The notes below the pieces were generated by a model. That model searched no databases. It saw nothing but the letters and a program-made list of their open reading frames with translations, and was not told the origin of the DNA. The translations under genes were made by a program, and so were the position numbers. From Thermobifida cellulosilytica TB100 (lineage in GTDB: Bacteria; Actinomycetota; Actinomycetes; Streptosporangiales; Streptosporangiaceae), in contig NZ_KQ950182.1 in NCBI RefSeq assembly GCF_001517975.1, positions 406,169 to 470,168 of the forward strand: 64,000 nt of DNA, given 5' to 3'. Every line of letters begins with the position of its first letter. Within the stretch, counting starts at the first letter, position 1. Below are positions 1 to 64,000 of this stretch, in pieces.

Positions 1-153
1 CAGGTGCTCGGCACCTACCTGCACGGCCCGGCCCTGCCGCGCAACCCGGCCCTGGCCGACCTGCTGCTGCGCTGGCGGGTGGGCGACATCCAGCCGCTGC
101 CGCCGTCCTGGGGCGAGCGGCTGCACGACGAACGCCTGGCCGCCGTGCTGTAG
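1..153 (+). CDS. GatD-like glutamine amidotransferase, 3' end
   Basis: Only the last 50 codons are present, read from base 1 to a TAG stop. The peptide contains GTYLHGPALPRNPALADLLL, the usual C-terminal signature of the CobB/CobQ-like class I glutamine amidotransferase GatD. With MurT, GatD amidates the glutamate of lipid II in the cytoplasm. The histidine of YLHG would be the catalytic His of the triad; the nucleophilic Cys lies outside the window. MurT is expected just upstream. CobB or CobQ itself is the alternative, but the short tail after LHG fits GatD better. Confidence 0.7.
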   Translation, partial: QVLGTYLHGPALPRNPALADLLLRWRVGDIQPLPPSWGERLHDERLAAVL

Positions 154-167
154 CCGAGGACCACGGA

Positions 168-200
168 AGGGGCCCGCGCCGCCGAGCGGCACGGGCCCCT
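168..200. terminator. Hairpin between convergent genes
   Basis: AGGGGCCCG (168-176) pairs with CGGGCCCCT (192-200), and the inner bases can extend the stem. It lies between the stop of the gatD-like gene and the 3' end of the cellulase gene, so it could serve both strands. No clear U-tract follows. Confidence 0.55.
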
Positions 201-225
201 CTGGTCTTCAGGACCGGCAGACGCC

Positions 226-2103
226 TCAGGCGGGCGGGGTGCCCCAGACCAGGGTGCTGCCGATGTGGGCGGTCACCGCCGGGTTAGCCGCCCAGTCGGT
301 GTTGCTGCCGCGGCTGTAGTCGTCGCTCTCGTCGAAGTTCGACCAGTTCGACGAGTGGATGCGGCCCTGGATCTCGGTGCTGGAGCCCGGGGCCAGGGTG
401 CCGCTGAGGGTGAGCGACAGGTAGGTGTCGGCGCCCGGGGCGTTCAGCGAGCCGAAGGACGCGCTGACGTTGGAGCAGCCCACCTGCGCCCAGTCGCAGG
501 CGTACTGTAGGGAACCGCTGGACTCGTTGCTGAAGTAGTAGCGGATCCGCACGGTGGACAGGTCGATCGGGCTGCTTCCGGTGTTGACCAGGCGCAGGCC
601 CGGAGCGATCTGGTTGTCGTTGGTGGCAGCGCTGTTGTTGCGGTAGTGGACCTCCAGGTCAGCCGTGGGGTCGGCCGGGTCGGTCGGGTCCGTCGGGTCG
701 GTGGGGTCCGTCGGGTCCGTCGGGTCGGCCGGGTCGGTGGGGTCGGTCGGGTCCGTCGGGTCCGTGGGGTCGACGGGCGCGCCGCCGTAGTACTGGTTCA
801 GCGACAGGCCGGTGGTGGAGCCCCTGCCGCCCAGCGGGACCTCGTGGTCCAGGCCGATGTAGCGGCCGTTGTTGTCCTGCCAGAGCGCGGCCTCGAGGAA
901 CGCGTACTTCTGCTCGTCCCAGGTCATCCAGTCGTAGCCGAGCAGGCCGCCGGTGTCGCCCGAGTTGGGGTTGAGCGCCCAGAAGGTGTGGTGCAGGCGC
1001 TCCTCGATGATGAGGGAGCGCAGCGCCGTCATCCACTTCTGGTTGTCGCCGCCGTCGAGGAAGCCGCCCCACTCGCCGATGAGCAGCGGCGCGGTGTTGT
1101 CCTCGTGGATGTAGAGCCAGTTGGGCCGCCAGACGTCGGTGGTCAGGGTCTCCTTGTTCCAGTTCCCCTCGAACCAGGGCTGCTGCCAGACGGTGGGCCC
1201 GTAGTCGTGCGGCGAGTAGACCAGTTGGTCCTGGTGGGGACCCAGGTCGACGGGGTGGTCGGCGACGCCGCGCAGGTTGCCGCCCCACCAGGTGGAGTAG
1301 TAGTCCCGGCCGTTGGTGGAGGACCAGTTCTCCCCGTCCTTCGGGTAGATCTCCACACCCTCGCACAGGATGAGCATGTTCGGGTTGATGGCCAGGATGC
1401 GCTTGCCCGCCGTCTCGCAGACGTGCTTGAAGTTGTCGACGTCGGTCGAGTCGTCCCACTTGGCGCGCGGCGTCTCGCTGGCCTTGCCGTGGGGCTCGTT
1501 CTTGATGTCGGCGGCGATGATGGTGTCGTTGTTCTTGTAGCGCTCGGTCACCCACTCCCAGGCCTCGTAGAAGTCCTCGGTGGTGATGCTGCCCTTGTAC
1601 CAGACCGGGTAGACGTGACCGGAGTTGTCGGCCTCGGCGCTGTGCACGTCGAGCATGACCTTGAGGCCGTACTTCTCGCACAACTGCAACCAGTAGTCGA
1701 AGACCTGGAGGTTGTTCTTGCCCGCCAGCTCGGGGTTGACGTACTCGTTGACCCCGTTGGGGGAGGTCTGGCCGTTCTTCCACTCCAGGAGCAGTTGGGT
1801 GCTGATGGGTACCCGGACGATGTTGAGGCCGCGCTCGGCCATCTCCCGGGTGACGTCCTCGATGTTGGCGGCCCACAGCCCGTGGAACATCCGCTCGCTG
1901 GTGTTGAAGCCGAACCAGTTGACTCCGGTGAGCCACACCTCGTTGCCCGCGGCGTCCACGATCCTGTTGCCGTCGGTGTGCAGCCAGTCGCCGCTGTTGG
2001 CGAGTGCGGGGGAGGAGGTCAGGGGGATGAGCGCGGTGGCGCCGAGCGCGACCGCGGCCGCACCGGCGCGCAGCCGCCGCATCAGGGGGGTCGTTCTGCC
2101 CAC
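226..2103 (-). CDS. Secreted GH5 endoglucanase with C-terminal CBM3
   Basis: Beta-1,4-endoglucanase of glycoside hydrolase family 5, 625 aa, for extracellular cellulose hydrolysis. Residues 1-35 form a signal peptide (basic start, hydrophobic core, SPALA before NSGDW). The catalytic domain spans about 38-440: E203 in KNEP is the likely acid/base and E344 in IGEWG the likely nucleophile. A Pro-Thr-Asp linker (about 444-481) leads to a family 3 cellulose-binding module ending in STLVWG. The start is GTG at 2103 behind an AGGA-type ribosome site; an in-frame ATG 7 codons later would also leave a signal peptide. A CelR-type palindrome lies 58-75 bases upstream, which suggests cellobiose-responsive repression. 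It resembles Thermobifida Cel5 enzymes. Confidence 0.93.
   Translation of the reverse strand: MGRTTPLMRRLRAGAAAVALGATALIPLTSSPALANSGDWLHTDGNRIVDAAGNEVWLTGVNWFGFNTSERMFHGLWAANIEDVTREMAERGLNIVRVPISTQLLLEWKNGQTSPNGVNEYVNPELAGKNNLQVFDYWLQLCEKYGLKVMLDVHSAEADNSGHVYPVWYKGSITTEDFYEAWEWVTERYKNNDTIIAADIKNEPHGKASETPRAKWDDSTDVDNFKHVCETAGKRILAINPNMLILCEGVEIYPKDGENWSSTNGRDYYSTWWGGNLRGVADHPVDLGPHQDQLVYSPHDYGPTVWQQPWFEGNWNKETLTTDVWRPNWLYIHEDNTAPLLIGEWGGFLDGGDNQKWMTALRSLIIEERLHHTFWALNPNSGDTGGLLGYDWMTWDEQKYAFLEAALWQDNNGRYIGLDHEVPLGGRGSTTGLSLNQYYGGAPVDPTDPTDPTDPTDPADPTDPTDPTDPTDPTDPADPTADLEVHYRNNSAATNDNQIAPGLRLVNTGSSPIDLSTVRIRYYFSNESSGSLQYACDWAQVGCSNVSASFGSLNAPGADTYLSLTLSGTLAPGSSTEIQGRIHSSNWSNFDESDDYSRGSNTDWAANPAVTAHIGSTLVWGTPPA
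666..774 (-). repeat. Tandem repeat coding the PTD linker
   Basis: A 9-base unit coding Asp-Pro-Thr, with occasional Ala for Thr, is repeated about a dozen times inside the cellulase gene. It joins the catalytic domain to CBM3. Such repeats expand and contract by slippage, so linker length probably varies between strains. Confidence 0.85.
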
Positions 2104-2160
2104 TTCCTGTGTCCTTTCGGGGGAACGCGCCCGTCGTGGGCGCGGACGGGACCGGAGTGG

Positions 2161-2178
2161 ACTGGGAGCGCTCCCAGT
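2161..2178. promoter_or_regulatory. CelR-type operator upstream of the cellulase gene
   Basis: ACTGGGAGCGCTCCCAGT is a perfect 18-base palindrome containing the 14-base core TGGGAGCGCTCCCA, the site bound by the LacI-family repressor CelR at Thermobifida cellulase genes. It lies 58-75 bases upstream of the GTG start. Binding here is inferred from the match. Confidence 0.85.
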
Positions 2179-2261
2179 TTCGGGGGAGAGGCCGGGTCGG
2201 ACAACAGGAAACAGGACCCGGGATCGCTCACCTTCCGGTCGCCATATCTGTGGCGCGGATC

Positions 2262-2291
2262 ACCATAAAGTAGGCGGAAGGAAAAAGTCAA
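2262..2291 (-). promoter_or_regulatory. Candidate promoter of the cellulase gene
   Basis: On the minus strand TTGACT (2286-2291) and TATGGT (2262-2267) are 18 bases apart, a fair housekeeping-type pair. The palindrome lies about 85-100 bases downstream of this -10, so a repressor there would act as a roadblock or on a closer promoter. Prediction from sequence only. Confidence 0.4.
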
Positions 2292-2369
2292 CGACCGGTG
2301 ACAGAAAGTGAGCACGATCGGCGGCGGACCGCTCCCCGGCAGCCCGCCCGGCAGCGGAGCGGCACCGGA

Positions 2370-3734
2370 TCAGCGGCGCAGCTCGGGGAAGGCCGTGACC
2401 AGCGCCTGCCCCAGGTCGGTGACGCCCACCGCGGTGATGCCCTCGACCTCGACCGGGCCGTCGGCGCCGGCGGGCACGATCGCGGTGGTGAACCCCAGCC
2501 GCTGCGCCTCCTGCAACCGACGTTGCAGGGCGCTGACCGCGCGCACGTCCCCGGCCAGCCCCACCTCGCCGATGGCGACCATCCCGCGCGGCAGCGCCAG
2601 GTCGGTGTGCGACCCCGCCAGGGCCAGCGCCAGGGCCAGGTCCACCGACGGCTCCACCAGGCGCACCCCGCCCACCGTGGAGGTGTAGACGTCGGCCGCG
2701 CCCATCCGCAGGTTCACCCGCTTCTCCAGCACCGCCAGCACCATCGCCACCCGGGCCGAGTCCAACCCCGAGGTGGCGCGGCGCGGCTGCGGCAGCGCGG
2801 TCGGCGCGACCAGCGCCTGCACCTCGGCGATCAGCGGGCGCCGCCCCTCCACGGTGACCGTGACGCAGGTGCCCGGGACCGGCTCGGCGCGGCGGGTCAG
2901 GAACAGGCCGCTCGGGTCGGGCAGGCCCACGATGCCGGAGTCGGTGAGCTCGAAGCAGCCGATCTCGTCGGTGGGTCCGTACCGGTTCTTCACCGCGCGC
3001 AGCATGCGCAACTGCGAGTGCCGGTCGCCCTCGAATTGCAGCACCACGTCCACCAGGTGCTCCAGCACCCGCGGACCCGCGATGGAGCCGTCCTTGGTGA
3101 CGTGCCCGACCAGGACCGTGGCGATGTTGCGCTCCTTGGCCAGCCGGATCAGCCCCGCGGCGACCTCGCGCACCTGGGTGACGCCCCCCGGGACGCCGGG
3201 GACGTCGGGCGCGCTCATGGTCTGCACCGAGTCGACGATCAGCAGCCGGGGCGCCACCTCGTCGACGTGCCCGGCCAGCGCGGCCAGCGAGGTCTCCGCG
3301 GCGAGGTACAGCTTGGGCGCCAGCGCGCCCACCCGCTCGGCGCGCAGCCGCACCTGCCCCGCCGACTCCTCGCCCGTCACGTACAGCACCGGGCCCAGCT
3401 CGGCGAAGCGCGCGGCCACCTCCAGGAGCAGGGTGGACTTGCCCACCCCCGGCTCACCGGCGAGCAGCAGCACCCCGCCGGGCACCACCCCGCCGCCCAG
3501 CACCCGGTCGAGCTCCGCCAGGCCGGTGGGGGACGCCTGCGCGGACTCCACGTCGATCTCGGCGATGGGCCGGGCCGGGGTGCCCGTCCGCACGGGGACC
3601 ACCCCGCCCGGAGTCGGCGCGGCGACCTCCTCCACGGTGCCCCACGCCTGGCAGTCCCCGCAGCGGCCCACCCACTTCAGGGCGGTCCACCCGCACTCGG
3701 TACACCGGAACGTCCGCTTCGCTGCCCTTGCCAT
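2370..3734 (-). CDS. radA: DNA repair protein RadA/Sms
   Basis: RecA-like ATPase that promotes branch migration and recombination intermediate processing, 454 aa, the usual length. An N-terminal zinc finger has C11, C14, C25 and C28. Walker A is GEPGVGKS (93-100), Walker B LLIVDS (164-169), and the RadA-specific KNRYG motif is at 249-253. The C-terminal third is the Lon-protease-like domain. The start is ATG at 3734. It lies upstream of the cellulase gene in the same direction, but the 266-base gap with the CelR palindrome argues for separate transcription. Confidence 0.96.
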   Translation of the reverse strand: MARAAKRTFRCTECGWTALKWVGRCGDCQAWGTVEEVAAPTPGGVVPVRTGTPARPIAEIDVESAQASPTGLAELDRVLGGGVVPGGVLLLAGEPGVGKSTLLLEVAARFAELGPVLYVTGEESAGQVRLRAERVGALAPKLYLAAETSLAALAGHVDEVAPRLLIVDSVQTMSAPDVPGVPGGVTQVREVAAGLIRLAKERNIATVLVGHVTKDGSIAGPRVLEHLVDVVLQFEGDRHSQLRMLRAVKNRYGPTDEIGCFELTDSGIVGLPDPSGLFLTRRAEPVPGTCVTVTVEGRRPLIAEVQALVAPTALPQPRRATSGLDSARVAMVLAVLEKRVNLRMGAADVYTSTVGGVRLVEPSVDLALALALAGSHTDLALPRGMVAIGEVGLAGDVRAVSALQRRLQEAQRLGFTTAIVPAGADGPVEVEGITAVGVTDLGQALVTAFPELRR

Positions 3735-4115
3735 ACCTGCACGCTAGCGCTCTTCGGGGACAACGGGGGAACCACGGGAGACGAAGAGGTCCGAGGACGG
3801 GGAAAGGTCGGGAAATTTTTCCGCGGCGGGTCCGGAACCAGAGCGCGGGGCGCACGATCGCATAGGAGACAGAGGGCAGCGTCCAGGACAGGCGGGAAGC
3901 CCGTGGGCCGTGGCAGAGCAGAGGAGGGCGCGCGGTGGCCTCCACAGGAAGAACCCCCGGGGCGGCCACCCCCGGGGCCGTCCGCGACCGCGGCGTGCCC
4001 CCCTGCCCTCCTCCCTACCTCCGGACCCCCGAGGGGGAGGAGCCCGTCCGCGCGCCGCATCCCCCCGGCCGCTCCGCACGGCTCCGGACCCGCTGAGCGG
4101 AGAGGGCGCGTGGAC
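3735..4115. other. Gap between radA and the methyltransferase gene
   Basis: I see no convincing gene here. Two identical CCCCGGGG palindromes lie 7 bases apart (3955-3962 and 3970-3977) in a very G/C-rich stretch and could form a terminator-like hairpin for the upstream minus-strand methyltransferase gene. The radA promoter must lie near 3740-3850, but I cannot assign hexamers. Confidence 0.3.
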
Positions 4116-4814
4116 TCAGTACTCCCGCCACCAGACGTTGACCGCGTAGTCGACCTCCAGACCGCGGTGGCCGTCGATGATCTCCTCGGCCAGGGCGGGC
4201 GGGAACTCGATGCGTACCACCGCCTCGAAGTCCGCGCGGCTCTCGAACCTCCAGCCCATGTCCACCGACCGCCGGGTGAACCCCCGGCCGCTCCAGAACC
4301 GCTCGACGGCGAGCGGGTCGTAGGACGGCAGCGACCGCCGGAACCAGCCGCCGAAGGTGCTGCGCGTGGCGTCGTTGTCGATGACGAACACCACTCCACC
4401 CCGCCGCATCACCCGGTCCAGCTCGGCCAGCCCGGGCTCGCAGCCGGGACCGAAGAAGTACGCCCACCGCGCGTGCGCCACGTCCACCGAGGCGTCGGCC
4501 ACCGGGAGCCGCTGCGCCACCCCGGTGCGGACCGTCACGTTGGGCAGCGCCCGCACGCGCCTGCGAGCCGCCCCGGCCAGCCCTCGGTGCGGCTCCACCC
4601 CGGTCACCCACCGCGCCTCAACGGCGAAGCGCGGCAGGTGGAAGCCGGTGCCACAGCCGATGTCCAGAACATGCGCACCGGTCCAGGGTCGGACCGCGCG
4701 CATCGCCTCCTCGATCCGGCCCTCGGGGTCGGCGGCACGGTTCTCCGTCTCGTAGGTGCGCGGAGCGTTCCAGATGTTGGGGCTGGGAATCGCCCCGGTG
4801 AGCGCTTTGTTCAC
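4116..4814 (-). CDS. Class I SAM-dependent methyltransferase
   Basis: Methyltransferase type 11 fold of about 232 aa. Motif I is [11 protein letters not shown], followed by GVEP as motif II and a [18 protein letters not shown]-type segment downstream (here [16 protein letters not shown]). The substrate cannot be deduced. The C-terminal [11 protein letters not shown] is a conserved ending of this actinobacterial group. I choose the GTG at 4814 (VNKALTG): a TAGGGT box lies about a dozen bases upstream, which would fit a near-leaderless transcript. An in-frame ATG at 4907 would add 31 poorly conserved residues. It is divergent from the isomerase gene at 4921. Confidence 0.75.
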
Positions 4815-4920
4815 CTGGATGACCCTAACGACGACGCGGGGACGCCCACCGCGGCCCGGCGAGCACAGCGTGCCGCCCCCTGGGCCACTTGTGCGCAGGA
4901 ATTTCACTACGACAGCACGT

Positions 4921-5838
4921 ATGGTGGTTCAAGTGAACGCTATCCAGGTTCCAGACGCCCCCGTCGTCCTCTCGACGGCGTCGGTGTACCCGGAGAAGAC
5001 CCCGGCGGCCTTCGAGATCGCCGCCAAACTCGGCTACGACGGCATCGAGGTCATGGTCACCTCGGACCCGGTCAGCCAGGACGTCGACATGCTCCGGCGT
5101 CTGTCGGACTACCACCAGCTCCCCATCACCGCGATCCACTCCCCCTGCCTGATCTTCACCCAGCGGGTGTGGGGCCGCGATCCCTGGGTCAAGCTCGTCA
5201 AGTCCAAGGAGATGGCCGAAGCGCTGGGCGCCACGACCGTCGTGGTGCACCCCGCGTTCAAGTGGCAGCGCGAGTACGCCAAGGACTTCGAGAAGGGCAT
5301 CCAGCGGATGCAGGACGAGACCGACGTCGTCTTCGCCGTCGAGAACATGTACCAGGTGCGCATGCGGGGCAGGGAGGTCGTCCCCTACGCACCCAGCTGG
5401 AACCCGCTGGACCGCGACTACCCCGACGTCACCCTGGACCTCTCGCACACCGCCATGTCGCAGTCGGACGCCATGGACATGGCGCGTCGGCTCGGCGACC
5501 GCCTCTCCCACGTGCACCTCGCGGACGGCGTCGGCGGGGGCAGCCTCGACGAGCACCTGATCCCCGGCCGCGGCAACCAGCCCTGCGCCGAACTCCTGGA
5601 GTACCTCGCCGACCACGACTACCGCGGCCAGATCGTGCTGGAGGTCAACACCCGCAAGTCCGACCGCGAGACACGGCTGACCGAACTGGCCGAGGCGCTG
5701 GCCTTCACCCGGCTGCACTTCGCGCGCAGCGCGCAGCAGTCGGAGCGGGAGCGCGAGCGGGTCGTGCTGCACTCGGCGGCCTCCGGCGCCCCCCGGGTGT
5801 TCTCGGTCGGGGGCGACGGCACGGTCAGCGCGGACTGA
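4921..5838 (+). CDS. Sugar phosphate isomerase/epimerase, TIM barrel
   Basis: Protein of the xylose isomerase-like / AP endonuclease 2 superfamily, 305 aa, probably a cytosolic metal-dependent isomerase or related enzyme. Barrel-type signatures include YDGIEVMV near the N-terminus, [33 protein letters not shown] and IVLEVNTR, with the His, Glu and Asp residues typical of the metal site. The ATG at 4921 is chosen because similarity begins there ([21 protein letters not shown]); a GTG at 4933 is possible. The exact substrate is unknown. The TetR gene follows 36 bases on and may share the transcript. Confidence 0.8.
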
Positions 5839-5874
5839 CAGGACCAGGAACGACGACGGACAGGACGGGGCGGG

Positions 5875-6519
5875 GTGGCGCGGACCGGACGGCGCCCGGG
5901 GACGACACGCACACGCGAGGAGATCCTGCGGGCGGCACGGCTCGACTTCAGCGAGAAGGGGTACGAAGGCACCTCGGTACGCGGCATCGCCCGGCGCGCC
6001 GGGGTGGACCCCTCCCTGGTCCACCACTACTTCGGCACCAAGGACCAGGTGTTCGCCGCGGCGATGGAGCTGCCCTACGACCCCGGCGAACTGCTGGAGC
6101 GGATCATGCTCGACGACCCGGAGCACGACCCCGCCGAGGCGGTGGTCCGCGCCTTCCTGCGGGTCTGGGGGGACGAGCACGGCCGCGCCCCCTTTCTCGC
6201 CCTGTTCCGCTCGGCCATGACCAGCGAGCAGGCCGCCGAGGTCCTGCGCGGTTTCATGACCGACGTCCTGGTCCGGCGGATCGCCCCGAAACTCGGGGTG
6301 GAGCCGCTGCGGGCCGCGCTGATCTCCTCCCAGTTGTTCGGGATGGTGCTGGTGCGCCACGTCGTCCGCGTCGAACCGCTGGCCTCCGCCGACCCGGAGG
6401 AGGTGGTGGCCCGCTACGCCCCGGCGGTCCGCCTGGTCATGGGGCTGCCCTCCGGGGTGGGGCGGATCTCTACTGAGGCGGGTAGGCCAGTCGACGGCGC
6501 CGCAGACCTTCCGGACTGA
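5875..6519 (+). CDS. TetR/AcrR family transcriptional regulator
   Basis: 214-aa one-component repressor. The N-terminal helix-turn-helix is clear (TREEILRAARLDFSEKGYEG, then SVRGIARRAGVDPSLVHHYF, about residues 13-52). The C-terminal part is a TetR ligand-binding domain of the type with YDPGELLE and PLRAALISSQLFGMVLVRHVV. The start is a GTG behind a G-rich ribosome site. The ligand and target are unknown; the preceding isomerase gene, 36 bases upstream, is the natural neighbour. Its last 50 bases overlap the 3' end of the minus-strand toxin gene. Confidence 0.88.
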   Translation: MARTGRRPGTTRTREEILRAARLDFSEKGYEGTSVRGIARRAGVDPSLVHHYFGTKDQVFAAAMELPYDPGELLERIMLDDPEHDPAEAVVRAFLRVWGDEHGRAPFLALFRSAMTSEQAAEVLRGFMTDVLVRRIAPKLGVEPLRAALISSQLFGMVLVRHVVRVEPLASADPEEVVARYAPAVRLVMGLPSGVGRISTEAGRPVDGAADLPD

Positions 6520-6891
6520 CTGCGACGACGAAGGGTCCGCTCGCACGTTTGGACATGTCGAAGATCTCTTGGCGGTAGCGCAGGTACAGTGCGGCCATCT
6601 GGGGCCCTCTCAGGTTCCCGTTGGGGATACCAAAGACCCGGGCGCTGTCATGTAGAGGCACTGTGCTTCAAGCGGGTTCACCGTAATGCGCAGGTCTTTG
6701 CAGAGCAGGACGTCACCGTTGGCAGTGGCTTCAGAGATCCACTGCACGTCCTCGATTCTCTGGGACTCGGCCTTCCCGTAGCGCTCGTCCATCGTCTCCA
6801 CGCGCCATCCGGCGTCACGGAGGGCTTCAGCCACGATGCGCGAGCCAAGCCCTCGGTCCAGAAAGAAAGAGGGATCGGAAGAGGGAGACAT
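6470..6891 (-). pseudogene. PIN-like (DUF5615/Mut7-C-type) toxin, frameshifted
   Basis: Two overlapping frames together make one protein. The first (ATG 6891) reads SDPSFFLDRGLGSRIVAEAL, MDERYGK and VLLCKDLRI, and ends abnormally after LYMTA. The second continues ARVFGIPNGNLRGPQMAALY and ends YPPQ at 6470. Adding one base near 6643-6644 gives a continuous YMTAARVFG reading, which matches the family pattern. This is a PIN-like RNase toxin fold, with Asp in FFLDRG and in MDERYG as candidate catalytic residues. It starts 9 bases after the DUF433 antitoxin stop. Either the toxin is dead or there is a sequencing error. Confidence 0.72.
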
Positions 6892-6899
6892 GTTCGAGA

Positions 6900-7622
6900 T
6901 CAGGCGGCTCGGAGAGACAAGGACTCTATGACAGAGAGGGGAAGGTCGTAGTCGTAGGAGAGGTCCTCTGGGCTCTCTCCCGCGTGGAGCCGGTCGAGGA
7001 CGTCGGCCACTCGGATACCCCGGTCCGCCAGAGTCGGCTGACCGCCGTTGATCCGGGGGTCGACGATGACACGGGCATCGGGGTACGTCGGCAGCTCGAT
7101 CATCTTTGCCCAGCCGTCCTCGTAGGTGACCCGCGTCAGGTAGTCCTTGACCACTTCCCGGAAGACGCCTTGGCCGTTGCGTACGACCACGAGCCCGTCA
7201 ACGAACTCCTGGTCGGAGGGCTCCGTGGAACTCCGACCGTAGTCCCAGAGGACTTCGGCGCCGTCGGTGCACAGACGTTCGCTCGCCAGGGCTTGGGCCA
7301 GCCCGAACGTTTCTTCCAGGCGTTTGATTGCCGGGCGGATGCGCTGCATGGGCACCCCCGCCTGACGGAATGCCGCAAGTATGTAGGCCTCGGCGAGGCC
7401 GACGAACGGAACGCTGGGCCCCTGGCCGTGGGGAGGGGGTTCGGTGGTCACCAGAGGTGCGGAGACGGTCTGCTCGCCGTTGAGGCGTTTGAAGACGTAC
7501 CCCTGGGCCCAGTTCCGCAATGTCGAGGGGGGAACGCCCACCAGTCTGGCCGCTTCTGCACGCCGGTAAATGGGGAGGGTGTAGCGGAAATCGTCCAACG
7601 GACGAATCTGTGTACTGGCCAT
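6900..7622 (-). CDS. DUF433 antitoxin with MerR-like HTH
   Basis: 240-aa protein. The N-terminus has a helix-turn-helix (YRRAEAARLVGVPPSTLRNW, about residues 17-36). The C-terminal 70 residues are a DUF433 domain (VIVDPRINGGQPTL, VLDRLHAGES, LSYDYDLP). DUF433 proteins are the usual partners of VapC/PIN-like toxins. The start is ATG at 7622 with a strong GGAGGGG site. The toxin gene follows directly. The upstream intergenic region shared with proC holds a long interrupted inverted repeat, a likely autoregulatory operator. The GC content is lower than in neighbouring genes, which suggests acquired DNA. Confidence 0.8.
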   Translation of the reverse strand: MASTQIRPLDDFRYTLPIYRRAEAARLVGVPPSTLRNWAQGYVFKRLNGEQTVSAPLVTTEPPPHGQGPSVPFVGLAEAYILAAFRQAGVPMQRIRPAIKRLEETFGLAQALASERLCTDGAEVLWDYGRSSTEPSDQEFVDGLVVVRNGQGVFREVVKDYLTRVTYEDGWAKMIELPTYPDARVIVDPRINGGQPTLADRGIRVADVLDRLHAGESPEDLSYDYDLPLSVIESLSLRAA

Positions 7623-7664
7623 CGCCCCTCCGAGGTTCTGGTCTCCCCGACGACGCAAGTATTG

Positions 7665-7716
7665 CAGTTGCCGGTACGAAGCGGGCTGGAACGCTCGTAC
7701 CGTAACGTGGCAACTG
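7665..7716. promoter_or_regulatory. Interrupted inverted repeat, putative antitoxin operator
   Basis: GTTGCC (7667-7672) plus GGTACGA (7673-7679) are mirrored by TCGTACC (7695-7701) and GGCAAC (7709-7714). The right half has 7 extra bases. It lies between the divergent antitoxin and proC genes, where an autoregulating antitoxin would bind. Confidence 0.45.
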
Positions 7717-7733
7717 TCGAAAGGTGTGACTGC

Positions 7734-8528
7734 ATGATCGCGATCATCGGAGCGGGCCGGATGGGCGAGGCCCTGCTCGCCGGAATCCTCGACACCGGGC
7801 ACGACCCGGCCGGTGTGCTCATCACCGAGGCGCGCCAGGAGCGTGCGGAGGAGCTGCGCGAACGCTACGGCGTCGCCAACGTCTCCGCGGCCGAGGCCGC
7901 CTCGCGCGCCGACACCCTCCTCCTCGCGATCAAGCCGCAGGACATGGTCGCGGCGCTCAACGAGATCGCCGCGGCGCTGCCGCCCGGGCGCCTGGTCGTC
8001 TCCGTGGCCGCCGGGATCACCACGGCCGTGCTGGAGAAGCACCTCCCCCCGGAGACCGCCGTGGTGCGGGCCATGCCCAACACCCCCGCCCTGGTCGGGC
8101 AGGGCATGACCGCCGTCGCCGCGGGCGCGCACGCCTCCGCGGAGCACCTGGCGCGCGCCGAGGCCCTGCTCGGCTCGGTGGGGCGGGTGCTGCGCGTGCC
8201 TGAGAAGCACATGGACGCCGTCACCGCCCTGTCCGGCAGCGGACCGGCCTACTTCTACCTGGTCGCCGAGGCGATGATCGAGGCGGGCGTGCTCCTGGGG
8301 CTGCCGCGGGCGACCGCCGAGACACTGGTCGCGCAGACCGCGGTGGGCTCCGCGGCGATGCTGCGCGACTCCGGCGAGCACCCCGCCCTGCTGCGCGAGG
8401 CCGTCACCTCGCCCGGCGGCACCACCGCAGCCGCGCTGCGGGAGCTGGAGCGCCACGGCCTGCGCAGCGCCCTGGCCGACGCGGTGGAGGCCGCGCAGCG
8501 GCGCAGCGCCGAGCTGTCCGAAGGCTGA
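7734..8528 (+). CDS. proC: Pyrroline-5-carboxylate reductase
   Basis: Cytosolic NAD(P)H-dependent last step of proline synthesis, 264 aa, normal for the family. The N-terminal Rossmann motif is IIGAGRMGEALL (residues 4-15). Next come AIKPQDM, RAMPNTPALVGQG and, in the C-terminal dimerisation domain, the signature ALSGSGPAYFYL and SPGGTTAAAL. The ATG at 7734 has an AAGG ribosome site. It is divergent from the antitoxin gene, and the AcuC-like gene follows 90 bases later. Confidence 0.96.
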   Translation: MIAIIGAGRMGEALLAGILDTGHDPAGVLITEARQERAEELRERYGVANVSAAEAASRADTLLLAIKPQDMVAALNEIAAALPPGRLVVSVAAGITTAVLEKHLPPETAVVRAMPNTPALVGQGMTAVAAGAHASAEHLARAEALLGSVGRVLRVPEKHMDAVTALSGSGPAYFYLVAEAMIEAGVLLGLPRATAETLVAQTAVGSAAMLRDSGEHPALLREAVTSPGGTTAAALRELERHGLRSALADAVEAAQRRSAELSEG

Positions 8529-8618
8529 GGCCAGGGGGCGAACCGGGTGATCCCCGCGCGGGCGGCCGGTGCCGGTCAACTAATGTGGTGAAGAACACTG
8601 CCACTGACGGGAGGGCGT

Positions 8619-9797
8619 ATGGCCTGCTCGCTGCGCATCGCCTGGGACGACGGGCTCACCGGCTACAACTTCGGACCGCAGCATCCGCTCGCGCCCATCC
8701 GGGTCGAGCTGACCATGGACCTGTGCCGCCGCCTCGGGGTCTTCGATGCGCCCGGCGTCTCCTTCGCGCCGGTCGAGCCGGCCGACGACGCCCTGCTGGA
8801 GCTCGTCCACGACCGCGCCTACATCGCCGCGGTCAAGCGGGCCGGGCAGACCCTCCAGCCCGACGAGACCTACTCCCTGGGCACCCTCGACAACCCGGTC
8901 TTCGCCCACATGCACGAGGCGTCCGCGCTGATCGCGGGCGCCTCGGTGGCGGCGGCGCGCGCCGTGTGGACCGGGGAGGCCGAGCACGGGGCGAACATCG
9001 CGGGCGGCCTGCACCACGCCATGCCCAAGAAGGCGTGGGGCTTCTGCGTGTACAACGACGCGGCGCTGGCGATCGCCTGGCTGCTGGAGCAGGGCGCCAA
9101 GCGGGTCGCCTACGTCGACGTGGACGTCCACCACGGCGACGGCGTGCAGGAGATGTTCTACAACGACCCCCGGGTGCTGACCATCAGCCTGCACGAGTCC
9201 CCGCTGACGCTGTTTCCCGGCACCGGCTACCCGGAGGAGATCGGCGGCCCCGACGCCGAGGGGTACGCGGTCAACGTCGCGCTGCCCGCGGGCACCGACG
9301 ACGCCCGGTGGCTGCGCGCCTTCCACGCCATCGTCCCGCCGCTGCTGCGCGAGTTCCAGCCGGAGGTGCTGGTCACCCAGCAGGGCTGCGACACCCACAC
9401 GCTCGACCCGCTGGCCAACCTGACGCTCAGCCTGGACGGGCAGCGCCGCACCTACGAGGCCCTGCACGAACTGGCCAAGGAGACCGCGGCGGGACGCTGG
9501 GTGCTGCTCGGCGGCGGCGGGTACGAGCTCGTCCAGGTGGTGCCCCGGGCCTGGAGCCACCTGCTGGCGCAGGCGGCGGGACAGCCGATCGACCCCGAGA
9601 CGCGCACCCCGGACGAGTGGCACGAGTTCGTCAAGGAGCGCACCGGCGAGGCCGCCCCGCTGCACATGACCGACGGGCGGACGGCCGACTACACCCCGTT
9701 CGAGGCGGGCTACGACCCGGCCGACGCGGTGGACCGCGCGATCCGGGCCACCCGCACGGCGGTCTTCCCCTGCCACGGCATCGACCCGATGCTGTGA
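8619..9797 (+). CDS. acuC: Histone deacetylase family protein, AcuC-like
   Basis: Zinc-dependent class I/II-type deacetylase of 392 aa. In bacteria AcuC deacetylates lysines, for example to activate acetyl-CoA synthetase. The active-site features are present: H132 and H133 (GGLHHAMPKKAWGFCVYND), D169 and H171 in VDVDVHHGDGV, QQGCDTHTLDPLANL, and GGGGYE near the end. A TATA-like TAATGTGGT lies just ahead, suggesting its own promoter. Polyamine deacetylase is an alternative role within the same fold. Confidence 0.88.
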   Translation: MACSLRIAWDDGLTGYNFGPQHPLAPIRVELTMDLCRRLGVFDAPGVSFAPVEPADDALLELVHDRAYIAAVKRAGQTLQPDETYSLGTLDNPVFAHMHEASALIAGASVAAARAVWTGEAEHGANIAGGLHHAMPKKAWGFCVYNDAALAIAWLLEQGAKRVAYVDVDVHHGDGVQEMFYNDPRVLTISLHESPLTLFPGTGYPEEIGGPDAEGYAVNVALPAGTDDARWLRAFHAIVPPLLREFQPEVLVTQQGCDTHTLDPLANLTLSLDGQRRTYEALHELAKETAAGRWVLLGGGGYELVQVVPRAWSHLLAQAAGQPIDPETRTPDEWHEFVKERTGEAAPLHMTDGRTADYTPFEAGYDPADAVDRAIRATRTAVFPCHGIDPML

Positions 9798-9923
9798 GGC
9801 CGGTCGGCGGCTGCGGGACACGGCACCGGGGAGAGTTGAACACGACACGAACGGGGTACGAAGAGTCGGGATGATCCGCAAATGTCGGAACCCCGGCAGT
9901 GACGTGAAAAGGGGGTCCCACCT

Positions 9924-10721
9924 GTGACGCCGCCCTCCCGTGCGGAACTCGTCGACCACTTGGTGCGCACCGGCATCGCCGGCCAGGTCGACACCCCGCG
10001 GCAGAACAACCTCAAGCACTACCGGCGGCTGGTCCAGGGAGACCCCTACTACCAGTTCGGGCTGACCTTCTCCCGGGAGTGGACGTTCTCCGACGTCCTC
10101 GCGCTCATGGCCAAGCGCTGCGGCGTCGTCGCGGACGAGGACTACCTGTGGGGGATCGACACCATCGACCCCGACCGCACCGTGGACGCCCTGGAGACGG
10201 TGGCCGACCGGCTGGCCAGGGCCGCGCGCGACCGCGAGCGCGTCATGGTCGCCACCGGCCACCCCCGCAACCTGGGCGAGGTCTACCGGCGCTGGAAGGA
10301 CCTGCTCGCCGGGCACGGGTGCGAGGTGGTCACCGCGGCCGCCGGATACTCCTACGACGTCTCCGGCGAGTACCCCCCGACCCGCCGCATCCTGGTCTGG
10401 CGCGACGGGGTGGGCATGGTGGTGGACGGCACCGCCCCCCGGCACAGCCACCACCCCTTCGCGATGCGCGCGGCGCTGTCCCGGCTGACGGAGGAGGGCG
10501 AGCCGTGGCCGCAGTTGGTCATCGCCGACCACGGGTTCGCGGGCGCGGCGGGCGAGGCCGGAGTGGACACCATCGGTTTCGCCGACAGTAACGATCCTGC
10601 GCTCTTCCTGGGAGAACACGAAGGAAAACTTCATGCCACGGTGCCGCTGGACGACGGGTACCTGCCCGAGGACTACCGCCCGCTTTCGGACTACGTGATT
10701 CACCGCGCCGGACTGGCCTGA
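9924..10721 (+). CDS. Conserved actinobacterial protein, phosphatase-annotated family
   Basis: 265-aa cytosolic protein without signal peptide or membrane segments. I recognise it as a family conserved near proC in actinobacteria and often labelled phosphatase. Visible conserved pieces are QNNLKHYRRLVQGDPYYQFG, MVATGHPRNLGEVYR, GYSYDVSGEYPPTRRI, TAPRHSHHPFAMR and VIADHGFAGAAGE. The several His and Asp clusters could bind metal, but I cannot name a reaction. The start is GTG at 9924 behind AAAAGGGGG. Confidence 0.6.
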   Translation: MTPPSRAELVDHLVRTGIAGQVDTPRQNNLKHYRRLVQGDPYYQFGLTFSREWTFSDVLALMAKRCGVVADEDYLWGIDTIDPDRTVDALETVADRLARAARDRERVMVATGHPRNLGEVYRRWKDLLAGHGCEVVTAAAGYSYDVSGEYPPTRRILVWRDGVGMVVDGTAPRHSHHPFAMRAALSRLTEEGEPWPQLVIADHGFAGAAGEAGVDTIGFADSNDPALFLGEHEGKLHATVPLDDGYLPEDYRPLSDYVIHRAGLA

Positions 10722-11019
10722 AAGTCGCCCGACGTTTCCCAAAAACCCGGACACCCGACATAAGCCCAGTTCACAAGGGGGACGGCCGGGAGTGGACGCT
10801 AATTACCCACGGTTCAAACCTCCGCCGCCGCCCCCTGTCTCCCACCGGGAGGAATGCAAAAACGCCCCCTTTTAATGACGTGACCCGAGACTTACTCTGA
10901 GGACGGACGGGTCAGAAGTTGTCGGGCGACACACCAGCGCGGCCGGGCGAAGAGAGGGAGACCGGCGCGCGCAGCAGACAGGGACGCGGGCGCACGTCCG
11001 GGAAAGAGAGCGTCAGGAC
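10722..11019. other. Intergenic leader of the HTH gene
   Basis: No gene is seen. The stretch holds several short A-rich or T-rich patches (CCCAAAAACCC near 10740, GCAAAAACGCCCCCTTTTAATG near 10855) in an otherwise G/C-rich region, probably the promoter region of the small HTH gene. I cannot place a confident -10/-35. Confidence 0.3.
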
Positions 11020-11223
11020 ATGAGCGGGAGCAAGGGTTCGCTGGGAGAGGTGAGGTTCCTGACTGTGGCCGAGGTGGCCGCGATCATGCGAGTCTCCAAG
11101 ATGACGGTCTACCGAATGGTGCACTCCGGGACGCTGCCGGCCATCCGGGTGGGGCGCTCCTACCGGGTGCCGGAGCGCGCCGTGCACGACTACCTCCGTG
11201 AGGCGTTCGTCGAGGCGGGCTGA
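11020..11223 (+). CDS. Excisionase-family small HTH regulator
   Basis: 67-aa protein made almost entirely of one MerR-like winged HTH (RFLTVAEVAAIMRVSKMTVYRM, then GTLPAIRVGRSYRVPERAV). Such proteins bind DNA as head-to-tail oligomers in actinobacteria. It belongs to the same broad family as BldC, encoded in this window at 15898, but has a distinct recognition helix. No phage or integrase genes lie nearby, so a chromosomal regulator is more likely than an excisionase. The following cytochrome c genes start 154 bases later; control of them is conjecture. Confidence 0.85.
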   Translation: MSGSKGSLGEVRFLTVAEVAAIMRVSKMTVYRMVHSGTLPAIRVGRSYRVPERAVHDYLREAFVEAG

Positions 11224-11377
11224 TCTCGTTCTCCGGGGGCGGTGCACGGGGCATCGCCCCTGTTCGCGCCCGCCGTACGGTAACCGCGGGGCCTCGTCCC
11301 GGGCATTCGGGCGTCTACTACACTTCGTCGTTGTTGATGCATTTTCTGCCGCATCCCGCTGACGAGGTTCTTCCGCG

Positions 11378-11995
11378 ATGCCCTTCACCAGACCAGGCTC
11401 CCGACTGCGCGCTGCCGCGCTGCGCTGCGCCGCCGCCGTGGCGGTGCTGGCCGCCCTCGCCGGCTGCGCCGAGGGAGTCGACACCGGAGCGGCCAGCGAG
11501 GACGACCGCTACATCTCGGGGGACGGGTCCAGCACCCTGTTCCCCGTCGAGGAACGCGAGCAGGCCCCGCAGGTCGAGGGCGAGACGCTGGACGGCGACC
11601 GGATCAGCCTCGCCGACTACTCCGGCGACGTCGTGGTGCTGAACTTCTGGGCCAGTTGGTGTGCGCCGTGCCGGGCCGAGACCCCCGTCCTCAACGAGGT
11701 CAGCGCCGAGCACGCCGACGAGGGCGTGCGCTTCCTCGGCGTCAACATCAAGGACAACCGCACCTCTGCGCAGGCGTTCGAGCAGAACCAGGAGGTCGGC
11801 TACCCCAGCCTGTACGACCAGCCGGGCGAGGTGCCGCAGGCGTTCCGCGAGACCGTCCCGCCGCAGGCCATCCCCAGCACGCTGGTCATCGACCGCCAGG
11901 GCCGCATCGCCGCCCGCGTCATCGGCGCCACCGACTACAACCAGCTCACCGAGCTGGTCGACACGGTCGTCGCAGAGGACGCTGGTTCCCGGTGA
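11378..11995 (+). CDS. TlpA/ResA-like thiol-disulfide lipoprotein
   Basis: 205-aa membrane-anchored thioredoxin-like protein. A signal sequence ends in a lipobox LAGC, with lipidated C30. The thioredoxin-like domain carries the catalytic WCAPC pair (C95, C98) and the cis-proline segment [14 protein letters not shown]. ResA keeps the CXXCH haem-binding cysteines of apocytochrome c reduced outside the membrane. The gene overlaps ccdA by 4 bases (GTGA) and heads a System II cytochrome c maturation operon, which supports the role. Confidence 0.93.
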
Positions 11996-12804
11996 TCGCC
12001 GAGACCGTCCTCTCCGGTTCCCTCCTCCTCGCCGTCCCGCTGGCCGCGGCGGCCGGACTGGTCTCCTTCCTGTCCCCGTGCGTGCTGCCGCTGGTGCCCG
12101 GATACCTGTCCTACGTGACCGGGTTGACCGGGGCCGACATCGCCGCGCACAGCCGGGGGGAGGTCCGGGAGGACGCGGGCGACGGCACCGTGCGGACCGT
12201 CACGGTCGACGACCTCATGGTCTCCCGGCGCTGGACCATGCTCGCCGGGAGCCTGCTGTTCATCGCGGGCTTCAGCGCGGTCTTCGTGTCCGTCGGCGTG
12301 TTCGTCGGCGGCGTCGGCGGGCTGCTGCTCGACCACTCCGAAACCATCACCCGCGTGCTCGGCGCGCTGACGGTCGTCCTGGGCCTGGCGTTCATGGGGC
12401 TCCTCCCCGGCTTCAACCGCGAGTTCCGCATCCACCGGCTGCCCGGAGCCGGACTGGCCGGGGCCCCGCTGCTGGGCGTGCTGTTCGGCCTGGGGTGGAC
12501 CCCGTGCATCGGGCCGACGCTGGCCGCCGTGCAGTCCCTGGCGTTCATGGAGGGCAGCGTCGGCCGGGGGGCGCTGCTGTCGCTGAGCTACTGCCTGGGC
12601 CTGGGCCTGCCGTTCGTCCTGGCCGCCCTGCTCTACCGCAGGGCGCTGGGCGCCTTCGCCTGGGTCAAACGCCACTACCGGCTCGTCACCGCCGCGGGCG
12701 GCGCGATGCTGGTCGTGGTGGGGCTGCTCCTGGTCACCGGTCTGTGGACCGGTGTCACCGCCGTCATGCAGGGCTGGACCGCGAACTTCACAACGGTGAT
12801 CTAG
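11992..12804 (+). CDS. ccdA: Cytochrome c biogenesis protein CcdA
   Basis: Integral membrane thiol transporter, 270 aa, DsbD-family. It passes reducing equivalents from cytosolic thioredoxin to ResA. About six hydrophobic helices are visible. The redox cysteines sit in [20 protein letters not shown] (helix 1) and [10 protein letters not shown] (middle helix), the standard pair. The GTG start overlaps the lipoprotein stop. A charged loop after helix 1 is longer than in minimal CcdA proteins. The resB gene starts 2 bases after its stop. Confidence 0.94.
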
Positions 12805-12806
12805 CA

Positions 12807-14390
12807 GTGACCGCACGCCAACCGAGCACGGTGACCGAACCGACCGCCACCCCGCCCTCCGCGCCCGCGCTCTCGCCGCTGGGCTGGGCGCGCTGGGCCT
12901 GGCGCGTGCTGACCTCCATGCGCACCGCGCTCGTCCTGCTGTTCCTGCTCGCCCTGGGGGCGGTCCCGGGATCGCTGCTGCCCCAGCGCAGGGTCAGCGT
13001 CGAGGAGGTCCAGAACTACTACCTGGACCACCCCGACCTCGCGCCGCTGCTGGACAAGCTCTCCCTGTTCGACGTCTACTCCTCGCCCTGGTACTCGGCG
13101 ATCTACCTGCTGCTGTTCGTCTCGCTGGCGGGGTGCGTGCTGCCGCGCGCCGCGGCGCACTACCGGCTGGTACGCGCCCGCCCGCCGAAGACCCCGCGCC
13201 GTCTGGACCGGATGCCGTACTCGGCGACCTTCGACGTGGACGCCTCCCCCGAGGAGGTGTTCGGCGAGGCCCGGACGCTGCTCCGGGGCCACCGGATCGC
13301 CGACTACGGCGACTCGCTGTCCGCCGAGACCGGCTACCTGCGCGAGACGGGCAACGTCGTCTTCCACCTGTCGCTGGTGGGCCTGCTGGTGTCGCTGGCC
13401 TACGGCTCCTTCTTCGGCTACCGGGGCAACATGCTCCTCGTCGAGGGGGACGCGTTCGCCAACACGCTGACCTCCTACGACGCGTTCTATCCGGGGACCG
13501 CGGTGGACCCGGCCGGCATCCAGCCGTTCTGGCTGCGGCTCGACGGCTTCGAGGCGTCCTTCGTCGAGGAGGGCGGCAAGGCCGGCCAGGCCGAGAGCTA
13601 CCTCGCCGAGGTCACCTACCGGGAGAGTCCCGACTCCCCGGAGCAGACCCACGAGCTGCGGGTCAACCACCCGCTCCGGGTGGACGGCGCGCAGGTCTAC
13701 CTGCTGGGCCACGGCTACGCCCCGACCTTCCGGGTCACCGACCCCGAGGGCCGGGTGGTCTTCGACCAGGCGGTGCCGTTCCTGGACCGCGGCGACGGCA
13801 ACTTCACCTCCGACGGCGTGGTCAAGGTCCCCGACATCGCGCCCGAGCAGCTCGGCTTCACCGGGGTGTTCCTCCCCTCGGCGACCAGCGACGACAGCGG
13901 CGACCTCGTCTCGGACTTCCCGGCCGCGCGCAACCCCGTGGTGGTGCTCAAGGGCTTCGTGGGCGACCTCGGCCTGGACAGCGGCAACCCCCAGTCGGTC
14001 TACCAGCTCTACACCAAGCGGATGGAGGAGATCGGGGACTCCCCGCCGCTGGCCGTGGGCGACCGCTGGGAGCTGCCCAACGGGGCCGTCGTCGAGTTCA
14101 CCGGCTACCGCGACTACGTCAGCCTCCAGGTCACCAGCGACCCCGGTCGGCCGTACGCGCTGGCCAGCGCGGCCACGGCGGTGCTGGGACTGCTGTGCAC
14201 CCTGTTCGTGCAGCCCCGGAGGGCGTGGGTCCGCGCCGTCCGCAGGGAGGACGGGCGTACCGTGGTCGAGGTCGCAGGACTCGTCAAGACCGAGGGGACC
14301 GCGCCCCTGCGGCGGTTCCACGAGCTGTCCACCCAGTTGAACGGACGACTGCGGCGGTCGGACCGCCGAGCAGGCACGGAGAAGGAGTAA
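12807..14390 (+). CDS. resB: Cytochrome c biogenesis protein ResB
   Basis: 527-aa membrane protein of the System II haem lyase complex, which exports haem and attaches it to apocytochrome c with CcsA/CcsB. The N-terminus has transmembrane helices (TALVLLFLLALGAVPGSLLPQ, YSAIYLLLFVSLAGCVLPRA), then a third (VVFHLSLVGLLVSLAYGSFF), a large extracytoplasmic domain, and a last helix near residue 450. Conserved LPQR and HxSL elements are present. It is translationally coupled with ccdA upstream, and ccsB starts 4 bases downstream. Confidence 0.92.
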   Translation: MTARQPSTVTEPTATPPSAPALSPLGWARWAWRVLTSMRTALVLLFLLALGAVPGSLLPQRRVSVEEVQNYYLDHPDLAPLLDKLSLFDVYSSPWYSAIYLLLFVSLAGCVLPRAAAHYRLVRARPPKTPRRLDRMPYSATFDVDASPEEVFGEARTLLRGHRIADYGDSLSAETGYLRETGNVVFHLSLVGLLVSLAYGSFFGYRGNMLLVEGDAFANTLTSYDAFYPGTAVDPAGIQPFWLRLDGFEASFVEEGGKAGQAESYLAEVTYRESPDSPEQTHELRVNHPLRVDGAQVYLLGHGYAPTFRVTDPEGRVVFDQAVPFLDRGDGNFTSDGVVKVPDIAPEQLGFTGVFLPSATSDDSGDLVSDFPAARNPVVVLKGFVGDLGLDSGNPQSVYQLYTKRMEEIGDSPPLAVGDRWELPNGAVVEFTGYRDYVSLQVTSDPGRPYALASAATAVLGLLCTLFVQPRRAWVRAVRREDGRTVVEVAGLVKTEGTAPLRRFHELSTQLNGRLRRSDRRAGTEKE

Positions 14391-14393
14391 ACG

Positions 14394-15386
14394 GTGCACA
14401 TTCTCGCTGCGGACGGCGCGGTCGACCCCGCGCTGTCGAATCTCAGCGACAACCTGGTCCTCGGGATGATCGTGGTCTACGCGGTCGCCCTGTTCCTCTT
14501 CGTCTTCGAAGCCGCCTACGGCCGCCGCGAGTCCCTGAAGGACACCCGGCTGGTCGCGGTCGGCGCGGAGGCGGGGGAGCGCGCCGACGGCCTTCAGGTG
14601 AACCTGCGCGAGCAGGAGCCCGAGGCCAAGGCGTCCCGGCACCTCCTCGGCCGGATCGGCATGGCGGTCACGGTGCTGGGCCTGCTGGTCAACCTGGCGC
14701 AGATCGTCACCCGCGGCCTGGCGGCGGACCGCTGGCCGTGGGGCAACATGTTCGAGTTCGTCGTGGCGATCTGCATGTGCGGGGTGGCGGCGTTCCTGTT
14801 CGCGGCGCTCCGCTACCGGGCCCACTACCTGGGCGCGTTCGTCCTGGTCCCGGTGCTGCTGCTGCTCGGCGTCGCGGTCCGCTGGCTGTACTCGGAGAGC
14901 GGGCCGGTGGTCCCGGCGCTGGACTCCTACTGGATCGCCATCCACGTCTCGGCGCTGATCCTGGCCACCGGCGCGTTCATGGTCTCGGGGTCGGCCACCC
15001 TCACCTACCTGATGGCCGAGCGGACCGAGGCCAAGAAGGCCCTGGGGGAGCAGGTCAACGCCATCGCCGCCAAGCTGCCCAGCGCCGCGCTGCTGGACCG
15101 CCTCGCGCACCGCATGATCGTGCTGGCCTTCCCGCTGTGGACCTTCGGCGTCATCGCCGGGGCGATCTGGGCGGACGAGGCGTGGGGCCGCTACTGGGGC
15201 TGGGACCCCAAGGAGGTGTGGTCCTTCATCACCTGGGTCGTCTACGCTGCCTACCTGCACGCCCGCGCCACCGCCGGCTGGCAGGGCAAGAAGGCCGCCT
15301 GGATCAGCCTGGTGGGCTTCGCCTGCCTGCTGTTCAACTTCTTCGGGGTGAACTACCTGTTCAGCGGGCTGCACAGCTACGCCTGA
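14394..15386 (+). CDS. ccsB: Cytochrome c biogenesis protein CcsB (CcsA family)
   Basis: 330-aa polytopic haem-handling protein that works with ResB. The diagnostic tryptophan-rich WWD-type motif is WGRYWGWDPKEVWSFITW near residue 265. External histidines (AIHVSAL, DRLAHRM, and GLHSY at the end) are candidate haem ligands. About eight hydrophobic segments are visible. The start is GTG with a GGAGAAGGAG site 3 bases after resB ends. It is the last gene of the maturation operon, followed by a strong terminator. Confidence 0.94.
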   Translation: MHILAADGAVDPALSNLSDNLVLGMIVVYAVALFLFVFEAAYGRRESLKDTRLVAVGAEAGERADGLQVNLREQEPEAKASRHLLGRIGMAVTVLGLLVNLAQIVTRGLAADRWPWGNMFEFVVAICMCGVAAFLFAALRYRAHYLGAFVLVPVLLLLGVAVRWLYSESGPVVPALDSYWIAIHVSALILATGAFMVSGSATLTYLMAERTEAKKALGEQVNAIAAKLPSAALLDRLAHRMIVLAFPLWTFGVIAGAIWADEAWGRYWGWDPKEVWSFITWVVYAAYLHARATAGWQGKKAAWISLVGFACLLFNFFGVNYLFSGLHSYA

Positions 15387-15396
15387 GCCCGGTCCC

Positions 15397-15450
15397 GAGA
15401 CGCGGTGAAGGCCCGTCCCCGGCTCCAGGGGCGGGCCTTCACCGCGTCTC
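15397..15450. terminator. Long bidirectional terminator hairpin
   Basis: The arms 15397-15420 and 15428-15450 are complementary over 23 bases with a single bulged base and a 7-base loop. It sits between convergent ccsB and the PLDc_N gene and probably serves both. Confidence 0.85.
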
Positions 15451-15453
15451 GTC

Positions 15454-15798
15454 TCAGTCCTCCGGGTTGATGCGCTTGTTGAGTCGCTGAAGGAACTCGG
15501 GGTCGTCGTCCGGGCCGAGCGGGACGCTGCGACCGGACGGCCGATGAAAGTCCGAGGGGTCCAGGTGGTCGGCGGAGACGGCCGGCACGGAGGAGACCAC
15601 CGTGCCGGGGCGCGTGTGGGGGCGTCCGAGGAAGAGCCACAGCAGCGGGCCGACCACTGCGAACAGCACGATGACGAGCAGCCAGAGCACCTTGGGAAGA
15701 GTGCGGACTTCCTCAGCGGGGCAGGTGAGCGCGTCGAAGAACGCGTACACCCAGAGCACGATTGTGAGCAGCGTAATCAGGCCACCGAGCCAAACCAT
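15454..15798 (-). CDS. PLDc_N domain membrane protein
   Basis: 114-aa small membrane protein. Two helices (GGLITLLTIVLWVYAFFDAL and VLWLLVIVLFAVVGPLLWLF) flank a short loop, with W-x-Y-F-D-A and the GPLLWLFLGRP ending of the N-terminal phospholipase D-associated domain (PLDc_N). A hydrophilic tail of about 50 residues follows. No catalytic HKD motif is present, so it is not an enzyme by itself. Its function is unknown. Confidence 0.85.
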   Translation of the reverse strand: MVWLGGLITLLTIVLWVYAFFDALTCPAEEVRTLPKVLWLLVIVLFAVVGPLLWLFLGRPHTRPGTVVSSVPAVSADHLDPSDFHRPSGRSVPLGPDDDPEFLQRLNKRINPED

Positions 15799-15897
15799 GT
15801 CTTCCAGACTATCCGGGGAGCGACCTGGATGTGCGGGAGTGGAACGCCATGGAGCGGGTCTGGCGCCGTCGAGGATACGGTTGCGGGTTCTTGCAGG

Positions 15898-16101
15898 TCA
15901 GCGAGAGGACTCGGGAGCCTCCCCGTGGAGCAGGGCACGCACCTCGGACTCCCGGAAGCGGCGGTGTCCACCGGGAGTGCGGATGCTGCTGATCCGTCCG
16001 GACGCGGCCCACCGGGTGACCGTTTTGGGGTCCACCCGGAAGAGAGAGGCCACCTCTCCCGGCGTCAGCAAGCGTTCGGTCGTCCTTTCCACCTTCACCA
16101 T
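15898..16101 (-). CDS. bldC: BldC-like MerR-type developmental regulator
   Basis: Small DNA-binding protein, about 67 aa. The core LLTPGEVASLFRVDPKTVTR plus WAASGRISSIRTPGGHRRFR and ESEVRALL is almost the Streptomyces BldC sequence. BldC binds direct repeats cooperatively and delays development. The start is uncertain: ATG at 16101 sits directly on the AAGGGGG site, so GTG at 16098 or 16092 may be used; an upstream ATG at 16155 seems too long. A 9-base inverted repeat (16115-16135) lies just upstream. Confidence 0.9.
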   Translation of the reverse strand: MVKVERTTERLLTPGEVASLFRVDPKTVTRWAASGRISSIRTPGGHRRFRESEVRALLHGEAPESSR

Positions 16102-16475
16102 CCCCCTTCGCACCCGCCCGGACGTGGTCCGGGCGTTTGATCCCCTAGTGTGCATGAGTCGGGCTGTTTCCTCCTTAGTTTTCGGAAAGATGAGGGGAAA
16201 CGTGGGCGGGGACGGTCAGATGTGATCGGAACGTGATATCTGTCTCAGAAGTTTCCCGGCAGTAGCTTTTCGTGGCCGGGCGGACCCGGGATCCCCGCGC
16301 CTCCCGGTGGGGTCGCGCGCCCCTCCGGAGGACGCCCCCTTAGGGTGTGAAGAGGGACGATGCAGCGCCGGGAGGCCGTGGTGGAACCTCTCGGGCGGAC
16401 TGTCGGCGACCAACCCCTCTCGGCACCTGCGCCGTCGCCCCGACGACCCGTTTCCACCCGTTGTGAGGCGGTTTC
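16102..16475. other. Intergenic region between bldC and the DUF4229 gene
   Basis: No gene is supported. It contains the divergent promoter region. CGCCCGGAC (16115-16123) and GTCCGGGCG (16127-16135) form an inverted repeat 14 bases upstream of bldC. Around 16160-16270 the base composition is markedly more A/T-rich than the surroundings, as expected for promoters. Confidence 0.4.
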
Positions 16476-16790
16476 ATGCGCAACTTCGTCGTTTACACCG
16501 CGGCCCGCGCGCTGCTCTTCGCGGTCGCCTTCGGTGTGGTGTACCTGCTCGGCGCCCGGGGCCTGCTCGCGGCCGTTCTCGCACTGCTGATCAGCGGACT
16601 GGTGAGCTTCGTGCTGCTGTCCCGGCAGCGCGACGCGCTGTCCGCCTCGCTGGTGGCGGGGATGGGCCGGATCCGCAGCCTAGGGGAGTGGCTCGAGGCG
16701 GGCGCCGCCAAGGAGGACGAGCTCCAGGAGGCGCAGGACGGCGCCCGCGCGCCCGGGCAGGCCGACCGGGGAGCCGGGCAGCACCGGTGA
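16476..16790 (+). CDS. DUF4229 domain membrane protein
   Basis: 104-aa protein. Two hydrophobic helices (YTAARALLFAVAFGVVYLLG and LLAAVLALLISGLVSFVLLS) are followed by the SRQRDALSASL motif and a charged tail. This is the actinobacterial DUF4229 family, commonly found near the menaquinone methyltransferase gene, as here. Function unknown. The start ATG follows GAGGCGG. Confidence 0.85.
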   Translation: MRNFVVYTAARALLFAVAFGVVYLLGARGLLAAVLALLISGLVSFVLLSRQRDALSASLVAGMGRIRSLGEWLEAGAAKEDELQEAQDGARAPGQADRGAGQHR

Positions 16791-16862
16791 CCCGGGGCGC
16801 GCGCCGCCCCCGGGGGCCGGGGCCGCGCGGGAGGCCGCGGCCCACCCTCTAGGCTGTGCAGC

Positions 16863-17573
16863 ATGACCCGTGCCGAACTGGACAAGGACCCCCAGGACGT
16901 CGCCGCGATGTTCGACACCATCGCGAGCCGCTACGACCTCCTCAACAGCGTGCTCACGCTGGGCTGGGAACGCCGCTGGCGCAAGGCCGTCGTCGACGCG
17001 GTCGACGCCTACAGCGGAGAGCTGGTGCTCGACCTGGCGGCGGGCACCGGGACCTCCTCGGAGTCCTTCACCCGCAAGGGCGCGCGGGTCATCGCCTGCG
17101 ACTTCTCGCTGGGCATGCTCCAGGTCGGGGCCGAGCGCCGGGGCGGGGCCTCCCGCAGGGGGGTCACCGTGGTGGCGGGCGACGCGCTGGCCCTGCCGTT
17201 CGCGGACGAGACCTTCGACGCCGTCACCATCTCCTTCGGGCTGCGCAACGTGCAGGACGCGGACCGGGCGCTGCGGGAGCTGCGACGGGTCACCAAGGTC
17301 GGCGGACGGCTGGTCATCTGTGAGTTCAGCCACCTTCCGGTGCGGCCCCTGGACCGGATCCTGGCCAAGGGCATGGAGATCGGCCTGCCCCTCGTGGCCC
17401 GCGGCTTCAGCGACAACCCCGACGCCTACGCCTACCTGTCGGAGTCGATCGCGGCCTGGCCGGACCAGCGCGCGCTGGCCCGCCAGCTCCAGGCCGCCGG
17501 GTGGTCCCGGGTGGCCTGGCGGAACCTCACCTTCGGGGTGGTGGCGCTGCACCGCGCCCGCCGCGAGGACTGA
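16863..17573 (+). CDS. menG: Demethylmenaquinone methyltransferase
   Basis: SAM-dependent C-methyltransferase that makes menaquinone from demethylmenaquinone, 236 aa (UbiE/MenG family). Signatures are [20 protein letters not shown] near the N-terminus, SAM motif [33 protein letters not shown] and [22 protein letters not shown]. It is the first of several quinone genes around the Nuo operon. A strong rho-independent terminator lies 27 bases after the stop, so it is separate from the reductase gene. Confidence 0.95.
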
Positions 17574-17599
17574 GCCGGGCGGCGCCCGCGCGCCCGCCT

Positions 17600-17631
17600 C
17601 CTCCGTGTCCTGGCGGACACGGAGGTTTTTT
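17600..17631 (+). terminator. Rho-independent terminator of menG
   Basis: CCTCCGTGTC (17600-17609) pairs with GACACGGAGG (17616-17625) around a 6-base loop, followed by six T. It is the most canonical terminator in the window. Confidence 0.93.
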
Positions 17632-17679
17632 GTGATCGTGACCAAGACGCATCGGCGCAGGTCAGTGACCCGGAGTGAG

Positions 17680-17830
17680 GAATCTCCCGTGGGGTTATGT
17701 CCTGTTTTGGGGCCTTTTGGGATTTTTGTCGGGACTCTAGTCCCATAACGGGCAAAACGGTCAAACGGATCTTGATTTCCCTTAACTTGATTTTTAAACC
17801 CCTAGGTAGCTGGGGTGTTGCGGAAAGCCC
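17680..17830. other. A/T-rich leader ahead of the menJ-nuo block
   Basis: The non-coding stretch from 17632 to 17991 includes about 150 bases that are strikingly A/T-rich for this genome, with TTTTGG, TTTTTG and two TTGATTT copies and CAAAACGGTCAAACGG repeats. No reading frame with local codon bias is present. It probably contains the promoter(s) of the following operon. Confidence 0.5.
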
Positions 17831-17891
17831 GACAACCAGAGCCTGGGGTCGCTCCCGGGTCGCGAAAGGTCTAGACTTCGGCTTGAAGACC

Positions 17892-17909
17892 TTGTGAAGC
17901 ACTTCACAA
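17892..17909. promoter_or_regulatory. Rex-type redox operator
   Basis: TTGTGAAGCACTTCACAA is a perfect match to the Rex operator pattern TTGTGAA-N4-TTCACAA. Rex is the NADH/NAD+-sensing repressor of respiratory genes in Gram-positives. It lies 83-100 bases upstream of the reductase start. A TAGACT box (17872-17877) just upstream could be the -10, putting the operator where a repressor would block initiation. Confidence 0.85.
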
Positions 17910-17991
17910 GGGGGCGAGTCTTCTCTCCCACGACGAGACAGCCACAAGCACGCCCCCGAGGTGCGACCGCGCCGAGCAGTCAGGACCACCC

Positions 17992-19296
17992 GTGAGCCAG
18001 ACAGCACCGACCCCAGCCACAGACACCACGGCCCCGCAGGACGAGGCGGACGTCATCGTCGTCGGAGCGGGCCCCGCGGGGAGCACGGCCGCCTACTACC
18101 TGGCCACCGCCGGTCTGGACGTCCTGCTGCTGGAGAAGACCGCCTTCCCGCGCGAGAAGGTCTGCGGCGACGGCCTCACTCCGCGCTCCGTCAAGCAGCT
18201 CGTCGCCATGGGCATCCCCGTGGACGGCGAGGGCTGGATCCGCAACCGCGGACTGCGCATCATCGGCGGCGGCGTCCGCCTCGAACTGCCCTGGCCCGAA
18301 CTCGCCGCCTACCCCGACTACGGCCTGGTCCGCACCCGCTACGACTTCGACCAGATCCTGGCCCGCCACGCGGTCCGGGCCGGCGCCCGGCTGCTGGAGC
18401 GCACCAACGTCACCGCGCCCCTCGTCGACGCGCGCAGCAACCGCGTCGTCGGGGTCAGCGCCACGGACGCCGAGGGCCGCACCCGCCACTTCCGCGCCCC
18501 CCTCGTCCTGGCGGCCGACGGCAACTCCTCGCGTCTGTCGATCGCCCTGGGCATCCGCAAGCGCGACGACCGGCCGATGGGCGTGGCGGTGCGCACCTAC
18601 TTCACCAGCCCCCGCCACGACGACGACTACCTGGAGTCCTGGCTGGAGCTGTGGGACCACCAGGACGGCAAGAAGGTGCTGCTCCCCGGCTACGGCTGGA
18701 TCTTCGGGGTCGGCGACGGCACCAGCAACGTGGGGCTCGGCATCCTCAACTCCACCGCCTCCTTCCAGAAGGTCGACTACCGCAAGCTCCTGCGGCGCTG
18801 GACCCAGAACATGCCCGAGGAGTGGGGCTTCACCGAGGAGAACCAGCGGGGGCCGATCCGCGGCGCGGCCCTGCCCATGGGCTTCAACCGGACCCCGCAC
18901 TACGCCCGCGGCCTGATGCTGGTCGGCGACGCGGGCGGCATGGTCAACCCCTTCAACGGGGAGGGCATCGCCTACGCGATGGAAGCCGGCCAGATCGCCG
19001 CGGAGGTGGCCGTCCAGGCGCTCAGCCGCCCCACCCAGCAGGCCCGCGAGCGCACCCTGCTGCGCTACCCGCAGATCCTGCGGGAGACCTACGGCGGCTA
19101 CTACACGCTGGGGCGCTACTTCGTGAAGCTGATCGGCAACCCGGAGTTCATGAAGTACGCCACCAAGTACGGACTCCCACGGCCCACGCTGATGCGCTTC
19201 ACCCTCAAGATGCTGGCCAACCTCACCGAACCCAGCCAGGGAGACGCGATGGACCGGTTGATCAACGGCCTGTCCAAGATCGCGCCGGCCGCGTGA
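17992..19296 (+). CDS. Geranylgeranyl reductase family flavoprotein, MenJ-like
   Basis: 434-aa FAD-dependent oxidoreductase. The dinucleotide fold is VIVVGAGPAGSTAAYYLA (about 20-37), then CGDGLTPRSV, a second motif LVLAADGNSSRLS, and the FAD-binding GLMLVGDAGGMVNPFNGEGI near residue 310. Family members saturate isoprenoid chains. In mycobacteria MenJ reduces one double bond of menaquinone. With menG upstream, nuo downstream and a polyprenyl synthase further on, menaquinone side-chain reduction is the likely job. The start is GTG after a Rex-type site; nuoA follows 83 bases later, so it probably leads the nuo transcript. Confidence 0.85.
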   Translation: MSQTAPTPATDTTAPQDEADVIVVGAGPAGSTAAYYLATAGLDVLLLEKTAFPREKVCGDGLTPRSVKQLVAMGIPVDGEGWIRNRGLRIIGGGVRLELPWPELAAYPDYGLVRTRYDFDQILARHAVRAGARLLERTNVTAPLVDARSNRVVGVSATDAEGRTRHFRAPLVLAADGNSSRLSIALGIRKRDDRPMGVAVRTYFTSPRHDDDYLESWLELWDHQDGKKVLLPGYGWIFGVGDGTSNVGLGILNSTASFQKVDYRKLLRRWTQNMPEEWGFTEENQRGPIRGAALPMGFNRTPHYARGLMLVGDAGGMVNPFNGEGIAYAMEAGQIAAEVAVQALSRPTQQARERTLLRYPQILRETYGGYYTLGRYFVKLIGNPEFMKYATKYGLPRPTLMRFTLKMLANLTEPSQGDAMDRLINGLSKIAPAA

Positions 19297-19337
19297 GGAC
19301 CCCACCCACGAGACCCACACCGCGAGGACGGCAGGAC

Positions 19338-19376
19338 ATGAACCTCTTCCGCGTACCAACCAGAGGGAGCAGCTAG
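19338..19376 (+). other. Tiny 12-residue ORF before nuoA
   Basis: An ATG behind GGCAGGAC opens 12 codons (MNLFRVPTRGSS) and stops 3 bases before the nuoA start; the nuoA ribosome site lies inside it. It could couple translation between the reductase gene and nuoA, or be chance. Confidence 0.25.
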
Positions 19377-19379
19377 CCG

Positions 19380-19739
19380 ATGGAGCTGTACACCCCCATC
19401 TTCGTGCTCGGCGGTATCGGCGCCGCCTTCGTGATCGTCTCGATGATCGTCGGGGCGATCGCCGGACCCAAGCGCTACAACCGCACCAAACTCCAGGCGT
19501 ACGAGTGCGGCATCGACCCCACTCCCCAGCCCGTGGGAGGCGGCCGGTTCACGGTCAAGTACTACCTGACGGCGATGCTGTTCATCGTCTTCGACATCGA
19601 GGTCATCTTCCTGGTGCCCTGGGCGGTGCACCTCGACGCGCTCGGGATCTTCGGCCTGGTCGTGATGGTCCTGTTCCTCGTCAACGTCTCGATCGCCTAC
19701 GCCTACGAGTGGCGCCGCGGCGGTCTCGAATGGAACTGA
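19380..19739 (+). CDS. nuoA: NADH-quinone oxidoreductase subunit A
   Basis: 119-aa membrane subunit of respiratory complex I, next to the quinone chamber. Three helices are visible. The conserved loop YECGIDP and the segment RFTVKYYLTAMLFIVFDIEV with its acidic D/E pair are typical. It is the first gene of nuoA-N. A GAGGGAG ribosome site precedes the ATG. Confidence 0.97.
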   Translation: MELYTPIFVLGGIGAAFVIVSMIVGAIAGPKRYNRTKLQAYECGIDPTPQPVGGGRFTVKYYLTAMLFIVFDIEVIFLVPWAVHLDALGIFGLVVMVLFLVNVSIAYAYEWRRGGLEWN

Positions 19740-19812
19740 TCAGCATGACCGTTCCGCGCCTGATCCCCGGTCGTCCCACTGAGATCGCAGAACCGGAAAG
19801 GGGGTTCGCCTG

Positions 19813-20370
19813 ATGGGTCTCGAAGAGAAGCTGCCCAGCGGGGTCCTGCTGACCACGGTCGAACAGATCGTCGGCTTCGTCCGCAAGACGTCCATGTGGC
19901 CCGCGACCTTCGGCCTGGCCTGCTGCGCCATCGAGATGATGGCGGTCGGCGGACCGCGCTACGACATCGCACGCTTCGGCATGGAACGCTTCTCCGCCAC
20001 GCCGCGCCAGGCCGACCTGATGATCGTGGCGGGGCGTGTGAGCCAGAAGATGGCCCCCGTCCTGCGCACCATCTACGACCAGATGGCGGCGCCCAAGTGG
20101 GTGATCGCCATGGGCGTGTGCGCCTCCAGCGGCGGCATGTTCAACAACTACGCCATCGTGCAGGGCGTCGACCACATCGTGCCTGTGGACATCTACCTCC
20201 CCGGCTGCCCGCCCCGCCCCGAGATGCTGCTGGACGCCATCCTCAAGCTGCACGACAAGGTCCAGAACACCAAGCTCGGTGTGCACCGCGAACGTGAGAT
20301 CGAGGAACTGGAGCAGCGACGCCTGCGGGCGCTGCCGCTGATCCAGCAGACGGAGGAAGCCACCCGATGA
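19813..20370 (+). CDS. nuoB: NADH-quinone oxidoreductase subunit B
   Basis: 185-aa peripheral subunit carrying the terminal 4Fe-4S cluster N2, which hands electrons to menaquinone. The cluster ligands are the tandem C37 and C38 in [10 protein letters not shown]103 in GVCASSGG and C132 in PGCPPRPE. The 73-base gap after nuoA can be read as a 22-codon frame (ATG 19745) ending in a TGATG overlap with nuoB, possibly a coupling leader. The nuoB stop overlaps the nuoC start by 4 bases. Confidence 0.97.
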
Positions 20371-21125
20371 CCTCCAACGAGCAACAAGGTAAGCCTAACC
20401 TACCAGAAAAGGACAATCTGCCTGCGGAGCTGGGCCGGCAGCGCCTCAACTCGCCGATCGCGCGCACGGGCATGTTCGGCGCCAAGACCACGGGCGACAC
20501 CTCCGGCTACGGCAGGCTGCGGGTCTACCGGCCCGCACCCCTCGCCTCCGAGCGCCCCTACAGCAACCCCGACGACCCGCGCACCCTCTACTTCGACGAG
20601 GTCGCCGACGCGCTGGAGCGCTCCCTCAAGGAGGTCGGGACGCCCTACGACACCGCGATCAAGCGGGTCGTCGTGGACCGCGGCGAGATCACCTTCCACG
20701 TCCGGCGCGAGCACCTGGTGGACGTGGTCTCCCGGCTGCGCGACGACCCGGCACTCCGCTTCGAGCTGTGCCTGGGGGTCAACGGCGTCCACTACCCGGA
20801 CGACACGGACAACGAGCTGCACGCCGTCTACGAGCTGCGCTCCATCACCCACAACCGCGAGATCCGGCTCGAGGTGACCTGCCCCGACGCCGACCCGCAC
20901 ATCCCCTCCATCGTCAGCGTCTACCCCACCAACGACTGGCACGAGCGGGAGACCTGGGACTTCTTCGGGATCGTCTTCGACGGCCACCCCGCTCTCACCC
21001 GCATCCAGATGCCCGACGACTGGCACGGCCACCCCCAGCGCAAGGACTACCCGCTGGGCGGCATCCCGGTCGAGTACCGCGGGGCCAAGGTCCCCCCGCC
21101 GGACGAGCGGAGGTCCTACGCATGA
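20367..21125 (+). CDS. nuoC: NADH-quinone oxidoreductase subunit C
   Basis: 252-aa peripheral arm subunit of complex I (30-kDa type). The C-terminal signature is [24 protein letters not shown], then RKDYPLGG. The first 60 residues (rich in Pro, Gly and charged residues) are an actinobacterial extension without clear fold. It is not fused to nuoD. ATGA overlaps connect it to both nuoB and nuoD. Confidence 0.96.
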
Positions 21126-22426
21126 CCACTCCAACCGAGACCTACGTCGACGCCTCCGGAGGCGACTGGGACGAGGTGGTCGCCGCAGCCCAGAAGGGGC
21201 AGCCCGACCGGCTCGTCGTCAACATGGGCCCCCAGCACCCCTCCACGCACGGGGTGCTCCGGCTCATCCTCACCCTCGAGGGCGAGACCGTCACCGAGGC
21301 CCGGGTCGGCATCGGCTACCTGCACACCGGCATCGAGAAGAACATGGAGTACCGGACGTGGACCCAGGGCACCACGTTCGTGACCCGCATGGACTACCTC
21401 ACGCCGCTGTTCAACGAGACCGTCTACTGCCTCGCCGTCGAGAAGCTCCTCGGCATCACCGACCGGATCCCCGAGCGGGCCAACGTCATCCGCGTGATGA
21501 TGATGGAGCTCAACCGGATCGCCTCGCACTTCGTCGCGATGGCCACGTTCGGCATGGAGCTGGGCGCGACCACGATCATGACGAACGGCTTCCGGGAACG
21601 CGAGATGGTCCTGGACATCTTCGAGATGGTCACGGGCCTGCGCATGAACCACGCCTACGTCCGCCCCGGCGGCGTGGCCCAGGACCTCCCCCCGGGCACC
21701 GTCGGCAAGGTGCGCGAGCTGCTCGCCGAGATGCCCAAGCGCCTGAAGGACATGCGCAAGCTCCTCGACGCCAACCCCATCTACCTGGCGCGCACCCGCG
21801 ACGTCGCCTACCTCGACGTCACCGGCTGCCTGGCGCTGGGCGTCACCGGGCCGATCCTGCGCGCCGCCGGACTGCCCTGGGACCTGCGCAAGGCCAAGCC
21901 CTACTGCGGCTACGAGAACTACGAGTTCGACGTCCCGGTCTCCGACGGAGCCGACGTCTACGCCCGCTACCGGGTGCGCATGGCCGAGATCGAGGAGAGC
22001 CTCAAGATCATCGAACAGTGCCTGGACAAGCTCCAGCCGGGCCCGGTGATGATCGAGGACGCCAAGATCGGCTGGCCCGCCCAGCTCGCACTCGGCCCCG
22101 ACGGCATGGGCAACGCGCCCTCCCACATCGCCCACATCATGGGCCGGGGCGGCTCCATGGAAGCCCTCATCCACCACTTCAAGCTGGTCACCGAGGGCTT
22201 CCGGGTACCGCCCGGCCAGGCGTACGCGATGGTGGAGAGCCCCAAGGGCGAACTCGGCTGCTACGCGGTCAGCGACGGCGGCCCCCGCCCCTACCGGGTG
22301 CACTTCAGGGACCCCTCGTTCACCAACCTCCAGGCCGTGGCAGCCATGTGCGAGGGCGGCACCGTCGCCGACGTCATCGCCGCCGTGGCCAGCATCGACC
22401 CCGTGATGGGAGGCGTCGACCGATGA
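21122..22426 (+). CDS. nuoD: NADH-quinone oxidoreductase subunit D
   Basis: 434-aa peripheral subunit (49-kDa type) that forms the quinone pocket with NuoB. The 49-kDa signature [15 protein letters not shown] is near residues 33-48, followed by [15 protein letters not shown]. The C-terminus ends in DPVMGGVDR, as in the nickel hydrogenase-derived family. The ATG at 21122 overlaps the nuoC stop; similarity starts 30 residues in, so the N-terminus is divergent. Confidence 0.97.
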
Positions 22427-23144
22427 GCACGCCCCAGACCCCCGACAGCTCCGGAATCTTCAGCGGAGAGAACCGCGCCCGCCTGGAGATGGACGCCAAG
22501 GAGATCATCTCCCGCTACCCCAAGCCGCGGTCGGCGCTGCTGCCGCTGCTGCACCTGGTGCAGTCGGAGGAGGGCTACGTCAGCAACGAGGGCATCGCCT
22601 TCTGCGCCGAGCAGCTCGGCCTCACCACCGCCGAGGTCACCGCGGTCGCCACGTTCTACACGATGTACAAGCGCCGCCCCGTCGGCGAGTACCACGTGGG
22701 CGTGTGCACCAACCCGCTGTGCGCGGTGATGGGCGGCGACGAGATCTTCGCCGCCCTCAAGGAGCACCTCGGCCTGGAGAACGACGAGACCACCGAGGAC
22801 GGCAAGATCTCCCTGGAGCACCTGGAGTGCAACGCGGCCTGCGACTTCGCCCCGGTCGTCATGGTCAACTGGGAGTTCTTCGACAACCAGACCCCCGAGT
22901 CGGCCAAGAAGCTCGTCGACGACCTGCGCCTCGGCAAGGACGTCAAGCCGACCCGCGGCCCCGACCGCCTGTGCACCTGGAAGCAGGCGTCCCGCGTGCT
23001 CGCCGGATTCGACGACGGCCGCGCCGCCGAGGGGCCGCAGGCCGGTGAGGCCTCCCTGGCCGGACTGCGGCTGGCCCGCGAACGCGGCTGGCAGGCGCCC
23101 GACCCGGCGGCCACCGCCGCCAAGGCCGACGAGGAGGGGACCAA

Positions 23145-23148
<4 letters not shown>
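22423..23148 (+). CDS. nuoE: NADH-quinone oxidoreductase subunit E
   Basis: 241-aa subunit of the NADH dehydrogenase module with a 2Fe-2S cluster of thioredoxin-like fold. Ligands C95 and C100 (GVCTNPLC) and C136 and C140 (LECNAACD) are in place. The tail after residue 180 ([12 protein letters not shown], then an Ala/Glu-rich end) is longer than in E. coli NuoE and common in actinobacteria. ATGA/GTGA overlaps join it to nuoD and nuoF. Confidence 0.96.
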
Positions 23149-24460
<1,312 letters not shown>

Positions 24461-24461
<1 letters not shown>

Positions 24462-26944
24462 TGACAGTCACGACCAACACCACCGCGGGCGGGTCCCCCG
24501 CGGTGCCTCCGGAGGACCTCGTCACCGTCACCATCGACGGCTTCGAGATCCAGGTCCCCAAGGGCACCCTGCTGATCCGCGCGGCCGAGCTGCTCGGCAT
24601 CCAGATCCCGCGGTTCTGCGACCACCCGCTGCTCGACCCGGTCGGCGCCTGCCGCCAGTGCCTGGTGGAGATCCCCGACATGGGCAACGGGCGCGGCATG
24701 CCCAAGCCGCAGGCATCCTGCACCATCACCGTCATGGACGGCATGGTCGTCAAGACCCAGTTGACCTCGCCGGTGGCGGAGAAGGCCCAGCGCGGCATCA
24801 TGGAGTTCCTGCTGGTCAACCACCCGCTGGACTGCCCGGTCTGCGACAAGGGCGGCGAGTGCCCGCTACAGAACCAGGCGATGTCGCACGGGCAGGGCGA
24901 GAGCCGCTTCGTCGACGTCAAGCGGACCTTCCCCAAGCCGGTCCCGCTCTCCACCCAGGTGCTGCTGGACCGGGAGCGCTGCATCCAGTGCGCCCGCTGC
25001 ACCCGCTTCTCCGCGCAGATCGCCGGCGACCCGTTCATCGAACTGCTGGAGCGCGGCGCCAAGGAGCAGGTGGGCATCGCCGAGGGGCAGCCCTTCCAGT
25101 CCTACTTCTCCGGCAACACCGTGCAGATCTGCCCGGTGGGCGCGCTCACCGGCGCCGCCTACCGGTTCCGCTCCCGCCCCTTCGACCTGGTCTCCACGCC
25201 CAGCGTCTGCGAGCACTGCGCCTCCGGCTGCGCCCAGCGCACCGACCACCGGCGCGGCAAGGTCACCCGGCGGCTGGCCGGAGACGACCCGCAGGTCAAC
25301 GAGGAGTGGAACTGCGACAAGGGCCGGTGGGCGTTCACCTACGCCACCCAGCCCGACCGGCTCAAGCACCCGCTGGTGCGCGACGAGGACAGCCGCGCCC
25401 TGGAGGTCGCCTCCTGGCCGGAGGCGCTGAGCGTCGCCGCCCGCGGCCTGGCCGCCGCCCGCGGCCGGGTGGGCGTGCTCGTCGGCGGACGGCTCACCCT
25501 GGAGGACGCCTACGCCTACGCCAAGTTCGCCCGGGTCGCGCTGCGCACCAACGACATCGACTTCCGCGCCCGACCCCACTCGGAGGAGGAGGCCGAGTTC
25601 CTCGCCGCCCGGGTCGCCGGGCACAACATCGAGGTCTCCTACAGCGACCTGGAGAAGGCGCCCACGGTCCTGCTCGCCGGCTTCGAACCCGAGGACGAGT
25701 CGCCCATCGTCTTCCTGCGGCTGCGCAAGGCCGTCCGCAAGAACGGCGCCCGGGTGTTCTCGATCGCGCCCTACACCAGCCGGGGCCTGGCCAAGACCAA
25801 CGGGACCCTGATCCCCACCGTCCCCGGGGACGAGGCGACCGCCCTCACCTCCCTCGGCACGGTCGCCCCCGAGGCGCTGGAGGCGCTGCACACCTCGGGC
25901 TCGGTCATCCTGGTCGGCGAACGCCTCGCCGAGGTGCCCGGGGCCCTGTCGGCGGCGGCCCGCCTCGCCGACACCACCGGGGCCCGCCTGGCCTGGGTGC
26001 CGCGCCGCGCCGGCGACCGGGGCGCCGTCGAGGTCGGCGCGCTGCCCAACCTGCTGCCGCTCGGCCGGCCGGTCAACGACGCCCGGGCGCGCGCCGAGGT
26101 CGCCCGCGCCTGGTCGGTCGCGGAGCTGCCCGCCACCGAGGGCCGCGACACCGCCGGCATCCTCGCCGCGGCGGCGGCCGGACAGCTCGACGCCCTCGTC
26201 ATCGCCGGCGTCGACCTGGACGACCTGCCCGACCCGGAGGCGGCGCGCGCCGCACTGGCCAAGGTGCCGTTCATCGTCAGCCTGGAACTGCGCGCCAGCA
26301 ACGTCACCGACCGCGCCGACGTGGTGCTGCCGGTGGCCGCCGTCGCGGAGAAGTCCGGGACGTTCGTCAACTGGGAGGGCCGGGGCCGTCCCTTCGACAC
26401 CGCCCTGAAGGTGCCCGGCGTGCTGTCGGACCTGCGGGTGCTGTCGGCCATCGCCAACGAGATGGACGTCCACCTGGGCCTGCCCGACCCGGCCGCGGCC
26501 CGCCGCGAACTCGCCGAGCTCGGCGTCTGGTCGGGTACCCGGCTGCCCACCCCGGTGGTCCGCCCCGCCCAGGCCCCGACCCCGGAGCCCGGCCAGGCGG
26601 TTCTGGCCACCTGGGACCAGTTGCTCGGCCGGGGGCGCATGCAGGACGGCGAACCCCACCTCGCCGGGACCGCCCGTCCCGCCGTCGCCCGGATCTCCGC
26701 CGCCACCGCCGCCGAGATCGGCGCCGTCGACGGCCAGCCGCTGCGCATCGCAGGCCCGGCCGGAGAGGTCCGCGTCCCGGTGGCCGTCACCGAGATGCCG
26801 GACCGGGTGGTCTGGCTGCCGACCAACGCCGCGGGCTGCGCGGTCCGGCGCGACCTCGGCGCGGGCACGGGGACCGTGGTGACCCTGTCCGTCGAGGACG
26901 GCGACCCCGTCGAAGCCGCGACGAGTGCTGGGAGTGAGAAGTGA
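24461..26944 (+). CDS. nuoG: NADH-quinone oxidoreductase subunit G
   Basis: 827-aa iron-sulfur scaffold. An N-terminal 2Fe-2S ferredoxin domain ([20 protein letters not shown]) is followed by the His-ligated 4Fe-4S segment [19 protein letters not shown], two-cluster motifs [10 protein letters not shown] and QICPVGALT, and a molybdopterin-type domain starting [14 protein letters not shown] that no longer binds cofactor. The last third is poorly conserved. Its ATG shares one base with the nuoF stop (TGATG), and its stop overlaps the nuoH start. Confidence 0.96.
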
Positions 26945-28296
26945 CACCGACGACCGTCAGCGTGGCGGCGCTGAACGCCGAACCCGGGCTGGACGCCTTC
27001 GGCAACGATCCCTGGTGGATCATCCTCATCAAGGCCCTGGCCGTGTTCGTTTTCCTCATGCTGTGCGTGCTGATGATGATCATGGCCGACCGCAAGGTCA
27101 TGGGCCGCATGCAGCAGCGCCACGGCCCCAACCGGTTCGGCCCCTGGGGTCTGCTGCAATCCCTGGCCGACGGCGTGAAGCTGTCGCTCAAGGAGGACCT
27201 CATCCCGCGCACCGTGGACAAGGCCGTCTACATCGCGGCCCCCATGGTCGCCGCGATCCCGGCCTTCTTCGCCTTCTCGGTGATCCCGGTCGGACCCGAG
27301 GTCACCATGTTCGGGGTGCAGACCCGGCTGCAACTGACCGACCTCCCGGTGGCGGTCCTGCTGGTGCTGGCCACCGCCTCCATCGGCGTCTACGGCATCG
27401 TGCTCGCCGGGTGGTCCTCGCGCTCGCCGTACCCGCTGCTGGGCGGCCTGCGCGCCTCCGCCCAGGTCATCAGCTACGAGATCGCGATGGGGCTGTCCTT
27501 CGTCGCGGTGTTCATCTACGCCGGGACGCTCAGCACCTCGGGGATCGTCGAGGCCCAGAAGAGCATCTGGTTCGCGGTCATCCTGTTCCCGTCCTTCGTG
27601 ATCTACCTGATCACGATGATCGGCGAGACCAACCGGCTCCCCTTCGACCTCGCCGAGGGCGAGGGCGAGCTCGTCGGCGGGTTCATGACCGAGTACTCCT
27701 CGATGAAGTTCACCATGTTCTTCCTCGCCGAGTACGTCAACATGGTCACCGTCGCGGCGATGAGCGTCACGCTGTTCCTCGGCGGCTACCTCGCCCCGCC
27801 GCCGATCACCACCTTCTGGCCCGGCGCCAACGAGGGCTGGTGGCCCGCCCTGTGGTGGCTGGTCAAGTTCGTCTGCGTGATGTTCCTGTTCATCTGGGCG
27901 CGCGGCTCCCTTCCCCGGGTCCGCTACGACCAGCTCATGCAGCTCGGCTGGAAGATCCTCATCCCGATCCAGCTCGTCTGGATCACCGCGGTCGCCGTCA
28001 TCCGGGTGCTCACCAACGAGAACTACCCCGGATACGTCATCGCGGCCGTCGTCGCCGTGTTCGGGCTGCTGGTCTTCGCCGCCCTGTGGGCCTGGAGCCG
28101 CGCCGCGGCCAGGGCCAGGGCACAGGAGGCGGCCGAACGCGAGGCCGAGCTGCGGGCCCGCCGCGAGGACCCGATGTTCGGCGGCTTCCCCGTCCCGCCC
28201 ATGAGCGCCCCGCACTACGGCAGCAGCGTGGCCGCGGAGGCACCCCGTTTCCAGCCGACCTCGGCCCCCAAGCGTAAGGAGGTTTCCGGTGCTTGA
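26941..28296 (+). CDS. nuoH: NADH-quinone oxidoreductase subunit H
   Basis: 451-aa membrane subunit that closes the quinone chamber. About eight helices; signatures [22 protein letters not shown] and [20 protein letters not shown] carry the conserved charged residues. A hydrophilic C-terminal extension of about 70 residues ([18 protein letters not shown] and following) goes beyond the E. coli protein and is typical of actinobacteria. GTG start; its 3' end overlaps nuoI by 8 bases. Confidence 0.97.
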
Positions 28297-28840
28297 GTGG
28301 CTCAATCCTGTCAAGGGGTTCGGCGTCACCTTCCACACCATGTTCAAGAAGGTGCCGACCATCGAGTACCCCGAGGTCAAGGCGCCCACCATGCCCCGCT
28401 TCCACGGTCGTCACCAGCTCAACCGCTGGCCCGACGGGCTGGAGAAGTGCATCGGCTGCGAGCTGTGCGCCTGGGCCTGTCCCGCCGACGCCATCTACGT
28501 CGAAGGCGGTGACAACACCGAGGAGGAGCGCTACTCCCCGGGCGAGCGCTACGGCCGCGTCTACCAGATCAACTACCTGCGCTGCATCCTGTGCGGGCTG
28601 TGCATCGAGGCGTGTCCCACCCGGGCGCTCACCATGACCAACGAGTACGAGTTCGCCGACGACAGCCGCGAGAGCCTCATCTACACCAAGGAGCAGTTGC
28701 TCGCTCCGCTGAAGGAAGGGATGGAGGCGCCGCCGCACCCCATGCGGCTCGGCGAGAGCGAAGAAGACTACTACCGGCTCGGACGCGACGACACCGCGGC
28801 GGCCCGTGCCGACGAGCAGAACAGCGAGGCTGTTCAGTGA
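28289..28840 (+). CDS. nuoI: NADH-quinone oxidoreductase subunit I
   Basis: 183-aa peripheral subunit with clusters N6a and N6b. Two full ferredoxin motifs are visible: [12 protein letters not shown] and [13 protein letters not shown] hydrophilic tail follows ([14 protein letters not shown]). The GTG start lies inside the end of nuoH, behind AAGGAGG. Its stop overlaps the nuoJ start. Confidence 0.97.
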
Positions 28841-29697
28841 ACACCGTCCCGCTCCAGACAACGGCCGTCTCCGCCGCCGTCGGCGGAGGCGAGGCCGCGA
28901 CCTTCTACGTCCTGGGCACCCTCGTGGTGCTCGCCGCCCTCGGTGTGGTCTTCAGCCGCAAGGCCGTCTACTCGGCGCTCATGATGGCCGTGGTGATGAT
29001 CGGCCTCGCGGTCTTCTACGGGATCAACCAGGCGCCGTTCCTGATGGTCGTGCAGATCGTCGTCTACACCGGCGCCGTGCTGATGCTCTTCCTCTTCGTC
29101 CTCATGCTGGTGGGCGTCAGCTCCTCCGACTCCCTGGTGGAGACCATACGAGGCCACCGCCTGCTGACCGCCGTCATCGCGCTGTGCTTCCTGGTGCCGC
29201 TGGTCAGCGGCCTGGCAGCGATCACGGCCGGGGAGCCGGTCGGCCTGAGCGCCGGAGTGGCCGCCGCGGGCGGCAGCATCCCGTGGATCGCCGGCGAGAT
29301 CATCTACCGCTACGTCATCGCCTTCGAGGCGACCGGGGCGCTGCTCATCACCGCGGTCCTCGGCGCCCTGGTGCTGGCCCACTCCGCCCGCACCAAGAAG
29401 AAGCGCACCCAGCGGCAGATGTCGCAGGACCGCATCCGCGGCGACCACCCGACCCCGCTGCCCGGCCCGGGCACCTACGCCCGGCACAACGCCATCGACA
29501 TGCCGGCCCTGCTGCCCGACGGCTCGGTCTCCCAACTCTCGATCAACCCCGTGCTCGCCGCGCGCAACCCCGAGTTGCAGCACGGTGTCCCCGAGGACCT
29601 GAGCTACTCGATCGGCGCGGCCCCGGACGAGAAGCCGGACACGGCGGCCTCCGACAACGACGGACAACGGGAGGACGAGGGCTCGTGGACCCGATGA
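28837..29697 (+). CDS. nuoJ: NADH-quinone oxidoreductase subunit J
   Basis: 286-aa membrane subunit. Five helices lie in the first 190 residues, including the pi-bulge helix region [22 protein letters not shown] cytoplasmic tail of roughly 100 residues, rich in charged and Pro residues ([19 protein letters not shown]), has no counterpart in E. coli NuoJ. GTG start overlapping nuoI. Confidence 0.95.
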
Positions 29698-29984
29698 ACT
29701 ACATCGTGCTCGCGGCGATCGTGTTCACCATCGGCGCCGTGGGCGTCCTGGTGCGGCGCAACGCGATCATCGTGTTCATGTGCGTCGAGCTGATGCTCAA
29801 CGCCTGCAACCTCGCCTTCGTCGCCTTCTCCCGGATGCACGGCGGCATCGAAGGCCAGGTCATCGCCTTCTTCGTGATGGTGGTCGCGGCCGCCGAGGTC
29901 GTGGTCGGCCTGGCCATCATCATGCAGATCTTCCGAACTCGCAGGTCCGCGTCGATCGACGACGCCAACCTGCTCAAGAACTAG
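29685..29984 (+). CDS. nuoK: NADH-quinone oxidoreductase subunit K
   Basis: 99-aa membrane subunit with three helices. The conserved membrane glutamates are in [13 protein letters not shown] and [13 protein letters not shown], part of the proton path. I prefer the GTG at 29685 ([11 protein letters not shown]), which has a GGAGGACGAGG site and gives the usual N-terminus; an ATG at 29694 overlaps the nuoJ stop. Confidence 0.95.
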
Positions 29985-30002
29985 GGCGGGGGCACGACGA
30001 CG

Positions 30003-31949
30003 ATGACGTCCATGCTGGCCGCCGACGTGCACGCGGTCACCACCGCGGCCGACGGCGGCGTACTCTCCTACGCCTGGCTCATGATCGCCCTGCCCCTGCT
30101 GGGCGCGGCCGTCCTGCTGCTGGGCGGCAGGCGCACCAACGCCTGGGGCCACTGGCTCGCCATCGCGGCAGCACTGGCCAGCTTCGTCTGGGCGGTGCTG
30201 AGCCTGGTGCAGCTCCTGGGGCGCACCCCCGAGGAGCGCAGCGTCTCGGTCCACGTCTACCAGTGGATCAAGGTCGGCGGCTTCGACATCGACCTGAGCC
30301 TGCTCGTCGACCCGCTGTCGATCACCTTCGCGCTGCTCATCACCGGTGTGGGTTCGCTGATCCACATCTACTCGGTGGGCTACATGGCGCACGACGAGAA
30401 CCGGCGGCGCTTCTTCGCCTACCTCAACCTGTTCGTCGCGGCCATGCTGGTGCTGGTCCTCGCCGACAACTACGCCGTGCTGTTCCTCGGCTGGGAGGGC
30501 GTGGGCCTGGCCTCCTACCTGCTGATCGGCTTCTGGCAGCACAAGCCGTCGGCGGCGGTCGCGGCCAAGAAGGCGTTCCTGATCAACCGGGTCGGCGACA
30601 TCGGCCTGCTGGTCTCGATCATGCTGCTGTTCACCACGTTCGGCACGGTCGCCTTCAGCCCGGTGTTCGGCGCGGTCGACGGCGCGGGCCAGGGGGTCAT
30701 GACCGCCGTGGGCCTGCTGTTGCTGCTGGGCGCCTGCGGCAAGTCCGCCCAGCTCCCGCTACAGGCGTGGCTCCTCGACGCGATGGAGGGCCCCACCCCG
30801 GTGTCGGCCCTCATCCACGCGGCCACCATGGTCACCGCGGGCGTCTACCTGATCGTGCGGTCCGGCCCGATCTTCGAGGCCGCCCCCACCGCGCAGTTGG
30901 TGGTCACCATCGTCGGTGCGGCCACCCTGCTCGCCGGTGCGATCATCGGTTGCGCCAAGGACGACATCAAGAAGGCGCTGGCGGGCTCCACCATGAGCCA
31001 GATCGGCTACATGACGCTGGCCGCCGGGCTGGGGCCGATCGGCTACGCCGCCGCCATCGCCCACCTGGTCACGCACGGCTTCTTCAAGGCCGGGCTGTTC
31101 CTGGGCGCCGGATCGGTCATGCACGCCATGAACGACGAGGTGGACATGCGCCGCTACGGCGGACTGCGCACGGTCATGCCGGTCACCTTCGCCACCTTCG
31201 GAGCGGGCTACCTCGCCATCATCGGGGTGCCGTTCCTGTCCGGCTGGTGGACCAAGGAGGGCATCATCCAGGCGGCCTTCGACTCCGGCGGCCTCACCGG
31301 CCAGATCCTGGGCTGGGTGACCGTCCTGGGCGCCGGGCTCACCGCCTTCTACATGTCCCGGATCATGTTCCTCACCTTCTTCGGCGAGAAGCGCTGGGCC
31401 GAGGACGCCCACCCGCACGAGTCCCCGACCACCATGACGGTCCCGATGATCGTCCTCGCGGTCGGATCGGTGGCGCTGGGCGCGGTCCTGGTGGTCAACT
31501 ACACCCTCGCCCACTTCCTCGCCCCCGTCGTGGGCGCCCCGCACCACGAGTTCGACCTGGTCCACATGCTGACCAGCCCGTACTCGCTGGCCGCGCTGGC
31601 GCTCATGGTCGTCGGGGTGGGGTACGCGTGGCTGCGCTACGCCCGCAGCGAGGTGCCGGTCACCGCGCCCAAGGGCAACTTCATCACCGTCGCCGCCCGG
31701 GAGGAGCTGTACGGCAACGCCATCAACGAGGGCCTGTTCATGCGGCCCGGCCAGCAGCTCACCAGGGCCGCCGTCGCCTTCGACGACCACGCCGTGGACG
31801 GTGTCGTCAACGGGGTCGCGCGCTCGGTCCGCGCCGCTTCGGAGAACCTGCGCCTCATGCAGACCGGGTTCGCCCGCAGCTACGCGCTGACCATGCTCTT
31901 CGGCGCGGCCGTCGTCCTGGCCACCACGTTGGGAGTGAACCTTGCGTAG
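30003..31949 (+). CDS. nuoL: NADH-quinone oxidoreductase subunit L
   Basis: 648-aa antiporter-like proton-pumping subunit at the distal end of complex I. Signatures are [40 protein letters not shown] and [20 protein letters not shown], with the key Glu, Lys and His residues. The C-terminal part includes the lateral helix region. It follows nuoK after 18 bases. Confidence 0.97.
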
Positions 31950-32002
31950 TACCGCCACCTCCCAGCGCCGCACACCGGACCAGCAGGTGAGGATCTGAAC
32001 CA

Positions 32003-33568
32003 ATGACCATCCCCTGGCTGACACTCGCGATCGCGCTGCCCGCACTGGGCTCGCTGATCGTGGCACTCATCCCACGCGAGCGGGTGGAACTCGCCAAGCG
32101 GGTCACCCTGGCCTGCACCCTGGTCGTGCTCGCCGTCGTCGGCGCGATGGCGCTGAACTTCGACCCGGGCGGCCCCCGCATGCAGTTCACCGAGGTCCAC
32201 CCGTGGATCGCGCGCTTCGGCGTGCACTACGCGGTGGGCGTCGACGGCATCGCCCTGACCCTGATCGCTCTCTCCGTGCTCCTGGTGCCGCTGGTCGTGC
32301 TGGCGGCCTGGAAGGAGCACGAGGAGGCCGCCGACGGCGGCAAGGGCTACTTCGCCCTCATCCTGCTGCTCGAGGCGATGATGATCGGGGTCTTCGCGGC
32401 CACCGACGTCTTCCTCTTCTACGTCCTGTTCGAGGCCATGCTGATCCCGGTCTACTTCATGATCGGGCGGTACGGCCGGGGCGAGGACCGCCGCCGCGCC
32501 GCGGTGAAGTTCCTGCTCTACAGCCTCCTGGGCGGCCTGCTCATGCTGGTCTCGGTGATCGGCGTGTACGCCTACAGCGCCCAGGCGGGCAACGGCACGT
32601 TCCTCTGGAGCGACCTGGTCGGCCCCGAGGGCCTGCTCGCCGGGGTGGACACCACCGCGGCCCGCTGGCTGTTCCTCGGATTCTTCGTGGCCTTCGCCAT
32701 CAAGGCCCCGATGTGGCCGGTGCACACCTGGCTGCCCACCGCCGCGGGCAGCTCCCGGCCCGGCACCGCCGTGCTGCTGGTGGGCGTGCTCGACAAGGTC
32801 GGCACCTACGGCATGCTGCGGTACTGCCTGGAGCTGTTCCCCGGGGCGGCCAAGTGGTTCGTCTGGCCGGTGGTGGCGCTCAGCCTGGTCAGCATCATCT
32901 ACGGCGCGATCGTGGCGATCGGCCAGAGCGACATGCTCCGGCTCGTCGCCTACACCTCGGTGTCCCACTTCGGCTTCATCACGCTGGGCATCTTCGCGAT
33001 GACCTCGCAGGGCCAGTCGGGCGCCGCGCTGTACATGGTCAACCACGGCTTCTCCACCGGCGCGCTCTTCCTCATCGTGGGCTTCCTCATCGCCCGCAAC
33101 AACGGGTCCGCGCAGATCGCCGACTACGGCGGCTTGCAGAAGACGGCCCCGGTGCTCGCCGGCACCTTCCTGGTGGCCGGACTGTCCAGCCTGGCGCTGC
33201 CGGGGCTCTCCCCGTTCGTCAGCGAGTTCCTGGTGTTCGTCGGCACCTTCACGGTCCTGCCGGTGGCCGCGGTCATCGCCACCGTCGGCGTGGTCCTGGC
33301 CGCCCTGTACATCCTGTGGCTGTACCAGCGCACCATGACCGGACCGGTCCGGGAGAAGCTGGCCGGGGTCTCGGACCTCTCCGGCCGCGAGCTGTGGGCG
33401 GTGGCCCCGCTCGTCGCCGTGATCATCCTCTTCGGGGTGTTCCCCCAGCCGCTGCTGGACGTGATCAACCCCGCGGTGGAGCAGACCATGCAGCAGATCG
33501 ACGTCAGCGACCCCGCTCCGGCGGTGGGGGTTGACCAGGCCAGCGGCCAGGAAGGAGCAGACGGATGA
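32003..33568 (+). CDS. nuoM: NADH-quinone oxidoreductase subunit M
   Basis: 521-aa antiporter-like proton-pumping subunit. YVLFEAMLIPVYFMIGRYG holds the conserved Glu; MWPVHTWLPTA, then LLVGVLDKVGTYGMLR and QSDMLRLVAYTSVSHFGF hold the conserved Lys and loop residues. The sequence LPTAAGSSRPGTAVLLVG differs from the more common LPDAHTEAPTAGSV form, a known actinobacterial variant. Its stop overlaps nuoN. Confidence 0.97.
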   Translation: MTIPWLTLAIALPALGSLIVALIPRERVELAKRVTLACTLVVLAVVGAMALNFDPGGPRMQFTEVHPWIARFGVHYAVGVDGIALTLIALSVLLVPLVVLAAWKEHEEAADGGKGYFALILLLEAMMIGVFAATDVFLFYVLFEAMLIPVYFMIGRYGRGEDRRRAAVKFLLYSLLGGLLMLVSVIGVYAYSAQAGNGTFLWSDLVGPEGLLAGVDTTAARWLFLGFFVAFAIKAPMWPVHTWLPTAAGSSRPGTAVLLVGVLDKVGTYGMLRYCLELFPGAAKWFVWPVVALSLVSIIYGAIVAIGQSDMLRLVAYTSVSHFGFITLGIFAMTSQGQSGAALYMVNHGFSTGALFLIVGFLIARNNGSAQIADYGGLQKTAPVLAGTFLVAGLSSLALPGLSPFVSEFLVFVGTFTVLPVAAVIATVGVVLAALYILWLYQRTMTGPVREKLAGVSDLSGRELWAVAPLVAVIILFGVFPQPLLDVINPAVEQTMQQIDVSDPAPAVGVDQASGQEGADG

Positions 33569-35202
33569 TCCCGCTGAGCCTGTCGGAGGCCCAGACCCCG
33601 ACAGTCACCACCCAGGCGCCCGACCTCGACTACGGGCTGCTGTCGCCGCTGCTGGTGGTCTTCGCGGTCGGCGTCCTCGGGGTGCTCGTCGAGGCGTTCG
33701 TGTCCCCGCAGCGCCGCCGCATCACCCAGTTGGTGCTGGCGCTGCTCGGCATCGGCGCGGCCTTCGTGCTGACCGTGGTGCAGGTGGGCGCGCTGCCCGC
33801 GGAGGGCGCGGGCCTCACGGTGGCCTTCGCGACCCTGGTCGTGGACCGCCCCGCCCTGTTCTTCCAGGGCGTCATCCTGGTGCTGGCGCTGGTCAGCCTC
33901 CTGCTGATCGCCGAGGACCGGGACGGCGAGGGCGCCTTCACCGCGCAGGCCGCCGCGGTCCCCGGCAGCGAGGAGGAGCGCGCGCACATCCTCGCCGGGA
34001 CCCGGCACACCGAGGTCTACCCGCTGGTGATGTTCGCGGTGCTGGGCATGCAACTGTTCACCGCGGCCAACGACTTCCTCACCATGTTCATCGCCCTCGA
34101 GGTGATGAGCCTGCCGCTGTACCTGCTGTGCGGCCTGGCCCGGCGCCGCCGCCTGTTCTCCCAGGAGGCCGCGCTCAAGTACTTCATCCTGGGCGCCTTC
34201 TCCTCGGCGTTCTTCCTGTTCGGGATCGCCATGGTGTACGGCTACGCGGGCTCGGTGAACTTCGCCGACATCAACCGCGCGGGCAGCGAGGGCGGCCTGA
34301 TCGAGGGCGGCGGCCCGCTGCTGCTCGCCGGCATCGCCCTGGTCGGCGTGGGCCTGCTGTTCAAGGTGGGCACGGTGCCCTTCCACAACTGGAAGCCCGA
34401 CGTCTACCAGGGCGCGCCCACCCCGGTCACCGCGCTCATGGCCTCCGGCACCCTGGTCGCCGCGTTCGGCGCGCTGCTGCGGGTGTTCTACGTCGCCTTC
34501 GGCGCGTCGGTGGAGCAGTGGCGGCCGATGCTGTGGGTCGTGGCGATCCTGACCATGGTGGTCGCCGCGGTGATCGCGGTGACCCAGCGCGACATCAAGC
34601 GGCTGCTGGCCTACTCCTCGGTGGTCCACGCGGGCTTCATCCTCACCGCGGTCGTGGCGGCCAGCGCCGACGGCCTGGCCGGGGCCATGTTCTACCTGGC
34701 CGCCTACGGCTTCACCACCGTCGGCGCGTTCGCGGTCGTCACCCTGGTGCGCAACCCCGAGGGCGGCGCCGAGGCGGGCGACCTGACGCAGTGGGCGGGG
34801 CTGGGACGCACCTCCCCGCTCCTGGCCGCTTCGCTGGGCCTGTTCCTGCTCGCCTTCGCCGGAATCCCGCTGACCAGCGGCTTCATCGGCAAGTTCGCCG
34901 TGTTCGAGGCGGCGGTGGCGGCCGGGGCGACCCCGCTGGTGGTCGTCGGCGTGCTCAGCAGCGCGGTGACCGCGTTCTTCTACGTGCGCATCATCGTGCT
35001 GATGTTCTTCGCCGAGCCCGCCGAGAACGCGCCCCGGGTGCTCCGCCCGGGCGCCCTCACCGGCACCGTCGTCGGCGTGGGCGTTGCGGCTACCCTGCTC
35101 CTGGGCGTCTTCCCCGGCCCGGTGCTGGACAACCTGGTCCCGCAGCCGGAGGAGACGACCGCTGCGGAGGGCACCGTTCCTGAAGCCCTCTTCATGCGGT
35201 GA
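33565..35202 (+). CDS. nuoN: NADH-quinone oxidoreductase subunit N
   Basis: 545-aa third antiporter-like subunit and last gene of nuoA-N. Signatures are FIALEVMSLPLYLLCGLARR, LLFKVGTVPFHNWKPDVYQG, PTPVTALMASGT and QRDIKRLLAYSSVVHAGF. The ATG overlaps the nuoM stop by 4 bases. All fourteen subunits are present, in the canonical order and without interruption. Confidence 0.97.
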   Translation: MIPLSLSEAQTPTVTTQAPDLDYGLLSPLLVVFAVGVLGVLVEAFVSPQRRRITQLVLALLGIGAAFVLTVVQVGALPAEGAGLTVAFATLVVDRPALFFQGVILVLALVSLLLIAEDRDGEGAFTAQAAAVPGSEEERAHILAGTRHTEVYPLVMFAVLGMQLFTAANDFLTMFIALEVMSLPLYLLCGLARRRRLFSQEAALKYFILGAFSSAFFLFGIAMVYGYAGSVNFADINRAGSEGGLIEGGGPLLLAGIALVGVGLLFKVGTVPFHNWKPDVYQGAPTPVTALMASGTLVAAFGALLRVFYVAFGASVEQWRPMLWVVAILTMVVAAVIAVTQRDIKRLLAYSSVVHAGFILTAVVAASADGLAGAMFYLAAYGFTTVGAFAVVTLVRNPEGGAEAGDLTQWAGLGRTSPLLAASLGLFLLAFAGIPLTSGFIGKFAVFEAAVAAGATPLVVVGVLSSAVTAFFYVRIIVLMFFAEPAENAPRVLRPGALTGTVVGVGVAATLLLGVFPGPVLDNLVPQPEETTAAEGTVPEALFMR

Positions 35203-35281
35203 CCAGGAGGAAACCGACACCCGCTTTGGTCGTTGACTCTGTGTCGGATAACTTCTGAATCAGTCTGTGTTCGTTTCGAGA

Positions 35282-35316
35282 GCGCGCGGTACTTCGCGAA
35301 GCGAAGTATCGCGCGC
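35282..35316. repeat. Inverted repeat before the polyprenyl synthase gene
   Basis: GCGCGCGGTACTTCGC and GCGAAGTATCGCGCGC face each other across GAA, pairing almost perfectly. It lies 24 bases before the synthase start. It could attenuate read-through from nuo, act as a 5' mRNA hairpin, or be an operator. No T-run follows. Confidence 0.6.
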
Positions 35317-35339
35317 CCTGCTGACAGGTGGAGCTTCAG

Positions 35340-36344
35340 GTGAGCGGTGCTGTCCCGAGCGGGTTTCTGACGCTGCCGAGTATTGACAAGGCGCTCGCCG
35401 GGGAGATCCAGGCCGAGCTGGAGCAGGTGGAGCAACTGCTCCGGGACACGGTGGAGGAGAGCGACCCGCTGCTGAACGAGGCCGCCGCGCACCTGCTGGC
35501 AGCCGGGGGCAAGCGGCTCCGCGCCATCCTGGTTCTGCTGTCCGCCCGCTTCGGCGACGCGAGCAACCCCGACCTCGTCCCGGCCGCGGCGGTGGTCGAA
35601 CTGACGCACGTGGCCACCCTCTACCACGACGACGTGATGGACGAGGCCGAGCTGCGCCGGGGCCGTCCCAGCGCCAACCGGCGCTGGGGGAACACGATCG
35701 CGATCCTCACCGGCGACTACGTGTTCGCCCGCGCCTCGGAGATCCTCGCCGACCTGGGCACCGAGGCGGTCCGCCTGCAAGCGCAGACCTTCGGCCGCCT
35801 GGTGCGAGGCCAGATCATGGAGACCGCGGGGCCGCGCCCGGGCGTCGACCCGATGAAGCACTACCTCGACGTCATCGCGGACAAGACGGCGTCGCTGATC
35901 GCCTCCTCGGCCCGGTTCGGCGCGATGTTCGGCAAGGCCGACCCCGAGGTGATCGAGACGCTCACCCGGGCCGGCGACGCCCTGGGCATGGCCTTCCAGC
36001 TCTCCGACGACCTCCTGGACGTGGCCAGCGAGACCGTGCAGTCCGGCAAGACCCCCGGCACCGACCTGCGCGAGGGGGTGCTGACCCTGCCGATGCTGTA
36101 CGCGCTTCAGGGCACCGAGCCCGAGCACGCCCGGCTGCGCTCCCTGCTGGGCCGTCCGCTGGACGACGACGAGACCGCCGAGGCGCTGGCCCTGCTGCGG
36201 GCGCACCCGGCGATGAAGGCCGCCGAGGACGACCTGCACTCCTGGGCGGACCGGGCGCGGGCGGAGCTGCTCACCCTCCCGGACTGCCCGGCCCGGAGCG
36301 CCTTCCTGGCGCTGTGCGACTACGTCGTGGAGCGCAACGGCTGA
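35340..36344 (+). CDS. Long-chain polyprenyl diphosphate synthase
   Basis: Trans-isoprenyl diphosphate synthase, about 334 aa, that builds an isoprenoid chain, most likely the menaquinone side chain. The first Asp-rich motif DDVMD (about 97-101) and second DDLLD (about 223-227) are intact, as are GGKRLRAILVLL and GNTIAILTGDYVFARA. The small Ala-rich residues before DDVMD fit a long product. I take the GTG at 35340, which has GGTGGAG upstream; a GTG at 35328 lacks a ribosome site. Its place after menG, menJ-like and nuo supports menaquinone synthesis. Confidence 0.9.
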   Translation: MSGAVPSGFLTLPSIDKALAGEIQAELEQVEQLLRDTVEESDPLLNEAAAHLLAAGGKRLRAILVLLSARFGDASNPDLVPAAAVVELTHVATLYHDDVMDEAELRRGRPSANRRWGNTIAILTGDYVFARASEILADLGTEAVRLQAQTFGRLVRGQIMETAGPRPGVDPMKHYLDVIADKTASLIASSARFGAMFGKADPEVIETLTRAGDALGMAFQLSDDLLDVASETVQSGKTPGTDLREGVLTLPMLYALQGTEPEHARLRSLLGRPLDDDETAEALALLRAHPAMKAAEDDLHSWADRARAELLTLPDCPARSAFLALCDYVVERNG

Positions 36345-36518
36345 CCCCGGCGGGGCCGTGCCCGGTCACGCCCCGCCCTTTTCTGGGTATATGTCGGGTC
36401 ATGTCGCGGGTCACCCCGCGGCCGACCGGGTAGCCGACTCCCTGAACTGCCGCGATGCCGGTCAGGCAGCGCGGCGAGCAGCCGTCTGAGGCGGCACGGA
36501 CCAAGGGAGTTGATTCGC

Positions 36519-37346
36519 ATGGCACCCCGGCTGGGAATCCAGGAGCTGATCGGGCACAAGCTGATCGACCAGGACGGCCACAGCGTCGGCAGGATCGGCC
36601 AGGTCTACCGGGACGACCAGACCCACCAGCCGACATGGGTGACGGTCCAGACCGGCATGTTCGGCTCCCAGGAAAGCTTCGTTCCGCTGGCCGGAGCCGA
36701 GATCACCGACGAGGACCTGCGCGTCCCCTTCTCCAAGAGCCTGATCAAGGACTCGCCCCGCTTCGAGGCCGGCGGCCACCTCTCGCCCGAGCAGGAGGCC
36801 CAGCTCTACCGCCACTACGGCGTGCAGCCCAAGGTCCCCGGACCGCGCGGCCAGGCCGAGGAGGTCTCCGCAGAGGAGCGCGCCCGCAGGGAGGAGCGCA
36901 CGCGCAGAGAGGAGCGCGGCGCCGGGGAGCGGTCGCCCGAGGAGGCGTCCGGCCGGGGCGGGGAGGCGTTCATGACCCGCTCCGAGGAGCAGGCCAGGAT
37001 AGGCGTCGAGCGCACCGAGTCCGGCCGGGCCCGCATACACAAGACCGTGGAGAGCGAGCCGTTCGAGCAGGACGTCTCCGTGCGCCGGGAGGAGCTGCGC
37101 ATCGAACGCGAGCCGGTGACCGGCGAGGAGCCGACCTCGGGCAGGAGCCGGATGGGCGAGCAGGAGGAGGAGATCGTCCTGCACGAGGAGCACGCGGTGG
37201 TCGGCAAGGAGGAGGTGCCCGTGGAGCGGGTGCGCATCTCCAAGGAGGAGGTCACCGACACCGAAAGGGTGACCGGCGAGCTCCGCAAGGAGCACATCGA
37301 GATCGACGAGGAGGACAAGCGGTCCGGCAGGCGCCGCGAGCGCTGA
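36519..37346 (+). CDS. PRC-barrel and DUF2382 domain protein
   Basis: About 275 aa. The N-terminal 80 residues are a PRC-barrel (GHKLIDQDGHSVGRIGQVYR, TWVTVQTGMFGSQESFVPL). A long charged Arg/Glu-rich middle leads to a C-terminal DUF2382 domain (EEIVLHEEHAVVGKEEVPVE, VRISKEEV). Such proteins are linked to stress responses in actinobacteria and cyanobacteria; the mechanism is unknown. ATG 36519 has AAGGGAG at good spacing. A GGGTAT box at about 36387 resembles a stress-sigma -10, but I see no matching -35. Confidence 0.85.
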   Translation: MAPRLGIQELIGHKLIDQDGHSVGRIGQVYRDDQTHQPTWVTVQTGMFGSQESFVPLAGAEITDEDLRVPFSKSLIKDSPRFEAGGHLSPEQEAQLYRHYGVQPKVPGPRGQAEEVSAEERARREERTRREERGAGERSPEEASGRGGEAFMTRSEEQARIGVERTESGRARIHKTVESEPFEQDVSVRREELRIEREPVTGEEPTSGRSRMGEQEEEIVLHEEHAVVGKEEVPVERVRISKEEVTDTERVTGELRKEHIEIDEEDKRSGRRRER

Positions 37347-37367
37347 GGCGGCCCAGCGGTCCACACG

Positions 37368-37405
37368 GGGAGGGCGGTCCGGTCCCACCGGCGGGCCGCC
37401 CTCCC
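37368..37405. terminator. Bidirectional terminator hairpin
   Basis: GGGAGGGCGG (37368-37377) pairs with CCGCCCTCCC (37396-37405) between the convergent PRC-barrel and rarD genes. Confidence 0.7.
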
Positions 37406-37413
37406 GCGCGTCC

Positions 37414-38355
37414 TCAGTCCGCCCCGGCCACGGCCCGGGGCTCCGTCCCGGATTCGGGCTGCGCGGCCGCACGGGCGGAGCGGCGGGCCTGGCGGAGCAT
37501 GTCCACGACGAACACCGTCAGCGCCGCCCACACCAGGGCGAACCCGATCCACCGGCCGGTCGACAGCTCCTCCCGGAAGATCAGCCACGCGATGAGGAAG
37601 TGCATCACCGGCGCGATGAACTGCAACAGCCCCAGCATGGTGAGCGGGATGCGGTGGGCCGCCGCGCCGAACAGCATCAGGGGCACCGCGGTGACCACCC
37701 CGCTGCCGACCAGCAGCAGCGAGTGCACGGGGGAGACCGAGGCGAAGGTGCCGGCCCCCGAGGACTCCAGGAAGAGCACGACGCCCAGCGCGGGCAGGAA
37801 CGTGACCGCGGTCTCGGCGGTCAGGCTCTCCACCCCGTCCAGCCGTACGAACTTCTTCAACACGCCGTAGGCGGCGAAGGAGAAGGCCAGGGCCAGGGCC
37901 AGCCCCGGTGGGGAGCCGTAGTCCACGGTCAGCACCACCACGGCGACCGTGCCGAGGGCGACCGCCGCCCACTGCGCCGAGCGCAGCCGCTCCCGGAAGA
38001 TCAGCGTGCCCAGCGCCACGCTCACCAGCGGGTTGATGAAGTAGGCGAGCGCGGATTGCAGGGTGTGCCCGGTGGTCACCGCGACGATGAAGACGCCCCA
38101 GTTCGCGGAGATCACCCCGGCCGAGAGGACGAGCAGCAGCAGCCGCTTGGGGCTGCGCAGCACCTCGCGGATCCACCCCCAGTTCCGCTGGACCAGCAGC
38201 GCCACCAGGGTGACAGCCAATGACCAGATCATCCGATGAAGGAGGACCTCAAAAGGGCTGGACGGCGGGCTGATCAGGGGCCAGTAGAGGGGCAGGAAGC
38301 CCCATAAGAAGTACGCGCTCGTGCCGTAGAGCATGCCTTTGTTGAGTTCGGACAC
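37414..38355 (-). CDS. rarD: RarD-type EamA family transporter
   Basis: Inner-membrane drug/metabolite transporter of about 313 aa with ten hydrophobic helices. The RarD-specific start GMLYGTSAYFLWGFLPLYWPL, plus FEVLLHRMIWSL, ALAYFINPLVSVALGTLIFRERL and LQFIAPVMHFLIAWLIFREEL, identify the chloramphenicol-sensitive RarD subgroup. The substrate is unknown. The start is probably GTG at 38355 (VSELNKGMLYG) or ATG at 38334; ATG 38400 would add an unconserved stretch. Divergent from msrA. Confidence 0.9.
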   Translation of the reverse strand: MSELNKGMLYGTSAYFLWGFLPLYWPLISPPSSPFEVLLHRMIWSLAVTLVALLVQRNWGWIREVLRSPKRLLLLVLSAGVISANWGVFIVAVTTGHTLQSALAYFINPLVSVALGTLIFRERLRSAQWAAVALGTVAVVVLTVDYGSPPGLALALAFSFAAYGVLKKFVRLDGVESLTAETAVTFLPALGVVLFLESSGAGTFASVSPVHSLLLVGSGVVTAVPLMLFGAAAHRIPLTMLGLLQFIAPVMHFLIAWLIFREELSTGRWIGFALVWAALTVFVVDMLRQARRSARAAAQPESGTEPRAVAGAD

Positions 38356-38450
38356 AGGGGTCAGACTATGAGAAGGAGTCTGGGCCCCGTGGAGGCGCAT
38401 GCCCAGTGGCGCGGCCCCGGGAGATTGGACAGCGCGGATAGCCTGAAGTC

Positions 38451-39119
<669 letters not shown>

Positions 39120-39196
39120 GCCGGGAAGCCGGGCGGCGGCGTCGCGCCGGAGGGTAAAAACTTTCCTTTGTTTGGGTATCTTTGTTCAGGTCCGGC

Positions 39197-39226
39197 TTGA
39201 CCTTTCGTGCCGCTGGCATCTATACA
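39197..39226 (+). promoter_or_regulatory. Promoter of the NYN-domain gene
   Basis: TTGACC (39197-39202) and TATACA (39221-39226) are separated by 18 bases, one of the better sigma-70-type promoters in the window, 69 bases before the first NYN codon. Confidence 0.6.
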
Positions 39227-39294
39227 GTAGGTACTGCTCCCCGCCGTCCTGGGGTACCTGGACTGGCGGGGATTATTCATCGGAGCCCCCTATC

Positions 39295-39929
39295 GTGGCC
39301 GAACGTGTCGTCCTCTTCTTGGACTACCAGAACATCTACAAGGGTGCGCGCACGTGCTTCCATGATCTCCACGCACCCCACATGACATGAGCGGTCAGAT
39401 CTCTCCGCTGCTCCTTGGTGAGTATCTGATTGCCTCCAGCCCTTACGAGCGTGAGCTCGAAGAAGTCCGGGTGTATAGAGGAAGGCCAGATGCCAGCCAT
39501 GACCCCAAGGGTTATGCCGCGTGTACGCGGCAGATCGACGTCTGGCAACAGAGTTCCCGGGTCACAGTGATCACTCGGGCGTTGAGGTACCCGTACGGTT
39601 GGCCTCATCAGTCCCAGCCCGGGGAGAAACCCCAGGAGAAGGGCATCGATGTAGCTCTGGCCATCGACTTCGTGGCCTTGGCGATCCAGGGACGCTATGA
39701 CGTGGGAATCCTGATGTCGACCGATACCGACCTGAAGCCTGCTCTTGAAGCAGTGGTCGAGTTCGGCCGCGGTAACGGGGGTAAGCCGCGAGTTGAGGTG
39801 GCGGCTTGGAGCGGTTCTGGAATGCACAACCGACGCTTGGCGATACGCCAGAAGAACCTGTGGTGCCACTGGTTGGATGAACAGGTATACCAGCAGGTCA
39901 AAGACGTAACGGATTATTCCAAGGCGTGA
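39295..39929 (+). pseudogene. NYN (PIN-like) domain protein, split by a frameshift
   Basis: The N-terminal piece (GTG 39295) reads VAERVVLFLDYQNIYKGAR, the first NYN motif with its acidic DYQN, and stops at TGA 39388-39390. The second piece, in another frame from ATG 39387, reads LRYPYGWP, EKGIDVALAIDFVALAIQG and VGILMSTDTDLKPALEAV, the remaining NYN motifs with STDTDL acidic residues. In relatives these form one protein, a putative RNase. One missing base near 39387 explains the break; the ATGA overlap would also allow coupled translation of two halves. G/C content is lower than in neighbours. Confidence 0.65.
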
Positions 39930-40311
39930 GGTCGCAGGCTGGGAAGCGGGAGGGCCCTGGGGGAAGGCTCGTTCTTTCCAGCCGGTGCCTGTGGAAGCTG
40001 GTTCCTGTTCACTCCCAGAGTGTGGGCACGGCCCCGCAGCGGCCTCCCGCCCGTCCGACAGGAAACAGCTGGTCGGGTGCGCAGCCGCGCGCCGCTGGCG
40101 TCCGTGGACGAGGACGGCCCAGCGGCACACCCCCGGTGGCCGCCGTCGGCCCCGCGCCTCCCGGGTGTTCCGACACGCGCGCCGCGGCCTCCCGGACACT
40201 CCGGGAGCCCGGTGGTTCACTCGGGGGTATGAGCCGCCTGTCCGTCCCGTCCCGGCCGCCGCTGCGGAGGGCGCCGCGCCCGGGGACGGCTCCCCGGAAC
40301 GGGGAGGCCGG
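39930..40311. other. Gap between NYN gene and K+ channel gene
   Basis: I find no supported gene. Frames are open on both strands, but none shows motif or codon evidence. It must contain the channel promoter. Confidence 0.3.
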
Positions 40312-40872
40312 GTGAACTCCGCAGACCTGGACCCCCTGCTGCTCCGCCAGCGGGCGGCCGCCGCCAGCCGGGCCGCGCTGGGCGTCCTCGCCGCCGACAC
40401 GGCCCTGCTGACCGCCTACGCCGTCGTGCCCGTCGACCCGCAGCGCGGCGCCGCCGCGCCGCTGCTGCGCCTGACCGCGATGCTCGCGGTCTTCGCCGTC
40501 GTCGTGCTCTGGCAGGTGTACTCCATCTCCCGGGCGCGCTTCCCCGGGATCCGGGGCGCGGCGGCGGTCGGCTTCGTGGTCCCGCTGTTCCTGACCGTCT
40601 TCGCGACCGTCTACCACCTACAGTCCTTCGTGGCCCCCGACGCCTTCTCCGAACCGCTCAGCAGACTGGACGCCCTCTACTTCACGGTCACCGTGTTCAC
40701 CACGGTCGGCTTCGGCGACATCGTCCCGCTGACGGCGACGGCCCGCGCCTTCGTCATGGTGCAGATGCTGCTCAACCTGGTGGTGCTGGGCGGTGTGCTG
40801 CGGCTGCTGTTCAGCGCGGCCAGAAGCGTACGGCAGACCCGGGACGCCGACGGGCCGCCCCCGCCCGCCTGA
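40312..40872 (+). CDS. Two-helix potassium channel
   Basis: About 186 aa, four hydrophobic segments. The last two flank a pore loop with the selectivity filter TVGFGDI (TTVGFGDIVPLTATARAFVM), so it is an ion channel of the Ion_trans_2 family. The first two helices may form an extra pair. No RCK nucleotide-binding domain is attached. GTG start behind GGGGAGG. Confidence 0.85.
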   Translation: MNSADLDPLLLRQRAAAASRAALGVLAADTALLTAYAVVPVDPQRGAAAPLLRLTAMLAVFAVVVLWQVYSISRARFPGIRGAAAVGFVVPLFLTVFATVYHLQSFVAPDAFSEPLSRLDALYFTVTVFTTVGFGDIVPLTATARAFVMVQMLLNLVVLGGVLRLLFSAARSVRQTRDADGPPPPA

Positions 40873-40899
40873 CCGGCCGACGCGAAGCACCCGCCCGGG

Positions 40900-41655
40900 T
40901 CAGGACGCCGACGCGTCGACCGCCCGCTGGACGTAGGCCGTCATCGCGGCCGTCGGGCCGCACTGCTGCGCGGCGATGGCCCCGCCTCTGTCCCGGTACC
41001 TCCGGTACAACGCGTCGCGGACCCCCTCGTCGCCGCCGTGGAACATCTCCACCAGCTCCGTCCAGCGCGCGGCCGGCGTCCGCACCCTGGGGTCGGCCGG
41101 GTCGGTGCCCGCCTCCGTCTCGGCCCGCACCTGCTCGATGAGCCGCGGCCACTCGGCCTCGACCGAGGCGATCACCTCCTCGCCGAGTTCCCGGCGGCGC
41201 CGCTCCAGGTAGGCGATCTGCTCGTCGGTGTAGTAGGCGCGGATGGTCTCCTCCAACTCGGCCACCTCCTCCATCAGCCCGAAGAGGTCGTCGGGGTCCA
41301 GCCCGCGTGCCGAGCGGGCGGTGGCCGCCAGCCCGGTGAGCCGGCGCCGCAGCGACCGGAGCGCGTCCAGTTGCCGCTCCACGTGCGCCAGGTGGTCGTC
41401 CAGCAGGTCGGCCAGGTCGACCTGGCCGGACAGCACCGTCCCGATCGCCTCCAGCGGCAGGCCCAGCTCGCGCAGCGCCACCACCTGGTAGAGCCGCCGC
41501 ACACCGGCCTCGTCGTAGAGCCGGTGCCCCGCCGAGGTGCGGCAGGCCGGCCGCAGCACCCCCACGTGCTCGTAGTGGTGCAACGCCCGCACGGTCAGCC
41601 CGGTGGGCCGGGCCAGCTCGCCGACCTTCCAGAACCGTCCGCCGCGCTCACGCAT
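40900..41655 (-). CDS. MerR family regulator with TipAS domain
   Basis: 251-aa transcription activator. N-terminal MerR HTH: WKVGELARPTGLTVRALHHY, GVLRPACRTSAGHRLYDEA. A long coiled-coil dimerisation helix follows (LLDDHLAHVERQLDALRSLR), then a C-terminal TipAS-like drug-recognition domain (ELVEMFHGGD, ALYRRYRDRGG). TipA proteins bind thiopeptide-like or other multidrug ligands and activate their own promoter. A matching operator lies 31-53 bases upstream. Confidence 0.9.
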   Translation of the reverse strand: MRERGGRFWKVGELARPTGLTVRALHHYEHVGVLRPACRTSAGHRLYDEAGVRRLYQVVALRELGLPLEAIGTVLSGQVDLADLLDDHLAHVERQLDALRSLRRRLTGLAATARSARGLDPDDLFGLMEEVAELEETIRAYYTDEQIAYLERRRRELGEEVIASVEAEWPRLIEQVRAETEAGTDPADPRVRTPAARWTELVEMFHGGDEGVRDALYRRYRDRGGAIAAQQCGPTAAMTAYVQRAVDASAS

Positions 41656-41685
41656 CAGCTCTCCTCCTTCGGGGGAACGACGCTA

Positions 41686-41708
41686 GAACCTGGCGCCGCG
41701 TCAGGTTC
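41686..41708 (-). promoter_or_regulatory. MerR/TipA-type operator-promoter
   Basis: GAACCTG and CAGGTTC form an inverted repeat with a 9-base spacer. On the minus strand TGAACC and TAGCGT sit 18 bases apart around it, an over-long spacer that fits MerR-type activation by DNA distortion. It lies immediately upstream of the MerR gene. Confidence 0.65.
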
Positions 41709-41805
41709 ACGGGGAGACCGCCGCACGTCCGCCCTCCCCGGACTTCTTGCCCCGGGTGCAGGCTAGGCTGCGGAGGGCAGATCGGTTCCACCACGGAGAC
41801 GGGCA

Positions 41806-42522
41806 ATGCCGGAAAGCTACGCGGCCAACGCCGCCTCCGGACGCATCGGACTGGGAACCGTCCACACCGAGGTCCGCCACGACAGCCCCGACCTGGTGGT
41901 GCTGCGGGAGGTCCCCCTGGACCGGTTCCGGATCGTCGCCCGCCGCCCCCTGCGGCGGCTGCCCGCGGCGGCAGCCGGGTACCTCGCCGCGGCGGCCGGG
42001 ATCGTCGAGGACCCCTTCGGCACGCTGCCCGCGCCGGGGAGCGCCGGAGTCGCCACGGTGCGCATGCCGGTCATGGCCCGGCCGCCCGGAGCGGTTCCGC
42101 CCCCGCCGTGCAAGGCCGACCTGGAGGTCACGCGGGTGACGGACCGGGCGGGCCTGGAAGCGGCCGAGCAGGTCATCGCCTACGGCTTCCCCCGCCTGCT
42201 CCCGTGGCCGTGCGCCCCCGGACGGCTCCTCCCGCCGCACGCCCCCACCGTTGCCGGGCTGCGGGTGTGGCTGGCCCGCAGGCAGGGCGTCCCCGCGGCG
42301 GCCTGCTGCACCTACGACGACGGCGCCACGGTGGGCCTCCACGCCCTGGCCGTCCTTCCCGAGCAGCGGGGGCGGGGAATCGCCCGGCTGCTGGCGGCCC
42401 GGGCGCTGGCCGACCACGCCGACCGCCGCGCCGTGCTGGCCACCACCGAGGCGGGAGCGCCGCTCTTCCGCTCCCTGGGCTTCACCGAGGTGTCCCAGGC
42501 CCGCTGGCACCTGTGGGGCTGA
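41806..42522 (+). CDS. GNAT family N-acetyltransferase
   Basis: 238 aa. The C-terminal half is a GNAT fold: VGLHALAVLPEQRGRGIARLLAARAL with the acetyl-CoA-binding Q-R-G-R-G-I loop, then LFRSLGFTE. The N-terminal half (to about residue 100) is not recognised. Substrate unknown. Its last 41 bases overlap the end of the convergent GNAT gene. Confidence 0.8.
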   Translation: MPESYAANAASGRIGLGTVHTEVRHDSPDLVVLREVPLDRFRIVARRPLRRLPAAAAGYLAAAAGIVEDPFGTLPAPGSAGVATVRMPVMARPPGAVPPPPCKADLEVTRVTDRAGLEAAEQVIAYGFPRLLPWPCAPGRLLPPHAPTVAGLRVWLARRQGVPAAACCTYDDGATVGLHALAVLPEQRGRGIARLLAARALADHADRRAVLATTEAGAPLFRSLGFTEVSQARWHLWG

Positions 42523-43057
42523 CGGCCCCGTCCGCGCCCTGCCCGTCCGGGACGGTCAGGTCCAGCGCCATCAGCACGTCGTCCACGTACTCCCCGTCGA
42601 GGCGGAACACCCCCCGCAGCACCCCCTCCACCCGGTAGCCGACCGAGCGGTACAGCGCGATCGCCCCCGGATTGCTGGACAGCACGCGCAGCAGCAGGAC
42701 GCGGGCGCCGCGCCGCACCGCCAGGTCGCGGGCTCCGGCCAGCAGCGCGCGGCCCACGCCGCGCCGCTGGGCCGCCGGGGCCACGGCCAGCGCGGCGAGC
42801 TGCTGCACGTGGGCGGCGCTGGGCAGCGGAAGGTACGGCGTCACCCGCGCGTAGCCCGCCACACGCCCGTCGAGTTCGGCGACCAGCACGTCGGCGGGGG
42901 AGGCGGAGGCGAAGAACGGGCGGTCGGGGGAGAAGCGGGGAGCCGGGGTGACCGCAGGCGACCAGGTCTCGGCGTCGATCCGGGCCAGCACGGGACCGTC
43001 CTCGGCCGCCGCCGGACGCAGGACGGGGCCGGACACCAGGGCTCCCTCCTCCGTCAC
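42482..43057 (-). CDS. GNAT family N-acetyltransferase, phosphinothricin-type
   Basis: 191 aa. The full GNAT domain is visible: AGYARVTPYLPLPS, LAALAVAPAAQRRGVGRALLA with the acetyl-CoA loop QRRGVG, and LRVLSSNPGAIALYRSVGYR with the family's N-x-x-A-x-x-L-Y element. A variable tail of about 20 residues overlaps the opposite GNAT gene. Substrate not deducible. Confidence 0.85.
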   Translation of the reverse strand: MTEEGALVSGPVLRPAAAEDGPVLARIDAETWSPAVTPAPRFSPDRPFFASASPADVLVAELDGRVAGYARVTPYLPLPSAAHVQQLAALAVAPAAQRRGVGRALLAGARDLAVRRGARVLLLRVLSSNPGAIALYRSVGYRVEGVLRGVFRLDGEYVDDVLMALDLTVPDGQGADGAVSPTGASGPGTPR

Positions 43058-43092
43058 CGCCGGGACCGGGCGCGGCGGCCCGGTCCGGAACA

Positions 43093-43132
43093 GGGCGGGG
43101 CGGGAGCCGGTACTCCGGTCCCCGCCCCGCCC
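43093..43132 (-). terminator. Terminator hairpin after the Q/Y/G-rich gene
   Basis: GGGCGGGGCGGG (43093-43104) pairs perfectly with CCCGCCCCGCCC (43121-43132). It lies 8 bases past the stop of the minus-strand gene. Confidence 0.65.
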
Positions 43133-43139
43133 GCGGACG

Positions 43140-43661
43140 TCACCACTGCTGCTGGCCGTAGCCCGGGTACTGCTGGCCGTAGCCCGGGTACTGCTGGCCG
43201 TAGCCCGGCTGGGGGCCGTAGCCGGGGTAGGGCTGCTGGCCGTAGCCCTGCTGCGGGTCGTACTGCTGCCCCTGCTGGTACTGGTAGTTGGCGTAGGGGT
43301 CCTGCTGCTGGTAGGGCTGCTGCTGGCCGGTGGGCTGCTGCGGTTGCTGCGGCTGCTTCGGCTGCTCCGCCTCGGCCTTGCTCTCCTCGGCCTTCTCCGA
43401 CGCGTCGGCGGGGGCGGGCCGGAAGATGCACAGTTGGGCGGGCTCGCCGTTGCCGTCCTGGCTGTAGGAGATCTGCTCCAGACGCCAACCGGCCTCCTCG
43501 ATGCCTTCGAGAATGCGGGTGAGTCCCGGGCGGACGCTGCTTGAGGGCTCGTCGTAGGTGTTGACGCGCAGTTGCACCACGAACATGCGCCGCTTCTGCT
43601 GTGCCGCGACCTTGGCGTGCTCGACGACGGTGCTGTCCCTCACGACCTGTGTGACGCTCAT
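43140..43661 (-). CDS. Hypothetical protein with Q/Y/G/P-rich tail
   Basis: 173 aa. The first 85 residues form a compact domain (QKRRMFVVQLRVNTYDEPSS, LEGIEEAGWRLEQISYSQDG, AQLCIFRP) found in actinobacterial proteins of unknown role. A charged Glu/Lys bridge leads to about 75 residues made of Gln, Tyr, Gly and Pro, with YPGYGQQ repeats. Such tails are intrinsically disordered and prion-like, and could drive condensation or self-association. No signal peptide. Confidence 0.75.
   Translation of the reverse strand: MSVTQVVRDSTVVEHAKVAAQQKRRMFVVQLRVNTYDEPSSSVRPGLTRILEGIEEAGWRLEQISYSQDGNGEPAQLCIFRPAPADASEKAEESKAEAEQPKQPQQPQQPTGQQQPYQQQDPYANYQYQQGQQYDPQQGYGQQPYPGYGPQPGYGQQYPGYGQQYPGYGQQQW
43149..43208 (-). 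repeat. 21-base tandem repeat coding YPGYGQQ
   Basis: Nearly three copies of a 21-base unit (first copy 43149-43169) lie at the 3' end of the gene, coding seven residues each. Copy number may vary by slippage. Confidence 0.85.
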
Positions 43662-43802
43662 CTGTAACCGTACCCATCTGCCCTTGACGAGCGCTGTCGA
43701 GCGCTGCTGTCATCCGCGCCTGTCGCGGAGAAGACCCGAGGGCCATCTCCACCATGATGCCCCCTTTGCCCCTCTGAGAGCCACAGAGGAGCCGAAGGGT
43801 TC

Positions 43803-43835
43803 GCACGGGCCGGCGTTCCCGACGCCGGCCCGTGC
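43803..43835 (-). terminator. Terminator hairpin after the NAD(P)-binding gene
   Basis: GCACGGGCCGGCGT (43803-43816) and ACGCCGGCCCGTGC (43822-43835) pair perfectly over 14 bases with a 5-base loop. Confidence 0.75.
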
Positions 43836-43841
43836 CGCTGG

Positions 43842-44504
43842 TCAACGGCCTACCGCGGCCACCGCGTCGCTGATCGGCGTGTCCCCGCCGACCAGCTCCA
43901 GCACCTGTCCGACGGTGGCCGGGGCGTCCAGCAGGGCTGCCAGCACCGCGGCCACGTCGTCCCGGGAGACCGGCCCCCGCTCCACCTTGGGCGCGAGCCG
44001 GACCCTTCCGGTTCCCGGTTCGTCGGTCAGCCGTCCCGGCCGCAGGATCGTCCAGTCCAGTTGCTCGCTGCGGCCCCGCAGGTCGTCGTCCGCGGCCTTC
44101 TTGGCGTTGACGTAGGCCGCCCACACCGGGTCGGCGTCGGGAGCGGGCCCCTCGTCCACCCCGATCGCCGAGATCATGAGGAAGCGCCGCGCTCCCACCA
44201 GCGAGGCCGCGTCGGCGGTGAGGACCGCTGCGGCGCGGTCCACGGTCTCCTTGCGGGCGGCCCCGCTGCCGGGACCGGCGCCCGCGGCGAACACCACCGC
44301 GTCCGCGCCCATCACCTTCTCGGCCAGTTGGGTGACGGTCGTGGCTTCCAGGTCGACGACCACCGGTTCGGCGCCGACCGCGCGCAGGTCGTCGGCGTGG
44401 TCGGGATTGCGGATGAGACCCACGGGAGTGTCGCCGCGCTCGGCCAGCAGCCGTTCCAGTCGCAGGGCGATCTTGCCGTGTCCTCCGGCGATGACGATAC
44501 GCAT
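43842..44504 (-). CDS. NAD(P)H-binding SDR-like protein
   Basis: 220-aa atypical short-chain dehydrogenase (NAD(P)-binding, NmrA/YwnB-like). The N-terminal nucleotide motif is MRIVIAGGHGKIALRLERLL, a GGHGxI variant of GxxGxxG. VVFAAGAGPGSG, RFLMISAIG and WTILRPGRLT follow. The catalytic YxxxK is only loosely present (YVNAKKAADD). Cytosolic; substrate unknown. ATG 44504 chosen because it starts the fold directly. Confidence 0.85.
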   Translation of the reverse strand: MRIVIAGGHGKIALRLERLLAERGDTPVGLIRNPDHADDLRAVGAEPVVVDLEATTVTQLAEKVMGADAVVFAAGAGPGSGAARKETVDRAAAVLTADAASLVGARRFLMISAIGVDEGPAPDADPVWAAYVNAKKAADDDLRGRSEQLDWTILRPGRLTDEPGTGRVRLAPKVERGPVSRDDVAAVLAALLDAPATVGQVLELVGGDTPISDAVAAVGR

Positions 44505-44573
44505 GGCCGAAAGGCTAGTACCCCCCTCCGCGGCACCGGTCGGGGACACCCGGGAGCGGCCGCGGACGCGGAC

Positions 44574-44601
44574 GGGCGCGCACCCCGTGGGGCGCGCGCC
44601 C
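44574..44601 (-). terminator. Terminator hairpin after korB
   Basis: GGGCGCGC (44574-44581) pairs with GCGCGCCC (44594-44601), 26 bases past the korB stop on the minus strand. Confidence 0.5.
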
Positions 44602-44626
44602 GCTGCGTTCGGTACCGGACCCGCGG

Positions 44627-45674
44627 CTAGCCGATGGTCCAGGTGTCGTTCCCGGCGAGCAGCTCGGCGAGGTCGCCCTCACCCTGCTGCGCCTTGGCCT
44701 GCTCGATCTGCTCGGTCATGGCCGCGTCGTAGGTGGGCGCCTCCACGTCGCGGAACACGCCGATGGGCACGTGCGCGAACGCGGGCTCGTCCAGCCGCGA
44801 CAGCGCGAAGGCGTACGCCGGGTCGGCGCGGTGGGCGTCGTGCACCACCAGGCGCTCCTCGTCCGTCTCGGCGAGGTCGACGACGGTCAGCTCACCGTAG
44901 TCGCCGAGGACCACGCCCCGGTCCTCGCCGATCTTCAAGGGCTGGCCGTGCTCCAGGCGCAGCACCCGCGTGTCCCGCTCCGCCGGGTCCTTGACCAGGG
45001 CGAACGCGTCGTCGTTGAAGATCGGGCAGTTCTGGTAGATCTCCACGAACGAGGCGCCCGGGTGGTCGGCGGCGGCCCGCAGCACCTCGGTCAGGTGCTT
45101 GCGGTCGGAGTCCACGGTGCGCGCCACGAACGTCGCCCCGGCGCCCAGCGCCAGCGACACCGGGTTGAAGGGGTTGTCCAGCGAGCCCATCGGCGAGGAC
45201 TTGGTGATCTTGCCCGCCTCGGAGGTGGGCGAGTACTGGCCCTTGGTCAACCCGTAGATCCTGTTGTTGAACATCAGGATGTTGATGTTGATGTTGCGGC
45301 GCAGCGCGTGGATCAGGTGGTTGCCGCCGATCGACAGGGCGTCGCCGTCCCCGGTGACCACCCACACGCTCAGGTCCGGGCGCGAGGCGGCCAGCCCGGT
45401 GGCGATGGCCGGGGCACGCCCGTGGATCGAGTGCATGCCGTAGGTGGACAGGTAGTACGGGAAGCGGGACGAGCAGCCGATGCCGGAGATGACCACGATG
45501 TTCTCCCGCGGCACCCCCAGCTCGGGCAGGAAGCCCTGGAAGGCGGAGAGGATGGCGTAGTCGCCGCAGCCCGGGCACCACCGCACTTCCTGGTCGGACT
45601 TGAAGTCCTTCATCTTGTAGGCGGTGTCGCTGCGCGGCACCAGGCTCAGACCGCGGAACGCGGCCCCGTTGTTC

Positions 45675-45685
<11 letters not shown>
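44627..45685 (-). CDS. korB: 2-oxoacid:ferredoxin oxidoreductase beta subunit
   Basis: 352-aa thiamine-diphosphate subunit. With KorA it decarboxylates 2-oxoglutarate (or a related 2-oxoacid) to acyl-CoA, reducing ferredoxin. VRWCPGCGDYAILSAFQ is the start of the domain; the TPP site is GDGDALSIGGNHL with NNRIYGLTKGQ. The GTG at 45685 lies inside the end of korA behind AGGAGG, so the two are coupled. Actinobacteria such as Mycobacterium use KorAB as an alternative to 2-oxoglutarate dehydrogenase. Confidence 0.94.
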
Positions 45686-47528
<1,843 letters not shown>

Positions 47529-48074
47529 TGAGATCGCCGACCTCCTAAAGAAGTCGCCGCGCCGGACGCGGCGGCTTGGGGTTACCTCAGTCTCACCGTG
47601 GCGAGGGGTGGCTGGTTCGTCACGGCTGGGTCGCTGTCCCAGGGCGGTGGTGCCACCCCGGTGCGGCGGTCGGCGGCCCTTCAGTGGCCGCACTCGCCTC
47701 CAAGCTCCGGGGAAGAAGCCTACGCGCACCCGGGACAGGGACACGTCACAGGGTTGGCTGGGGACATTGGACCAGGTGGGAGCAATCGCCCTCCCGGAAG
47801 CGCCCCCGGCGTCAGGAGCGACACAGACCGCCGTTGATGCGGAGCAGGTCCACGTGCCACCGCCGAGCCAGGGCGCACCCGCTACTGGAGCGGTGAGTAG
47901 TGAAGGTCACAGGCAAACTATAGATGATCATAGTTTGCGGGCCTGGGGGTGGGGTGGGGTGATACGGGCCTCCCCGGCCCGTCCCGGGGAACGCCGGGAC
48001 CGGGTCCGGACGTTGGTCACGGTGTACCGACCGGGCAGGTGGACCGGGCCTTACGGGCATGGAGGGGAGTGGGC
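47529..48074. other. Divergent intergenic region, korA and htpX-like
   Basis: A 546-base gap with no supported gene. It must hold the korA promoter on the minus strand and the protease promoter on the plus strand. Its clearest element is the A/T-rich inverted repeat at 47913-47938. Confidence 0.4.
47913..47938. promoter_or_regulatory. A/T-rich inverted repeat, putative operator
   Basis: GCAAACTAT (47913-47921) and ATAGTTTGC (47930-47938) are perfect inverted repeats with an 8-base spacer. They lie 137 bases before the protease start. The A/T content and half-site spacing suggest a dimeric repressor site rather than a terminator. Confidence 0.55.
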
Positions 48075-48968
48075 GTGCGGCACAACGCGTTCCGCGCGGC
48101 AGCGCTCGTGGTCGGTCTCTCCATACTTCTGATCGTCCTGGGCTGGATGTGCGGAGGGATCACCGGGGTCAAGCTGGGGCTGGTCGTCGTCGCCGTCGTC
48201 AACGGCCTCATCTACCTCTTCGGCGACACCATGGCGCTGCGGGCGATGCACGCCCGCCCGGTCAGCGAGATCGAACAGCCCGAGTTGTACCGGATCGTCC
48301 GGGAGATCGCCACCGACGCACGGCAGCCCATGCCACGGCTGTACCTGTCGCCGACCAGGGCGCCCAACGCCTTCACCACCGGGTGGAACCGGCGGCGCGC
48401 CGCCCTGTGCTGCACCACCGGGCTGCTCTCCCTGCTCGACGAGCGCGAGCTGCGCGGCGTCATCGCCCACGAACTCGTCCACCTGCGCAGGGGCGACACC
48501 GTCGTGGGCACGGTCGCCGCGATGCTCGCGCTGAGCATCACGTCCCTCACCGCGCTGTCCCTGCTGCTCCCCCTGGCCGACTCCGAGGACGAGGACGGGC
48601 AGGGGCTGCTGGAAGGGCTGATCTTCCTCGCGGTCGGCCCCCTCGCCGCGGCGGTCGTCCGGGCCGCGGTCGGCCGCGCGCAGGAGTTCGCGGCCGACGA
48701 GGCCGCCGCCCGCCTCACCGGGGACCCCGTCGGCCTGGCCAACGCCCTGCACCGGATCGAGGTCGCGGCCCGCACCCACCCCCTGCCGACCCACCGGGGG
48801 CTGCTCACCTCGGGGCACCTGATGATCGCCCACCCCTTCGCCGACCAGTTGGCGGGACGGCTCTTCACCGTCCACCCGCCCGCCCGGGAGCGGATCCGCC
48901 GCCTCCAGGACCTGGCCGCGCGGTGGAACCGCGGCGGGCCGGGCGGGGGGCCGGACGGACGCCGGTGA
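48075..48968 (+). CDS. htpX: HtpX-like M48 zinc metalloprotease
   Basis: 297-aa membrane protease, likely for quality control of membrane proteins. Two N-terminal helices (AALVVGLSILLIVLGWMCGG, LVVVAVVNGLIYLFGDTMAL), then the zinc motif HELVH in GVIAHELVHLRRGD, two more hydrophobic stretches, and the third zinc ligand in EFAADEAAARLTGD. PNAFTTGWN and the C-terminal HPPARERIRRLQ are typical. The GTG at 48075 follows GGAGGGGAG. Confidence 0.92.
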   Translation: MRHNAFRAAALVVGLSILLIVLGWMCGGITGVKLGLVVVAVVNGLIYLFGDTMALRAMHARPVSEIEQPELYRIVREIATDARQPMPRLYLSPTRAPNAFTTGWNRRRAALCCTTGLLSLLDERELRGVIAHELVHLRRGDTVVGTVAAMLALSITSLTALSLLLPLADSEDEDGQGLLEGLIFLAVGPLAAAVVRAAVGRAQEFAADEAAARLTGDPVGLANALHRIEVAARTHPLPTHRGLLTSGHLMIAHPFADQLAGRLFTVHPPARERIRRLQDLAARWNRGGPGGGPDGRR

Positions 48969-48990
48969 CCCGGCACGCCCCGACAGCGAC

Positions 48991-49051
48991 GGGCGCGCGG
49001 CCCGAGGGGCGGCGCGCCCGGTCGGCGGTCCGGCTCCGGCGGGGCCGGACC
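48991..49051. terminator. Two hairpins between htpX-like and yajQ
   Basis: GGGCGCGC (48991-48998) pairs with GCGCGCCC (49012-49019), and GGTCCGGC (49027-49034) with GCCGGACC (49044-49051). They separate two convergent genes and may terminate one each. Confidence 0.6.
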
Positions 49052-49055
49052 GCGG

Positions 49056-49553
49056 TCAGCGGAAGTTGACGAACTGCAGCGCCACGTCCAGGTCGCTGTT
49101 CTTCAGCATGGCGATGACCGCCTGGAGGTCGTCCTTCTTCTTGGAGCTGACCCGCAGCTCGTCGCCCTGGATCTGCGCCCGGACGCCCTTGGGGAACTCC
49201 TCCCGGATCATCTTGGAGATCTTCTTGGCGTTCTCGGTGCTGATGCCCTCCTTGAGGGCGATCGGCAGCCGGTACTCCTTGCCCGACGCCTTCGGCTCGT
49301 CGGGGGCGTCCAGGACCTTCAGCGAGACGCCGCGCTTGACCAGCTTGTCCTTGAACACGTCGAGCGCGGCCTTGGCGCGCTCCTCGGAGGTGGACCTGAT
49401 CTCCACCGCGTGGTCGCCGGCCCAGGCGATGGTCGTGCCCGTCCCCTTGAAGTCGAAGCGCTGCGACAGTTCCCGACCGGCCTGGTTGACCGCGTTGTCC
49501 ACCTCCTGCCGGTCGAGTTTGGAGACGATGTCGAAGCTGGATTCGGCAGCCAC
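49056..49553 (-). CDS. YajQ family cyclic-di-nucleotide-binding-like protein
   Basis: 165 aa, the full YajQ family (UPF0234). [39 protein letters not shown] and [15 protein letters not shown] are family hallmarks. Some proteobacterial members bind cyclic di-GMP; in actinobacteria the role is not settled. The GTG at 49553 ([10 protein letters not shown]) is the natural start. Confidence 0.93.
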
Positions 49554-49788
49554 GTCTGCTCGCACCCCCAAGTTCCTGGGCCGGGGACGCCTGGTCCGGC
49601 CGATGGATCGCGATCGGTCGTGACCGGGGCGGCGGTACACCGCGGCCCCGGCCACAGCAGTGACAGAGCTTAGCCCGGTACGCCCGGAGAGGCCGTGGAG
49701 CCGGGAGAGCCGGTGTCCGATTTCGCCTCCGCGCCGCTGTCCGCTATTCTCATTCATGCGCGACGCCGAAGAGCGGAACGCACCACAA

Positions 49789-49870
49789 GGCAGGTTGCCC
49801 GAGCGGCCAAAGGGAGCAGACTGTAAATCTGCCGGCTCAGCCTACGTAGGTTCGAACCCTACACCTGCCA
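49789..49870 (+). tRNA. tRNA-Tyr (GTA)
   Basis: Class II cloverleaf, 82 bases. The acceptor GGCAGGT pairs with ACCTGCC; the anticodon loop CTGTAAA gives GTA; there is a long variable arm; the T-loop is GGTTCGAACCC. CCA is not encoded. It stands alone. Confidence 0.96.
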
Positions 49871-49878
49871 CACCTCGC

Positions 49879-49923
49879 AGAAGCGGCCTTCCACCAGGGG
49901 AAACCCTGCGGAAGGCCGCTTCT
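49879..49923 (+). terminator. Terminator of tRNA-Tyr
   Basis: AGAAGCGGCCTTCC (49879-49892) pairs perfectly with GGAAGGCCGCTTCT (49910-49923) 9 bases after the tRNA, followed by a short TCGTCGT stretch. Confidence 0.75.
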
Positions 49924-50043
49924 CGTCGTCCCGGGCTCCCGGCCGGACTTCACCAGAGGATGACCCGGTCTTGGGTTAGCCCGAAGCCTCCCCGGACGCA
50001 GGCTTCCAGAGAGGGAAGCAGCACACGACTCCGGGAGGCCGCC

Positions 50044-50760
50044 GTGACCCTCCAGGAAGAACTCGTCCGCGCCATCGAACACCGCGACGTCGAGGCGGTG
50101 CTCGCCACGTTCGACGAGGAGGCCGACTACGAGCTCGTCGACCGCACCAGCCCGCCGAGCGAACCGCTGCGGGCGCACGGCCGCGACGCCATAGGCAGGA
50201 CGCTGCACGACCTCTTCGACCGGGCCGTCCGCAACGAGGTCGAGCAGTTCGTCGTCCAGGGCGACCACGCCGCCTACCTCCAGCGGTGCACCTACCCCGA
50301 CGGCTCCCAGGCCCTGATCACGGCCATGCTCGACCTGCGCAGCGGCAGGATCGTGCACCAGTCCGGCATCCGGGCCCGCGACGGCGGCACCTCCGCGCCG
50401 GTGAGGACCCGCACGCGCACCTTCGCCGAGGCCGACGAGGTCCGCACCTTCGAGAAGGGCCGCCTGGAACTGCTCCGCGGCAACGGAAGCGACGTCGCCC
50501 GCGCCGTCTTCGAACCGGGCTGGCGCTGGTCGCGCCACGTCAAACCGATCGCCGGAACCGAACTGTGCACCTACGCGCACTTCTGCTACATCCTCTCCGG
50601 CACGCTCCACGTCCGGATGGCCGAGGGCAGCGAGTTCGAGGCGACGAAGGACGAGACGATCCGCATCGCGCCGCACCACGACGCCTGGGTGGTCGGCGAC
50701 GAGCCCGTGACCCTCCTCGACTGGGAGACATCGGGCGATTACGCCAGGTCACAGGGCTGA
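50044..50760 (+). CDS. SnoaL-like and cupin two-domain protein
   Basis: 238 aa. Residues 1-115 are an NTF2/SnoaL-like fold (VRAIEHRDVEAVLATFDEEA, GRDAIGRTLHDLFDRA). Residues about 135-235 are a cupin beta-barrel (FEPGWRWSRHVKPIAGTELC, YILSGTLHVRM, IRIAPHHDAWVVGDEP). The cupin metal site appears partly kept (His and Glu around the barrel). Enzymatic or sensory role unknown. The GTG start follows GGGAGG; it could be GTG further in. Separate from the following Jet locus by a hairpin. Confidence 0.75.
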   Translation: MTLQEELVRAIEHRDVEAVLATFDEEADYELVDRTSPPSEPLRAHGRDAIGRTLHDLFDRAVRNEVEQFVVQGDHAAYLQRCTYPDGSQALITAMLDLRSGRIVHQSGIRARDGGTSAPVRTRTRTFAEADEVRTFEKGRLELLRGNGSDVARAVFEPGWRWSRHVKPIAGTELCTYAHFCYILSGTLHVRMAEGSEFEATKDETIRIAPHHDAWVVGDEPVTLLDWETSGDYARSQG

Positions 50761-50773
50761 TGGGCCCGAAAAA

Positions 50774-50805
50774 CCGTTTCCTGGGGCCCGGTCCGGGAGA
50801 AACGG
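50774..50805. terminator. Hairpin between the cupin gene and the Jet locus
   Basis: CCGTTTC (50774-50780) pairs with GAAACGG (50799-50805), with a G/C-rich centre that can fold further. It probably ends the cupin transcript. Confidence 0.45.
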
Positions 50806-50897
50806 CATGTCACCGCGCGGATTTCCGGGTCGGAGCGAGTCAGATCTCAGGGGATTCGGGACGCAGCAGGACCGGGAGGTCTCTAGTCTGCTGAGGT

Positions 50898-51662
50898 GTG
50901 GGTGACTCAGTGATCCGGGAGCCGACGGGCCGCCGCGCGCAGACGCGGCACGGGCGGGCCGCCGTGCTCAGGCTGGCCTCCTGGTTCGAGCAGGCCGACG
51001 CCGACACCGCACACCGGCTCTACACCGCCGCCTTCGCCCTCCACCCCGCCCGGCACCTGGGCGGGAGCGTGGAGGAGAACGTCGCGGCGGCCTCCAGTTG
51101 GTGGGACGCCCCGGCCGTCGACACCTCGACGGTGCGGCCGGCGGGCCACGGCACGCTCGCCCCGGCCGAGAACCACAGCGCCCAGCAGGCACGGCTCCGC
51201 GACGCCGCCGAGGCCGAGGCCCACTGGCGGCGCTCCGCCGCCGACGAGGTGCGCTCCCTGCTGGCCGGCCTGACCCCCCGGGCCGGTCGGCTCACCATGT
51301 CCCGGGCCGCCCTGGGCGTGTTCATGGAGCTCCTCACCCGTGCGCTCGGGTCCGGCGACGCCACCTCCGGTCCGGTCAGCGCGGGCGACCTGGAACTCGA
51401 CATCCGACTGCACGTGCGCCACGACCCCGGCGCCGTCCTCACCATCGGCGAGGACGACGGCGACCTCACCCTCACCGGGCTGCGGCTGCGCACCACCCCC
51501 TACGACCGGACCGACCCCGGCCCGGACGGACCGGAAGAGGAGGACGGCCCCGACCGGGACGACGAGGAAGAACAGGACACCGCGCCGCAAGCCGGGGCGG
51601 ACGACCTCCGGGAGGCCGCGGACCCGGCGGCCGACGCCGTGCCGGACGTCCCCGAATCCTGA
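50898..51662 (+). CDS. JetA-like DUF2397 (TIGR02677) protein, N-terminally truncated
   Basis: 254 aa, where the DUF2397 family is usually about 450-500. Residues 15-190 match the C-terminal half of the family: VLRLASWFEQADADTAHRLY, AFALHPARHLGG, SSWWDAPAV and the helical AQQARLRDAAEAEAHWRRSA. The N-terminal winged-helix half, the MukF/kleisin-like part that would bind the SMC, is absent, and the 137 bases upstream do not encode it. A long acidic tail (GPEEEDGPDRDDEEEQ) follows. In type III Wadjet systems this is JetA. GTG 50898 or 50910 may start it. Probably non-functional or repurposed. Confidence 0.7.
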   Translation: MGDSVIREPTGRRAQTRHGRAAVLRLASWFEQADADTAHRLYTAAFALHPARHLGGSVEENVAAASSWWDAPAVDTSTVRPAGHGTLAPAENHSAQQARLRDAAEAEAHWRRSAADEVRSLLAGLTPRAGRLTMSRAALGVFMELLTRALGSGDATSGPVSAGDLELDIRLHVRHDPGAVLTIGEDDGDLTLTGLRLRTTPYDRTDPGPDGPEEEDGPDRDDEEEQDTAPQAGADDLREAADPAADAVPDVPES

Positions 51663-51726
51663 CCGCACCCGTGCCAGAATCCCCCAAGCACGCCCCACCC
51701 ACCAGTCAGGAAGGTGACGCCAGACC

Positions 51727-52938
51727 GTGGCCGCCAAGGAGGACATCGCCCTCACCATCGAGCGCCAGGCCGCGGCCCGCCGACTGCTGGCGGACCCGCT
51801 CATCACCGCACGCAGCCACCCCGAGGACCTCGCCCTCGTCCAGGCCCACTCCGACTGGCTCGTCCGGCGGTTCCGGCGGGTCCTCGGCTACGAACTGGTC
51901 GTCGCCGACGACTACGCCCGGCTGGTGAAGACCGGGCTGGTCCGCACCGTCACCACCCCGCTCCACCGGGACAGCGGGGCGCCGTTCACCCCCCGCGCCT
52001 ACACCTACCTGACCCTGACCCTCGCGGCCCTCGCCGAGGCCGACGCCCGCACCACCGTCGCCGAGCTGGCCGCCGGGGTGCGCGCCGCGGCCCGCGACGC
52101 CGGACTCTCCCTCGACCCCGAGCAGCGCCTGGGCGAGCGCCGGGCCTTCGTCGCCGGCCTTGCCCGGCTCGTCGGCTGGGGGGCGCTCACCGAGGCCGAC
52201 GGCAGCCTGTCCGACTACGCCGTGGACGGCACCCGCGAGGTCGTCCTGGACGTCAACCACGGGATCGCGGAGCACGTGCTCGCCCGCGTACCGCACTCCA
52301 CCACCACCCCCGAGGAGTTCGTCGCCCTGGCCCAGAGCGACTCGGTCTCCTCCGACGAGCACGCCGTGGAGCTCACCCTGCGCCGCCTCCTCGCCGAGAC
52401 CGCGGTGGTCTACCGGGAGGAACTGGACACCCCGCACCGCGTCCGGTTGGCCGGACACCAGTGGCGCGCCGCAGCGGAACTCGCCGAACTCCTCGGCTGC
52501 GACACGGAGGTCCGGGCCGAGGGGGTGGCCCTGATCATGCCGAGCGAGACCGCCGCGGACGCCCGCGGGGTGACCGGCCCCGCCTCCTTCCCCGGCACCG
52601 GCCCGGTCAGCCAGGCCGCCCTCACCCTGCTGTCCCGCCTCGCCACCATGCTCGCCCCACCACCGTTCAGCCACGCGGTCCCCATCCCGGCCGACCTGCT
52701 CGACGCGGAACTGGCCGCCGTCGTCGACGACGACGCCCGGCAGTGGTCGCGCACCGCGGTCAGCCACGTCCCCGACCCCGAGGACCTCGCCGCCCGCGTG
52801 CTGACCCTGCTCCGCGACAGCCGGCTGCTGGACCGCGTCGCCACGGACGGCGCAGAACGCCCCACAGAGGGCTGGCACCTGCTGGCCGCCGCCGCACGCT
52901 ACCGCGACTCCGCCTTCCCCCGGAGCGGTGCCGAATGA
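51727..52938 (+). CDS. JetB-like DUF2398 (TIGR02678) protein
   Basis: 403 aa, full length. The N-terminus IERQAAARRLLADPLITARS, then LVQAHSDWLVRRFRRVLGYEL and TPRAYTYLTLTLAALAEAD are characteristic of DUF2398, the MukE-like (JetB) subunit of type III Wadjet. QWSRTAVSHVP and the C-terminal GWHLLAAAARYRD also fit. GTG start. It is followed by a 50-residue ORF that overlaps its stop by ATGA. Confidence 0.88.
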   Translation: MAAKEDIALTIERQAAARRLLADPLITARSHPEDLALVQAHSDWLVRRFRRVLGYELVVADDYARLVKTGLVRTVTTPLHRDSGAPFTPRAYTYLTLTLAALAEADARTTVAELAAGVRAAARDAGLSLDPEQRLGERRAFVAGLARLVGWGALTEADGSLSDYAVDGTREVVLDVNHGIAEHVLARVPHSTTTPEEFVALAQSDSVSSDEHAVELTLRRLLAETAVVYREELDTPHRVRLAGHQWRAAAELAELLGCDTEVRAEGVALIMPSETAADARGVTGPASFPGTGPVSQAALTLLSRLATMLAPPPFSHAVPIPADLLDAELAAVVDDDARQWSRTAVSHVPDPEDLAARVLTLLRDSRLLDRVATDGAERPTEGWHLLAAAARYRDSAFPRSGAE

Positions 52939-53087
52939 ACGGGCACGGCACGACCCCCGTCCACACGACGGCCGGGAGCCTCCCGATCGGCTCCCCCATC
53001 CGGGACAATGACACCACCCCCGACGCCCCGACCGTCCGGCGCGGCGGGCACCAGGACGAGCGGTACGGAGCGGAGGACCGCCGATGA
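52935..53087 (+). CDS. Small 50-residue ORF bridging jetB-like and jetC-like genes
   Basis: ATG 52935 overlaps the JetB-like stop (ATGA) and its TGA 53085-53087 overlaps the JetC-like ATG 53084 (ATGA again). The product starts MNGHGTTPVHTTAGSL and is hydrophilic, with no recognisable domain. Third codon positions are about 94 percent G/C (47 of 50), well above first and second positions, the pattern of real genes here. It could be a true small subunit, a translational-coupling ORF, or a decayed piece. I do not know a homologue. Confidence 0.5.
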   Translation: MNGHGTTPVHTTAGSLPIGSPIRDNDTTPDAPTVRRGGHQDERYGAEDRR

Positions 53088-56000
53088 GACAGGACGCCAC
53101 CCTCCCCAAGCGCTACCGGCTCGAACGTGCCGGCATCCACAACGTCTGGCAGTACGACAACCACGTCTTCGAGTTCGCCGACGGGCGCCTGCTGCTGCGC
53201 GGGCGCAACGGAGCGGGCAAGTCCAAGGCGCTGGAGATGCTGCTGCCCTTCCTCCTCGACGGGGACGCCCGGCGGCTCGACACCACCGGCACCAGCCGCA
53301 CCAGCCTGCGCTGGCTGATGCTGGAGGGACGCACCGCCACCGAGACCGGGACCGCCGCCGCCACCGAGTCCGACACCGCCACCCTCGGCTACCTGTGGAT
53401 CGAGTTCGTCCGCCGCGGAGAGGACGGCCGGCCCCAGTACCGCACCCTCGGCGCCGCCGTCATCGCCGTGCCCGACCAGCCCGAGGCGCGCGCGGTGTTC
53501 TTCGTCACCGACCGCCGCGTCGGCGACGACCTCGTCCTGATCGACGGCGACCGCCCGCTGTCCGTGGAGCGGCTGCGTTCCGCCGTCGGCCCCGACAACT
53601 GCTACGACACCGCCCTCGGCTACCGCACCAGGGTCATGCGCGAGCTGTTCGGCCTCGACGACCCCATGCGGTACCGCAACCTCATCCACCTGCTCTACCG
53701 GCTGCGCCGCCCCACCGTCGGGGAACGCCTCGAAGCGGGCGAGCTCGCCTCCGTGCTCTCCGAGGCGCTGCCCCCCATGGACGACACCGTCCTCGACCAG
53801 GTCGCCCGCAACATCACCGACCTGGAGAGCGCCCGCTCCCGGCTGGCCGCGCTGCGCACCGTGCACGAGCGCACCACGGAGTTCCTCGCCGACTACCGCG
53901 GCTACCTGCACGGGGTGCTGCGCCGCCAGGCCGAGACCGTGCGCGCCCAGATCACCGCCTTCGAGGAGCGCGACACCGAACTCGCCCGCCTGGAGTCCGA
54001 ACTCGACTCCCTGGTCTCCGCCGAGAGCAGCATCCAGGTGGAGCGCGACCGCCTCGCGCGCAGCCGCGACACCGCGGCGTCCGACGCCGCGACGCTCCAC
54101 GCGAGCACCGAGCGCCCGGCCGGGGGCGTCACCGACGGGGAGCGCGAGGCCCGCTACGCCGCCGCGGCCGCCTACATCCGCGCCGCCGAGGCCGCCTGGG
54201 TCGCCGGCGAGCACGCCCGCTCCGCCGAGGCCCAGGCCCACCACAGGCTGGACACCGACACCGCGGCCATCGAACGCGGCATCGGCGGCCTGCGCCGCCT
54301 CCACCTCGGCCTGCGCGACACCGCGCGCGCCGGCGGGATCGACCCCGCCTCCCTCGGCGAGGTCCCGCAGCCGGTACGCGTCACCCTCGCCCCGCGGGAG
54401 AGCACCACCCAGGTCAACCTGGAAGGGCTCGAACAGCCCGTGGAGCGCCCGCCCGTGCTCGGCATCGAGATCGTCGGCCTCCGCCGCAGGCTGGCCGAAC
54501 TCCACGACCGCCTCTCGGGCGCCGACGCGGCCGCCGCCGAACGCGAGGCGATCGCCGAGGACCTGTACCGCCGCGCCCTGGAACTGGAGGCGGCCGAACG
54601 CCGCGAGGCCGACCTCAACAGCGAGGCCGAGTGGGCCGACAGCCACGCCGAACGCGCCCGCGCACGCGAGCGCGCCGCCATCGAGAAGGTCCGCGAGGCC
54701 AGCGCCGACTACGCCGCCGACGTGCGCGAGTGGTGCAACGCCCTGCGCGCCGCGGCACCCGACGCCGACATCGAGGCGGAGCTGGAGGCCCTGGAGCAGA
54801 GCGTGGAACCCCCGCTCGACGACGCCTTCCGTGTCCTGCCCGCCACCCTCCCCGAGACCGTGGCCCGCCGGGCCCACGCCATCGTCGAGCCGCTGCTGGA
54901 ACAGGTGCGCGAGGCCCGCGACGCCGCCTTGGGCGAGGAGCGCGACCTCGCCGCCGAACTCGACGAGCTCACCGAGCGCCGGGCCGACGAGACCACGCCC
55001 GTCACCGCCCCCCGACCGTTCTGGGCCACCGCGCCGCGCGACCCCGACGCGGGGATCCCCCTCTACCTGGCGGTCGACTTCGCCGAGCGGCTCACCGCCG
55101 AGGAGCGCGCCGGACTCGAAGCCGCCCTGGAGGCGTCCGGGCTCCTGGCCGGACTCATCACCCCCGACGGCACCGTCGTCGACCAGGACACCCACGACCT
55201 GCTGCTCAGCCCGGTCGAACCGCTGCGCGGCCGCACCCTCCTGGACGTCCTGGTCCCCCTGGAGACCGTCGGCGCCACGAAGGTCGACCGCGGCACCGTC
55301 ATCGCGATCCTCTCCTCGATCCGCCTGCGCGACGAGGAGCAGGAGCAGAACCAGCCCGAGCACTCCTGGTTCCAGAGCACCACCGGCCCCCGGCGCAGAC
55401 CGGAGAACTACGTCTCCCTCGACGGGCGCTGGCGGCTCGGCGTCGCCCAGGGCCGCCACCACAAGGCCGCCGCCGAGTACATCGGGGAGGCGGCCCGCGC
55501 CCAGGCCCTGGAACGCCACCGCGCCAAGGCCGAGCGGCGCATCGAGATGGCCGAGGCGCTGCTCGCCGAGGCCCAGGAGCGCCGCGCGGGGATCGACAAC
55601 CGCCACGAGAGCCTGCTGCGGATCAACCGGTCGGTGCCCTCGGGCGCCGCCCTCACCGCGGCCTGGGCCGTCCTGGACGACGCCCGCGCCTGGCTGGCCG
55701 AGGCGGTGCGCGACCACGCCGCGGCCCGCGCCGCCGCCGACGCCGCGCGCGCCACCGCGCTGTCCCTGCGCGGCGCCCTCGTCGGACCCGCGCTGGAGCA
55801 CCGCCTGCCCGCCCAGTACGAGGAGCTCGCCCGGATCCGCGGCTCCCTGGGGGCGCTGCGGGTGCAGATCGCGGCGGCCCACCGCGACCTGGAGATCCTC
55901 GCCGGACGGCTGGAGGACTACCGGCGGCACGTCGCCGACTGGCAGCGCGCCCGCGAGGCCCGCATCGTCGCCGAGGACGCGGCCGGGGCCGCCATCAGCG

Positions 56001-57427
56001 ACATGATCACCGTGCGGCGCGAGACCGAGCTGACCGACCGCGCCGGGGCCGCCGACCCGGCCCAGGTCAGGGCCGCGATCGAGCAGGTGCGCGCCCGCGC
56101 CCGCGAGGCGGGGGAGGCCCTGCCCGCCCTGGAGCGCGAGGCCCAGCGCGCCCGTGACGAGCGGGTCGCCGCGGAGACCCGGCACGGTGCGGCCGCCGTC
56201 GAGCGGGCCGAGCAGGCCCGCCGGGCGCTGGCCGCCGGGGCCCGCCTGCGGGCCCTGCTCGCGACCCCGTCCGGGGAGGTCGACCGGGGACTCCTGGCCG
56301 CGGCCGGGCTCACCGACCTCGCCGCACCGGAGGGCCCCATCGCCGACTACGACGCGGCGGAGGCCGACCCCGAGCGCAGCGACGACTTCACCAAGCGCAT
56401 CCAGAGCCTCGACGCGCTGGTCTCCGCGGTCGAGGCCGGGCTCGACCCGGCCGACTCCGACGTCGACGACAGCGGGATCCTGCACAGCCACGAGGAGCTG
56501 CACCGCAGCCTGGCCGCCGCGCCCGCCGTCGGCGCCCGCACCGAGCTCACCGAGCCCGCGGGGGTCAAGCGGGTCACCGTCCACGACGACCGGGGGGCGC
56601 ACGACATCGTCGACTACGCCGAGCGGCTGAGCGAGGCGATCGCCGAGGCCGAGGAGACCGCGGCGGTGCGCGAGGAGGAGGCCTACGAGCGGCACCTCCT
56701 CGGCGAGCTCGCCGGGCACCTCTCCCGCCAGATCACCGAGGCGCGGGAGCTCATCGACGCGATGAACAGCGTCCTGGGCGAGGTCACCACCTCCCAGGGA
56801 CTGGGCGTCCGCCTGGAGTGGCAGCTCGCCCCCGACGCCGACGAGGACATCCGCGCGGTGGTGCCGCTGCTGAGCCGCCCCGCCGACACGCGCACCCGGG
56901 TCGAGGCCACCCGGCTGCGCGACGCCCTGCGCCGCTGCATCGAGGCGATCCGCCGCCTCGACCCCACGGTCACCGGCGGGGCCCAGTTGCGCGCCGCCCT
57001 GGACTACCGGTCCTGGTTCGCCTTCACCGTCTACGTCACCGACGCCGCCCACCCCGAACGCGAGCGCCGGCTCACCCACCGCACCGCACTCAGCCAGGGG
57101 GAGCAGCGGGTCATCGCCTACCTGGTGCTGTTCGCCGCGGCGGCGGCCCAGTTCACCGCGCTGGCCCTGGACGCCCCGCAGACCCCGCGGCTCATCCTGC
57201 TCGACGACGCCTTCGCCAAGGTGGACGAACCCACCCACGGCCGCCTGCTCGGCATGCTCGTGGAACTGGATCTGGACTTCGTGCTCACCTCTGAGCGTGT
57301 CTGGGGCTGCTTTCCGAGCGTCCCCCGGCTCAATATCTATGAATGCCTGCGCGACCCGGCCGAACCCGGGATCGCCACCCTGCACTTCACCTGGGACGGC
57401 AACCGGCGCCGTCTCAATGGAGTGTGA
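53084..57427 (+). CDS. JetC-like SMC ATPase (TIGR02680)
   Basis: 1447-aa MukB/SMC-like ATPase. Walker A is GRNGAGKS (40-47) after the N-terminal LPKRYRLERAGIHNVWQYDN. Long Ala/Glu/Arg-rich coiled coils occupy most of the middle. The ABC signature ALSQGEQR (about 1335) and Walker B LILLDDAFAKVD (about 1369) are intact, and the tail FVLTSERVWGCFPSVP is family-specific. In Wadjet, JetC with JetA and JetB extrudes DNA loops and senses small circular plasmids. The frame is intact and codon-biased. Only the partner genes are damaged or missing. Confidence 0.9.
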   Translation: MRQDATLPKRYRLERAGIHNVWQYDNHVFEFADGRLLLRGRNGAGKSKALEMLLPFLLDGDARRLDTTGTSRTSLRWLMLEGRTATETGTAAATESDTATLGYLWIEFVRRGEDGRPQYRTLGAAVIAVPDQPEARAVFFVTDRRVGDDLVLIDGDRPLSVERLRSAVGPDNCYDTALGYRTRVMRELFGLDDPMRYRNLIHLLYRLRRPTVGERLEAGELASVLSEALPPMDDTVLDQVARNITDLESARSRLAALRTVHERTTEFLADYRGYLHGVLRRQAETVRAQITAFEERDTELARLESELDSLVSAESSIQVERDRLARSRDTAASDAATLHASTERPAGGVTDGEREARYAAAAAYIRAAEAAWVAGEHARSAEAQAHHRLDTDTAAIERGIGGLRRLHLGLRDTARAGGIDPASLGEVPQPVRVTLAPRESTTQVNLEGLEQPVERPPVLGIEIVGLRRRLAELHDRLSGADAAAAEREAIAEDLYRRALELEAAERREADLNSEAEWADSHAERARARERAAIEKVREASADYAADVREWCNALRAAAPDADIEAELEALEQSVEPPLDDAFRVLPATLPETVARRAHAIVEPLLEQVREARDAALGEERDLAAELDELTERRADETTPVTAPRPFWATAPRDPDAGIPLYLAVDFAERLTAEERAGLEAALEASGLLAGLITPDGTVVDQDTHDLLLSPVEPLRGRTLLDVLVPLETVGATKVDRGTVIAILSSIRLRDEEQEQNQPEHSWFQSTTGPRRRPENYVSLDGRWRLGVAQGRHHKAAAEYIGEAARAQALERHRAKAERRIEMAEALLAEAQERRAGIDNRHESLLRINRSVPSGAALTAAWAVLDDARAWLAEAVRDHAAARAAADAARATALSLRGALVGPALEHRLPAQYEELARIRGSLGALRVQIAAAHRDLEILAGRLEDYRRHVADWQRAREARIVAEDAAGAAISDMITVRRETELTDRAGAADPAQVRAAIEQVRARAREAGEALPALEREAQRARDERVAAETRHGAAAVERAEQARRALAAGARLRALLATPSGEVDRGLLAAAGLTDLAAPEGPIADYDAAEADPERSDDFTKRIQSLDALVSAVEAGLDPADSDVDDSGILHSHEELHRSLAAAPAVGARTELTEPAGVKRVTVHDDRGAHDIVDYAERLSEAIAEAEETAAVREEEAYERHLLGELAGHLSRQITEARELIDAMNSVLGEVTTSQGLGVRLEWQLAPDADEDIRAVVPLLSRPADTRTRVEATRLRDALRRCIEAIRRLDPTVTGGAQLRAALDYRSWFAFTVYVTDAAHPERERRLTHRTALSQGEQRVIAYLVLFAAAAAQFTALALDAPQTPRLILLDDAFAKVDEPTHGRLLGMLVELDLDFVLTSERVWGCFPSVPRLNIYECLRDPAEPGIATLHFTWDGNRRRLNGV

Positions 57428-57594
57428 GATCGGCCACTTCTTCTGCCGGTTGGGGCGGTGGAGGCGGACCGTGGAGGCAACGCGCGAACGGACCTGTTCC
57501 ACCGCGCGGATCCCCGCAGCCGAACGGGGAGAGCGATGTGTAATTCGCCCTATCTGTCCTAATCTGCAAAGGCGAGGCCACGAACGGAGCAGGT

Positions 57595-59679
57595 GTGGTG
57601 ACGACGGTAACGACCTCCCAGGCCGGATTCTCGGCAGAACCCTCGCGGCAGCGGTCGGCGTCCCCCCGAACAGTTGCCCTCTGGGACCGGTTGGCCCGCT
57701 CGCCCCTGGACCCCGCGGCGCGCCGGTGGGTGGCCGCGGCCGTCCACGGCGAGGACGCGCTGGCCGCCTGCGTCCGGGGCGAGGAGGTCGACCTGCCGCT
57801 CCCGGAGACCGAACCGGTCCCGCCGGTGCGGCACGCCCGGCGCTGCTACCTCAGCAGAGTCCGCGTCCAGGGCTTCCGCGGCATCGGACGCGCCGCCACC
57901 CTGGAGTTCCCGCCCGGCCCCGGGCTGACCGTGATCGTCGGCCGCAACGGGTCCGGCAAGTCCAGCTTCGCCGAGGCCGTCGAGGCCGCGCTGACCGGCC
58001 GCAACCTCCGCTGGGACGGCATGCCCGCCGCCTGGCGCGACGGCTGGCGCAATCTCCACTTCGACGATGTGACCGAAATCACGGTCGAGCTCCAGCGGGC
58101 GGGGGAGACCGGCACCACCCGGGTCACCCGGGTCTGGACCGGCGAGAGCGTCCGCTCCGCCCGGGGCGAGGTGGTCCTGCCCACGGGCGAGGTCGGCAGC
58201 CTGGCCAGCCTCGGCTGGGGCGAGGACCTCAACCGGTACCGGCCCTTCCTCTCCTACGACGAGCTGGGCCGCACCGTCACCGGGCGCTCGGCCGAGCTGT
58301 ACGACACGCTGACCACGCTGCTGGGCCTGAGCGAGCTCACCGAGATCGAACGTCGGCTGGCCAAGGCCTGCGACCGGCTCGCCAAGACCGCGCAGCGCCC
58401 CGCCCACGACCTGCCCTACCTGCTGGACCAACTGCGCGCCAGCGCCGACCCGCGGGCGCGCACCGCCGTCGAGCTGCTGTCCTCCTCGACGCTGGACCTC
58501 GACCGGCTCGCCGCGATCGCCGCGGACAACGGCCCCGCCGACCCCGCCCAGCAGGTCGTGCTGCGCCGCCTGCGCCGCCTGTCGGTGCCCGAGCGCTCCC
58601 TCATCAACGACGTGGTCAGCGAGCTGCGCGGGGCCGCGATGGAGATCGCCATGACCGTGGGCACCAAGGGCGACCGGGCGCGCAGCGTGGTCGAGCTGCT
58701 GCGCCAGGCCCTCGAGCACCACCAGCGGCACCCCGCCGAGACCGACTGCCCCACCTGCGGCGCCCACAACGCCCTGGGACCGGCCTGGGCGAGCCGGGCC
58801 CGCGCCGAGATCGCCCGGCTGGAGCCCGTCGCCGCCAGCACCGCGGCCGCCTACCAGCGCGCCGAGGCGGCCCGGGACCAGGCCCGCTTCCTGATGGCCC
58901 CGCCGCCCTCCTGGCTGCCGCCCGACAGCGAACTGGGGCGGATCTGGGCCGACTGGGCGGCCGGGGCGGAGATCACCGACCTGACCGAACTGGCCACGCA
59001 CATCGAGACCGTCGGCCGGCGGCTGCGCTCGGCCGCGATCGCCGCACGCAAGGCCGCCACCGAACGCCTCACCGACCCCACCGACGGGTGGGCCGGGCTC
59101 GCCGAGCAACTGGGCGCCTGGCTGGAGGACGCCCGCGGGGCGCTCGACGCGCACCGGAGGCTGGAGCCGGCCCGCCAGGCCCTCGACTGGTTCTCCTCGG
59201 TGGCCCGCGAGATGCGCGCCGAGCGGTTGAACCCCCTGGCCGCCCAGGCGGAGAAGGTGTGGGCGCGGCTGCGCCAGGAGCGCCACATCGACCTGGCGTC
59301 GCTGCGCCTGGTGGGCCGGGGGGCGCAGCGACGGGTGGCCGTCGACGTCAGCGTGGAGGGCATCGACGGGCCGGACAACGCGCCCGGACTGCTCAGCCAG
59401 GGCGAGTTCCAGGCCCTCGCCCTCTCCATCTGCCTGCCGCGCACCCTGGTGCCGGGCAACCCGTTCGGCTTCCTGCTGCTGGACGACCCCGTCCAGGCGA
59501 TGGACACCGAGACCGTGGAAGGGCTGGCCGCGGTGCTGGCCGAGGTGGGCCGCCACCGCCAGCTCGTCGTCTTCACCCACGACACCCGCCTGCCCGACGC
59601 GCTGCACCGGCTCGGCCTCCCGGCGTCCGTCCGGACCATCCACCGCGACGCCATGTCCAACGTCTGGGTGACGGACTGA
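57595..59679 (+). CDS. RecF/SbcC-like AAA ATPase with CxxC motif
   Basis: 694 aa. The N-terminal VRVQGFRGIGRAATLEF and Walker A GRNGSGKS (116-123) are SMC/RecF-type. Middle helices carry CPTCG at about 384-388, like a zinc hook, but the coiled coil is short. The C-terminus has LSQGEFQALALSICLPRTL (signature near 600), Walker B FLLLDDPVQAMD (about 627) and VVFTHDTRL. It starts at GTG 57595 (or 57598), 167 bases after the JetC-like gene. Similar ATPases occur alone in actinobacteria, so membership in the Jet locus is unproven. It contains no nuclease domain that could replace JetD. Confidence 0.78.
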   Translation: MVTTVTTSQAGFSAEPSRQRSASPRTVALWDRLARSPLDPAARRWVAAAVHGEDALAACVRGEEVDLPLPETEPVPPVRHARRCYLSRVRVQGFRGIGRAATLEFPPGPGLTVIVGRNGSGKSSFAEAVEAALTGRNLRWDGMPAAWRDGWRNLHFDDVTEITVELQRAGETGTTRVTRVWTGESVRSARGEVVLPTGEVGSLASLGWGEDLNRYRPFLSYDELGRTVTGRSAELYDTLTTLLGLSELTEIERRLAKACDRLAKTAQRPAHDLPYLLDQLRASADPRARTAVELLSSSTLDLDRLAAIAADNGPADPAQQVVLRRLRRLSVPERSLINDVVSELRGAAMEIAMTVGTKGDRARSVVELLRQALEHHQRHPAETDCPTCGAHNALGPAWASRARAEIARLEPVAASTAAAYQRAEAARDQARFLMAPPPSWLPPDSELGRIWADWAAGAEITDLTELATHIETVGRRLRSAAIAARKAATERLTDPTDGWAGLAEQLGAWLEDARGALDAHRRLEPARQALDWFSSVAREMRAERLNPLAAQAEKVWARLRQERHIDLASLRLVGRGAQRRVAVDVSVEGIDGPDNAPGLLSQGEFQALALSICLPRTLVPGNPFGFLLLDDPVQAMDTETVEGLAAVLAEVGRHRQLVVFTHDTRLPDALHRLGLPASVRTIHRDAMSNVWVTD

Positions 59680-59791
59680 GGGGCGGTGATCGCCTCCGCG
59701 GCTTTCGAGTTGGCAGAGCACCCCGGAAGGCATGTATATTCGAGTCAACGCGACGGGCGGAACCCCGAAAGGGGGGAAGCCAAGGAAGCGT

Positions 59792-59867
59792 GCCCCTTTA
59801 GCTCAGTCGGCAGAGCGTCTCCATGGTAAGGAGAAGGTCTACGGTTCGATTCCGTAAAGGGGCTCCA
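59792..59867 (+). tRNA. tRNA-Thr (GGT)
   Basis: 76 bases including an encoded CCA. The acceptor GCCCCTT pairs with AAGGGGC; D-arm GCTC-GAGC; anticodon stem TCTCC-GGAGA with loop ATGGTAA giving GGT; T-arm TACGG-CCGTA. Confidence 0.96.
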
Positions 59868-59981
59868 CCACCACCTTGAATGAGATCCGGTCCACTCAGG
59901 TGGTCGGTCGGCGGGAAGCTCGCCCGCCGGTCCTCTCGGGGTCCGGTATCATCGCAGATGAGACGGTTTCCCCGACTCCAA

Positions 59982-60054
59982 GGCGGAGTAGCTCAGTCGG
60001 TAGAGCAAGCGGCTCATAATCGCTGTGTCGTCGGTTCAAGTCCGGCCTCCGCTA
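59982..60054 (+). tRNA. tRNA-Met, elongator (CAT)
   Basis: 73 bases. The acceptor GGCGGAG pairs with CTCCGCT (one G-U at the end); anticodon loop CTCATAA gives CAT; T-arm GTCGG-CCGGC with TTCAAGT. The stem lacks the three G-C pairs of an initiator, so this is the elongator type. CCA is not encoded. rpmG follows, a common actinobacterial order. Confidence 0.93.
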
Positions 60055-60060
60055 CTACCT

Positions 60061-60100
60061 GCGCGAACCCCTGGTATCCAGGGCTCACGCGGGCTTTTTT
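60061..60100 (+). terminator. Terminator of tRNA-Met
   Basis: CCCTGG (60069-60074) and CCAGGG (60078-60083) form the inner stem, with CGCG on both sides extending it, followed by six T (60095-60100). Confidence 0.8.
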
Positions 60101-60139
60101 CAGTGTCCGTTGCTGTTCAGTCGAGAAAGGCACTCCAAC

Positions 60140-60304
60140 GTGGCTGCCACCGACGTGAGGCCGAAGATCACCCTGGCCTGCCAGGAGTGCAAGCACCGTA
60201 ACTACATCACGCGCAAGAACCGTCGGAACACCCCCGACCGCCTTGAGCTGAGGAAGTACTGCCCGAACTGCCGCACGCATCGGGAGCACAAGGAAACCCG
60301 CTAG
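60140..60304 (+). CDS. rpmG: Ribosomal protein L33
   Basis: 54-aa large-subunit protein. [20 protein letters not shown] and [15 protein letters not shown] show both CxxC pairs, so it is the zinc-binding (C+) form. This matters because the zinc-free paralogue usually sits in a Zur regulon; here a constitutive gene is expected. GTG start with AGAAAGG at ideal spacing. Confidence 0.97.
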
Positions 60305-60400
60305 GCCGTCCCTCCGCAGGCCGCCGGTTCCCGGACGGGCGGCGCGGCCCACAGCGGTCGTGGTGGATTCCAGGTTCCGACCGGACACGGTCTGGACTTC

Positions 60401-60438
60401 CCGGTAGCCCAGTGAGCACCCGCTCACTGGGCTACCGG
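60401..60438. terminator. Perfect 17-bp hairpin after rpmG
   Basis: CCGGTAGCCCAGTGAGC (60401-60417) and GCTCACTGGGCTACCGG (60422-60438) pair completely around a 4-base loop. It ends 73 bases before the next gene. No T-run follows, so it is a likely terminator of uncertain efficiency. Confidence 0.65.
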
Positions 60439-60511
60439 TGTGTTGGACCTGTTTCGGCCGTCGCGGGCGACCCGGCATGATGAGACCACACACGGTGTGG
60501 AAAGGACGTCG

Positions 60512-60970
60512 ATGGCGATCAACCCCGACTACCTGGGACGGGTGTACGAACTCCCCGAGCCCTACGAGGTGACCCGCGTCAAGATCCGCGAGTTCGCGGA
60601 CGCGATCTGTGACCCCAACCCCCTCTACCGCGACCCCGACCGTGCCCGGGAGGCCGGGTACGCCGACGTCATCGCACCGCCCACCTTCCCCATCATCCTG
60701 GGCATGGAGGGTGCCGGACAGGCCGTCGCCGACCCCGAGCTCGGCCTGGACTTCTCCCGGGTGGTCCACGGGGACCAGCGGTTCCGCTACAGCCGTCCCC
60801 TCCAGGCCGGGGACCGGGTGACCTGCCGGACCACGATCACCGGCATCAAGGCGCTGGGCGGCAACGAGATGCTGACCCTGGACAGCGACATCGCCACCGT
60901 CTCCGGAGAGCACGTCGTCACCTCGGTCAACATGCTCGTCGTGCGCGGTGCCGAACCGGCCGGGAAGTGA
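60512..60970 (+). CDS. MaoC/FAS1-like dehydratase, HadA-type
   Basis: 152-aa single hot-dog domain (MaoC_dehydrat_N). VTRVKIREFADAICDPNPLY, then PPTFPIILGME and VVHGDQRFRYSRPLQAGDRV, are the family landmarks. In mycobacteria the homologues pair with HadB as (3R)-hydroxyacyl-ACP dehydratase of FAS-II. It forms a two-gene unit with the next gene; the rpmG-hadA-hadB-murB order is conserved in actinobacteria. Since mycolic acids are not expected here, the substrate remains open. Confidence 0.88.
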   Translation: MAINPDYLGRVYELPEPYEVTRVKIREFADAICDPNPLYRDPDRAREAGYADVIAPPTFPIILGMEGAGQAVADPELGLDFSRVVHGDQRFRYSRPLQAGDRVTCRTTITGIKALGGNEMLTLDSDIATVSGEHVVTSVNMLVVRGAEPAGK

Positions 60971-60986
60971 GTGAGGAGCAGCCCAG

Positions 60987-61412
60987 ATGACCACTGTCCG
61001 CTACGCCGACGTCGAGGTGGGCACCGAGCTGCCCGAGCAGACCTACCGGGTGCGCCGCAGCGACCTGGTCCGCTACGCCGGAGCCTCCGGCGACTTCAAC
61101 CCGATCCACTGGAGCGACCGGGTCGCCCGCGAGGTGGGCCTGCCCGGCGTGATCGCGCACGGCATGTTCACCATGGCCCAGGCCGGCCGCCTGATCACCG
61201 ACTGGGTCGGCGACCCCGGCGCGATCGTGGAGTACGGGGTCCGCTTCTCCGCCCCCGTGGTCGTCCCCGACGACGACAAGGGGACCGAGCTCGTGGTCGG
61301 CGGGACCGTCACCAAGAAGCTCGACGACAACCAGGTCGTCGTCACCATCACGGCCCGCTGCGCCGGAGCCAAGGTCCTGGCGCGCTCCACCGCCGTGGTA
61401 CGCCTGGCCTGA
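60987..61412 (+). CDS. MaoC-like hydratase, HadB-type
   Basis: 141-aa R-specific hydratase fold. The catalytic motif is YAGASGDFNPIHW, with the Asp and His of the hydratase site, then IAHGMFTMAQAGRL. It lies 16 bases after the HadA-type gene and is the likely catalytic partner in a heterodimer. Confidence 0.9.
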   Translation: MTTVRYADVEVGTELPEQTYRVRRSDLVRYAGASGDFNPIHWSDRVAREVGLPGVIAHGMFTMAQAGRLITDWVGDPGAIVEYGVRFSAPVVVPDDDKGTELVVGGTVTKKLDDNQVVVTITARCAGAKVLARSTAVVRLA

Positions 61413-61420
61413 CCGTCCCG

Positions 61421-61447
61421 GTTCCCGCGCCGCTGCGGCGCGGGAAC
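61421..61447. terminator. Hairpin between hadB-type gene and murB
   Basis: GTTCCCGCGCC and GGCGCGGGAAC pair around a short loop, 9 bases after the hadB-type stop and 32 before murB. It may end the had transcript or shape the murB leader. Confidence 0.5.
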
Positions 61448-61479
61448 GTCTCCGTTCCCACCCGCCGAAAGGTGCCACC

Positions 61480-62550
61480 GTGTCCACCGCTCCCGCCCGC
61501 AACGTGCCGCTCGCCGAGTACACCACTCTCGGGCTCGGCGGTCCCGCGGCGCTCTTCCAGCCCGTGGCCACCACGGAGGAACTGATCGAGGCCGTCCGCG
61601 AGGCCGACCGCGCCGGCAGCCCGCTGCTGGTCCTGGGCGGCGGCAGCAACCTGGTCGTCGCGGACGAGGGGTTCCCGGGCACGGTCGTCCACGTCGACTC
61701 CTCCGGCCTCTCCTCCGCCGAGGTCGGCGACGACACCGTGCGGGTGCGGGCGGACGCCGGGGTCGAGTGGGACGCGTTCGTCGCGCGCTGCGTGGACGAG
61801 GGCCTGTCCGGCGTCGAGTGCCTCTCCGGCATCCCCGGCCGGGTCGGCTCCACGCCCATCCAGAACGTCGGCGCCTACGGCCAGGAGGTCAGCCAGACCA
61901 TCGCCGAGGTCACGGTCTACGACCGGGAGGAGGGCCGCACCCGGGTCCTGGCGGCCGCCGAGTGCGGCTTCGCCTACCGCGACAGCGTCTTCAAGGGCCG
62001 CAACCGCTACGTGGTGTGCGAGGTGGTCTTCGAGCTGACCCGCGCCAAGCTGAGCCGCCCGATCCGCTACGCCGAACTCGCCCGCACCCTGGGAGTGGCC
62101 CAGGGCGACCGCGTGCCGCTGGCCGACGCCCGCGAGGCCGTGCTGGCCCTGCGCCGCGGCAAGGGCATGGTCGTCGACCCGGCCGACCCCGACAGCCGCA
62201 GCGCCGGGTCCTTCTTCACCAACCCGATCCTGTCCGCCGACGAGTTCGCCGAGTTCACCCGGCGGGTCGAGGAGCGGCTCGGCCCCGGGACCGCCCCGCC
62301 CGCCTACCCGGACGCGGACGGCCGGGTGAAGACCTCGGCGGCCTGGCTGATCGAGCACGCCGGCTTCCCCAAGGGGTACGGCACGGGACCGGCGCGCATC
62401 TCCACCAAGCACACCCTCGCGCTGACCAACCGGGGCGGCGCCACCACCGCCGACCTGCTGGCCCTGGCCCGCGAGGTGCGCGCGGGCGTGGCCCGGGCCT
62501 TCGGGATCACCCTGGTGAACGAGCCCGTCATGGTGGGCGTCACCCTCTGA
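61480..62550 (+). CDS. murB: UDP-N-acetylenolpyruvoylglucosamine reductase
   Basis: 356-aa cytosolic flavoprotein making UDP-N-acetylmuramate for peptidoglycan. FAD-binding: TTLGLGGPAALFQPV, VLGGGSNLVVADEG, LSGIPGRVGSTPIQNVGAYG. The catalytic Ser lies in SAGSFFTNPIL, and the tail AAWLIEHAGFPKG is conserved. GTG start at 61480. The length and Tyr-containing loop (YRDSVFKGRN) indicate a type I enzyme. Confidence 0.96.
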   Translation: MSTAPARNVPLAEYTTLGLGGPAALFQPVATTEELIEAVREADRAGSPLLVLGGGSNLVVADEGFPGTVVHVDSSGLSSAEVGDDTVRVRADAGVEWDAFVARCVDEGLSGVECLSGIPGRVGSTPIQNVGAYGQEVSQTIAEVTVYDREEGRTRVLAAAECGFAYRDSVFKGRNRYVVCEVVFELTRAKLSRPIRYAELARTLGVAQGDRVPLADAREAVLALRRGKGMVVDPADPDSRSAGSFFTNPILSADEFAEFTRRVEERLGPGTAPPAYPDADGRVKTSAAWLIEHAGFPKGYGTGPARISTKHTLALTNRGGATTADLLALAREVRAGVARAFGITLVNEPVMVGVTL

Positions 62551-62557
62551 CCGAAGA

Positions 62558-62598
62558 GCGCCCGCGCCGCGGCGGCCCCGGCCGCGCGGCGCGGGCGC
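62558..62598 (+). terminator. Terminator hairpin after murB
   Basis: GCGCCCGCGCCGC (62558-62570) and GCGGCGCGGGCGC (62586-62598) pair perfectly, 7 bases after the murB stop. Confidence 0.75.
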
Positions 62599-62714
62599 CG
62601 TGCCTCCCGGAGCTTTCCGGAAGAATTCCGTCGCGGCCCCCGCAACAGAAAAATAAGGCGGACCGAACTTTTTTATTGGCTTCGGGTCCGTTCGGAAATC
62701 GCCATTCCCATGAA

Positions 62715-62743
62715 TTGCGAATCCGTATTCCCTTCACTACGGT
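62715..62743 (+). promoter_or_regulatory. Promoter of the riboswitch-exporter transcript
   Basis: TTGCGA (62715-62720) and TACGGT (62738-62743) with a 17-base spacer would start RNA at about 62750, exactly where the riboswitch P1 helix begins. Confidence 0.6.
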
Positions 62744-62750
62744 GGAAGCC

Positions 62751-62858
62751 GTCGAAGGGGAGTAGTCCTCAATCCGTGTGATCGACACGCTGGTCCCTGC
62801 GCAGCACGGACCCGGTCGCACGAGCCGGTGCGAACGCCAGGCGGACGAGACCTTCGAC
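62751..62858 (+). ncRNA. yybP-ykoY manganese riboswitch
   Basis: P1 is formed by GTCGAAGG (62751-62758) and CCTTCGAC (62851-62858), a perfect 8-base helix. The conserved core GGGGAGTAG follows the 5' strand (62757-62765) and GACGAGACC precedes the 3' strand (62844-62852), both hallmarks of the yybP-ykoY class that binds Mn2+. It lies upstream of a UPF0016 gene, a family often controlled by this class. Recognition is by eye from the consensus. Confidence 0.88.
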
Positions 62859-62883
62859 CCGGTCGCAGGCATCCGGGTCGAAG
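62852..62883 (+). promoter_or_regulatory. Riboswitch expression platform hairpin
   Basis: CTTCGACCCGG (62852-62862) pairs perfectly with CCGGGTCGAAG (62873-62883). Its left arm is the 3' strand of P1, so the two structures exclude each other: Mn2+ binding should hold P1 and prevent this hairpin. The trailing T-run (GCTTTTCC near 62893) is weak, so attenuation may be Rho-linked. Confidence 0.7.
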
Positions 62884-62936
62884 AGCGTCGTCCGCTTTTC
62901 CGATGCCCGGACAAAGAACGAGAGGCAGGGAATTCG

Positions 62937-63542
62937 ATGGCGTTTGCCGGGCTGGTCGGGGTGAGCGCGGGAGCCGTTCTCGTCGCCGAAATGGGGGACA
63001 AGACCCAATTGGTGGCGATGTCGCTGGCCAGCCGCTATCGGGTGCGGACCGTGCTGCTCGGCAGCGCCCTGGCCACGGTGGTCATCCACGGGATCAGCGT
63101 GCTGCTGGCCGAGGTCCTGGGCCTGGCACTGCCCGCCGACTGGCTCTCCCTCGGCGCCGGGCTCGCCTTCCTCGGCTTCGGCGCCTGGACGCTGCGCGGC
63201 GACGAGCTCACCGAGGCCGACGAGGAGCGCGCCGCGACCCGGCGCGCCGGATCGGCGCTGCTGACCGTGGCCACGATCTTCTTCCTCGCCGAGCTCGGCG
63301 ACAAGACCATGTTCACCACCATCGCCGTCGGCGCGGACCACGCCGGGACGCCCCTGTCCTGGCTGGCGGTGTGGATCGGCTCCACCCTGGGCATGGTCGC
63401 GGCCGACGCCCTGGGGATCGCTCTGGGCATGCTGCTGGGCAAGAAGCTGCCCGAGAAGGCCATCCGGATCGGCGCGGCCGTGGTGTTCTTCCTCGCCGGT
63501 CTGGCCATGACCTGGCAGGGGCTCAGCGCGCTGCTGTTCTGA
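62937..63542 (+). CDS. UPF0016/GDT1 family manganese exporter
   Basis: 201-aa membrane protein with six helices. The two family motifs are VAEMGDKTQLVAM near the N-terminus and LAELGDKTMFTTI in the second half, E-x-G-D-K-T, which form the cation path. Members (MneA, Mnx, TMEM165) move Mn2+ or Ca2+ out of the cytoplasm. The upstream yybP-ykoY element strongly suggests Mn2+ export induced by Mn2+. ATG 62937 follows GAGAGGCAGGG. Confidence 0.93.
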   Translation: MAFAGLVGVSAGAVLVAEMGDKTQLVAMSLASRYRVRTVLLGSALATVVIHGISVLLAEVLGLALPADWLSLGAGLAFLGFGAWTLRGDELTEADEERAATRRAGSALLTVATIFFLAELGDKTMFTTIAVGADHAGTPLSWLAVWIGSTLGMVAADALGIALGMLLGKKLPEKAIRIGAAVVFFLAGLAMTWQGLSALLF

Positions 63543-63583
63543 ACGCGCTCAGCGCGCCGCGGACGGGCTCGACGGAACCGGGG

Positions 63584-64000
63584 TCACCCCGTCGGCTCCG
63601 GAGCGGCCAGCCAGGCGTCCACGCCCGCCAGCATCTCCTTCTTCCGCTCCTCCGGGGCGCCCGAGGAACGGATGGACATCCGGGCCAGCTCGGCCAGCTC
63701 CGGGTCGGAGAAGCCGAACACCTCGCGGGCGATCTCGTACTGCTCGGCCAGGCGGGAGCCGAAGAGCAGCGGGTCGTCGGCGCCCAGCGCGATCGGCACC
63801 CCCGCGTCGAACAGTCGGCGCAGCGGGACCTGGTCGAGGCGGTCCACCACGCCCAGGCCCACGTTGGAGGTGGGGCACACCTCCAGGGTCACCTCCTGGG
63901 CGGCCAGGCGGTCCACCAGGGCGCGGTCCTCGACGGCGCGCACCCCGTGCCCGATGCGGTCGGCCGCCAGCAGGTCCAGGCACTCCTGGACGCTGCGCGG
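63584..64000 (-). CDS. add: Adenosine deaminase, C-terminal part
   Basis: 139 C-terminal codons; the 5' part lies beyond the window. AADRIGHGVRAVED, LEVCPTSNVGLGVV and PIALGADDPLLFGSRLAEQY are adenosine deaminase signatures; the Asp of GADDP binds zinc and the HG of RIGHG lines the site. It hydrolyses adenosine (or, in some relatives, adenine or aminofutalosine) to inosine. Given menaquinone genes of the classical type, plain purine salvage is the simpler reading. Ends convergent with the Mn exporter gene. Confidence 0.93.
   Translation of the reverse strand, partial: PRSVQECLDLLAADRIGHGVRAVEDRALVDRLAAQEVTLEVCPTSNVGLGVVDRLDQVPLRRLFDAGVPIALGADDPLLFGSRLAEQYEIAREVFGFSDPELAELARMSIRSSGAPEERKKEMLAGVDAWLAAPEPTG

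What the first reader, a model, noticed from the sequence alone, without database searches (positions are those of the whole stretch)
50898..57427. Incomplete type III Wadjet-like SMC locus
Seen: a DUF2397-like gene keeping only its C-terminal half, a full DUF2398-like gene and a full TIGR02680-like SMC ATPase with intact Walker and signature motifs. Known: in Wadjet (JetABCD), JetABC are SMC-kleisin-KITE components and JetD (DUF2399/Toprim-type) cuts the DNA; type III uses these DUF families. Here no JetD is encoded within the window and the JetA N-terminus is gone. Yet JetB- and JetC-like genes have no stops or frameshifts and strong codon bias. Either it decayed recently, or a JetD-free complex has been kept for another task such as chromosome or plasmid handling.
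Basis: partly seen in the sequence, partly recalled or inferred. Interest (0 to 1): 0.82.

Follow-up and report, generated by a model that had tools for sequence, protein, structure and literature searches.

The report
Nuclease-free Wadjet relative with second ATPase
A bacterial machine normally used to destroy foreign plasmids has, in one group of actinobacteria, lost its DNA-cutting part and half of another part, gained a Rad50-like neighbour, and been kept at one fixed chromosomal place, which suggests that a defence system was turned into a permanent cellular tool.

Summary
In detail: C-terminal part of JetA (DUF2397), whole JetB (DUF2398), whole JetC (TIGR02680), no JetD in the window. 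It is type II, not type III. The decay reading fails; 'kept for another task' is strongly supported. The four genes recur in one order and strand in 37 of 45 loci from Thermobifida, Nocardiopsis and allied genera; seven of the other eight are cut by contig ends. All 45 sit just before tRNA-Thr/tRNA-Met; no JetD was found in any. The ATPase is in 40 of 40 genomes of one Nocardiopsis genus. 26 of 54 carrier genomes have no DUF2399 match. The short JetA starts 7-9 bases after a -10-like box in each of 54 loci read, so the truncation is old and in use. A sister lineage at the same spot keeps full-length JetA, without JetD and with the ATPase inverted: an intermediate. I read this as a domesticated, nuclease-free, Wadjet-II-derived SMC complex. 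Its job (chromosome/DNA maintenance or non-cutting defence) is inferred, not shown.

The parts
50884..50897 (+). Conserved start region of the short jetA: -10-like box TAGTCT (50884-50889), then 8 bases to the GTG start; probable leaderless promoter
   Evidence: TANNNT before the start in all 22 distinct start regions (19 at exactly 8 bases; the other three read by eye as 9) and at 7-8 bases in 27 of 27 short-JetA loci; background 57 of 22052 ATG/GTG for exactly the 8-base offset. That the transcript is leaderless is inferred.
50898..51662 (+). short JetA (kleisin): C-terminal part of DUF2397 only, 254 aa
   Evidence: start residues GDS or near it in the 12 orthologues; model matches C-terminal residues 384-495 of 9qe0 JetA, Z 6.2, rmsd 4.1, 111 aligned
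51727..52938 (+). JetB (KITE), DUF2398, full length, 403 aa
53084..57427 (+). JetC (SMC ATPase), TIGR02680, full length, 1447 aa; Walker A GRNGAGKS, signature LSQGE, Walker B LILLDDAF
57595..59679 (+). fourth gene: Rad50/RecF/LmuB-like ATPase, 694 aa, Walker A GRNGSGKS, CPTC hook (Cys385, Cys388), LSQGE, LLLDDP, FTHD
   Evidence: Foldseek best matches Rad50, Smc, Lamassu LmuB, JetC
49789..49871 (+). tRNA-Tyr, left border of the interval
   Evidence: also seen left of the genes in many carriers and beside YajQ in 11 of 11 non-carriers
59792..60055 (+). tRNA-Thr (59792-59867) and tRNA-Met (59982-60055), right border
   Evidence: downstream of the ATPase in 45 of 45 close loci

Best explanation
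The locus is a domesticated, nuclease-free SMC complex that descends from a type II Wadjet. SHOWN: JetD is absent, JetA is cut to its C-terminal part with its own conserved start site, JetB and JetC are intact, and a Rad50/LmuB-like zinc-hook-type ATPase sits where JetD would be. The set lies at one chromosomal place, its trees follow those of the flanking genes, and a sister lineage keeps an intermediate form. INFERRED: JetC dimers still bind and move DNA by ATP hydrolysis, with JetB and the JetA C-terminal winged helix on the SMC head. Without the kleisin N-terminus (which in MukBEF and type I Wadjet joins two motors) and without JetD, the complex acts as a single motor or clamp that cannot cut. 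The Rad50-like ATPase is its dedicated partner, perhaps sensing DNA ends or unusual DNA, or gating JetC. The likely task is chromosome or DNA maintenance alongside Smc-ScpAB.
For: 37 of 45 loci carry short jetA-jetB-jetC-ATPase in this order on one strand; seven of the other eight are cut by contig ends; no JetD found in any. ATPase in 40 of 40 genomes of one genus, Nocardiopsis by inference, 38 whole. Family draw of 250: 54 carriers at 933-1382 bits, the other 20 matching genomes at 512 bits or less; 26 of the 54 have no DUF2399 match. For 37 loci the JetC and ATPase trees agree (0 of 28 well-supported JetC splits contradicted, distance correlation 0.979) and follow flanking genes (0.931 and 0.919; JetC and flank share 21 of 34 splits, label shuffles mean 0.23, maximum 3). 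Intermediate: L121 (G085) holds full JetA (567 aa), JetB, JetC, no JetD, ATPase inverted, between the same tRNAs. Its JetC and its ATPase both fall outside the short-JetA clade with support 100 (IQ-TREE), and its JetC is nearer to that clade than the complete Wadjet of G029 is (88; 0.994). Conserved start of the short JetA. CxxC in 44 of 44. dN/dS below 1 in all four genes. ScpA present in 15 of 15 genomes, 14 of them carriers.
Against: No functional data. dN/dS of the short JetA is fairly high (0.30-0.63). In G085 the ATPase runs convergent to jetABC, and in N. endophytica it lies on another contig than JetC with no jetABC in 9.9 kb upstream, so the ATPase can stand apart. The branch order within the clade is not settled: G088 is basal in the JetC tree with 0.995 (FastTree) but only 61 (IQ-TREE), while the ATPase trees put it beside G147 (0.996 and 97), so exchange of one gene in that lineage is possible. 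Two of 19 well-supported flank splits are contradicted by each of the JetC and ATPase trees. The ATPase model is weak (pLDDT 67.7, pTM 0.36). In two of 40 genomes the ATPase is in pieces.
Confidence: 0.6

Rival explanations
1. It is still a defence system: JetABC senses or traps foreign circular DNA, and the Rad50/LmuB-like ATPase, alone or with a host nuclease, is the new effector arm, so that JetD is not needed.
For: The closest outside relatives of the ATPase (37-44% identity) look like defence genes where I scanned neighbours: N6 methylases and a helicase in L088, a GmrSD protein in L082. The best PADLOC matches of the ATPase are mad3 and LmuB. A type II Wadjet is the ancestor.
Against: Found in 40 of 40 genomes of one genus and at one place in all 45 loci read, with trees that follow the flanking genes; in the same genus DUF2399 is in only 12 of the 22 genomes of the family draw. 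The ATPase of the window lacks the C-terminal extension of about 140 aa (L093) and the small downstream gene (four of six outside loci listed) of its relatives. No separate nuclease domain was found in the four proteins (for the ATPase only 25 of 47 PADLOC families were shown).
Confidence: 0.25
2. JetABC and the ATPase are two unrelated relics that only share a stable interval between tRNA genes; each has its own task.
For: ATPase inverted in G085 and separated from JetC in N. endophytica; the two genes place G088 differently; the interval between tRNA-Tyr and tRNA-Thr varies in length in non-carriers.
Against: Same order and strand in 37 of 37 loci that hold all four; tree distances of JetC and ATPase agree better with each other than either does with the flanks; all 54 carriers of the ATPase have a DUF2397 match, though not each was shown to be the short one.
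Confidence: 0.15
3. It is a decaying Wadjet.
For: JetD and more than half of JetA are missing.
Against: Truncation shared across genera, Walker motifs and frames kept, conserved start site.
Confidence: 0.02
4. It works as a normal Wadjet that borrows JetD from the complete Wadjet elsewhere in the genome.
For: This genome has a complete type II Wadjet with JetD on contig C2.
Against: 26 of 54 carriers, among them the genome that matches T. fusca (G003), have no DUF2399 match.
Confidence: 0.03

Closest known systems
Wadjet type II (JetABCD; N. vireti nvJET, PDB 9qe0/9qe1)
   Same: DUF2397/DUF2398/TIGR02680 proteins; the window's JetC and the full-length JetA of this genome align to 9qe0; the short JetA model matches its C-terminal domain
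   Different: No JetD; JetA lacks its N-terminal part; extra Rad50-like ATPase; fixed chromosomal position
MksBEF / MukBEF condensins
   Same: SMC-kleisin-KITE complex with a chromosome role beside Smc-ScpAB (P. aeruginosa MksBEF, PMC7485682, abstract and passages seen)
   Different: Other protein families (here DUF2397/2398); that MksBEF has a full kleisin and no Rad50-like partner is recalled
Lamassu LmuB and Rad50/SbcC
   Same: The fourth gene has split SMC-type ATPase motifs, modelled helices between them and a CxxC hook; Foldseek matches to 7zr1 Rad50 and 9hqu LmuB
   Different: No LmuA/LmuC or Mre11/SbcD match among the families shown for the four proteins; it sits with a JetABC-type SMC complex instead

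Membership tests
Wadjet type II | JetB (DUF2398) and JetC (TIGR02680) with intact ATPase motifs | tested here: met
Wadjet type II | full-length kleisin JetA (DUF2397) | tested here: not met
   profile 294-481 of 483 only; N-terminal half absent by tblastn in window 48001-60000
Wadjet type II | JetD nuclease (DUF2399) in the operon | tested here: not met
   the genome's only DUF2399 match over the cut-off is on contig C2; no JetD by tblastn in the DNA held of 45 close loci
Wadjet type II | restriction of small circular DNA | not testable with these tools
   needs a plasmid assay
Wadjet type III | type III protein models | tested here: not met
   the 20 PADLOC families listed for JetA, JetB and JetC are 5 JetA2, 6 JetB2, 6 JetC2, 2 JetC1 and mad3; the PDB relative is titled Wadjet-II. 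That the library holds type III models is recalled.
Rad50/SbcC | SMC-type ATPase with CxxC zinc hook | tested here: met
   Walker A, LSQGE, LLLDDP, FTHD in the window's protein; both Cys in 44 of 44 loci. Zinc binding itself not tested.
Rad50/SbcC | Mre11/SbcD nuclease partner in the operon | tested here: not met
   no such family among the NCBIfam and Pfam hits of the four proteins; the operon is followed by tRNA genes
Lamassu | LmuB-like ATPase | tested here: inconclusive
   PADLOC LmuB E 1.4e-17 but mad3 scores better, E 2.6e-24
Lamassu | LmuA effector | tested here: not met
   no LmuA among the PADLOC hits listed for the four proteins (25 of 47 shown for the ATPase)
MksBEF/MukBEF | proteins of the MukF/MukE or type I Jet families | tested here: not met
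   JetA and JetB hit only DUF2397/DUF2398 models; JetC hits JetC1 only weakly, E 4.8e-12

The most novel reading that the evidence does not exclude
A new class of core bacterial SMC machine: a plasmid-cutting Wadjet was disarmed step by step (JetD lost and a Rad50-like zinc-hook ATPase beside it, then the kleisin N-terminus lost and a promoter fused to the remaining part) and became a vertically inherited two-ATPase complex, SMC plus Rad50-type, that maintains the chromosome in the Thermobifida-Nocardiopsis group. It would be an intermediate-bearing case of the proposed route from defence SMC complexes to chromosome condensins.
Probability: 0.45. Interest if true: 0.85.

Novelty: new variant of a known kind. 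Interest (0 to 1): 0.73.

Why it matters
A review speculates that Wadjet-like complexes gave rise to MukBEF and MksBEF condensins (PMC10586767, section 7 read). Here such a conversion may be followed with a complete ancestor-type locus (G029), an intermediate (G085) and the final form in many genera. A kleisin without its N-terminal part challenges the idea that an SMC ring must be closed by the kleisin from neck to cap, and a conserved pairing of a JetABC-type SMC with a Rad50-type ATPase would be a new architecture. It also shows that protein models for Wadjet can match where no nuclease exists.

Tried and rejected
Decay, JetD in trans and type III were tested and rejected (see rivals). Replacement of Smc-ScpAB was rejected: ScpA is present in 15 of 15 genomes checked. 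A split JetA with its N-terminal half encoded nearby was looked for by tblastn with residues 1-320 of the full JetA: none in window 48001-60000 or L122; L121 holds it as part of its full JetA; among the 45 loci one marginal hit (E 0.007, 48 aa, L076) lies beyond the downstream tRNAs and was judged chance. LexA-like palindromes upstream of jetA in 13 loci: none (in several of these the analysed start lay inside the gene, so the test is incomplete). The sigma-70 scan of 49750-60200 found no promoter, and its two terminator-like sites are both on the - strand; its consensus does not cover actinobacterial promoters. Whole-model Foldseek TM-scores of the ATPase are low (0.2-0.3), so only the fold class is used. 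L045 first looked like loss of JetABC; the genome holds JetC on another contig, 500 bp from its end. L077 (N. eucommiae) has broken frames in JetB, JetC and the ATPase; G279, the same record by its coordinates, has a listed completeness of 84%, so I read this as assembly error; not proven. The order 'G088 first' within the short-JetA clade, suggested, was dropped. Literature: the listings showed no title or abstract start about this locus, short DUF2397 proteins or a JetD-free type II Wadjet; (DUF2397, DUF2398, TIGR02680, TIGR02677) returned one unrelated paper. Only open-licence PMC texts were searched. Papers: PMC10586767 (passages and section 7), PMC10123090, PMC10512200, PMC12647877, PMC9927451, PMC12287153 and PMC7485682 (passages only).
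Full report
What is there. The window (G000:C3:406169-470168) holds, between tRNA-Tyr (49789-49871) and tRNA-Thr/tRNA-Met (59792-60055), four genes on the + strand: a 254-aa protein that matches only the last two fifths of DUF2397 (profile 294-481 of 483), a full DUF2398 protein, a full TIGR02680 SMC protein, and a 694-aa ATPase 167 bp further on. The profile of the short JetA itself hits that chain only at E 0.073.

The fourth gene. It has split SMC/Rad50-type ATPase motifs and a CPTC hook; both cysteines are kept in 44 of 44 loci read (L077 left out). The mean column identity of ten orthologues is 79%, against 58% for eleven short JetA proteins. Foldseek's best matches are Rad50, Smc, Lamassu LmuB and JetC, with low TM-scores from a weak model. 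The 35 outside relatives (L082-L116, 37-44% identity) have no JetABC by blastp in the DNA held. I listed neighbours for six of the 35 and scanned some neighbours of three with models: N6 methylases and a helicase in L088, a GmrSD protein in L082; the small gene tested in L082 and L093 has no Pfam or PADLOC match. In L093 the frame runs about 140 aa beyond the match (12007 to 12424), and in four of the six listed a gene of 118-147 aa follows; the window's ATPase has neither.

Spread and place. JetC orthologues with open frames and 59% identity or more occur in the three other genomes of the window's genus and in eight further genera of the 60 relatives searched. All 45 have tRNA-Thr and tRNA-Met just downstream. 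37 of 45 hold all four genes in order on one strand; seven of the other eight are cut by contig ends, and L045 has the ATPase without jetABC in 9.9 kb, JetC being on another contig of that genome. No JetD is found by tblastn in any of the 45. T. fusca contig NZ_BCWB01000037.1 has the length of G003:C37 (132,780), so the window's genus is Thermobifida by inference.

Core status. Of 250 genomes drawn from the family, 74 match the ATPase at E 1e-100 or better: 54 at 933-1382 bits and 20 at 512 or less. All 54 also have a DUF2397 match, while 26 of the 54 have no DUF2399 match at E 0.001 or better: G003, G013, G021, G026, G067, G068, G079, G081, G088, G105, G126, G131, G147, G151, G156, G165, G169, G173, G187, G197, G206, G227, G232, G237, G255, G264. 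All 40 held genomes of genus g67 have the ATPase, 38 in one piece; their chromosomal place was not read in all. The genus is Nocardiopsis by inference: G264:C2 and the record of L068 have the same length, 340,003. In that genus DUF2399 is in 12 of the 22 genomes of the family draw. Twelve genomes without the close ATPase were asked for YajQ and the neighbouring stretch of eleven was taken (2.7 to 20 kb, two cut by contig ends): all eleven have tRNA-Tyr beside YajQ; six show tRNA-Thr and tRNA-Met as well, 3-14 kb from tRNA-Tyr, and none has any Jet or ATPase match there. So the interval varies in the family and the module became fixed in one group.

Ancestry and intermediate. G085 (L121) holds at the same place a full-length JetA (567 aa, 49% identical over 444 aa to the full JetA of the window's genome), JetB, JetC, no JetD, and the ATPase in opposite orientation; its only DUF2399 match is a fragment in an 83-aa frame on another contig. 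In JetC trees of 26 proteins, the short-JetA clade of 17 is separated from G085 and the complete Wadjets with support 1.000 (FastTree) and 100 (IQ-TREE); G085 stands between that clade and the complete type II Wadjet of G029 (which has DUF2399 at C371:9339-9797) with 0.994 and 88. In the ATPase trees G085 also lies outside the clade (0.999 and 100). Within the clade the order is unsettled: G088, with the short JetA, is basal for JetC (0.995, but only 61 in IQ-TREE) and beside G147 for the ATPase (0.996 and 97). By parsimony JetD was lost and the ATPase was present before JetA was cut.

The truncated gene is in use. A TANNNT box lies before the GTG (or ATG) in all 22 distinct start regions (27 loci; 19 regions at exactly 8 bases, three read by eye as 9) and at 7-8 bases in 27 of 27 further short-JetA loci (a few are the same record as one or, and any in-frame start with 6-10 bases was allowed). 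Chance for exactly 8 bases is 57 of 22052 ATG/GTG. The residues after the start are GDS-like in the first set and mostly GLNQ-like in the second. The full-length jetA of L121 lacks the box. Eight loci without jetA on the contig (L045-L047, L052, L053, L055, L067, L073) could not be tested. I read this as a leaderless promoter fused to the shortened gene; that leaderless genes are common in actinobacteria is recalled. JetC Walker A and B are kept in 17 of 17 clade members; the signature was read in 14 of 17, as in G003, G026 and G067 the pattern caught an earlier stretch. NG86 dN/dS against five relatives is 0.16-0.29 for the ATPase, 0.23-0.51 for JetC, 0.28-0.49 for JetB and 0.30-0.63 for the short JetA, without stops; very high GC at third positions probably depresses dS, so I take these as upper estimates.

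Co-inheritance. For 37 loci with all markers, JetC and ATPase trees share 25 of 34 splits, none of 28 well-supported JetC splits is contradicted, and distances correlate at 0.979; each follows the flanking MurB/aminotransferase/MaoC tree (0.931, 0.919), with 2 of 19 well-supported flank splits contradicted in each case. Of 47 loci considered, L077 was left out beforehand for broken frames and nine lacked a marker, among them L121 and L122.

How it may work. The JetA that is left has a modelled long helix and winged helix (from about residue 92 to 207) matching residues 384-495 of Wadjet-II JetA (Z 6.2), the part that in SMC complexes sits on the SMC head (recalled). What is lost includes the kleisin N-terminus, by whose dimerisation two motors are linked in type I JetABC and MukBEF (PMC10586767 section 7). 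Without it and JetD a pair-of-motors cutter is unlikely. The JetC regions at 201-250 and 1201-1447 are its most conserved parts in the clade (0.80-0.89), so something may still bind the neck; the Rad50-like ATPase is a candidate, untested. Smc-ScpAB is present, judged by ScpA, so the complex would be an additional one, as MksBEF is beside SMC in P. aeruginosa (PMC7485682, abstract and passages).

Verdict. Shown: structure, conservation, intermediate, absence of JetD. Inferred: non-cutting function, partnership of the ATPase, chromosome or DNA maintenance role.

Noticed in passing
50884-50897 and same place in other loci: A nearly invariant start region fuses a TANNNT box directly to the short jetA start; looks like a leaderless promoter.
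   Followed up: yes
L082-L116: A broader family of Rad50/LmuB-like ATPases, mostly longer at the C-terminus; four of six listed are followed by a gene of 118-147 aa (two tested, no Pfam match), and methylases, GmrSD or a helicase adjoin in the two loci scanned: possibly an undescribed defence module.
   Followed up: partly
carrier genomes such as G079, G081, G105, G126, G147, G151: These have a second, strong DUF2397 match but no DUF2399 match: possibly another Wadjet variant with a divergent or missing JetD.
   Followed up: no
L143, L147-L151: The interval between tRNA-Tyr (next to YajQ) and tRNA-Thr/tRNA-Met is 3-14 kb in six relatives without the module: a possible integration hot spot.
   Followed up: partly
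L035 (G000:C2:612000-630000): The window's genome also has a complete ordinary type II Wadjet (JetA 537 aa, JetB, JetC, JetD about 423 aa from the start I chose), nearly identical in JetC to that of sister genome G002.
   Followed up: partly
L080: A record labelled Glycomyces fuscus carries the locus with Nocardiopsis-like sequence; the label may be wrong.
   Followed up: no
L045, G273: In N. endophytica the ATPase has other sequence upstream, and JetC lies on a separate contig, 500 bp from its end: insertion or rearrangement between jetC and the ATPase.
   Followed up: partly
L128 (G085:C1:1368308-1368511): A small DUF2399 fragment in an 83-aa frame, perhaps the remains of a JetD.
   Followed up: no
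G088, G147: JetC and ATPase trees place G088 differently (basal versus beside G147); perhaps exchange of one gene or a long-branch effect.
   Followed up: partly
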